From a virus, in the IMG/VR virus record IMGVR_UViG_3300043430_000010, positions 1 through 31,272 of that record: a stretch of DNA of 31,272 nt, one strand, 5' to 3'. The notes under the pieces are model-generated. The model was not told the origin of the DNA. It saw only the letters and a program-made list of their open reading frames with translations, and did not search any database. Positions 1-31,272 of the stretch are shown piece after piece; the first letter of the stretch is position 1; each line of letters starts with the position of its first letter. Position numbers and translations under genes: made by a program.

Positions 1-107
1 CGTTCGCACAAATCAAAATGATACGGCCAATTTTCATCACATATTGCATCACGATTAATTTTGTTCAATAGTTCAATTTGCTTATTTAAAAAAATAATAT
101 CATTCAT
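1..107 (-). CDS. Partial small protein, cut by the left edge of the window
   Basis: An ATG at 107 opens a frame that stays open to the window edge, giving the first 35 residues (it begins MNDIIFLNKQIELLNKIN). The visible part is a short, probably helical and charged N-terminus. It starts 11 nt after the stop of the 59-residue gene before it, so it looks like the next gene of the same operon. I do not recognise the family and the C-terminus is missing. The call rests on position, an A-rich leader and phage-like codon use. Confidence 0.6.
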   Translation of the reverse strand, partial: MNDIIFLNKQIELLNKINRDAICDENWPYHFDLCE

Positions 108-118
108 AATTATATTTT

Positions 119-298
119 TTAATGTTCATTCAATATAAATTCTTCCGAAATCATCCATTGACATTGGCTTTCCTTAAATCCGAATTCTTCATTATGCTCA
201 ATCAAAAATTCTTCGCCGCCGTCTTTATATTTTTTTTCATCGAAATCGAAAACGTGAACTTCCGATGTGCAAAAGTCTAATATTATTATTTTTTTCAT
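119..298 (-). CDS. Small acidic hypothetical protein (59 aa)
   Basis: A complete frame of 59 codons runs from the ATG at 298 to a TAA at 119. The ATG shares one base with the stop of the adenine-methyltransferase-like gene (TAATG), which implies translational coupling. The protein starts MKKIIILDFCTSEVHVFDFD, is rich in Glu and Asp, and contains a D-x-D stretch after a beta-strand-like hydrophobic start. No catalytic motif is clear. Small acidic early phage proteins often inhibit host enzymes or mimic DNA, but nothing here proves that. Confidence 0.7.
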   Translation of the reverse strand: MKKIIILDFCTSEVHVFDFDEKKYKDGGEEFLIEHNEEFGFKESQCQWMISEEFILNEH

Positions 299-930
299 TA
301 GTTAAACCATTTTAAAATTGTTTCTTGATTATATCCTTTTTCCCAAATTATCCAACAATAACACGCCGCACTTCCTTTTTTTGTTGTTGTTACAAAATCG
401 CCATTCAATGCACACATTATTCGTTTTGATGCGACATAAATTGTTTTTGGCGGAAATATTTTAAAAAATTCACGGCGTTCGGCGGTTTCTAAAAATTGAA
501 TTCTTAAAAACATCGCAACTTTGTTTCCGGTAGGAATTATTGACATTGCTTTTTTTACAAATTCAATTGCATAAATAAACGGCGGATTTGTTACAATATC
601 GCCATTCCATTGTGTTACATCAATTGAAAGAAAATCTTGAATTTCGCCATATCCACGATCCACATAATCGGATGATTTACCGTGAATGAAATTCTTTTTT
701 AATACTTCAGACAAATGACCTTGACCGCAAGCGCATTCCCAAACATTTTGAAATGATTCTAATTTCAATAATTTTTCAAGTGCCATTGGGTCCGTTGCAT
801 AAAAATCATATTTTTCACGTTCTTGTTCCGAATGATTTGATGAACCAATTGTTGTAAACATTGTTTTACTGTTACCTTTCCAATCTTTTTTTCCAAACAA
901 TTCAAATTGTTCATTGTTGTTTGTTTTCAT
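298..930 (-). CDS. Phage DNA adenine-methyltransferase-like protein
   Basis: This 210-residue protein has the layout of an amino-methyltransferase. A glycine-containing AdoMet-binding segment (ECACGQGHLSEVL, about residues 65-77) is followed by an acidic second strand region near residue 89 and an NPPF catalytic motif at 115-118. In this superfamily the (D/N)PP(Y/F/W) motif binds the exocyclic amino group of adenine or cytosine. The N-terminus contains YDFYATDPMALEKLL, an opening common in phage adenine methyltransferases. No target-recognition domain is obvious, so specificity is unknown. It overlaps the zincin-like gene by 20 nt and the next gene by 1 nt. It could protect phage DNA from host restriction; a degenerate or RNA-directed enzyme is possible. 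Confidence 0.72.
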   Translation of the reverse strand: MKTNNNEQFELFGKKDWKGNSKTMFTTIGSSNHSEQEREKYDFYATDPMALEKLLKLESFQNVWECACGQGHLSEVLKKNFIHGKSSDYVDRGYGEIQDFLSIDVTQWNGDIVTNPPFIYAIEFVKKAMSIIPTGNKVAMFLRIQFLETAERREFFKIFPPKTIYVASKRIMCALNGDFVTTTKKGSAACYCWIIWEKGYNQETILKWFN

Positions 931-1264
931 TTTTTTTGTTTAAAGATTTATAAATTTCATCAAATATGAATCCAGTCAAATACGCTTGCGGTTCATCATT
1001 AAATCGGTCAAGTTCAATGCAATGATGTTGATAAATATAATTAACAACGTGAACGGTTTCGTGTGCTATTATTGATGGTTTTGCGTTTTCAAATGCGACA
1101 AAATATTTTTTAATTCCTTTTTTATTTGACCGCACAAATGTTATTGCATCACAATCATCACAATTTTTCAAATCGTATTTCGCAGCGACTTTTGACATTT
1201 TTTTTGTTTTTATCACAATCAATGTTCCGTGATAAATTGGCAATTTCATTTTTTCTATTTTCAT
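911..1264 (-). CDS. Zincin-like protein with an HExxH motif (117 aa)
   Basis: The key feature is IIAHETVHVVNY, with HETVH at residues 68-72, followed about 20 residues later by a glutamate (E91, in NDEPQAY). HExxH plus a downstream Glu is the zinc ligand set of gluzincin-type and SprT/ImmA-like metallopeptidases. I chose the ATG at 1264 because it forms an ATGA overlap with the stop of the C5 methyltransferase; an upstream in-frame codon at 1279 would lengthen the overlap. The protein is short for a full peptidase and has no signal peptide, so a cytoplasmic role is likely. Phage ImmA-like zincins can cleave repressors, but the substrate here is unknown. Confidence 0.65.
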   Translation of the reverse strand: MKIEKMKLPIYHGTLIVIKTKKMSKVAAKYDLKNCDDCDAITFVRSNKKGIKKYFVAFENAKPSIIAHETVHVVNYIYQHHCIELDRFNDEPQAYLTGFIFDEIYKSLNKKNENKQQ

Positions 1265-2328
1265 AATTTCGACAACCATTGATTAAAAATTTCCGTTGCA
1301 ACTTGGGCCGTCATTACGGGCGGGACCGACATTCCAATTAAATAAATTGGTTTGTTTCTTTTGAAATCATAATCAATCGGATATGAACCGATTCGACACA
1401 ATTCATCTTTTGTCAATTTTCTTTTTTGTTCATAATGAAATAAATCGGAACCGGCCGCAATGGTATTGCAAACTTGATCCGGATGCAATTTGATTGAATT
1501 AAAACGATTTCCTTTTGGATGAACCGTTGCAATTGATTTTCCAGGTTCACACGTGTCGTAATAAATTAAATCGCACGGTGTGATTTTTTCAAATGGTTCA
1601 ACGTTCGGGCCATCTTCTACCATTTTATATGGAATTTTTGGTTCTTTAAAATTCAATAATAATTCCGGTGTTGTTGTGAACAAATCAACTTGCGTTAAAA
1701 ATTGCGGTGCCAAATCTTTTCTTAATGCGATGAAAAAAACACGTTTTCGGCGTTGTGGAACACCCATTTTTGAAGCGTTCAACAACCAATGTTGGCAATA
1801 ATAACCGGCTTCATCAAATGCTTTGTAAATTCTTCGCACATACGAACGTGCATTTCCCATCAACAAACCCGACACGTTTTCAGCCACAACGACTTTCGGT
1901 TGTAATTTTTCGGCCAAATCAATAAAATCAAAAAACAAATTATCAAGAATTTGTTTTGCTTGACCCTCACGAAATTTCTTTTCTTTGCCCCAATCTTTTT
2001 CACGTGAACCCGACATTGAAAAACTTGAACACGGCGGCGAACCGTCCAAAATATCCAAGTTAAATAAATCTTCCGGCAAATCATCACGCAATTTGAACGT
2101 TTGAATTGGTTCCAAAAAAGCATATTTTGGTTTATGATTTGCAACATACGATTCAATCATTTTAGGATCAATTTCATTACATCCTAAAACATCAAATCCG
2201 GCTAATTTATAACCAAATGAACTCCCTCCACCACAAGCAAAACAACTGAATATTTTCCCTTTGTCTTTTGTAAAATTGGCATTTTCTAATGACCAATTAA
2301 AATCGAATCTATGTTTTTCTATTTCCAC
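1261..2328 (-). CDS. C5 cytosine-specific DNA methyltransferase
   Basis: All main motifs of the Dcm/HhaI family are visible: motif I with FACGGGSSFGYKLAG (about 30-44), motif IV with the catalytic PC dipeptide in GSPPCSSFSMSG (Cys100), motif VI ENV (150-152), motif VIII QRRKR (192-196), and a C-terminal segment near IYLIGMSVPPVM matching motifs IX-X. It transfers a methyl group from AdoMet to C5 of cytosine in DNA. At 355 residues it has normal family length. The first codon is GTG at 2328, overlapping the HNH gene by 10 nt; no earlier ATG fits. No cognate restriction enzyme gene lies nearby, so it looks like an orphan phage enzyme for restriction avoidance. Confidence 0.93.
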   Translation of the reverse strand: MEIEKHRFDFNWSLENANFTKDKGKIFSCFACGGGSSFGYKLAGFDVLGCNEIDPKMIESYVANHKPKYAFLEPIQTFKLRDDLPEDLFNLDILDGSPPCSSFSMSGSREKDWGKEKKFREGQAKQILDNLFFDFIDLAEKLQPKVVVAENVSGLLMGNARSYVRRIYKAFDEAGYYCQHWLLNASKMGVPQRRKRVFFIALRKDLAPQFLTQVDLFTTTPELLLNFKEPKIPYKMVEDGPNVEPFEKITPCDLIYYDTCEPGKSIATVHPKGNRFNSIKLHPDQVCNTIAAGSDLFHYEQKRKLTKDELCRIGSYPIDYDFKRNKPIYLIGMSVPPVMTAQVATEIFNQWLSKL

Positions 2329-2801
2329 GTTTTTTTGTTTTTTATATCTGAAATTGTTTTTCTATGCACATTGAATTTTTCGCCGATGTAAACACAATTA
2401 AACCCTTGATTTAAAAGTTTTTTTATTTCAATCACTTGTATTTCTGTTAATTTTGATTGATGATGTTTTTCGCCTTTGATGTTTTTATTTTCGGTTTTAT
2501 TTTTATGATAATGAACCATATTTTCCGATGCGGAACACCATTCTAAATTATCAACGTGATTATTTTGTTTATTTCCGTCTTTATGATTAACGTAATATTT
2601 GCCCGGAATTTTTGGTAAAAACGTTAATGCAATTAATTTATGAATAAACATTTTTACTTTTGTTGAACCTAATTGAACACGTAAATAACCGCTTGAATTT
2701 GGCGAACCTTTCAAAGGTTTATTGTATCGTTTACTTTTTACGTTTCCGTAATTTGAACACAAATATTGTGTTGCATTTTTAATTTCTTTGTATTCTTCCA
2801 T
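2319..2801 (-). CDS. HNH endonuclease with NUMOD4-like and HTH domains
   Basis: This 160-residue protein has three parts. The N-terminus (about 1-45, YKEIKNATQYLCSNYGNVKS then GYLRVQL) resembles the NUMOD4 DNA-binding module. The middle contains IHKLIALTF and VNHKDGN...NNHVDNLEW (about 53-88), the HNH nuclease core with paired histidines and asparagine. The C-terminus (about 117-155, KLTEIQVIEIKKLL to HRKTISDI) is a helix-turn-helix like those ending homing endonucleases. It is probably free-standing. It sits between the DEDDh exonuclease and the C5 methyltransferase, with its own -7 element just upstream. Confidence 0.9.
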   Translation of the reverse strand: MEEYKEIKNATQYLCSNYGNVKSKRYNKPLKGSPNSSGYLRVQLGSTKVKMFIHKLIALTFLPKIPGKYYVNHKDGNKQNNHVDNLEWCSASENMVHYHKNKTENKNIKGEKHHQSKLTEIQVIEIKKLLNQGFNCVYIGEKFNVHRKTISDIKNKKTWK

Positions 2802-2823
2802 ATTTTTATTTTTTTATACACCG

Positions 2824-2831
2824 CAAACATA
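2824..2831 (-). promoter_or_regulatory. Putative promoter -7 element upstream of the HNH gene
   Basis: Read on the minus strand, these bases are TATGTTTG, a full match to the Bacteroidota -7 consensus TAnnTTTG. They lie in the 57-nt gap between the exonuclease stop and the HNH start, placing a transcription start about 15 nt before the HNH ATG. A clear TTTG at -33 is not visible, so this may be weak. Confidence 0.45.
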
Positions 2832-2858
2832 TAAATTATATTCCGATTATAAAGAAAA

Positions 2859-3596
2859 TTATTTTGATGATTTTAAAAGTTCACGAATTTTTGTTTTTGT
2901 TTGCAATGGAAAATCGGAACCTAAAACCCAATTTGCATAATGCGGATCATCAACAACCGGTTTGTTCACGTTTTTTCCAAATGACCAATAAACAACACCA
3001 TCTTTGATGTATGTTTTGCCGGCATAATCAAAACGTTTTTTTTCATCTTGACATTTTTCATCAATTTCTTTTGGTGTGATTTCCGGATTTTCTTTTGTTT
3101 GCAGCAACAAAATTTCCAATGTTGCACGGACATCATTCAACGCATCGTGGGCGTCTTCCAAATCATTTCCGGTATAACGTTTGTATGTATCGCCAAGTTT
3201 ATGACTATTCAATAAACGTTCGTGTTTTAATACATCAACAAAAATTGGTTCCCACGTTGGAAATTCAATTTTGCATCGGTTGAATTCTTCAATCAACAAC
3301 GGAATGTCAAAGTTGTCGGAATTGTAACCGCCGAAATCACACCCGGCCATATATTTATTCAATGCTTTTGCGATTTGAAAAAACGTTGGTGCATCTTTTA
3401 CCATTTCATCCGTGATCCCGTGAACATCGGACGCTTCTTTTGGAATTTTGATTTGCGGATTAATCAACATTTTTTTTTCTTCTTTGCTGCCGTCAATGTT
3501 TATCTTGATGCAAGCGATTTGACAAATGCGGTCGTTGGCAATTGAAACACCCGTGGTTTCTAAGTCAAAAAATACAATTGGATTTTCGATTTTCAT
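2859..3596 (-). CDS. DEDDh-type 3'-5' exonuclease (DnaQ/RNase T-like)
   Basis: The N-terminal 160 residues carry the three exonuclease motifs: ExoI in VFFDLETTG (D11, E13), ExoII in YNSDNFDIPLL (D97) and ExoIII in AHDALNDVRAT (H150, D155). The histidine in ExoIII places it in the DEDDh class with DNA polymerase III epsilon and RNase T, which remove nucleotides from 3' ends using two metal ions. The C-terminal 80 residues (about 165-245) form an extra domain with a YAGKTY...YWSFGK stretch whose role is unknown. It is the first gene after a terminator and a strong predicted promoter. No polymerase gene is nearby, so it probably acts alone in DNA processing. Confidence 0.92.
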   Translation of the reverse strand: MKIENPIVFFDLETTGVSIANDRICQIACIKINIDGSKEEKKMLINPQIKIPKEASDVHGITDEMVKDAPTFFQIAKALNKYMAGCDFGGYNSDNFDIPLLIEEFNRCKIEFPTWEPIFVDVLKHERLLNSHKLGDTYKRYTGNDLEDAHDALNDVRATLEILLLQTKENPEITPKEIDEKCQDEKKRFDYAGKTYIKDGVVYWSFGKNVNKPVVDDPHYANWVLGSDFPLQTKTKIRELLKSSK

Positions 3597-3631
3597 TATT
3601 TAACTTTTTTGTTATACATTTTTTTATTTGA

Positions 3632-3661
3632 CAAATATACAATTATTTACTTTGTATCAAA
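3632..3661 (-). promoter_or_regulatory. Predicted promoter for the exonuclease to methyltransferase operon
   Basis: On the minus strand the sequence reads TTTG (3661-3658), 18 nt, then TATATTTG (3639-3632), a perfect -33/-7 pair for the Bacteroidota housekeeping sigma factor. An A-rich stretch precedes the -33. It lies between a strong terminator and the exonuclease ATG at 3596. Confidence 0.75.
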
Positions 3662-3686
3662 ACATTTTTTAATTTTTTTTAAACAT

Positions 3687-3716
3687 AAAAAAAACGGTCA
3701 ATGTTTTGACCGTTTT
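3687..3716 (-). terminator. Intrinsic terminator after the small-gene operon
   Basis: An 11-bp perfect stem (3691-3701 with 3706-3716) encloses a 4-nt loop. On the minus strand the hairpin runs straight into eight T residues (3694-3687). It starts 5 nt after the stop codon at 3721 and ends the operon of small unknown genes. Confidence 0.88.
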
Positions 3717-3720
3717 ATTA

Positions 3721-4281
3721 TTAGTAATTTATTGCATCCGTCCACATAATGATTTTCATTTTGACTTTTTCTTTTTTGATGTATGGAAGAAACCATTCAT
3801 AAAAATCATAAAATATTAATCCGTCATTCATCGCAATCAATGATGAATTTAACAATCTTGAAACGACATTGTTTTTTTCGTTATCGTGTCCAAGTTCAAC
3901 TTTAATTGCATTGTCTTTCAAATAAATTTCAACATCAATCAATTTTTTAATTTCTTGATCTGGTGCAAACTTTATTTGATTTGAATGATACGGTTTATCA
4001 ATCCAAATTCGAGGGCTAAACATTTGACCTTGTTTGTGTGTTTTTCCTTGCCGCACGGTGTGAAATTTTTCATCAACGATGTTTTTGTTTAACGATTGAT
4101 AAAAGTCCGTTAATTCGCTTTGATTTCTTTCCGGATTATTTTGAACCAACCATTCAAAATATTCTTTTTTATAAAATTTGATTTTCAATGCGTTCAACAT
4201 TTTTTCGACAAAATATGTAGACATTCCGCTTTGAATATGATACGCCGGAAATTTGCGTGAAAATGGAATTACTTTTGCCAT
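3721..4281 (-). CDS. Conserved phage protein with an ASCH-like HTxR segment
   Basis: This 186-residue protein begins MAKVIPFSRKFPAYH and contains KFHTVRQGKTHKQGQMFSPRIW at about 92-113, then KPYHSNQIKF. I recall similar proteins, with H-T-I/V-R followed by a G-x-x-F-S-P-R segment, in many Bacteroidota phages and prophages. The arrangement recalls the ASCH/PUA-like fold, which binds RNA or modified bases, but that link is weak. It is the last gene before the terminator and shares the base of a TAATG overlap with the gene after its own start. There are no membrane segments or catalytic signature. Confidence 0.7.
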   Translation of the reverse strand: MAKVIPFSRKFPAYHIQSGMSTYFVEKMLNALKIKFYKKEYFEWLVQNNPERNQSELTDFYQSLNKNIVDEKFHTVRQGKTHKQGQMFSPRIWIDKPYHSNQIKFAPDQEIKKLIDVEIYLKDNAIKVELGHDNEKNNVVSRLLNSSLIAMNDGLIFYDFYEWFLPYIKKEKVKMKIIMWTDAINY

Positions 4282-4508
4282 TATGCTTGCGGGATTTTTA
4301 CAACATCGGTTTCATCGCCATAATCTTTGTGTTGTTGGTCAAGGCCGATTTTATTATAATTGTGCATCACTTTTGTCATCACATCAACTATTTCAAATAC
4401 TGTAAAATCGCCAACCACTTTTTTTGATGTTTCATTGACTGCATCAAACATCGCTTTTTCAAGTGCCAACATTCGTTCTTTTGATTTTTGTGTTTTGGTC
4501 TTTGCCAT
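4281..4508 (-). CDS. Small hypothetical protein (75 aa)
   Basis: The protein starts MAKTKTQKSKERMLALEKAMF and is mostly helical by composition, with a basic N-terminus and an acidic C-terminal tail. The stop overlaps the ATG of the next gene (TAATG), so the two are probably translated together. I see no known domain. It belongs to the run of small genes between 3721 and 7176. Confidence 0.65.
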   Translation of the reverse strand: MAKTKTQKSKERMLALEKAMFDAVNETSKKVVGDFTVFEIVDVMTKVMHNYNKIGLDQQHKDYGDETDVVKIPQA

Positions 4509-4524
4509 TTTTTAAATAATTATA

Positions 4525-4785
4525 TTAAACATTCGCTTCGCCGTTTTCATTAACTGTAAACATTGCAACCGGCGGATGTGCAACGCCCAAAATTTTTAAA
4601 AACAATGGATTTCCTTTTTGTAATGATTCCAAATCTTCTTTATTCGGCATCCAAGCCGTTAAAATATAATGAAAACCTTGTGCATCAACATTTTTTTCTG
4701 CTGGCAAACTTGCACATTCTTCATCGGTCATATTTTCTGGTTTTGTCAAATTTACATTTGATCCTTCAAAATTTATTGGGTGCAT
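4525..4785 (-). CDS. Small conserved phage protein (86 aa, MHPINF type)
   Basis: The N-terminus MHPINFEGSNVNLTKPENM, the central HYILTAWMPNKEDLE and the C-terminal VAHPPVAMFTV form a pattern I recall from small proteins in many phages of Gram-negative hosts, always unannotated. It is compact and soluble-looking, with no membrane segment or metal motif. It sits 4 nt after the next upstream gene and 16 nt before the next downstream gene. Confidence 0.7.
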   Translation of the reverse strand: MHPINFEGSNVNLTKPENMTDEECASLPAEKNVDAQGFHYILTAWMPNKEDLESLQKGNPLFLKILGVAHPPVAMFTVNENGEANV

Positions 4786-4789
4786 AATT

Positions 4790-5011
4790 TTAAAATTTAG
4801 TGTCCGGAAATGTTTTTTCTAAAAGCCACTTTGGCGCTTCCAATTCTTGTTTGTCTTGGTCAAAACTACATTGTGATTTTGGAAACCATTCAATGTCGCC
4901 CTCACAATCTAAAAGCCACGATTCTTTCGTTTCACGAATAAAATCAGCTTTGATGATTATTCCGTTTTTAATTTCCTTTTGTTCTTGATTTTTTTTTGTC
5001 ATATCTGTCAT
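4790..5011 (-). CDS. Small conserved protein (about 73 aa)
   Basis: The core (IIIKADFIRETKESWLLDCEGDIEWFPKSQCSFD) has alternating hydrophobic strands like a small beta barrel, and ends in APKWLLEKTF. Similar short proteins occur in phages and prophages without a known function. The first in-frame codon is a TTG at 5020; I prefer the ATG at 5011, with another ATG at 5002. Either start overlaps the upstream gene by 35 to 44 nt, unusually long for this window. Confidence 0.65.
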   Translation of the reverse strand: MTDMTKKNQEQKEIKNGIIIKADFIRETKESWLLDCEGDIEWFPKSQCSFDQDKQELEAPKWLLEKTFPDTKF

Positions 5012-5216
5012 ATTTGTCAATGAAATATCGCCACTTGAATTTTTTGATTGATTCGTTACTTAAAAACAACCATCGCATTTGATTAAAATTGAACCATCCA
5101 ACCGTGTGTTCATCTGCAACCGTGTTGTGAATTAAAACATCAACCGAATTTCCGTTGTTTGCGGCGCTTAAAACATCCGGAAACTCAGTTGAATCAATCC
5201 AATCTATTTCATCCAT
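4968..5216 (-). CDS. Small hypothetical protein (82 aa)
   Basis: The protein starts MDEIDWIDSTEFPDV and has several aromatic residues (WFNFNQMRWLF), suggesting a small mixed alpha/beta fold. The C-terminus is strongly basic (KYDRYDKKKSRTKGN) and is encoded inside the overlap with the next gene. The ATG at 5216 shares a base with the stop of the membrane protein gene (TAATG). I do not recognise a family. Confidence 0.62.
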   Translation of the reverse strand: MDEIDWIDSTEFPDVLSAANNGNSVDVLIHNTVADEHTVGWFNFNQMRWLFLSNESIKKFKWRYFIDKYDRYDKKKSRTKGN

Positions 5217-5533
5217 TATTCAAATGAATTTTTCAATTGTTTATATCTTTTGATGGTCAACAACAAATGAATGATGTTGTAAAAAAAGAATATTATCAAA
5301 ACTATTTTCAACCATTTTGAAGTGGTCGTGAAAAACGAAATCAATGACAAAATGAAAAATAAACAAATGTTGATTCCACGATAAATTCCGATGTCATAAA
5401 TTTTTTCTTTTTTGTAATCCCAAAACGCAATGTCAATTGTTTTCAACTGTTCATCACTTAAAATTATTTTGTGATTTTTATTGAAAATCATTCGGATCAA
5501 TTTTGCTTGGGATGATGGATTGTAATTTTTCAT
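5216..5533 (-). CDS. Small inner-membrane protein with two helices (105 aa)
   Basis: Residues 1-52 are polar and basic; residues about 53-70 and 75-93 are strongly hydrophobic, giving a helical hairpin in the inner membrane, followed by a basic tail. There is no lipobox and no known motif. It lies in the early-type accessory operon, far from the lysis genes, so a second holin is unlikely. An effect on the host envelope, such as superinfection exclusion, would fit a small early membrane protein but is not shown by the sequence. Confidence 0.65.
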   Translation of the reverse strand: MKNYNPSSQAKLIRMIFNKNHKIILSDEQLKTIDIAFWDYKKEKIYDIGIYRGINICLFFILSLISFFTTTSKWLKIVLIIFFFYNIIHLLLTIKRYKQLKNSFE

Positions 5534-5536
5534 ATT

Positions 5537-6958
5537 TTATGGTTCTCGTTGATTAATAAATTCAAAAATATTTTGTCCATATAGCGCTTTTATTGCACTT
5601 TCATAAATATAATGCTCTTGATCTTTTAAACTTCTTGAATTTTCTTTTTTACTTAATTCAGAAATATAATACTCACATTGTGATTTTAATTGTTCAATAT
5701 TAATTTCAACCAACATCGGCGGCGGAATAACATCAATTTCATTGTTTGAATAATCATTTACAATTTCTTCATCAAAAACAACCGATTCAATCGCTTTTTC
5801 AAAATCACTTTTATTTTCTTCAATTGGTGCAGCAACTTCATTTTCAACATTTGTTGTTTCTGGTTCTGGTTCTGGTTCCGGTTTTGATTTGATTTCAATT
5901 TGACCTTGAATGTTTTCAATTGTTTTTTCAAATTCTTCATCGTTATCCGACACGATAAATGTTTTTTGATATACGACATCATAAATTTGAAAATTGCCGT
6001 TTTCATCGCATTCCATACCGATTGAAGTTAATTTTTTGGAACGGTCGTTGTATTTTTTTTCTTTTCGCAATTCTTCAAGTTCTTCATCATCTTTTTGTTT
6101 TTGAATTCTTGCGTTTTCTTCATTAACCAATTTCGTTTCTTGTTTTTCAAACAAATCTTTTAATTCTAAAACTTTGAAATCAAAATCATATTGAAATTCT
6201 TCAAAATCAATTTCTTGTTCAACTAAATTATTAACGGTCAATTCAACATTTCGGAATGTTTCAAAAGTCATTTCATAAATTAATTCTTTTGCTTTCAATT
6301 CGATTTGATTGATTTTGTTTTGATGATCTTCTTTGCGTTTGATTTCTTTTTGTTTGTTTTCTTCAATCAACGTTTCTTTTTTGGCTTTGAATTTATCATT
6401 TGTGAAATCAATGACCTGGTCAAACAATAAATCGAATTCTTGAAATGTGCCGCTTCTTTCGGAAATTGTTTTTTGAATTTCAGTATCAACAACATCAATC
6501 GTGTCAAATGTCATTGTTTCAATTTTGTCGCCAAATTCTTTTTCCAATTCCGAAATGTTGTTTTTCAAACCATCAACACGTTCTTTTTCAATATTTGCCA
6601 AACGTTCTTTTTCGGCGGCCAAAATGTCTTCATAACGTTTCACTTCGGCTTGTTGTTTGTCATACGCTTCACGTGTGATTGTCGAAAATTCTTTGAATTT
6701 ATCTTGAATTGATTTTTTGAAACCATTCAAAAATTTTGTCAATGTCGATTCTTGTTTTTCAACATCGGTTGATGCGGTCAATAATGTTGTTCTTGATGCT
6801 TTTGCTTTTTCGTATGTTTCTTTGTCTTTGATTTCAACATACGGGTTCGATTTTACGATTTCAAGTTGTTTTTCTTTCAACCCTTGAATTTCTTTCAGTT
6901 GTTGTGTGTCAATTTTTGAAATTTCCACAATTTCTAATTTTGAATTGTTTTTTGCCAT
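5537..6958 (-). CDS. DUF1351-like coiled-coil phage protein
   Basis: This 473-residue protein is dominated by charged heptad-like helices from about residue 50 to 310. The segment KASRTTLLTASTDVEKQ...LNGFKKSIQDKF...KQQAEVKRYE matches my memory of the phage DUF1351 family, usually encoded beside single-strand annealing or nuclease genes. Near residues 360-370 there is a PEPEPEPE tract, encoded by a tandem TCTGGT repeat around 5859-5884, which separates the coiled coil from an acidic C-terminal part. The protein is probably elongated and cytoplasmic and may act as a recombination accessory factor. It is long for the family, and the C-terminal 100 residues may be a separate domain. Confidence 0.6.
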   Translation of the reverse strand: MAKNNSKLEIVEISKIDTQQLKEIQGLKEKQLEIVKSNPYVEIKDKETYEKAKASRTTLLTASTDVEKQESTLTKFLNGFKKSIQDKFKEFSTITREAYDKQQAEVKRYEDILAAEKERLANIEKERVDGLKNNISELEKEFGDKIETMTFDTIDVVDTEIQKTISERSGTFQEFDLLFDQVIDFTNDKFKAKKETLIEENKQKEIKRKEDHQNKINQIELKAKELIYEMTFETFRNVELTVNNLVEQEIDFEEFQYDFDFKVLELKDLFEKQETKLVNEENARIQKQKDDEELEELRKEKKYNDRSKKLTSIGMECDENGNFQIYDVVYQKTFIVSDNDEEFEKTIENIQGQIEIKSKPEPEPEPETTNVENEVAAPIEENKSDFEKAIESVVFDEEIVNDYSNNEIDVIPPPMLVEINIEQLKSQCEYYISELSKKENSRSLKDQEHYIYESAIKALYGQNIFEFINQREP

Positions 6959-6960
6959 TT

Positions 6961-7176
6961 TTATTGATTATTAATTATTAATTCACTCACTACATTTTTT
7001 GTTTTTGTGTCCGGATTGTATGTTTCAATCCATTTTTCAAATCCAACATTTTTGGACATTTGAACACCAAGTGTGATTCTTTCACGGCTTGATTTTTGAA
7101 CGATGATTGATTGCGTTGTTTTGTCTCTTAGATTTTCATACGCATTCGTGTTTTGAATTTGTTGAACTGTTATCAT
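6961..7176 (-). CDS. Small hypothetical protein (71 aa)
   Basis: The ATG at 7176 gives MITVQQIQNTNAYENLRDK, and the frame ends 2 nt before the coiled-coil gene. The protein is polar, with a central IIVQKSSRERITLGVQ strand-like region. I do not recognise it. Its position matters: it is the first phage-type gene downstream of the methyltransferase insert, and its leader begins beside the inverted-repeat arm at 7185-7193. It was probably the original first gene behind the promoter at 8082-8112. Confidence 0.6.
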   Translation of the reverse strand: MITVQQIQNTNAYENLRDKTTQSIIVQKSSRERITLGVQMSKNVGFEKWIETYNPDTKTKNVVSELIINNQ

Positions 7177-7184
7177 ATTTCCAC

Positions 7185-7193
7185 GTTGTGCGA
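7185..7193. repeat. Left arm of an inverted repeat flanking the methyltransferase gene
   Basis: The 9-mer GTTGTGCGA here is the exact reverse complement of 7932-7940. The match continues imperfectly outward (GATGC versus TGGTGC). The two arms bracket only the methyltransferase gene, and this arm abuts the leader of the gene starting at 7176. Confidence 0.6.
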
Positions 7194-7209
7194 GATGCTA
7201 CGAGAGAAC

Positions 7210-7899
7210 TCAAAACAACGACGTTTGAGATTGTTCATTTGTAATTCTTTTGGTTAAAACTGAATAATATTTTTTATCAATTTCGCTTCCTAAAAAATTT
7301 CTTTTTTCTTTTATACAAGCAATTGCAGTTGTACCACTTCCCATAAATGGGTCAAAAATCAAATCGTTTTCTTTACTTGAATTTACAACCAAAGTGCGAA
7401 TAATGTTTAATGGCTTAACAGTTGGGTGTTCAAAATCGCTTTTTGAATTGTTTTGCAAAAAATATTTCTTCTTACTTGCGTAATCGCCACCTAAATAAGC
7501 TCCTTTACCTCTCATAAAAATTATGTATTCAGTATCGCTTAAATATTTATTATTGGTTGTAGGTATTGGATTTAGCTTGTGGTAGCAAAGTATATCTGTA
7601 TTCATATTATTTTCTTTTCCCCAAAGAAGTATTTGTAAAACTTGGTCTTTTGAGCAAAAAAAGTAACAATTAAATATTTTCAAAACTCTTTTACATTCGT
7701 CTAAAACAATATTTTCAAAACCATCACTTAATGATTTAACGCCTTTGTGATAATCTCGTTGTTCAGTCCCAAAACAACCGCCACCGCCACCACTAACAAT
7801 TTCATACGGTGGATCTGCAATTACTAAATCAACAGAATTGTCGGGCAATCTTTTTAAGGTGTTTAAACAATCCTCATTGTATATTTTATTTAATTCCAT
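7210..7899 (-). CDS. Beta-class DNA methyltransferase (DPPY, N6-adenine or N4-cytosine)
   Basis: The catalytic motif DPPYEI (29-32) comes first, and the AdoMet-binding motif FMGSGTT (185-191) comes near the C-terminus, followed by KRNFLGSEIDKKYY. That order defines the beta class, with enzymes such as HinfI-type and CcrM. The recognition region lies between. At 229 residues it is a small member with no C-terminal extension. An unusual run of glycines (SGGGGGCF, about 36-43) follows DPPY. Codon and word use differ from the neighbours, and the gene is bracketed by an inverted repeat and GC-rich hairpins, so it looks recently acquired. No restriction gene is adjacent. Confidence 0.92.
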   Translation of the reverse strand: MELNKIYNEDCLNTLKRLPDNSVDLVIADPPYEIVSGGGGGCFGTEQRDYHKGVKSLSDGFENIVLDECKRVLKIFNCYFFCSKDQVLQILLWGKENNMNTDILCYHKLNPIPTTNNKYLSDTEYIIFMRGKGAYLGGDYASKKKYFLQNNSKSDFEHPTVKPLNIIRTLVVNSSKENDLIFDPFMGSGTTAIACIKEKRNFLGSEIDKKYYSVLTKRITNEQSQTSLF

Positions 7900-8081
7900 T
7901 TATATAAAATTATTAGTAAATAAAAGCACCATCGCACAACAGCCGTTTTGCAAAAGCGGGGTTTCGGTGTTTAATTCAAGTTTTATGCTATTATCAATCA
8001 TTTGTGCTATATTTAAAGTTTAGTGATTTTAATCCCCCGCCTTCGCAAAGCGGGCAGACCGTTTTAAAGTTTTTTACTTCG
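7900..8081. other. Foreign-looking intergenic segment upstream of the methyltransferase
   Basis: About 180 nt without a gene. It holds a hairpin with a TTTTGCAAAA core (7943-7959), a second hairpin with CCCGC/GCGGG arms (8036-8054), and the right arm of the inverted repeat. The local G and C runs stand out against the AT-rich phage gaps. No reading frame longer than a few tens of codons looks coding, and no tRNA cloverleaf is visible. From memory, similar segments occur between genes in flavobacterial chromosomes; this is unverified. Confidence 0.55.
7932..7940. repeat. Right arm of the inverted repeat flanking the methyltransferase gene
   Basis: The 9-mer TCGCACAAC pairs exactly with the arm at 7185-7193. 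It lies 32 nt upstream of the methyltransferase ATG, within the GC-rich foreign-looking segment. Confidence 0.6.
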
Positions 8082-8112
8082 CAAATGTAAATAAAAAAAT
8101 GTATTATAAAAA
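8082..8112 (-). promoter_or_regulatory. Repeated phage promoter, copy A
   Basis: The minus strand carries TACATTTG (8089-8082) as the -7 element and a TTTT at 8112-8109 in the -33 place, 19 nt away. The bases 8081-8105 are identical to promoter copies B (10837-10861) and C (15147-15171). It lies in the gap after the ssDNA-binding protein gene and would drive the methyltransferase and the accessory operon. Confidence 0.7.
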
Positions 8113-8139
8113 CATTTTTTAATTTATTTTAAAAATATT

Positions 8140-8523
8140 TTAAAACGTCAAATCATCGTGTTCTTCTTCTTTTGTCGTTGATTGTGGATTTGTTGTTGTT
8201 TGTTGTTTGTTTTGATATTCATCAACCGCACTTGTTGATTTTGGCGCTTGACCAACTTTTTCCAATTTCCAACCACGCAATGAATTGAAATATTTTTTTT
8301 CGCCTTGCGGATTGATCCATTCACGACCGTTGATGTTGATTGCAATTTTTACAACATCATCAAGTTTGTAATTATTTAATAAATCGCATTTGTCTTGCGT
8401 GAATTCTATCAATATTTTTTGCGGATATTGTTCATCCGTTTCAATTGCAACGTCTCTTTTTTTGAATGATGCCGAAATTTCTTTTACATCATCAATCAAT
8501 ATTAGTTTTCCTATTAAGTCCAT
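8140..8523 (-). CDS. DUF3127-like single-stranded DNA-binding protein
   Basis: The first 90 residues have the OB-fold pattern I recall for DUF3127: MDLIGKLILIDDVKEI, then VAIETDEQYPQKILIEF, a DKCDLLNNYKLDDVVKIAINI strand pair, and YFNSLRGWKLE. A Gln/Thr-rich linker (about 105-118) follows, ending in the acidic tip EEEHDDLTF. That tip mirrors the DDxxPF tail through which bacterial SSB recruits replication and repair proteins, with Thr in place of Pro. It probably coats phage single-stranded DNA. It is the last gene of the operon starting near 10830, just before promoter copy A. Confidence 0.78.
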   Translation of the reverse strand: MDLIGKLILIDDVKEISASFKKRDVAIETDEQYPQKILIEFTQDKCDLLNNYKLDDVVKIAININGREWINPQGEKKYFNSLRGWKLEKVGQAPKSTSAVDEYQNKQQTTTNPQSTTKEEEHDDLTF

Positions 8524-8527
8524 TTTT

Positions 8528-8719
8528 TTAAGTTTCTTTTATTGAACAATATCCAACTTGATACGCTTGATATTTACAACCTGGTTGTTTTTCCATATCA
8601 AGATATTGTTGAAATGTCATTGTTTTTTTCTTTATAATTCCGTTTTGAAATCTGAAAACATCCACCATTGTTTCCGGCGGTGTTTTAACATACAATGTTT
8701 CTTTTTGCTTTTGAGTCAA
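8528..8719 (-). CDS. Short conserved phage protein (about 63 aa, uncertain start)
   Basis: The conserved-looking part is YVKTPPETMVDVFRFQNGIIKKKTMTFQQYLDMEKQPGCKYQAYQVG. The open frame extends upstream to 8833, but that extension lies inside the NinG-like gene in another frame and looks like a shadow. I chose the TTG at 8719, one base after the NinG stop, because it includes the YVKTPPE strand; an ATG at 8668 would give only 46 residues. It has no recognised domain. Confidence 0.55.
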   Translation of the reverse strand: MTQKQKETLYVKTPPETMVDVFRFQNGIIKKKTMTFQQYLDMEKQPGCKYQAYQVGYCSIKET

Positions 8720-8720
8720 T

Positions 8721-9191
8721 TTACTTGCGGCCACCGTGAATTTTTGAAAGTTGATATTGTTTTGATAATTCCGGATTGTTTTCAAGTTCCAAATTATGTT
8801 CCAAACAACACCCGGCAAAATAACGCACATCAATTGTCAAAGGAATATTATTTTCACGTGCCCAATCATCGGCAAAACCAATTCGGCCCATTGTGTGTTC
8901 AATTGTTGTTGAATTGCGATTGCAACCATCAATGAAACAAATTTTGTTTTCTGGTTTTGACAAAAATTCAATTCTTAGAACTGTATATTTTGCATTGATG
9001 ATTTTTTGTTTTTGCGAAATTTTGTTGATTGGTTTTCTTGGCTTATTATTCCAAACAATCGGTTTTTTTTCTTTTGGTTTTTCGCATTTCTTTTGACATT
9101 CAATTGAACAATATTTGTCGGTTGTTTTGAACAATTTGAATTCTTTGCGGCATTCCTGATTTTTACAATTTTTGTGCGTTTTTAGTTTCAT
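8721..9191 (-). CDS. NinG-like HNH recombination protein
   Basis: The N-terminus has a four-cysteine zinc ribbon (C9, C14, C28, C32) and a basic linker KPRKPINKISQKQK. The C-terminal half has CFIDGCN...TIEHTMGRIGFADDWA...RYFAGCCLEHNLELENNPE, which resembles the HNH-like nuclease domain of the lambda NinG (Rap) family. NinG acts with phage recombination systems on branched or single-stranded DNA. The neighbourhood (ssDNA-binding protein, YqaJ-like exonuclease, RusA-like resolvase) supports a recombination role. A hairpin sits directly before its start codon. Confidence 0.75.
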   Translation of the reverse strand: MKLKTHKNCKNQECRKEFKLFKTTDKYCSIECQKKCEKPKEKKPIVWNNKPRKPINKISQKQKIINAKYTVLRIEFLSKPENKICFIDGCNRNSTTIEHTMGRIGFADDWARENNIPLTIDVRYFAGCCLEHNLELENNPELSKQYQLSKIHGGRK

Positions 9192-9198
9192 AATATTT

Positions 9199-9214
9199 GG
9201 GCGGTTTCCCGCCC
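9199..9214 (-). promoter_or_regulatory. GC-rich hairpin with a GAAA loop before the NinG-like gene
   Basis: On the minus strand the RNA would form a 6-bp GGGCGG/CCGCCC stem capped by GAAA, a GNRA tetraloop. It ends 7 nt before the ATG at 9191. No T-run follows, so it is not a typical terminator. It could affect translation of the gene or stabilise an RNA end. Confidence 0.55.
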
Positions 9215-9222
9215 GTTTTAAA

Positions 9223-9843
9223 TTATTTCAACTTTGTTTCATCTTTTTCCGTTCCTGGTTCTTTGAACAAATCCGGATTTTCTTTTTTCTTCAATTCGGT
9301 TTCGATGTCAAGTTGCAATTTTTTTGATTGAAAACGATATGCGTAAACTTCTTTTTTGATTTTTTCGCAAATTTCTTGAACTTCATTTTCGTAACCTAAA
9401 ACATCTTTTCCGAATGTGATTTTGGAAACGGCCATTCCGATTGATCCACCTTTTGGAAGTTTCAATGAACCGGTAACCATTACGCCGTAAGTTTCGCCAT
9501 CGCCTAAAAATGTAATCCCGTTTACATTGCAACGTGAAGTCGCTTCTTTGTGTCCGTCCATTGCCATTTTTAAAACATCCAAATCTTTTTTCGTGTGTTC
9601 ACGTGAAAAATCCCATCCGTCTAAAATTCCGATTCTTTGGGCCATATATGGGGCCAATTCATCAAGTGATGCTTGCAAGTCCGGATGTGGTTGAACTTCG
9701 CCGATTTTTGTCAATTGCCCGGCATCATTTCCGGATTCGTGATGCGTAACGTCCGCACCATCTTTCGTGATTTTAACTTTGATTAAATCGAAATGTTGAT
9801 ATTCCAATTGTCTCAATTTTTGTTCTTCGTGTGATTTTGCCAT
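9223..9843 (-). CDS. Conserved phage protein of unknown function (206 aa)
   Basis: The middle of the protein (about 100-165) has regular strands (CNVNGITFLGDGETYGVMVTGSLKLPKG, then KITFGKDVLGYE) that look like a beta-rich fold. The C-terminus (about 160-206) is a charged helix rich in Lys and Glu. I recall relatives in Bacteroidota phages beside recombination genes, but no tested function. It is encoded between the Cys-rich protein and the NinG-like gene. No catalytic or membrane motif is visible. Confidence 0.68.
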   Translation of the reverse strand: MAKSHEEQKLRQLEYQHFDLIKVKITKDGADVTHHESGNDAGQLTKIGEVQPHPDLQASLDELAPYMAQRIGILDGWDFSREHTKKDLDVLKMAMDGHKEATSRCNVNGITFLGDGETYGVMVTGSLKLPKGGSIGMAVSKITFGKDVLGYENEVQEICEKIKKEVYAYRFQSKKLQLDIETELKKKENPDLFKEPGTEKDETKLK

Positions 9844-9868
9844 TTTTAGCGATTTTTAAATTAAACAA

Positions 9869-10153
9869 TTATTTATTTTTATGATGATTTATGCAATCAT
9901 TTTTGTTTTCAAATATTAATTCGTGGCCGGTCAATTTTGTTTCAACATTGAGTGTTTTTGCTAATGATACAAATGAACTTTCATTTCCTTTGATAATCAT
10001 AAAACCGGCACATTGTAATTTTTTGTTTTTATGACAAACAAACGAATGTTGATTTAATATTTCAATCATTCGATTTTCGCCCAACCAACCTTTCAAACTA
10101 TCTTTTCTAAACGGACAATCTTTGCACGGTTTTTTACAATTTGGCAAATTCAT
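9869..10153 (-). CDS. Small Cys-rich protein, DUF6283-like (94 aa)
   Basis: The N-terminal CKKPCKDCPFRKDSLKGWLG, a central FVCHKNKKLQCAGFM and a final ENKNDCINHHKNK give six cysteines plus histidines. I associate this pattern with a small phage family (DUF6283, recalled and unverified). The spacing suggests a zinc or iron-sulphur site. Its ATG overlaps the stop of the winged-helix-like gene (ATGA). A nucleic-acid-binding role is a guess from its neighbours. Confidence 0.65.
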   Translation of the reverse strand: MNLPNCKKPCKDCPFRKDSLKGWLGENRMIEILNQHSFVCHKNKKLQCAGFMIIKGNESSFVSLAKTLNVETKLTGHELIFENKNDCINHHKNK

Positions 10154-10527
10154 TTTGATTGTGCTTTTATCGACATATCAAGTTGATATTGCATTGCATC
10201 ACGCACGTTGATTATTGCATTAATTCTTTGATCTAATGATGTGATGAATTTTTTGCATTCACTTGGTGTCGTTGCAATATAATATCCTTTTCCGGTCGCA
10301 ATCAAATTATAAATTAAATTATTAATTCTAATGTGATTTATTATTTTTCGCAATCGTGCCGGATCAATTTTATAGTTTGCACCTTTCATCAGCTTTATAA
10401 TTTCCGTTGATGAAATTTGATTTGATTCGCCACGTTTGGTGTTGAATCCTTTTATAATCGCCGGAAGAAGTGTTTTTTCTTCATAATCGGTCAATTCGTG
10501 TGTTTGTTCTTCAAATCCGTCAATCAT
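10150..10527 (-). CDS. Winged-helix-like phage protein (125 aa)
   Basis: The protein contains LTDYEEKTLLPAIIKGFNTKRGESNQISSTEIIKLM, then YKIDPARLRKIINHIRINNLIYNLIATGKGYYIATT. This series of helices followed by a strand pair looks like a winged helix, with RLRKIINHIR as recognition helix. I chose the ATG at 10527, one base after the upstream stop. The longer frame from 10632 runs inside the previous gene and its first 35 residues look like a shadow. A regulator or replication accessory is likely, but the target is unknown. Confidence 0.7.
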   Translation of the reverse strand: MIDGFEEQTHELTDYEEKTLLPAIIKGFNTKRGESNQISSTEIIKLMKGANYKIDPARLRKIINHIRINNLIYNLIATGKGYYIATTPSECKKFITSLDQRINAIINVRDAMQYQLDMSIKAQSK

Positions 10528-10528
10528 A

Positions 10529-10816
10529 TCAAAAATCAATATAGTTAAACAATTCATCTTTTGTGAAATTGAATTTTGCATTTTCACCGTTATTTCTGAA
10601 TAAAAATATTTCGTGAATTTCAAAATTTGCAATTACAATTTTGTGATTTTCGATTTTCATATTAACACATAATTCAACTGTTAAATGATAAACGTTTTCG
10701 TTATCTTCTTTGAAATAAGAATTCAAATTTACGAACTGAGTTTGATTGTTTTCAAAACTCACTTTATCTGGTAGGAATTCCAGATTTTCAAGAATTTTTG
10801 ATTTTGTATTTTCCAC
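10529..10816 (-). CDS. Hypothetical protein with a GTG start (95 aa)
   Basis: The frame is open from 10909, but the upstream part encodes promoter copy B and overlaps the RusA-like gene, so a start there is unlikely. The GTG at 10816 lies about 15 nt after the expected transcription start, in the same TTTTATCGTG context used by the small gene behind promoter copy C. The protein is acidic with probable strands (VYHLTVELCVNMKIENHKIVIANFEIHEIFLF). I do not recognise it. It is the first gene of the second early operon. Confidence 0.62.
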   Translation of the reverse strand: MENTKSKILENLEFLPDKVSFENNQTQFVNLNSYFKEDNENVYHLTVELCVNMKIENHKIVIANFEIHEIFLFRNNGENAKFNFTKDELFNYIDF

Positions 10817-10837
10817 GATAAAAAGTTTTTGTTTTGG

Positions 10838-10870
10838 CAAATGTAAATAAAAAAATGTATTTACGATAAA
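10838..10870 (-). promoter_or_regulatory. Repeated phage promoter, copy B
   Basis: The -7 element TACATTTG is at 10845-10838. The bases 10837-10861 are identical to copies A and C. The -33 is poor: the best candidate is TTTA at 10870-10867 with a 21-nt spacer. It starts just downstream of the RusA-like stop, inside the upstream extension of the next reading frame, and supports the GTG start at 10816. Confidence 0.65.
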
Positions 10871-10871
10871 T

Positions 10872-11411
10872 TTAAAATAAAGATTGTTGTGTTTGCTCCA
10901 GGCGTCCAATAATTTTCAATTCAATTGCGGGATAACCTTTTTTATATTTCATATTGATTTCATCAACAAATCGAACCGTGTCATCTTTTAAAACATTGAT
11001 TGTTTTAATTTCATTGTCATATTTTTCGGCATTGATAATTTGTTTTGATGATGGTGTTTTCATTAAGTCAAGCAAAATTTTAGTCCAAAAATAAACTTTA
11101 TTGTCAAGATCAAAATTGTCGGTCGGGAAATGATATGTGATTTCGATTTTGCATTTTTCAATTTTTGGAATTTCTTGAATGTGTTGCATCATCCATTCTT
11201 TAGCGAAATTGACAACTTTTGATTTTATAGCCCAATGTGTACCATCATAAAAAATATTTGCGGTCAAATAATTAACATCTTTTTCAATCAATTTTCCTTT
11301 TGAATCAAGTTTGATTTTTTTGTTAATCTTTTCATATTTAGTCGGCGGATCACGGAACATTTCGTGAAATAAAATATCATCCATTTGATTTGAATTTAAA
11401 ATTTTTGTCAT
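10872..11411 (-). CDS. RusA-like Holliday junction resolvase
   Basis: The C-terminal half carries FDLDNKVYFWTKILLDLM (D101, D103) and later VLKDDTVRFVDEI (D143, D144), matching the RusA pattern in which D-x-D-N and a downstream Asp bind the catalytic metal. RusA enzymes cut four-way junctions during phage recombination. The N-terminal 50 residues are extra and not recognised. The start at 11411 overlaps the helicase-loader gene by 35 nt; an ATG at 11384 would cut this to 8 nt and is a real alternative. The gene closes the operon that starts at promoter copy C. The assignment rests on motif spacing only. Confidence 0.68.
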   Translation of the reverse strand: MTKILNSNQMDDILFHEMFRDPPTKYEKINKKIKLDSKGKLIEKDVNYLTANIFYDGTHWAIKSKVVNFAKEWMMQHIQEIPKIEKCKIEITYHFPTDNFDLDNKVYFWTKILLDLMKTPSSKQIINAEKYDNEIKTINVLKDDTVRFVDEINMKYKKGYPAIELKIIGRLEQTQQSLF

Positions 11412-12417
11412 TTCTTAATTCAAGAAACTTTCTTTTTGTGATGACATTTTGTGCGATGTTCATCGTTGAATCACGTGTGATTTCTTTATATTTTTCTTCA
11501 CGTTTGTTTTCACGCACAACCGGGATGCAACTTTTCATCAAGACTGAAATTGATTCACGAATTTGTTTTTTTTCCAATGAACGTGCCGCATCAAACATCG
11601 CATCATCAATTTCATCAAAATCGGTTGTTTTTAAATATTCGTTTTCCAACATAAATTTTTTCACAAATGACCAAGCGACTTCGCCCATATTTTGCAAATA
11701 ATCATCGGATTCTATCAACAAATCATTCATAAATGCAACAACATCAATTTTTTCTTCGACTTTTGGTTTTTCAAGTTTTTTCCAATTTTCTTGAATTTCT
11801 TGTTGTGTCAATTTTCGTGTTGATTTAATTTGTCGGAATGAACCAGTTTCAAGAAAATCGAAATGTTCAAAATATACCATTTGCATAAATCTATCAGCAA
11901 CACGGCCGTCATAATTTTTTGCGATTTCTTCAATTGTCAAATTCGTTGTTCCAAACGTGCGAAATCCTTTCGACACCCACCATTCATAACGTTTTAATAA
12001 TACGAATCGAATGACATTCATTTTGTTGTTGTAATGCGAAAAAAATTTGTCATCGCCTTCATCGCCTATGTCATCAATAAATAAATTTTTTACTTTTATG
12101 AATTCCAAAAGTTCTGCTTCGCCTTTTTCTTTGAAAACATTGACCAATTCTTTTGCACTTGTTTTTTTGAAAATATATTGGTTTCTTATTCTGAAATGTC
12201 GATGATGAACAACATCGAAAAAAAATGATTTACCGACACCATATTTTTTGTTGAATGCAATTATCCCACGATTATAATCAACTTCGGGATCATTATTGAA
12301 ATTATAAATCACATCCAAACAAAATGTAAATGTTTTTTCAATTGTTGGCGATGTAATGAATTTTTTAACAAAAAACATTTCAGCTTCATTAATAAATCTT
12401 TTATACGAATCTTTCAT
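11377..12417 (-). CDS. DnaC-like AAA+ helicase loader
   Basis: The protein has a Walker A motif in NKKYGVGKS (about 56-64), a Walker B in NLFIDDIGDE (111-120), a sensor-1-like FGTTNLT (155-161), and GRVADRF (171-177) with a likely arginine finger. This set matches DnaC/DnaI-type ATPases that load the replicative helicase. The C-terminal 150 residues are helical and charged and may contact the helicase or initiator. At 346 residues it is longer than DnaC. It follows the initiator gene by 1 nt, the usual pairing in phages that recruit the host helicase. Confidence 0.85.
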   Translation of the reverse strand: MKDSYKRFINEAEMFFVKKFITSPTIEKTFTFCLDVIYNFNNDPEVDYNRGIIAFNKKYGVGKSFFFDVVHHRHFRIRNQYIFKKTSAKELVNVFKEKGEAELLEFIKVKNLFIDDIGDEGDDKFFSHYNNKMNVIRFVLLKRYEWWVSKGFRTFGTTNLTIEEIAKNYDGRVADRFMQMVYFEHFDFLETGSFRQIKSTRKLTQQEIQENWKKLEKPKVEEKIDVVAFMNDLLIESDDYLQNMGEVAWSFVKKFMLENEYLKTTDFDEIDDAMFDAARSLEKKQIRESISVLMKSCIPVVRENKREEKYKEITRDSTMNIAQNVITKRKFLELRNDKNFKFKSNG

Positions 12418-12418
12418 T

Positions 12419-13213
12419 TTATTTCAAATTTGGTTCATCGGACGGTGCAAATACAAAATTATTTGATCCGGTTGTTAATGTTGAATTTTGAATTATATCG
12501 GTTGATTCAACCAAATATGAATCCATTTTATTTCCAAACAATGTTTCTGGCCGGATGTATTTTTTCATTTTTTCATCATTTGACCATTTTATTATTGCAG
12601 CATCAATGACTTTTTTAAAATCATCAATTTTGAATCCTTCTTTTATTCTGGCTTTTATTGGTGTTAAATTTCCGTTTGTCAATTTAAAACCTTGGCCACC
12701 TCTTTTTTCATTCAAGTATTTAATCACATCATCTGGAATCGTTGGTAAATCAATTTCTTCAAACAATGTCGGTTCCGATTCTTGGAACAATGATATTTCT
12801 TTATTATCATTTTTATTATTATTTGATTTATTATTATTTGTTTGAACTATTTCTTTTTCTTGTTTTGAATTTGTTTGAATCCCAGTATTTAAAAATATTA
12901 AAATCTTGTTTTCAACAACTTTGAAATGTAGTTTTGCGGGAATTCCTTTCAACTTAGTTTCAACATATCCGACATCATTCAATATTTTTAAACATCGTTT
13001 TTGTGCGTGATAATTCAATGATGTTGATGATTCTATGTTTTCCGATGTGTTATAAAAATAACCGTCATCATCAAGTTCATTTCTTGTTTCAAAATAAGAA
13101 TGTTTGTCAATTAAATCGGCCAACAAAACGGCTGGTTCTATTCCGATATTTTTTGCAATTTCTTTGTTGACTATCCAAAACGCACTTTGTCCAAGTATTT
13201 TTTGTAAAATCAT
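12419..13213 (-). CDS. Replication initiator with winged-helix and phage C-terminal domain
   Basis: The first 105 residues form a winged-helix-like DNA-binding domain (FWIVNKEIAKNIGIEPAVLLADL, then YHAQKRCLKILNDVGYVET). An Asn/Lys-rich linker follows (NNNKSNNNKNDNK, encoded by an AT microsatellite near 12796-12840). The C-terminus (about 170-245, YLNEKRGGQGF ... TPIKARIKEGF ... IRPETLFGNKMDSYL) fits the conserved phage C-terminal domain (Phg_2220_C) of DnaD-like initiators. I use the ATG at 13213 rather than the TTG one codon earlier. It should bind the phage origin and recruit the DnaC-like loader encoded next. Confidence 0.86.
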   Translation of the reverse strand: MILQKILGQSAFWIVNKEIAKNIGIEPAVLLADLIDKHSYFETRNELDDDGYFYNTSENIESSTSLNYHAQKRCLKILNDVGYVETKLKGIPAKLHFKVVENKILIFLNTGIQTNSKQEKEIVQTNNNKSNNNKNDNKEISLFQESEPTLFEEIDLPTIPDDVIKYLNEKRGGQGFKLTNGNLTPIKARIKEGFKIDDFKKVIDAAIIKWSNDEKMKKYIRPETLFGNKMDSYLVESTDIIQNSTLTTGSNNFVFAPSDEPNLK

Positions 13214-13216
13214 CAA

Positions 13217-13987
13217 TTATTTATTTATAAGTTCAATCGCTAATTTAACACGATTTTCAAGAAACATTTTGTCTTCAACCGGAACTTCAAAACGAATGAC
13301 ATTGATGTTTTGAATTCCAGATTCTTTATAAATATATGGCAACTCATCTTCTTTTGCACGACCAACTAACCAAAACGGTTCCGCAAGTTGACTGTTATAC
13401 AATTTGATTTGTTCCAATTCTTCATAATATGGCATAAACACAATCAATTCGGCATAACGTGCTTTTAATATTGATGCGTTACTCACTAATTGCCAATAGT
13501 ATTTTTCGCCCTCTTTTGATTGTTTTCGGATTGATTGTATTATTTCATTTCCGTTGATTGTTTTCTTCTTAGAAACGTTCAAACCGTCAAAATCATACAA
13601 ATCTTTAACCAAGTTGTAAAATGCTTTTCGTGTCAATGGACATTTTATGTCCGTGATTGTATCAACTTTTTTGTCAACTTCAATTTTTCCGTCCGGCGTT
13701 CCAACCCATTCCGGAAATTTCGGGTGTTCAAATGTTACATCGGATTGAAATTGATATTTAAAACCCAATGAATCGTGAACAATTTTTTCGCAAAGTTTGC
13801 CCCACGAAAACGCCATTACTTCAACACTGTTTTCAAGTCGTTGTTTAAAAAATCTTTCCATTCTGCATTCTTCAACGTATGTGAAAAATGGTGCGCCTGG
13901 TTCGCCTTTGCTTCTTCCGTTTGATGTCAATGCGACAATATCGCTTGATGTGCATCTTCCAATTCTAATGTTTGATAAATTTCCCAC
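13217..13987 (-). CDS. YqaJ-like phage exonuclease (PD-(D/E)XK)
   Basis: The catalytic core shows GTPDGKIEV (96-104) and TDIKCP (112-117), the D...D-x-K pattern of YqaJ/lambda-exonuclease-type nucleases, with a preceding helix WGKLCEKIVHDSLG supplying the conserved Glu. Later YWQLVSNASIL fits the Q-x-x helix of the fold. These enzymes resect double-strand ends 5' to 3' for strand annealing. The start is a GTG at 13987; the next ATG would cut off about 42 residues. The upstream neighbour may be its single-strand-binding partner. At 256 residues the length is normal. Confidence 0.85.
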   Translation of the reverse strand: MGNLSNIRIGRCTSSDIVALTSNGRSKGEPGAPFFTYVEECRMERFFKQRLENSVEVMAFSWGKLCEKIVHDSLGFKYQFQSDVTFEHPKFPEWVGTPDGKIEVDKKVDTITDIKCPLTRKAFYNLVKDLYDFDGLNVSKKKTINGNEIIQSIRKQSKEGEKYYWQLVSNASILKARYAELIVFMPYYEELEQIKLYNSQLAEPFWLVGRAKEDELPYIYKESGIQNINVIRFEVPVEDKMFLENRVKLAIELINK

Positions 13988-14000
13988 GAGTTTAATGTTT

Positions 14001-14576
14001 TTATAAGTTTCTTAAAAATTTTAATGTTTTATCATACGATGTGATTTCTTTGTTTTCGATGATTCTTTTGATGTGTTCAAAATCATCGGCCGGAATCAAT
14101 GTTTCTTTTTCCGAAAACAATTTGTCAAGTTCTTTTTCTTTGGCTTCATCATCTTGAATGATTAACGGTTTCACACTCCAAATATCCGATTTAAAAGCAT
14201 TAGTTGAATTCTTTTGTTTTCCCAAATATTCAATTCTTAACGGTGTGCCGGCAACTATTTTTCCGGAATTCATAGCACTTTGTAATGATGCAACTAATCG
14301 TTTTGAACCATTTCGGAATGTTTTCAATTCGCCGGTTTCTTTTTGTTCTAAAAATATGATGCACGGAAGTTCGATTGTTTCGCCAGTTTGTTCATCGGTA
14401 TAACTTGAACTTTTAATGTCTTGGAAGAAACACAATTTTGTTTCGCCCTCTTTTTCCGGCGTCCAATATTCGCTGGTTAAATCAATTGGCAAAATCTTTG
14501 CACCTTGCAAATTCGGCAATTCTTCAAGTAAATCATAAGATTGAATTTCCGATGATGTTTTTTTTACATTTTCCAT
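14001..14576 (-). CDS. Conserved phage protein upstream of the exonuclease, possible ssDNA binder
   Basis: The central region (about 30-140: IDLTSEYWTPEKEGETKLCFFQDI, IELPCIIFLEQ, LKTFRNGSKRLVASLQ, GTPLRIEYLGKQKN, SDIWSVKPLII) has strand-rich segments suggesting an OB-like barrel, a fold common in ssDNA-binding proteins. I recall homologues in Bacteroidota phages without a named function. The C-terminus is helical. Its position directly before a YqaJ-like exonuclease is where a strand-annealing or ssDNA-binding partner usually lies. That role is an inference from position. Confidence 0.68.
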   Translation of the reverse strand: MENVKKTSSEIQSYDLLEELPNLQGAKILPIDLTSEYWTPEKEGETKLCFFQDIKSSSYTDEQTGETIELPCIIFLEQKETGELKTFRNGSKRLVASLQSAMNSGKIVAGTPLRIEYLGKQKNSTNAFKSDIWSVKPLIIQDDEAKEKELDKLFSEKETLIPADDFEHIKRIIENKEITSYDKTLKFLRNL

Positions 14577-14577
14577 T

Positions 14578-14697
14578 TTAATAATTTTTTAAGATTGTTT
14601 TTATAATTCCGTGGCCAAAATATAAAACGGCCAACACGATCCACACGATGCAAAAAATATCAAATTTTGAATATTTTTTTGATTCATTATTTTTCAT
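14578..14697 (-). CDS. Small single-helix membrane peptide (39 aa)
   Basis: A frame from the ATG at 14697 to a TAA at 14578 encodes 39 residues: a polar N-terminus (MKNNESKKYSKFD), one hydrophobic helix (IFCIVWIVLAVLYFGHGII) and a basic tail (KTILKNY). It overlaps the HTH gene by 11 nt and ends 1 nt before the next start, filling a gap that would otherwise be empty in a packed operon. No family is recognised. Confidence 0.6.
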   Translation of the reverse strand: MKNNESKKYSKFDIFCIVWIVLAVLYFGHGIIKTILKNY

Positions 14698-14941
14698 TTG
14701 AAACAAATTCGTTCAATTTACAATTTCCGATTTCCATCAACATTTGAAGTCTTTGAACAACATTTGGAACTTTGCCGCTTTTCCAATCCGTGAACAATTG
14801 CGGCGTAACGCCCAATTTTTCCGCAAGCAATTTTCTTGACATTTGCGGATGAACCGTTGGATTTGCTTTGTTCCATTTTTCAATGATAACATCAACATCA
14901 ATAATTGTTTTCACTTCTTTTTTTTCTTTAATTTTCGACAT
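14687..14941 (-). CDS. Cro/C1-type helix-turn-helix regulator (84 aa)
   Basis: Residues about 45-80 (MSRKLLAEKLGVTPQLFTDWKSGKVPNVVQRLQMLMEI) form the five-helix HTH of the Cro/C1 family, with QLFTDWKSG as recognition helix and turn. The N-terminal 30 residues are Lys/Glu-rich. I use the ATG at 14941 because the open extension to 14986 overlaps the small upstream gene. It is the second gene of the first early operon, so it is well placed to control the repeated promoters. No divergent repressor gene is visible. Confidence 0.8.
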   Translation of the reverse strand: MSKIKEKKEVKTIIDVDVIIEKWNKANPTVHPQMSRKLLAEKLGVTPQLFTDWKSGKVPNVVQRLQMLMEIGNCKLNEFVSNEK

Positions 14942-14963
14942 AATTTTTGATTTTAAATAATTA

Positions 14964-15125
14964 TTAATTGTTTTTACTATAGTCAATTTCTAAACTTGAC
15001 AATGGTTTGTCAAAATTTGGGTCTTTGCGATCCACAAATTTTGTTTCTTTTTTCATTGATGAAATTTCAACTATTTTTGGAAATCCATCGGCTCTTGGCG
15101 GGTTTAATTCTGCAATTGTTTTCAC
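14964..15125 (-). CDS. Small early protein with a GTG start (53 aa)
   Basis: A frame of 53 codons runs from the GTG at 15125 to a TAA at 14964. The protein begins with KTIAELNPPRADGFPKIVE after the start residue, then SSMKKETKFVDRKDPNF. It is polar and Pro/Lys-rich, with no membrane segment. It is the first gene behind promoter copy C, and its start context TTTTATCGTG matches that of the GTG gene behind copy B. An internal ATG at 15056 would leave only 30 residues. I do not recognise the family. Confidence 0.6.
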   Translation of the reverse strand: MKTIAELNPPRADGFPKIVEISSMKKETKFVDRKDPNFDKPLSSLEIDYSKNN

Positions 15126-15147
15126 GATAAAATGTTTTTTGTTTCTG

Positions 15148-15178
15148 CAAATGTAAATAAAAAAATGTATTACGCAAA
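15148..15178 (-). promoter_or_regulatory. Repeated phage promoter, copy C
   Basis: On the minus strand, TTTG (15178-15175) is followed after 19 nt by TACATTTG (15155-15148), matching the Bacteroidota consensus. The bases 15147-15171 are identical to copies A and B. It starts the replication operon just after the late-operon terminator. An ATAAAAAAATGT inverted repeat spans the upstream half of the spacer and the -33 region. Confidence 0.75.
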
Positions 15179-15201
15179 CATTTTTTTATTTTTTTAATCA
15201 C

Positions 15202-15230
15202 AAAAAAAAACGCCATTCTTTCAAATGACG
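15202..15230 (-). terminator. Intrinsic terminator at the end of the late operon
   Basis: A 7-bp stem (15211-15217 with 15224-15230, one G-U pair) encloses a 6-nt loop and is followed on the minus strand by nine T residues (15210-15202). It lies 49 nt after the spanin-like gene and just before promoter copy C, separating late from early transcription. Confidence 0.78.
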
Positions 15231-15278
15231 GTTAAAAAACTTTTTTATAGACTCGTGAAAATCTTTTGCAAATATAAA

Positions 15279-15848
15279 TTATTTATTTAAAAACGGAATT
15301 TTTGTCCGTGTGATGTGTAAATAAATTGATAATGCAAGTAAAATTGACAATATAATTATGATGATCCACAAATTGAAAATTGATGTTGTTTTTTCTTTTA
15401 TTGTGTTTTTATAATTTTTTTCAATTTCATTTTTTTCATTCTGCAGCAACTCAAAATCTTTGTATAATGCAATGAAACTTTTTTCTTTTTCTTCGATTGT
15501 TTTATTCAATTCGTTTTCGGTTGTGTGAATCATCACTTCGCCGTTTCCGTTGATTTCGATTTCATTTTGAATTTGACCATTTTTTTTGGTGTTCATTTTG
15601 AATGGTTCAAATTTTCTTGTTATCGAATCGAATTTTGGTTTGTAAACAACAACGGTTTCTTTTTTGGTTGATGATTCATTTTCAGTTGATTTTTTTTCAT
15701 TATCAACTTTCAATTCTTCTTTTTGTTTGACATCAACATTCAATTCTTTGTTTTCGGTCGTTTTTTCATCGGTTTGTGATGTTTTTTTCTTTGAAGCGCA
15801 TCCAATTATCAAAATTGAAATAATCGCCGTTAAAATAAGTTTTTTCAT
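15279..15848 (-). CDS. Predicted unimolecular spanin (lipoprotein with C-terminal membrane helix)
   Basis: The N-terminus MKKLILTAIISILIIGCAS is a lipoprotein signal with a lipobox ending at Cys17. The C-terminus has a strong membrane helix (about 160-179, LWIIIIILSILLALSIYLHI) and a basic tail TRTKIPFLNK. Between them are about 140 polar residues with a predicted coiled coil near 120-155. A lipid anchor at one end and a membrane helix at the other is the plan of unimolecular spanins such as T1 gp11, which join inner and outer membranes and fuse them at lysis. It follows holin-like and endolysin genes. I use the ATG at 15848; one at 15863 is possible. Confidence 0.72.
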   Translation of the reverse strand: MKKLILTAIISILIIGCASKKKTSQTDEKTTENKELNVDVKQKEELKVDNEKKSTENESSTKKETVVVYKPKFDSITRKFEPFKMNTKKNGQIQNEIEINGNGEVMIHTTENELNKTIEEKEKSFIALYKDFELLQNEKNEIEKNYKNTIKEKTTSIFNLWIIIIILSILLALSIYLHITRTKIPFLNK

Positions 15849-15852
15849 TTTT

Positions 15853-16380
15853 TTAATTTTCATTAGTTGATATAAATCCGGAATCACTCACATTTATAAC
15901 ACGGATGTTTTCCGGTTGTGATATTTTCCATTTTGTTCTTGATATTGAATTGCATCGTTTTTTTTCAATTCGTGTGATGCAAACCATATTTGATTGATTT
16001 CCGCCCAATACGTGATAACACGTTTTGTCTTCGCCAACATAAATTCCAACGTGGCCGCCGCCGTTTCTTTTGAATGTTAAAACATCGCCAAGCATTGCGA
16101 CTTTTTGTTTGGTTCCAAATTTTGACCAATTCAACGCCCACAATGATTCTTTTGCGGTCAAACCAGTTTCAATATTTGCTTTTTTACATACATACGCAAT
16201 GAACAATCCGCACCAAGCGATTTCATCATTTGTGTATATTTTTTCAATTCCAAGTTCTTTGGCCCATTTCATAATGGTTTCGGAATTTTTAACGCCCACA
16301 ATTTCTTTTGTGCCAATTAAATTTCTGGCTTGAATCAATATTTGCGGCGATGGTTCTTTTTTTAAATAGTCGTAATTCAT
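15853..16380 (-). CDS. Endolysin, CHAP/NlpC-like cysteine peptidase or amidase
   Basis: The protein has the active-site pattern of peptidoglycan cysteine peptidases: AWCGLFIAYVC (nucleophile Cys57), then GDVLTFKR and GGGHVGIYVG (His110), and a GGNQSN loop near 126-131. This order fits the TIGR02594/CHAP-type amidase family found in phage lysis cassettes. The N-terminal 50 residues (PQILIQARNLIGTKEIVG) are typical of the same family. There is no signal peptide, so export to the wall depends on the holin. The gene sits 1 nt from the holin-like gene. Confidence 0.85.
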   Translation of the reverse strand: MNYDYLKKEPSPQILIQARNLIGTKEIVGVKNSETIMKWAKELGIEKIYTNDEIAWCGLFIAYVCKKANIETGLTAKESLWALNWSKFGTKQKVAMLGDVLTFKRNGGGHVGIYVGEDKTCYHVLGGNQSNMVCITRIEKKRCNSISRTKWKISQPENIRVINVSDSGFISTNEN

Positions 16381-16381
16381 T

Positions 16382-17035
16382 TTATTCAGATTTTGGATTT
16401 ACAATTTCTTCATCAACAACTTCGGTTTCTTCGATTTTTTCATTTGGTTCCGATTCCAATATTTCAAATGATTTGTCAATTTTATCAACAATTCTTTTTT
16501 CAAACAAATTCAAAATGTTATCGAAAAATTTGAAAAGTCTTGGTTTATATCCATATCGTTTCAAATGATTTTCGCCGATTGAATGAACTTCAAAACCGCA
16601 AGCCAATAACCAAACTGAACCTTGAAACGCAATAAATATTTTATACAAAAATGAAAGATCAATAATTTCAACCATCAATGATGTAACACCTAAAAGAAAC
16701 GACATCAACAACACGCCAAGAAGTTTCCACAATGTGCGATATAATTTATATGATTTGACATACGGTTTTTTTGGATCACGGAATTTCATCAAACTTTCGT
16801 GTCGTGCAACTTGCAATCCCGTATGTAAATCGGCTAATAAAAAAATCACATACATTAAAGTTCCAACGGCGAAAATCACAATCGGAACAATGATATGTTT
16901 CAAATCGGTTCCTTCCATTAATTTTTTCAAATAAAACGTTGTGCCACCACTTAATGCAAATGAAATAATGGCCAAACTTCCTTTTTTGAAAGTTGCCATT
17001 TTGTATAATGCTGCAAATGCTACTTTGAAAACCAT
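16382..17035 (-). CDS. Holin-like membrane protein
   Basis: Membrane helices are predicted at about 47-70, 103-125 and 128-150, with a weaker hydrophobic stretch at 20-36. The segment LADLHTGLQVARHES...KSYKLYRTLWKLLG resembles the conserved D-x-x-T-G ... K-S-x-K-x-x-R-T-x-x-K-L pattern of a holin family common in Bacteroidota phages. The C-terminal 60 residues are acidic and cytoplasmic. It should form the inner-membrane lesion that releases the endolysin encoded next. The start at 17035 overlaps the previous gene by 16 nt; an ATG at 16999 is an alternative. Confidence 0.75.
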   Translation of the reverse strand: MVFKVAFAALYKMATFKKGSLAIISFALSGGTTFYLKKLMEGTDLKHIIVPIVIFAVGTLMYVIFLLADLHTGLQVARHESLMKFRDPKKPYVKSYKLYRTLWKLLGVLLMSFLLGVTSLMVEIIDLSFLYKIFIAFQGSVWLLACGFEVHSIGENHLKRYGYKPRLFKFFDNILNLFEKRIVDKIDKSFEILESEPNEKIEETEVVDEEIVNPKSE

Positions 17036-17451
17036 CTTATTAAATTAATTAAAGAAATTAATAAAATGCAAGTCAAAATGATTGGTTGCAACATTAACAA
17101 ATAATTTTCAGGCGTGAACTGAAAAACTAATGCGATTATTGATATAAAAAAAACAAAACTCAATAACACACTAACAATTTTTGTGTCCAAACACGATGTG
17201 TAACGAAATGATTTGAAAACAAAAAACAATGAAAAAATAAAAAGTTCAACACTACAGAACAACGGAAAATAAAATTGTTTGTAATCTTTTGAACTCACAT
17301 AATCTGGTAAAAAAAACGATACGGCTTCAAACAAACAAACAACAAAAATGACTAATGCCATCATTGTTGTTAATAGGTTCATTTTGTTTTTTTTGATTTC
17401 GTTGATTTTATAAATCAACTTTCCTAAATAATCATCCGGGATTCTTGGCAT
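17020..17451 (-). CDS. Four-helix membrane protein of the lysis region
   Basis: Hydrophobic segments lie at about 26-48, 60-80, 91-111 and 117-138, after a short polar N-terminus. No catalytic or lipobox motif is present. Its place directly before the holin-like gene suggests a lysis function, perhaps a second holin or antiholin, but topology alone cannot show this. It has no relative I can name. Confidence 0.6.
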   Translation of the reverse strand: MPRIPDDYLGKLIYKINEIKKNKMNLLTTMMALVIFVVCLFEAVSFFLPDYVSSKDYKQFYFPLFCSVELFIFSLFFVFKSFRYTSCLDTKIVSVLLSFVFFISIIALVFQFTPENYLLMLQPIILTCILLISLINLIRWFSK

Positions 17452-17467
17452 AATTTTAATTTTTAAG

Positions 17468-18424
17468 TTAAATAAAATTTCGTTTTAAATTGTTATCAAA
17501 TTTATCTTCAAACACCAAATTTAAACGTGCTTTTCTGGTTTTCACGCCGTATGTGGTCCCATCATTCGATGATAATTTTACGCCAAATTTAACATAATTA
17601 TATGAATGATTGTTTAAATTGTAATCGTTCAAATAAATATCGTTTGCAAACAACATAAAATCAAGTATTTCGTAAGTTACACAACTTGGAATATAATTTG
17701 TTTGAAATTTATATTCGTTCTTTTGTGTCATTGAAATTTGTCGTTTATGATAATCACGACCAATCAAATTATCTTCTTCAAATGTTGGTTCACGTCGACC
17801 GAAAAAGCCCGGAACTCGCATTGAATGCTTCCATCCCGTGCCCTTAAATTCAACATTTTCTTTTTCTAATCGGCCATTCATCACAACATCAATTCTTGCG
17901 GTTTTATCGGCGATTGATGAACTGTATTGTTTCAACGTGAACGTGATTGAATTTGTTTCAACCAAAACACCTGCAATGTTTTGTCGTTTGATGATTTTAT
18001 AATTGCCTTCGCCAAGTGTGGCCAATACTCTTTTCCATTCAATTTTATATCCTTTTAAATTCACATTTGTTGGAAAATATCCAAATCCGAAAAATTGGCC
18101 ATATGTTCCACTATTCAATGGATATTCCGTGGCGTTTTCGTGTCGATACAAAACAAAATCGCACGTTTCCGATGTCAATTGTCGTTGATGATAAAAAGCC
18201 GAATAATCGTTTTTAAAATCATTTGAAGAATTTGCATCAGCCAAAACAATATGTGTATAACAACATTCTTTAAAAACAATGTCCGGGTCTTCGCCTGGTT
18301 CCGGAATATTCACACCAATTGCATAACTCAAAGTTCTTTCCTTATATTGGCAATTTGTCGCAATATTACACATAAACGATTCGGTGTTTACATATACTAT
18401 TTCAAGTAGTTCTTGATTATTCAT
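17468..18424 (-). CDS. Putative tail or baseplate protein (318 aa)
   Basis: The protein is strand-rich with many aromatic and Asn/Thr residues, typical of tail-tip proteins, and has no signal peptide or membrane helix. Segments such as YAIGVNIPEPGEDPDIVFKECC, GWKHSMRVPGFFGRREPTFEEDN and KARLNLVFEDKFDNNLKRNFI carry no motif I can name. It is the last structural-type gene before the lysis genes. Its ATG overlaps the nucleotidyltransferase stop (ATGA). I infer a structural role from position and composition. Confidence 0.6.
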   Translation of the reverse strand: MNNQELLEIVYVNTESFMCNIATNCQYKERTLSYAIGVNIPEPGEDPDIVFKECCYTHIVLADANSSNDFKNDYSAFYHQRQLTSETCDFVLYRHENATEYPLNSGTYGQFFGFGYFPTNVNLKGYKIEWKRVLATLGEGNYKIIKRQNIAGVLVETNSITFTLKQYSSSIADKTARIDVVMNGRLEKENVEFKGTGWKHSMRVPGFFGRREPTFEEDNLIGRDYHKRQISMTQKNEYKFQTNYIPSCVTYEILDFMLFANDIYLNDYNLNNHSYNYVKFGVKLSSNDGTTYGVKTRKARLNLVFEDKFDNNLKRNFI

Positions 18425-18813
18425 AATTTCAATCTTTTTATTTTAGTTTCAAATATTTTTTTTAATTCCGGATCATTCGTGTTGTTAAAAATAAATTCAT
18501 AATGATTAATCAATGATTTTTTTGTTTCATATTTCACATTATCAATTTGAATAAATTCCGGAAGTTCATTTTCAATAAATATGTCAATTTGACATTTTTC
18601 TTTTTTTATGAATGCACGTTTGCCGCTTTTACTTAATATTGATTTTGTTTCAAATTCATTTATTTTTCCGAATTTTTCCAAACCATTTAATGACAAAACA
18701 ACAATGTCAATGTCATTCGTTGTTTTCTTGGTGCCGTGAATAATCTCAGCAACACCACCAACGAAAATGATGTTTTCGTTGGTTGTTGCAATTTCTTTTA
18801 TTAACTTGAACAT
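18421..18813 (-). CDS. Nucleotidyltransferase-fold protein in the tail operon
   Basis: The first half has the nucleotidyltransferase signature: IIFVGGVAEIIHGTKKTTNDIDIVVLS, with GG at 19-20 and the metal-binding pair D34 and D36, then a third acidic strand in CQIDIFIEN (D77). This matches small enzymes of the MNT/AbiEii/DUF6036 type that transfer NMP groups to proteins, tRNAs or small molecules. It is about 130 residues from the ATG at 18813 (a TTG at 18834 would extend the overlap). No antitoxin or HEPN partner is adjacent. It lies between two structural genes, where cargo genes often insert. It could be a defence, exclusion or host-modifying protein. Confidence 0.72.
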   Translation of the reverse strand: MFKLIKEIATTNENIIFVGGVAEIIHGTKKTTNDIDIVVLSLNGLEKFGKINEFETKSILSKSGKRAFIKKEKCQIDIFIENELPEFIQIDNVKYETKKSLINHYEFIFNNTNDPELKKIFETKIKRLKL

Positions 18814-20789
18814 TGTCCACCAGTTGGTGTGCAACTTCCTTGACCATTAACCGAAATTATTTGTGTTGCACAAATTAAAACGTTATTTGCATTAGTCCAC
18901 CACAATTGCAAATATTGATAAGTTCCGTTACAATCAAAATATTCAACTTGAATGTCTTCGCCGGAAGTGGTTGGCGGCGTAACAATGTATTCATCACATT
19001 GCGGCGACGGCGGCGTGTCTTTCGTATATTGTAAAATATTAGAATAAACGATATTGTTTAAATTGTCAATTCCTTTCAATCTGAATTGATTCAATCCAAT
19101 ATTTAAAACGAAATTTTGTGTTGAACTCGTTGCAGCAACATCATCAATCCAACCAGAACCGAAATTTCTTTGCCATTGATTGCCCGTTGTTGGGTAGTTT
19201 TGCGTTTGAATCAAAATGATTTCATTATTATTTTGACCACTTCGATTTTCAATTGTTTGCGTGTCATTCCAAACGATTTGAACAAATTCGCCGGACGGTT
19301 GAATTGGTTGTGGACATATTCCCGAAAAATTCCAACCAGTGTTTCCAATCACGCCCGTAACTGTAACAATCGCATTTGTTGGATATGGTGCATTTTTATT
19401 GAACAATAATTGTCCGGCACCATTTCCAGGATGCGGCGTTGTGTTTATCTGAGACATCGGAACACCTGCATTGATTAAATCTTGATTGTATTCATTACAA
19501 CCAACATAACCAGTTGAAACATTTTGACCATTCCACGATATTTCAAATTTGTCCGGAATATGTGCGGCGTTGTATGCAATGCCGGCCATTCCAATATCCG
19601 TGCCAAAATTTATTTCAAATGAATATGAACCGGCCGCACCGTTGAAATTTAATGAACCGTTGCAAGGAATTGATGTATCTTCTTTTGTTTCTGGTGTTAT
19701 TCCAGTTAAAAAACCGTTTGTCAATTGATCTTGCGGTTGTTGGTTTTGACCAATTTGATTGATGAAATAAAATTGTTTTTGACATTTTTCGGCGTCCCAA
19801 ATAATGAAATATTTACGAAATGAAGTTGGATTTGTGAAAAGTTGTGAATTTGTTTGATTAACAACAACATCACATTCGATGAATAAATTTTTTGTATAAT
19901 CAATATCAATGAAGTAAGCGCCTTTTTTTCTTTGCAAAAGCCCATTGTATATTTCTGGTTTTTCAAAACCGATGTTCATTATTCCGGAACCAAAATTTTT
20001 ACTTCCGATTGTGCCAATTGGTTTTCCGCCGTGAAATGAATTAATCGTGTCAAATATCAAACCAAATTCATCTACAAACGGATTGAATGTATTTTGATTT
20101 GAGGTTGCTGCAATACGATTTCCGCCGTCAATTTCCGCCGTTGCATATTTCCATTGTGCAATTGGATTTCCGCCCAAATTAACCGTGTTGTGTGCGAAAA
20201 ATGCCGGTGTCAATGTTTCAACATCATCAACTTTATATTTCAACAATCTTAATCCGGCGCTTTGTGCCGTGATTGCATTTTGAAAAAATTCATCAAAAAC
20301 AAAATATGTTCGCACATTTTCTTCACAAAAATTAAAATCCCAAACATCAAGTTTTGTCAATCGAATTTCGTTTTGATAACCTTGCGGCGTTTTGATTTTT
20401 ATTGAAACATTTCCGGTCAATTGGTCATATTCATACGTTCGATCCAAACTATATTTCACAATTTGACCGGCCGAAATATTATCAACATAAACGGTTGATT
20501 CGCCGATTAAATTCAAACCGTTCCATATTTGAATAATAAAATTTACAGTATCAACACCGGTTGTTGTTGGTCTGAAAATTTCAAGATTCAATTTATATCG
20601 TAAACGATTATTTGTGATGTCAATTGAACCAAGTCCACGACTAAACATTGAAATTGTTGTGTCGGGTCTCAAAACAAGTTTGTTGTTTTCTGTTAAAATT
20701 GGATTCGATGAATTGTTGAACCAATTTATTTCATCAACAATTTGCGAAAAATCGAATGATGCAATATTGTTTATATTTTCATTATACAT
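18801..20789 (-). CDS. Adhesin-like tail protein (662 aa)
   Basis: The protein is built of beta-rich segments without membrane helices. Regions rich in Asn, Gly and Thr suggest several beta-sandwich domains. One near residues 500-590 (WNDTQTIENRSGQNNNEI ... FVLNIGLNQFRLKGID) looks Ig-like. The C-terminus (about 600-662) holds YIVTPPTTSGEDIQVEYFDCNGTYQYLQ and ends in a Cys-containing GSCTPTGGQC tail; I recall this Y-D-C-x-G-x-x-Q-x-x type of module from Bacteroidota tail and surface proteins. A receptor-binding or carbohydrate-binding role is likely. A -7 element 20 nt upstream suggests its own promoter. Confidence 0.68.
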   Translation of the reverse strand: MYNENINNIASFDFSQIVDEINWFNNSSNPILTENNKLVLRPDTTISMFSRGLGSIDITNNRLRYKLNLEIFRPTTTGVDTVNFIIQIWNGLNLIGESTVYVDNISAGQIVKYSLDRTYEYDQLTGNVSIKIKTPQGYQNEIRLTKLDVWDFNFCEENVRTYFVFDEFFQNAITAQSAGLRLLKYKVDDVETLTPAFFAHNTVNLGGNPIAQWKYATAEIDGGNRIAATSNQNTFNPFVDEFGLIFDTINSFHGGKPIGTIGSKNFGSGIMNIGFEKPEIYNGLLQRKKGAYFIDIDYTKNLFIECDVVVNQTNSQLFTNPTSFRKYFIIWDAEKCQKQFYFINQIGQNQQPQDQLTNGFLTGITPETKEDTSIPCNGSLNFNGAAGSYSFEINFGTDIGMAGIAYNAAHIPDKFEISWNGQNVSTGYVGCNEYNQDLINAGVPMSQINTTPHPGNGAGQLLFNKNAPYPTNAIVTVTGVIGNTGWNFSGICPQPIQPSGEFVQIVWNDTQTIENRSGQNNNEIILIQTQNYPTTGNQWQRNFGSGWIDDVAATSSTQNFVLNIGLNQFRLKGIDNLNNIVYSNILQYTKDTPPSPQCDEYIVTPPTTSGEDIQVEYFDCNGTYQYLQLWWTNANNVLICATQIISVNGQGSCTPTGGQCSS

Positions 20790-20808
20790 AATTAATTATT
20801 TTATGCAA

Positions 20809-20816
20809 CAAAATTA
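20809..20816 (-). promoter_or_regulatory. Putative promoter -7 element after the hairpin array
   Basis: On the minus strand this is TAATTTTG, matching TAnnTTTG. It lies between the triple stem-loop array and the ATG at 20789. No good -33 TTTG is present at the expected distance, so the strength is uncertain. It would restart transcription of the adhesin, nucleotidyltransferase and lysis genes. Confidence 0.4.
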
Positions 20817-20854
20817 AATAAAAACAATTTAATAAATTATTTTGGAAGGTTAAT

Positions 20855-20879
20855 AAAAAAGCACGATAAAATCGTGCTT
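20855..20879 (-). terminator. Intrinsic terminator, last stem-loop of a tandem array
   Basis: On the minus strand a perfect 9-bp stem (20879-20871 with 20867-20859) with a 3-nt loop is followed by T residues down to 20855. It is the most downstream and most GC-rich of three stem-loops after the gene ending at 20933. Confidence 0.8.
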
Positions 20880-20931
20880 ATTACAAATCCGATAAAATCG
20901 GATTTATTACAAAACCGATAAAATCGATTTT
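20859..20931. repeat. Three tandem stem-loops with a 26-bp period
   Basis: Three hairpins follow each other, with loops at 20920-20922, 20894-20896 and 20868-20870, a constant 26-bp spacing. Each has 9-bp arms ending in CGAT/ATCG around an AAA loop (TTT on the minus strand). The outer arm bases differ between copies but stay complementary (one G-U in the first), so the pairing is kept while sequence changes. The ATTAC linkers are shared between the first two gaps. Confidence 0.8.
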
Positions 20932-20932
20932 A

Positions 20933-22156
20933 TTATTCTTTCTGAAATGTTATCCTGTTATATGCTTCACTTGAAATATTCGCAAAAGGTGCATCAAATT
21001 CTTTAATTGCTTTAAAATATAAAAGTGGTTGCGATGCAAATGTACCAAAATTATTTTGAATTTCTAATTTTAATCTAAAATGAACAAAAGTTTTATTATG
21101 ATAAAAATTAACTGTTTTAGATTCCATAGATTGAACCGTTGATTGGTTTAAACCTTTTTTTGTTTTAAATGCTCTTTTTCCACTTCCACAACATCTATAA
21201 AGTTTTGAAGCTAAAATGCCCCCATCAATTCTACCACTACTAAAATAATTTTCAATATTTATATTAAAATATTGTTCTTCATTTAATATTTGATGTTTTA
21301 CAATTCTTGTAAATTCTTCTTCAATATTCAAATTATTGTCTTTGTTGACTATTAAAATTGAATTTGTTGATTGTAATTTATAATTGTTTAAACTTAAAAA
21401 TTTATTTCCTTTCAATCCCGTTCTTTTTGCGGGTGTATATCTCTCAATTACTAACTTTGGATTAAAATCTTTTATTTTTTCAAAATTCTTAACTTTTATA
21501 CCTAAAAAGCTACAAAATAACTTAAAAAGTATTAATTCATTTGGGTCTGAATTTGGAATCCCATATTCAACAAACGTTGCACAATTAATTTCATTGTATT
21601 TGTCGTTTGAGTTTGTCAAACTGAATTTGTTTCCAGTAAAGAAATCAATTTCAACATTATTAAAATAATCAATGTTTTTGATTAGTTCTAAAACACAAAT
21701 TTTTGATTCATTGGCTTGATATGTGTAATTGATATTATTTGCGTTTGGCGTTACATCAATTTGATAAATTTCATTATTGTTATTGTCATTCGCTGCAAAA
21801 AAAGATTTAAAAACAAAATAACAAGAACGACCAACGTAATCTTTAAAATGAATTAAATCGCCACTTGACAAAGTTTGCAAAACAATTCCGAAATCATTCA
21901 AATCGTTTGTCAATTTTGATGTTATAATTCCAAGCCCGTTCACATCATTCAATGCACCGTTTAAAAATAATTCGCCTGGATTTGCAACACCTTGATATGT
22001 GGCTTTTGCCGTGAACGGCGAACCAACATATTTTCCTTGTTTTGACATAAATTCAGTTACATAATCATTGTGTTTTTGTGCCAATATTTGACCAATTCCG
22101 GCGTTTGGATCAATTGCAATGTCCAAATTTTGTTTTAAAATATCAAAGTTATCCAT
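20933..22156 (-). CDS. Fibre-like tail protein with a compositionally distinct C-terminal part (407 aa)
   Basis: The first 120 residues (IDPNAGIGQILAQKHNDYVTEF, then TSKLTNDLNDFGIVLQTLSSGDLIHFKDYVGRS) look like a conserved structural domain and use the phage's usual codons. From about residue 125 on, the coding style changes: Leu is mostly TTA and the DNA is more AT-rich, with many Asn and Lys. This fits a conserved attachment domain joined to a swapped receptor-binding part. The gene ends directly in the triple stem-loop array. A near-match -7 element (TAACTTTA, 22178-22171) lies just upstream, so it could be an independent transcription unit. Function is inferred from position. Confidence 0.6.
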   Translation of the reverse strand: MDNFDILKQNLDIAIDPNAGIGQILAQKHNDYVTEFMSKQGKYVGSPFTAKATYQGVANPGELFLNGALNDVNGLGIITSKLTNDLNDFGIVLQTLSSGDLIHFKDYVGRSCYFVFKSFFAANDNNNNEIYQIDVTPNANNINYTYQANESKICVLELIKNIDYFNNVEIDFFTGNKFSLTNSNDKYNEINCATFVEYGIPNSDPNELILFKLFCSFLGIKVKNFEKIKDFNPKLVIERYTPAKRTGLKGNKFLSLNNYKLQSTNSILIVNKDNNLNIEEEFTRIVKHQILNEEQYFNINIENYFSSGRIDGGILASKLYRCCGSGKRAFKTKKGLNQSTVQSMESKTVNFYHNKTFVHFRLKLEIQNNFGTFASQPLLYFKAIKEFDAPFANISSEAYNRITFQKE

Positions 22157-22188
22157 TTTTAATTTTTTTGTAAAGTTAGTATTTATTT

Positions 22189-24720
22189 TTATTCGTATTT
22201 GTCTTCATAACGTGATTCATATTTTCCAAATTCAAACGAACCGCCGTTTGCAAAACAACCAACACGGCCCGTGATTCGATAACGAATTGCATCATCCAAT
22301 AAATCCGGATCAATCAAACATTTTGTCGTTAATCTTTTCAACGTTGCATCAACTTCAATTTTCAATTTTGTTTGACCTGGTAACGGAATCAACGGATTGT
22401 CATTTTCTGAACCCCAAACCGATGATAATTGTCGCATTTGCATTATTCCGGCGCCTTTGTCAATTTCAATTGTTGCAGTTGCATAAACATTAGTGATGTC
22501 CCACGTGCCGCCGTCCATAATTTCATATTCAATTTCAAGTCGTGTTGGTTCGTTTGAAATAATCACGCCAAGTGGTCGCCCGCTTATTGGGTCCGTTCCA
22601 ACATTTAACAACGTATTATCGGAATCACGATAATAACGATGTTGTGTTGAAATCAATTGATTCAAATCATAATCTTTGAATTTGAATTTGAATTTATTTT
22701 TATAACGTTTCAATTCATTATTTTCAACCGCATCAATTTCAGTGTAAAAATTCATTTGCCATCCGATGGTGTTTAAATAATGAATCCAATCATTGTGAAA
22801 ACCATTATTTAATTCAGTCGCACTGAAAAAATCATTCGGCATTCCTGGAAAGTTAATCCAATCTTCATAACGAATTTTAAATGCGTAAAATGCTAAATAT
22901 CCAAAACGGCCGCCAGAATCAAGTGATGGTTCACGATTTATTTTCAACCAATTTTTGTTGTTTCCATTTTCCAATTTGAAACCTCTTGTTTGATTCAAAT
23001 TGAATTGCGGCACACCGTTTGCATCATCGAAAAATTGTGTCATATCAACATCGAATTTTTCCAATATTTTTTTCACGCCGGTACTTGGATTGTATATTTC
23101 AATCGCAAATCGCATTTTTTTAAATTCGGTTGTGATTGGGTCCAATTGAAATGGTAAACGACACAAAACATCATCTTGAACAAATCCGTCATATTCATCA
23201 ACACCAATTGCATTTTCATCAAATGGATGTTCTAAAAATGCGTTTTGAATGTATGGATATGGACCCGCCGGCGGAACCGTTTTAATCATAGAATTCAAAT
23301 CGACTAATAATGAAACACGGTCGGAAAAATTACGAACCAATGTTTGATCCGCAACCGATAACCACAATACATATTTTCGGTCATCATCATTTCGTGCATC
23401 AAAAAATAAATAAAAATTCGGATTTGGTGTGAAAATAATTTCAAATGAAATTTTTCCGCCGCCAATATCCGTAAATTTTACATTTTTAGTGTCGATTGAT
23501 GCACTATTTAAACCACCGCCAACATTTGTCAATGGATAAAATGTCCCGACTTTGAAACCGTCCGTTGTTGTTCCCGTGTTCATAAATGTATTTTGATAAA
23601 ACGGCGTTTCTTTGTTTTTATAATCTTCTTCAAATTTTGGAACCCAAATGAAACCAAAACCACATTCAGTATTTGTGTTAATATTTTGAACACCGGAAAC
23701 AATCCCTTTCACTTTTGTTGGTGCAAAATAATCAATTGCATCAACCGGATTTCCATTGTCATCAAAATACTGTAATGATTCAATAACAAAATTATTTTCA
23801 AGTTCATTATAATTTTCATCGAACCAACCGGTGTTTCCAAGTCGGGCCGTTTTTTTCATATCATTTTGAATCAATGTGTTTGGATTGTTCCATTTTGGAT
23901 AAAATAATATTTGAAAATTATCAGTCAACGAACCATCGCCAAGTAAATAATCCGGCATTTGATGATCCGTAAAATTTGAAATATTTTCAAAAAATGATGA
24001 AATTAAATATTGCAATTCAAATTCGTATTGATAAACATTTTGTGATCCTGATTTTAATCCAAGGCGCTTAACATTTACAGTTAGCACACTCATTCCGGAT
24101 TGCATACCGACCGCATTCATTGATGAATTAATATTTACGGGTTGTGATTTTACATTTGGTTGAACAAACATTGTTGTTGTTCCGTCAATAAACGAATCAA
24201 GTGATGAATTTTCAGAATTTTCATTTGAAATGTGTCCGTATATTATTCTGCATCCTTCGGGTTCAACATTGGCCCACATTTTAACATCAAAAATTCGTTG
24301 ATTTCCACGGTCGTATGGATGTGTTTCAGTTGGTAAATTACTATAATTTGCAGTGTCCCAACCCCAAGGCAAAGGCAAATCGTAAGCCATTGATGAAACT
24401 TCCATCACATCATTATACAATTGTAAAATTGTTGATGTTGATTTTAAAATAACATTCCAAGCATCGGAAACATAATGAAATTGATATGTAACCGTTTGAC
24501 CAATATCAAACCCGTAATCCGACCATTTTTTGCCGCTTGTTAATTTGAATGTTTTGTTGGTTGTATTCAATTCTATAGTTTCGGCATTTGTTGCATAAAA
24601 ATCAACGGATGCCTCACATCCGATTTTTAACGTTTGCCATTCGCCAACATTTCCCAACAACCAATTTGTGGTTCCGGATGTGAATATTTCGTTATAAATT
24701 CTATTTGTTACCTTGACCAT
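22189..24720 (-). CDS. Large tail or baseplate protein (843 aa)
   Basis: This long soluble protein consists of repeated beta-type segments rich in aromatic residues, Asp and Asn (WLLGNVGEWQTLKIGCEASVDFY at the start; RYRITGRVGCFANGGSFEFGKYESRYEDKYE at the end). It has no membrane helix, signal peptide or recognisable enzyme motif. It lies after the tape-measure and membrane-segment tail proteins, where central baseplate or tail-tip proteins are encoded. The ATG at 24720 overlaps the preceding small gene by 20 nt. The family is not recognised, and a structural role is inferred from size and position. Confidence 0.65.
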   Translation of the reverse strand: MVKVTNRIYNEIFTSGTTNWLLGNVGEWQTLKIGCEASVDFYATNAETIELNTTNKTFKLTSGKKWSDYGFDIGQTVTYQFHYVSDAWNVILKSTSTILQLYNDVMEVSSMAYDLPLPWGWDTANYSNLPTETHPYDRGNQRIFDVKMWANVEPEGCRIIYGHISNENSENSSLDSFIDGTTTMFVQPNVKSQPVNINSSMNAVGMQSGMSVLTVNVKRLGLKSGSQNVYQYEFELQYLISSFFENISNFTDHQMPDYLLGDGSLTDNFQILFYPKWNNPNTLIQNDMKKTARLGNTGWFDENYNELENNFVIESLQYFDDNGNPVDAIDYFAPTKVKGIVSGVQNINTNTECGFGFIWVPKFEEDYKNKETPFYQNTFMNTGTTTDGFKVGTFYPLTNVGGGLNSASIDTKNVKFTDIGGGKISFEIIFTPNPNFYLFFDARNDDDRKYVLWLSVADQTLVRNFSDRVSLLVDLNSMIKTVPPAGPYPYIQNAFLEHPFDENAIGVDEYDGFVQDDVLCRLPFQLDPITTEFKKMRFAIEIYNPSTGVKKILEKFDVDMTQFFDDANGVPQFNLNQTRGFKLENGNNKNWLKINREPSLDSGGRFGYLAFYAFKIRYEDWINFPGMPNDFFSATELNNGFHNDWIHYLNTIGWQMNFYTEIDAVENNELKRYKNKFKFKFKDYDLNQLISTQHRYYRDSDNTLLNVGTDPISGRPLGVIISNEPTRLEIEYEIMDGGTWDITNVYATATIEIDKGAGIMQMRQLSSVWGSENDNPLIPLPGQTKLKIEVDATLKRLTTKCLIDPDLLDDAIRYRITGRVGCFANGGSFEFGKYESRYEDKYE

Positions 24721-24946
24721 TTTTGATAGTATTTAAAAGTTCTTGTACCGCTTTTGTGTCGCCGTTTTTTGCTAATTGAATAATTTTTGCAGTTTTATTT
24801 TTTATTTCTTCAATTTTTGGTTTGTCGGATTCCGGCGCTTTTCTTAATGTTTCCGCCATTAATTCATCTAATAAACTCATTGATTTTGACAATTCATTTG
24901 ATGCTGCTTGCGATGATTTTAAAAGTTCATTTATAAATTTACTCAT
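24701..24946 (-). CDS. Small helical protein of the tail operon (81 aa)
   Basis: The sequence is almost entirely helix-forming and charged (FINELLKSSQAASNELSKSMSLLDELMAETL, then PKIEEIKNKTAKIIQLAKNGDTKAVQELLNTIK). It could be a small coiled-coil tail component or assembly factor. Its ATG forms an ATGA overlap with the 587-residue tail protein, implying coupled translation. Confidence 0.65.
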   Translation of the reverse strand: MSKFINELLKSSQAASNELSKSMSLLDELMAETLRKAPESDKPKIEEIKNKTAKIIQLAKNGDTKAVQELLNTIKNGQGNK

Positions 24947-26706
24947 AACAATTCAATTTTAAGATTGTTTGTATATTTCTTTTTAACACGATAATCAAGT
25001 TTTGCTTTTCCACGATATGGATTGTAAACAACTTTTTCAATTTGATATTCATTCCCTTGAGAATCAACCGCATTATTATTGTCCAAAATTAATGCAAAAT
25101 CTTGTATTGTCATTCCTACCGGTTCATCTTTATATCTATAAAATTGATTGTGAACGCCTTGATATTCTGCAAATGAATTTATAAAATGATATTTGTCCCA
25201 CAACAAACGTGAATCAACCAATTGTCGTTGGTTGTTTGCCAATTTGTCGCCGTTCATCACAACAACTTTTCCAACTGTTAAAAAATGTGATGACAATAAT
25301 AATGAACCAATTCGATTTTCGATTTGTGATGCAAAATTTGTTCCGCCGCCAAATATCCCCGTAATATTATCAACTAATTGACCAAGAAATTTCAATATTT
25401 CTTCGACCGCAGTCAATCCGGTTTTTTCTTTTCCGATTGAAAACGGAATTGAAATTTGGGCTAAATTTTTAATATTTACAAATTGTGGATTGATTGTTGT
25501 TAATGGTGTTGTTATCGCTTGAAAAACTCGGCCGGCTTGGTCATCAAGTGTGTTTTGGTCTTGAATATCATATTGCCAAAATATGTTGTAATTCGATAAC
25601 ATTTCATTTGTGTTGAATTGAAATTGTTGCAATTTTCTTTCTTGATTGGAAAAGAAATCCGGCATTTGATACGTGGACGGCGTTTGAAACGCATCTTTTC
25701 TTTCAAATAAAAATACATTGTTTATTATTCGATAATCGGCATTGAACATTTCTTTCATCGTTCGGATCAAATCGCCTGGTGTGTAAATTGGGCCGGCATT
25801 ACTTGGATAACCATATTCACCAGATTCGCCGCCTTTTCGGTCTTTGTTTGGAATGCAAACCCAATCTTTCAAATCATTTTGCAACAATGATGATTGAAAA
25901 CCAAGGCCCAAATATTGACACATTTTTTCGGTCATTTTTAAAAATGTCATTCCTAAATGATAACGTTTTTTAGGCATCAATTGTTCAAACAATTCTTCGA
26001 TTAAATTTTTCATTGCAATAACAATCGCAATTGTATAAATGATTCGTGCAACGACCTCAAGTGCTGCATAAACATAATCGCCCAAATCCCACGCCGTAAC
26101 GACACCGGCACCAAGTCCAACGGAAACACCAATGACAGGTGTTGATGCGTTCACAATGATTGCGATTGCTTTTGCGATGTTTTCAATGTTTTCAATTAAT
26201 TCTTTAGTCATCATATAAATTGACATTGACAAAACAATTAATTGCATCCCGTCCGGAACATAATTGATGACATACGGAACACGTACAAAATCGCCGTCCG
26301 TTATAATTCCTTGGTCATACAAATATGCAAATGAAAACGCATCGGCGACATCATTCAACCAATCATCGCCTTTTTCTTTTTTCAAAGAACACACGATTTC
26401 TTCGCCGCCAATCACGGTCATTTCTTCGGTCATATCTAAATAACCTTTGAATTTGAATGTTGGATTTGTGAGTTCGCCAACTAAAATTTCATACGGAACG
26501 CCCTCAAATATTCCAACGCCGCCGGTCATTCCATTCAATGCACGTTGTTGTAAATATTCATTTGCTTCATTTACAAATGCCAAATCCGACACATTAATTG
26601 CGCCGGATTCTTTTTTATTTAACCAATCAACTGTAATTTCAAGATCACGCCAATTTCTTGGTTCGCCAAGGTCTTGGCCATTTATTAAGTGAAATATATT
26701 TGCCAT
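24943..26706 (-). CDS. Tail protein with internal hydrophobic segments (587 aa)
   Basis: The N-terminus (IFHLINGQDLGEPRNWRDLEITVDWLN) and the C-terminus (QGNEYQIEKVVYNPYRGKAKLDYRVKKKYT) are strand-rich and soluble-looking. Residues about 145-240 contain two or three hydrophobic stretches (AKAIAIIVNASTPVIGVSVG, then ALEVVARIIYTIAIVIAM), unusual in a tail protein. It follows the tape-measure gene by 2 nt, the place of distal-tail or tail-hub proteins. The hydrophobic core might insert into the host membrane during DNA entry. I cannot assign a named family. Confidence 0.62.
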   Translation of the reverse strand: MANIFHLINGQDLGEPRNWRDLEITVDWLNKKESGAINVSDLAFVNEANEYLQQRALNGMTGGVGIFEGVPYEILVGELTNPTFKFKGYLDMTEEMTVIGGEEIVCSLKKEKGDDWLNDVADAFSFAYLYDQGIITDGDFVRVPYVINYVPDGMQLIVLSMSIYMMTKELIENIENIAKAIAIIVNASTPVIGVSVGLGAGVVTAWDLGDYVYAALEVVARIIYTIAIVIAMKNLIEELFEQLMPKKRYHLGMTFLKMTEKMCQYLGLGFQSSLLQNDLKDWVCIPNKDRKGGESGEYGYPSNAGPIYTPGDLIRTMKEMFNADYRIINNVFLFERKDAFQTPSTYQMPDFFSNQERKLQQFQFNTNEMLSNYNIFWQYDIQDQNTLDDQAGRVFQAITTPLTTINPQFVNIKNLAQISIPFSIGKEKTGLTAVEEILKFLGQLVDNITGIFGGGTNFASQIENRIGSLLLSSHFLTVGKVVVMNGDKLANNQRQLVDSRLLWDKYHFINSFAEYQGVHNQFYRYKDEPVGMTIQDFALILDNNNAVDSQGNEYQIEKVVYNPYRGKAKLDYRVKKKYTNNLKIELL

Positions 26707-26708
26707 AA

Positions 26709-29700
26709 TTAAAAACGTTTTTTTCTAAGTTGATAATGATTGCGAACGGTTTTATTTTTCGATTGAACTGTTTCAACAAATTCCAAAATATTGTCCGATA
26801 ATTTCAAAACATCTAAATTTTGAACCGGTTTTTTTTCAATTGCATTTTTCACATCACGCATTTCGTTAATCAACATCGAATCACTTGATGATTTCGGAAC
26901 AATCATTTGAACAAATTGTTCACGTTGACCGGAAAAGAAATTTGAATCAACTTGACCAAGTCCGGCTAATTCTTTCATTTTATAAAAATTATCTTTTCCA
27001 AGATTTGCCATTTCACGCTTCGACAAAATGCCTTCTTGACCCTCAACCAAAATCGGAATTCCGCCGTGTTTTCCATTATGTGAACGGCCACGAAATATTC
27101 CATTTGATGGCAATTTGTCTTCTACAACACCACCATCGCCGAATGATGCCGCAATTGATTCAAGAATTGCAAAATCCCGTAATGCTTTCAAAATTGGGTT
27201 TTCATCGCCTTTGTTTGAATAATTTGTGTATGATGTATAAAGCGCTTTTATTTTTTCAAGTCGTTCTTGTTTCTTTTGGCTTTTTATCAATTCGGCTTCA
27301 CGATCCGCCAATGCACGTTGTTCAAACGCAAGCGTGTTTTGCATTCCGTTTTTCGCTCGTTCTTCTTGTTTGTCAACCATTTCGCCTTGTTTGTCCACAA
27401 GTTTTTCTTGACTTTGAATGATTTTCGCATTCACTTCAAGTAATTTATCTAAAATCAAACCGATAATGTTTTGAATGTTTTCGACAAATTTTTTATATTC
27501 AAGTTCGGCTTTTTCGTTGTTTTCTTTTATCTGGTTCAATCGGTCATCCAAATAACCTTGTTCAATTTCTTTCAACAAATCTTGTTTTTCTTGCAACAAT
27601 TCGATTTCACGTTGTGAACCTTTTTCAACGGTTGTTAATTCTTCATTGATTGCCGCAATACGGTTTGATTTTCGGTTTAAATCGGCATCTTCAGAAATTG
27701 ATGTGCGTTCTTTTTCAAGTTCCGCAAGTTCTTTCATTATTTTATCACGGTCCCGTTTTGAAATATTGTATTTATCAATCGCATTTCCTTTTTTGTCATA
27801 CGTTGTTGTTTTTGATTTTTCCAATAAATCATTCAATTCACGAACCCTGGAGTTGATGCGTTCCAAATTTGAAAGTTCCAAACCACCAACGGCAAAATCA
27901 TTTTTCAATTGTTTGAAATTAATCCCAGCCAAAACAAGTTCTTTATTTAATTCACTAAAATCTTTCACGCCGTTTCTTGTTTCAACCATAAATTCACGAA
28001 AACGATTAATGTCAACTTGATTAATCCCAAAACCTTGTAATTGTTCATTTAATTTCACAATATCATTAACCGCCAATTCAACATCATTAACTAAAACTTT
28101 AAAATCGCCGTTTTCATCAAATTTTATTTTGAATTTCAATTTCAATCCCATATTTGCCGCTTCTTTCGTAAATTCATCAAGTTCACGTGATGCGTTCGCA
28201 CGAAATACCAAAATGAAACGATTAAATTCATCAACACGTTTTTTGAAATTTCGTGTGATGTCATTCACGTATTGTTCACTAATATTTTTTTCGGTGTCAA
28301 TCAAATCAATTAATAAATCCAAATTTTGTTCAAAAATATCACGATTGATTTCACGTTGTTTTTTGGCGTTTTCTTCTTTGCCAAGTGCCAATTCATTTTC
28401 CGCTTTTATAACTTCTAAAAGTGCGTTTTGTTGTTCATCAATTAATTCATTTGAAATTTCCAAATCGACACCACGTTGTTGTGCTAATTTTTGAACTTGT
28501 TCCGCAAATGCCACGCCCTCGGCTTGCATATTCAAACTCGATGCCTCAACAACATTCGCCAAAACATTTTGTTTTACTTTATTGTTTGCGACATCAAGTT
28601 GTTTTTTGGCGATTTCTAATTGTTTTTGATTCAACAACGTTTGTTGTGTCAATGCAAGTTTAGCATTATACAATTGCGTTTTTAATGACCTGGTTGAATC
28701 ATCCGCACGTAATTGTGTGATTGCCAATTTTCCATTCAATCGTTCAACTTCACGTGATAAACGGCGCACTTGGTCTTCGATTTTAAATGCTTTGTCAATA
28801 TATTCCAATCCTTGCACAATCGCTTTCGTTCCGTCTTTGAACGCTTCGCCAACATCTTTGAATGTTTTTTTCAATTTGTCGCCGGCATCGGAAAAATCGC
28901 CACTAAAAAAATCAATCAACGCACCGCCAACACCTTTGATGATTGTCAATGAAACTTTTCCAAACGTGATGAATGCACTTGATAATGACATCATAACTTT
29001 TTCCATACGAACCGCACCGGCACGTGAACTTCCAAACAATGATGATAACGCCGCTAATGCAACCAAGATCAAACCAATCACGGACGCTTTCAAAACTTTG
29101 TTCAATTTACCGAATGAAATTGAAAATTTTTGAAGTGCATTTGCATTGTTCCCAAGCGCTTCTTCCATTTCTTGAATTTCTTGTTTTGATTTCATCAATC
29201 CGCCAAGTAATCCATCAAGTGCGGCATCAAGTCCCGCAATATTTGTTTTAAATAAATTTGATGATTTTAAAGCGTTGTTAATGGCTTCTTCATAATTTCC
29301 GATATTGATTTTGTTTTGAATAAATTTATCACTGTTATCGCTTAAAATGTCGGTCAATTCATTTATTTCATCATTGAATGCTTTTATTTTTTCGGCTTCG
29401 GCTTCCATATCCAATGATTGAACCACGACACGCAATGCGGCGATTCGTTCACGCACATCATTCAATGTTTTCGCCTCTTCTTTTTGCAAAACAATATTCG
29501 CTTCAATCAATTTTTGTTCCGCTTTTGAAACTTGATTTAATGCCAATAATTCTTTTTGTTGTTTGTTGATTTCGGCGGTTAATTCTTTCATCATTAATTT
29601 CGCCCGACCTCTTGCAATTGCGGCATCTTCTACAGAAACGGCACCGGTTTTTTCAAGTTCATTAACCGCTTTCAATGCGACTTTGTGTTGTTCCAATTGA

Positions 29701-30110
29701 ACAAATAAATCATCAAGTGCTTTTGTTGATTCAACTTGCGATTTTTTGCTTTGTTTTCGTGCCTTGATTTCATCTTTGACACTATCGGTCAATTCATCAT
29801 TTGCTTCGGTTAATTTTTCCGTTTGTTTGGCTAATTTTTTTTGTGCATCGGCGTATTCTTTTGAAATCTTTTCAAGTTCGGTTTGTGCTTTTGCGTATTT
29901 TTCCGACATCGCCAACATATCTTCCACCAACGTTTCATATTTTTTGAAACCTGCGATGTCATCGAAATTGAACGCTTCGGAAAATTCTTTTTTTATTCGT
30001 TTTGCATCAGCAATCAAATCATCGCCAAGTTTTGCAAAATCGCTTTTCACTTTGTCCATTCCGCCGTCATCGTTGAAAAACTCGGAATAATTAAATAAAA
30101 TACTATCCAT
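26709..30110 (-). CDS. Tail tape-measure protein (1133 aa)
   Basis: Length, domain plan and position fit a tape-measure protein. Residues 1-330 and about 600-960 are long charged coiled coils. Residues about 338-362 (KASVIGLILVALAALSSLF) and 375-400 are hydrophobic, as in tape measures that enter the host membrane. The C-terminal region contains FGDGGVVEDKLPSNGIFRGRSHNGKHGGIPILVEGQEGILSKREM, a Gly-rich segment typical of tape-measure C-termini. The protein sets tail length and helps DNA entry. It implies a siphovirus or myovirus, not a podovirus. No peptidase or lysozyme domain is visible. Confidence 0.88.
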   Translation of the reverse strand: MDSILFNYSEFFNDDGGMDKVKSDFAKLGDDLIADAKRIKKEFSEAFNFDDIAGFKKYETLVEDMLAMSEKYAKAQTELEKISKEYADAQKKLAKQTEKLTEANDELTDSVKDEIKARKQSKKSQVESTKALDDLFVQLEQHKVALKAVNELEKTGAVSVEDAAIARGRAKLMMKELTAEINKQQKELLALNQVSKAEQKLIEANIVLQKEEAKTLNDVRERIAALRVVVQSLDMEAEAEKIKAFNDEINELTDILSDNSDKFIQNKINIGNYEEAINNALKSSNLFKTNIAGLDAALDGLLGGLMKSKQEIQEMEEALGNNANALQKFSISFGKLNKVLKASVIGLILVALAALSSLFGSSRAGAVRMEKVMMSLSSAFITFGKVSLTIIKGVGGALIDFFSGDFSDAGDKLKKTFKDVGEAFKDGTKAIVQGLEYIDKAFKIEDQVRRLSREVERLNGKLAITQLRADDSTRSLKTQLYNAKLALTQQTLLNQKQLEIAKKQLDVANNKVKQNVLANVVEASSLNMQAEGVAFAEQVQKLAQQRGVDLEISNELIDEQQNALLEVIKAENELALGKEENAKKQREINRDIFEQNLDLLIDLIDTEKNISEQYVNDITRNFKKRVDEFNRFILVFRANASRELDEFTKEAANMGLKLKFKIKFDENGDFKVLVNDVELAVNDIVKLNEQLQGFGINQVDINRFREFMVETRNGVKDFSELNKELVLAGINFKQLKNDFAVGGLELSNLERINSRVRELNDLLEKSKTTTYDKKGNAIDKYNISKRDRDKIMKELAELEKERTSISEDADLNRKSNRIAAINEELTTVEKGSQREIELLQEKQDLLKEIEQGYLDDRLNQIKENNEKAELEYKKFVENIQNIIGLILDKLLEVNAKIIQSQEKLVDKQGEMVDKQEERAKNGMQNTLAFEQRALADREAELIKSQKKQERLEKIKALYTSYTNYSNKGDENPILKALRDFAILESIAASFGDGGVVEDKLPSNGIFRGRSHNGKHGGIPILVEGQEGILSKREMANLGKDNFYKMKELAGLGQVDSNFFSGQREQFVQMIVPKSSSDSMLINEMRDVKNAIEKKPVQNLDVLKLSDNILEFVETVQSKNKTVRNHYQLRKKRF

Positions 30111-30111
30111 T

Positions 30112-30873
30112 TTAATTTTTGTTTTTTGAATGTTTTTCTTTCAAATGTTCAACGGTTGAGTAAAATGTAAACGTTGATATTTCTTGCAAATTTTGACCGG
30201 TCAATTCCGTTACAGCAATTCCGAATTTTTGAAAATCAACTTCAAGTATTCGTTCCATATTGTCATCTTTCCAAACGTTCCAAATATTCGGTTTATCATT
30301 TTCAAGAATTTCTTTTTCCAAATCATATAAATTTTGATTCACGGAATCAGTTTTTAAAATGATTTTGTCAAGCATCGCATCAATTCTTTTTTTTCTCAAT
30401 GCGGTTTGTTCTTTATTTCCGTTTTTTGGAAAATACATTGGAAAATAAACGACCAATTCGGTTTCGATTTTTTTTTTTACTTCCCGTAATTTCGTGATTG
30501 ATGTTTCAATGTCAAAACCGATATTGTTTAAATGAATCAATATTTGTTCCAAATCATCTGGTGCAAATGTTTCATATTTGACATCATCAATTCGATGAAT
30601 CATAATTGCAAAAGTTCTTCCGACCGGCGTTTGTTCATTGTACGCATTGTAAACGGTCATTCTTCTATTTTCCAATTCTTTTATCGCTTCCGGAACCATA
30701 TTTTTTTTCAAAAACGCCATTGTTTTTTCGGTTCTTTTGTCATAATCGGAAAAATCATTTCCGACTTCCGATGCAATCATTTGATATTTGTTGAATTTTT
30801 GAAATCTAAGAATCGGAAGTTTTTGAATGGAATCATAAATTTCGATTTCGTGTTTGCCGAATTTGTAAATCAT
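30112..30873 (-). CDS. Protein in the tail-assembly chaperone position (253 aa)
   Basis: The protein is soluble and mostly helical, beginning MIYKFGKHEIEIYDSIQKLP with a DYDKRTEKTMAFLKKNMV...ELENRRMTVYNAYNEQ region, and ending KEKHSKNKN. It lies 1 nt before the tape-measure gene, where tail-assembly chaperones are encoded. A run of 11 A residues on the coding strand (30478-30468, in VKKKIE) could cause ribosomal or polymerase slippage, as chaperone genes often use a frameshift. The -1 frame adds only about 19 residues, so this is uncertain. No named family is recognised. Confidence 0.62.
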   Translation of the reverse strand: MIYKFGKHEIEIYDSIQKLPILRFQKFNKYQMIASEVGNDFSDYDKRTEKTMAFLKKNMVPEAIKELENRRMTVYNAYNEQTPVGRTFAIMIHRIDDVKYETFAPDDLEQILIHLNNIGFDIETSITKLREVKKKIETELVVYFPMYFPKNGNKEQTALRKKRIDAMLDKIILKTDSVNQNLYDLEKEILENDKPNIWNVWKDDNMERILEVDFQKFGIAVTELTGQNLQEISTFTFYSTVEHLKEKHSKNKN

Positions 30874-30876
30874 AAG

Positions 30877-31140
30877 TTATTTTTTTAAAGTGGTTAAACC
30901 AGAAACGACAAATGGGACCAATAAAAGTTCCCATTTTAAACCAAATAAAATTCCATAAATCAATGTGATGATCCACGAAATGTGAAACAATAAACAAAAA
31001 CGGCATTGTGTTAATTCATAAAACGTTTTGATTTTTGCGACCGAACCAATCAACGCCAATTTTTCCCACCAACCCCATTTTTCAAATGTTGCATTTATGA
31101 ATAAAACGAATCCATAAACTACTAAAATAATTTGTGCCAT
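30877..31140 (-). CDS. Small membrane protein upstream of the chaperone-like gene (87 aa)
   Basis: Hydrophobic helices lie at about 3-18, 52-68 and 70-84, with a polar middle holding CRFC (Cys46, Cys49). I use the ATG at 31140; a TTG three codons earlier is less likely. The end is 3 nt before the next start. A membrane protein between a structural gene and the tape-measure region is uncommon and has no clear role. No family is recognised. Confidence 0.6.
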   Translation of the reverse strand: MAQIILVVYGFVLFINATFEKWGWWEKLALIGSVAKIKTFYELTQCRFCLLFHISWIITLIYGILFGLKWELLLVPFVVSGLTTLKK

Positions 31141-31155
31141 AATTTTCAATATTTT

Positions 31156-31189
31156 AATCCATCAAGTTTTTTTATTTACTTGATGGATT
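31156..31189. terminator. Perfect 12-bp hairpin between two genes
   Basis: The arms AATCCATCAAGT (31156-31167) and ACTTGATGGATT (31178-31189) pair fully around a 10-nt AT loop. On the plus strand the stem is followed by TTGTTTTTTTT, like an intrinsic terminator. On the minus strand, where the genes lie, it is followed by AAAATATT and has only A residues before it, so it would be a poor terminator but may stabilise a 3' end. Confidence 0.55.
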
Positions 31190-31198
31190 TTGTTTTTT

Positions 31199-31272
31199 TT
31201 AATCTGTTGTTTTTGTGTATTCTAAAATAAAATTATAATTAAGCCCCGTATAAATAGTTTCAAAATGTATTG
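31199..31272 (-). CDS. C-terminal end of an upstream gene, cut by the right edge
   Basis: Of the three minus-strand frames at the edge, one stays open and ends in a natural TAA at 31199, giving at least 23 residues (ending FILEYTKTTD). The composition is that of a strand-forming structural protein C-terminus. Its place before the tape-measure region suggests a tail tube or tail-terminator protein, but too little is visible to say. Confidence 0.5.
   Translation of the reverse strand, partial: IHFETIYTGLNYNFILEYTKTTD

Follow-up and report, generated by a model that had tools for sequence, protein, structure and literature searches.

The replication region and its repeated promoters

The window analysed here, the whole 31,272-nt stretch of DNA from a virus of fish-pathogenic Flavobacterium (IMG/VR record IMGVR_UViG_3300043430_000010), has a GC content of 32% and is ~99% identical to F. 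psychrophilum phages, e.g., Fpv5. Its minus strand carries consecutive replication gene blocks, each preceded by a promoter of Bacteroidota type (C, B and A), and a small Cro/C1-like helix-turn-helix (HTH) protein is encoded just downstream of promoter C. The features are as follows.

15269..15276, minus strand: -7 box TATATTTG of promoter P0, upstream of C (spacer 7/16 against A/B/C)
15153..15170, minus strand: operator-like site of promoter C, ATACAT-TTTTTT-ATTTAC, -27 to -10
15148..15155, minus strand: -7 box TACATTTG of promoter C, with a -33 TTTG at 15175-15178, 19 nt away
14964..15125, minus strand: 53-aa leader gene with a GTG start, the first gene downstream of promoter C
14687..14941, minus strand: Cro/C1-like HTH protein of 84 aa, the candidate site reader, in the promoter C transcription unit
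10872..14576, minus strand: replication block after promoter C
10843..10860, minus strand: operator-like site of promoter B, which follows the RusA gene
10838..10845, minus strand: -7 box TACATTTG of promoter B, without a TTG at -33
8140..10819, minus strand: gene block after promoter B, the last gene encoding single-strand DNA-binding protein (SSB)
8087..8104, minus strand: operator-like site of promoter A, which follows the SSB gene
8082..8089, minus strand: -7 box TACATTTG of promoter A, without a TTG at -33
7210..7899, minus strand: DNA methyltransferase, the first gene after promoter A in the window

The block after promoter C comprises phrog_14584 (unknown), phrog_4763 (a weak exonuclease match), a replication initiation protein, a DnaC-like ATPase and RusA. 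Unlike the window, Fpv5 has no DNA methyltransferase between promoter A and the next gene.

As noted in the preliminary description, the same 25 bases, GCAAATGTAAATAAAAAAATGTATT, occur exactly at 8081-8105, 10837-10861 and 15147-15171, each copy containing the minus-strand -7 box TACATTTG and, 14 nt apart, two AAATGTA heptamers. The repeated bases comprise the spacer and -7 box of the three promoters, the latter corresponding to the Bacteroidota consensus TAnnTTTG, placed at -12 to -5 in F. psychrophilum and F. johnsoniae (PMC9723704, PMC6847099). Only in C is the -33 TTTG found at 19-nt spacing, the same position reading TTTT in A and TATC in B. The window holds no further core site at up to 3 mismatches, and 100 dinucleotide shuffles of it yielded no core match. 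Exactly three spacer copies are found in the complete Fpv5 genome (42.7 kb), as well as in the stretches covered of four other F. psychrophilum phage records, and Fpv5, G001, G002 and G003 each contain only 3 operator sites at ≤1 mismatch.

A further, inverted copy, which the preliminary description did not list, brings the number in the window to four:

3614..3629, minus strand: inverted 16-nt operator copy AAATAAAAAAATGTAT, covering the start region of promoter D
3632-3639: -7 box TATATTTG of promoter D

Promoter arrangement and spacers in related phages

In relatives with ~50% protein identity, promoters sit at the same three locations; eight phages have C ahead of the HTH unit, B following RusA and A following SSB. 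Each phage has its own spacer, mostly common to its copies: copies from one phage agree at 12.2/16 positions (39 pairs, which take in phage 1/32 and three D promoters) and those from different phages, at the same promoter place, at 8.45/16 (111 pairs), and none of 20,000 label permutations reached the observed A/B/C sum. Departures from this pattern occur in tant8-1 and G005, where promoter A has a spacer other than that of C and B (matching at 8-9 of 16), as well as in L043, whose B and C match at only 7/16. In seven phages the P0 spacer agrees with A/B/C of the same phage at 6.2/16, against 13.8/16 among A/B/C (21 pairs each), which argues that the shared spacer is not a phage-wide effect of sigma factor or composition.

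The preliminary description looked to conservation of the spacer in relatives, and in the literal sense this does not hold beyond the ACAT class; relatives preserve the arrangement rather than the letters. The sites of the window and of G002 belong to one class, those of tant8-1 to another. A search for the core in FCL-2, P12024S, tant8-1, 1/32 and L006-L013 gave no match with fewer than 5 mismatches, and the few matches at 5 or 6 lacked the -7 box TAnnTTTG. No repeated promoter of comparable identity was found in FCL-2, P12024S, L006-L010 or L013, where the best repeated pairs had 4-10 mismatches in 25 (L011 and L012 were left out). Across viral contigs the exact 23-mer core had a single match, a near-identical fragment, and a search of genome contigs by ATPase alignment returned 68 stretches and no relative.

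A dyad site at a fixed promoter position

The spacer, extended by the three bases with which the -7 box begins, forms an 18-bp dyad centred at -18.5. Outer-arm pairing at this centre is 4.56/6, the best of those scanned (next best, 3.49), and its score was equalled in none of 5,000 shuffles. At least 5 of the 6 dyad pairs are present in 19 of 34 promoters, the window's own site being a poor dyad (4/6 pairs), as are those of G003 (2-3 of 6); the three promoter copies of phage 1/32 are not dyads (2/6). The A and B sites of L041 are exact reverse complements of each other.

The symmetry previously proposed was a different one, namely a AAAAAAATGT/ACATTTTTTT inverted repeat shared by A and C. It is present in C, as stated, but A carries ACATTTTTTA instead, and it does not mark the symmetry axis. 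This repeat was rejected as the operator, being absent from B and having its left arm within an element common to phages with other spacers. That upstream element, ATAAATnAAAAAATGTTT, is unchanged in relatives whose spacer differs and therefore resembles a general upstream/-33 region. It also approximates an inverted operator at 3 mismatches, but its constancy while the spacer changes led to its rejection as a second upstream operator.

The HTH protein and its recognition helix

The HTH protein, whose length of 84 residues (14690-14941, minus strand) agrees with the preliminary description, is encoded at the C region in 9/9 distinct phages having that region, the window phage included. Against the Pfam HTH_26 model the window protein scores 16.6 bits, below the cut-off of 22, whereas its orthologues in tant8-1 (24.3) and G003 (28.7) pass the Cro/C1 model. 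An AlphaFold model (pLDDT 87) places helices 36-43 and 47-54 at the HTH; its PDB matches, among them 434 Cro, SinR and HigA, are weak, with no Z above 3.5, and a Foldseek search against the PDB returned nothing at E 0.001. The G002 protein, used alone as query, recovered only itself.

Operator similarity tracks the recognition helix across nine phages (Mantel r 0.59; partial on ATPase 0.51, p 0.001), with shared ancestry only partly removed. The helix was the best of 70 protein windows for this association, and its performance was matched by 1 of 173 ATPase windows; for the whole HTH protein, given ATPase, p was 0.08. In line with this association, the motif Q[VL]F[ST]DWK occurs in 5/5 ACAT-class phages vs 0/6 others. 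A search with the ACAT-class operator pattern alone gave 108 stretches. Among the 80 loci examined, 4 had the HTH (two already known) and most others showed no sign of the system. The two new contigs, L127 and L059, encode the HTH ~360-390 nt downstream of the operator, both with QVFSDWK.

A one-residue code was also considered, at the position equivalent to Gln33 of 434. It is broken by two pairs of phages with a common half-site: L042 and L043 have K and Q at this position, and G006 and tant8-1 have V and E.

A probable operator for the phage's own HTH protein

What is seen in the sequence is a site at a fixed position, a dyad in relatives, letters shared within and specific to each phage, and an HTH gene in the C unit. 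The earlier suggestion that an operator lies over the three promoters and that the HTH protein is a candidate to read it is supported by the phage-specific shared spacers and the fixed-position dyad, as well as by the reverse-orientation copies and the helix association, including the two phages found by operator. On this evidence, the repeated block is likely to be the operator of the phage's own Cro/C1-like HTH protein, probably a Cro-like autorepressor, the operators being set at -27 to -10 of three host-sigma-type promoters, probably four if D is counted, which serve the successive early/replication gene blocks. A dimer of the HTH protein would bind the 18-bp site. Since the site covers the spacer and the first -7 bases, binding should exclude RNA polymerase, which makes the protein most likely a repressor, and it would also repress its own gene through promoter C. 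The early genes would thus fire first, and the HTH protein would then shut the three groups off together. Of these steps, the direction of regulation is the most uncertain; a role as activator would also be compatible with the sequence.

It is improbable, though worth weighing, that the operator is genuine and its reader a different phage or host regulator. Phage 1/32 shows the pattern, with three near-identical copies of its own promoter, and has no detectable relative of the HTH protein (its gp50, HTH-like by eye, gave no profile match); moreover, the helix association is based on 11 sequences. Against this stand the occurrence of the HTH gene in the C unit of every relative examined and the signature expected in both phages found by operator alone.

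Two further explanations dispense with a repressor site, and we regard each as quite unlikely. The first is that promoter cassettes were copied or homogenised by recombination, such that spacer identity reflects descent. Consistent with this, the likeness between copies does not stop at the 25 bases but reaches the leader (B, TTTTTATCGTGGAAAA; C, TTTTATCGTGAAAA), the copies in phage 1/32 differ by at most one base over 38 nt, and the annotation of tant8-1, a relative, includes a RecT-like annealing protein. However, within a phage, bases -31 to -29, which separate the -33 element from the block, show the lowest agreement (0.42, 0.29 and 0.12) while both flanks are conserved, so that copying of whole promoters fails to explain the block. 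Neither does copying account for a dyad at one position with letters differing between phages, for the exact reverse-complement site in L041 and the inverted copy at D, or for the association with the recognition helix. The second, of similarly low probability, is that the spacer is a promoter element for RNA polymerase, a redirecting phage factor or an activator, and serves promoter strength rather than repression. Promoters A and B indeed lack the -33 TTG, and in F. johnsoniae the -33 element is weak genome-wide and stands out less than AT-rich motifs at -18 and -28 (PMC6847099). Yet P0 of the same phages lacks the shared spacer, an element for the host enzyme is not expected to vary in its exact letters between phages, and some sites are in reverse orientation. 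Finally, chance likeness of AT-rich promoters, which a 32% GC genome with AT-rich spacers might invite, is refuted for the window by the shuffles and, given the permutations, has next to no probability.

Comparison with known regulatory systems

An operator read by the HTH protein resembles the lambdoid Cro/CI systems (lambda, 434, P22) in that a small Cro/C1-type HTH gene lies inside the unit it would control and dyad operators overlap promoters, the half-sites being of 4 bp and separated by 6 bp, like those of 434. Unlike in those systems, the sites here are single and spread over three or four promoters separated by kilobases, a divergent switch was not seen, the promoters are of Bacteroidota type, and no integrase is annotated among the 58 features of Fpv5, many of them hypothetical. 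P1 C1 and the regulators of mycobacteriophages L5/L1 resemble the present case in serving many dispersed operators per genome with one regulator (for L1, PMC1934351), but those repressors maintain lysogeny, whereas the sites described here occupy precisely the -33/-7 spacer and most of them are dyads. In GIL01, a phage-encoded regulator is reported to act on a few of the phage's early promoters, of which two serve replication genes; this is, however, a Bacillus phage whose regulator is LexA-like and activates lytic genes (PMC6182141). The primary-sigma promoters of F. psychrophilum and F. johnsoniae share the TAnnTTTG -7 box (PMC9723704, PMC6847099) and differ from the phage promoters, whose spacer letters are fixed within a phage beyond general AT-richness.

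In the open-access literature we found no paper on early-gene operators in Bacteroidota phages and little on early-gene timing, for which a candidate regulator, its sites and its regulon are now concrete; the regulon is testable with one protein and three 18-bp DNAs. Since both the operator and the recognition helix are particular to each phage, in a layout that is otherwise conserved, the group constitutes a natural data set on the joint change of a small HTH protein and its dispersed sites.

Promoter P0 and a putative small RNA

A further lead is a putative conserved small RNA gene by promoter C; the loop of this RNA might base-pair at the start codons of early genes.

15202..15265, minus strand: putative small RNA, ending directly before promoter C

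It comprises a hairpin with a UUUUCACGA loop (15249-15264) and an intrinsic terminator (15202-15231); an Rfam scan of the window gave no match. A tentative and rather doubtful possibility is two-layer early control from one locus, in which the HTH protein from promoter C would bind phage-specific operators in early promoters, and a separate small RNA from P0, through its hairpin loop UUUUCCACGA, would be antisense to the stretch around the GUG start of early messages, UCGUGGAAAA. The operator would diverge phage by phage with the recognition helix, the RNA loop staying nearly fixed, and the G003 regulator would be a fused tandem of two HTH domains reading an asymmetric site. The idea that the small RNA targets these leaders breaks down in G003, none of whose leaders has the box within 70 nt, and likewise in the G001 and G002 leaders and in the A and C leaders of tant8-1 and G005. 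Overall, GTGG?AAA occurs in 13 of 27 leaders, against 1.3 expected.

A promoter core repeated within phages

The preliminary description claimed that the same 25 bases recur exactly in three minus-strand promoters of the window, and this was confirmed at all three positions:

15147-15171, minus strand: core of promoter C
10837-10861, minus strand: core of promoter B
8081-8105, minus strand: core of promoter A

No other occurrence was found in the window at up to three mismatches, nor any in shuffles. Read on the minus strand, which is the coding strand of the window's larger genes, the 25-mer is AATACATTTTTTTATT-TACATTTG-C, i.e., 16 bases followed by the Bacteroidota -7 box and one further base; the promoter consensus is that given in excerpts of the F. 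psychrophilum start-site map (PMC9723704) and of a F. johnsoniae source (PMC6847099). Among the three promoters only C has a TTTG at -33, which falls beyond the repeat.

The window is an IMG/VR virus record taken whole (31,272 bases); F. psychrophilum phages such as FpV9 and Fpv5 share 98.9% identity with its middle 7.5 kb, and 29 INPHARED records match at 95-99%. Fpv5 (L014, 42,696 bp), the complete reference genome, has exactly three copies, with T instead of C after the -7 box at B, and all four near-identical records that were read (FPSV-S2, FPSV-D19, FPSV-S3 and Fpv6) carry the three copies with an unaltered spacer. Two features directly downstream of promoter A (7196-8060) set the window apart from Fpv5: an additional DNA methyltransferase gene and a long, GC-richer leader, where a CCCCGCTTTTGCAAAACGGCTGTTGTGCG-like sequence resembles the ends of mobile cassettes.

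More distant phages were found by profile searches with the DnaC-like ATPase, yielding relatives with 44-51% identity (L020-L026 and L041-L043) as well as weaker matches (L027 and L044-L047, 25-33%) without a comparable promoter set. In the relatives the promoters lie at matching places: C upstream of a leader gene and the gene for a Cro/C1-like HTH protein, B after RusA and A after SSB. G001 (L020), G002 (L021) and G003 (L022) each have three promoters with one common spacer per phage, which is AATACATTTTTAAATG in the first two and GAAATAAAAAAAGAT in G003. In G005 (L024) and the named relative tant8-1, the spacer AATAAAATAAAA is common to C and B, without A; sharing is weaker in L042 and L043, and L023, L041 and G006 (L026), being short contigs, show one or two of the promoters only. 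The more distant phage 1/32 has a set of its own, with three promoters that differ by 0-1 base over 38 nt and have TTG at -33, together with a fourth variant:

L017 (phage 1/32) 5876, 8636, 41653 and 33954: three near-identical promoters and the variant fourth

Within phages, 12.2 of 16 spacer positions (-28 to -13) are identical (39 pairs, including phage 1/32 and three promoters D), vs. 8.45 of 16 between phages at the equivalent locus (111 pairs). In the eight phages having A, B and C, the identity sum is 320, and 20,000 permutations gave a mean of 212 and a maximum of 290. Within-phage identity is high from -28 to -5; upstream of this stretch it falls to 0.42, 0.29 and 0.12 at positions -31 to -29, and immediately downstream of -5 it is low again. 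Additionally, the spacers of P0, a promoter upstream of C, match A, B and C of their own phage at only 6.2 of 16 positions. Neither recent copying of entire promoters nor a general preference of the sigma factor would produce this pattern.

A predicted operator and its candidate regulator

The shared stretch contains a dyad from -27 to -10, i.e., the spacer and the first three bases of the -7 box. Its form is ATACAT-N6-ATGTAT in G001, G002 and L041, GTACAT-N6-TTGTAC in L023, ATAAAA-N6-TTTTAT in promoter C of tant8-1 and G005, and [AG]TAATA-N6-TATTA[TC] in L042 A, B and C and L043 C and D. The dyad was first seen by eye in the tested sequences, with a scan of centers as a safeguard: the center at -18.5 gives 4.56 of 6 outer-arm pairs averaged over phages, the next center 3.49, and the maximum among 5,000 shuffles preserving within-phage sharing is 3.42. 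In the window's site the left half (ATACAT) is intact and the right half (ATTTAC) is poorer (4 of 6 pairs), and in L041 the A and B sites are exact reverse complements. Operators of 434 have the same geometry, with 4-bp half-sites 6 bp apart. A further site in reverse orientation, an inverted copy of the operator's 16-mer (3614-3629), lies over the start region of a further window promoter, D (-7 box 3632-3639). In Fpv5, three operator-like stretches, with three mismatches each and about 21-23 bp apart, lie in the promoter that follows the genes for terminase and endonuclease (36600-36665).

The candidate reader of these sites is encoded in the C unit:

14690-14941: 84-aa HTH protein

In all distinct relatives for which the C region was available, the C unit encodes an ortholog. 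The AlphaFold model (pLDDT 87) arranges helices 36-43 and 47-54 as an HTH, and its PDB matches include 434 Cro, SinR and HigA, all at low Z. Across nine phages, recognition-helix similarity correlates with operator similarity (r 0.59; 0.51 given ATPase divergence, p 0.001); the helix ranks first among 70 windows of the protein, and an equal partial r was reached by 1 of 173 ATPase windows. In G003, one reading frame (L022 6475-6933) fuses two tandem Cro/C1-like domains and the site is asymmetric. The two agree, though not conclusively, since the window's site is likewise a poor dyad.

The D residue of the ACAT class (phages with ACAT half-site operators, among them the window, G001 and G002) was recorded before viral contigs were scanned for RTACATN6WTGTAYATTTG. 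The scan gave 108 stretches, and 80 loci were listed and examined, four of which have the HTH protein: two already known, G001 and G002, and two new ones, L127 and L059, which both have the helix QVFSDWK. Recognition-helix identity is 0.72 inside the class and 0.43 to others; the remainder of the protein is also closer inside the class (0.51 vs. 0.37), and thus shared ancestry contributes to the association.

An HTH dimer occupying -27 to -10 would lie across the spacer plus the TA of the -7 box and would be expected to block the polymerase. Judging from this site position, repression, with autorepression through promoter C, is therefore the likeliest activity. The regulon would comprise the replication block through C (replication initiation protein, DnaC-like ATPase and RusA), the SSB block, the block that follows A and, by way of D, an exonuclease-domain gene (2859-3596).

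A putative small RNA upstream of promoter C

Each of the 12 records that cover the C region (the window, L014, L019, L020, L021, L022, L024, L026, L042, L043, L127 and L059) contains P0, some 105-140 nt upstream of C's -7 box. From it starts a short sequence that comprises a small hairpin plus an intrinsic terminator and stops immediately ahead of C:

15202-15276, minus strand: putative small RNA gene (P0, hairpin with UUUUCCAC-type loop, terminator)

Rfam gave no match in the window. Stem letters vary with pairing kept in most (AGAU/AUCU, AGG/CCU, UGUUA/UAACA), and the loop UUCCAC is constant save in the window (UUUUCAC) and G006 (UUCCCAU). This loop complements UCGUGGAAAA, the context of a GUG start in leaders, and it is hypothesized from this complementarity that the RNA may pair with such leaders as targets, an idea with which G003 is at odds. 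The UCGUGGAAAA context occurs in the A, B and C leaders of L042 and L043, the B leader of tant8-1 and G005, and the A, B and (with one G fewer) C leaders of Fpv5; L127 and L059 likewise have it in the leader after C. This shared start context, given as UCGUGGAAAA or ATCGTGGAAAAT, is complementary to the small RNA loop, has GTG as its likely start codon and is found in 13 of 27 leaders vs. 1.3 expected:

10807-10818 and 15117-15127, minus strand: ATCGTGGAAAAT start context in the window
L042 6686, 11795 and 15317; L043 6637, 11776 and 16423: ATCGTGGAAAAT start context in these relatives
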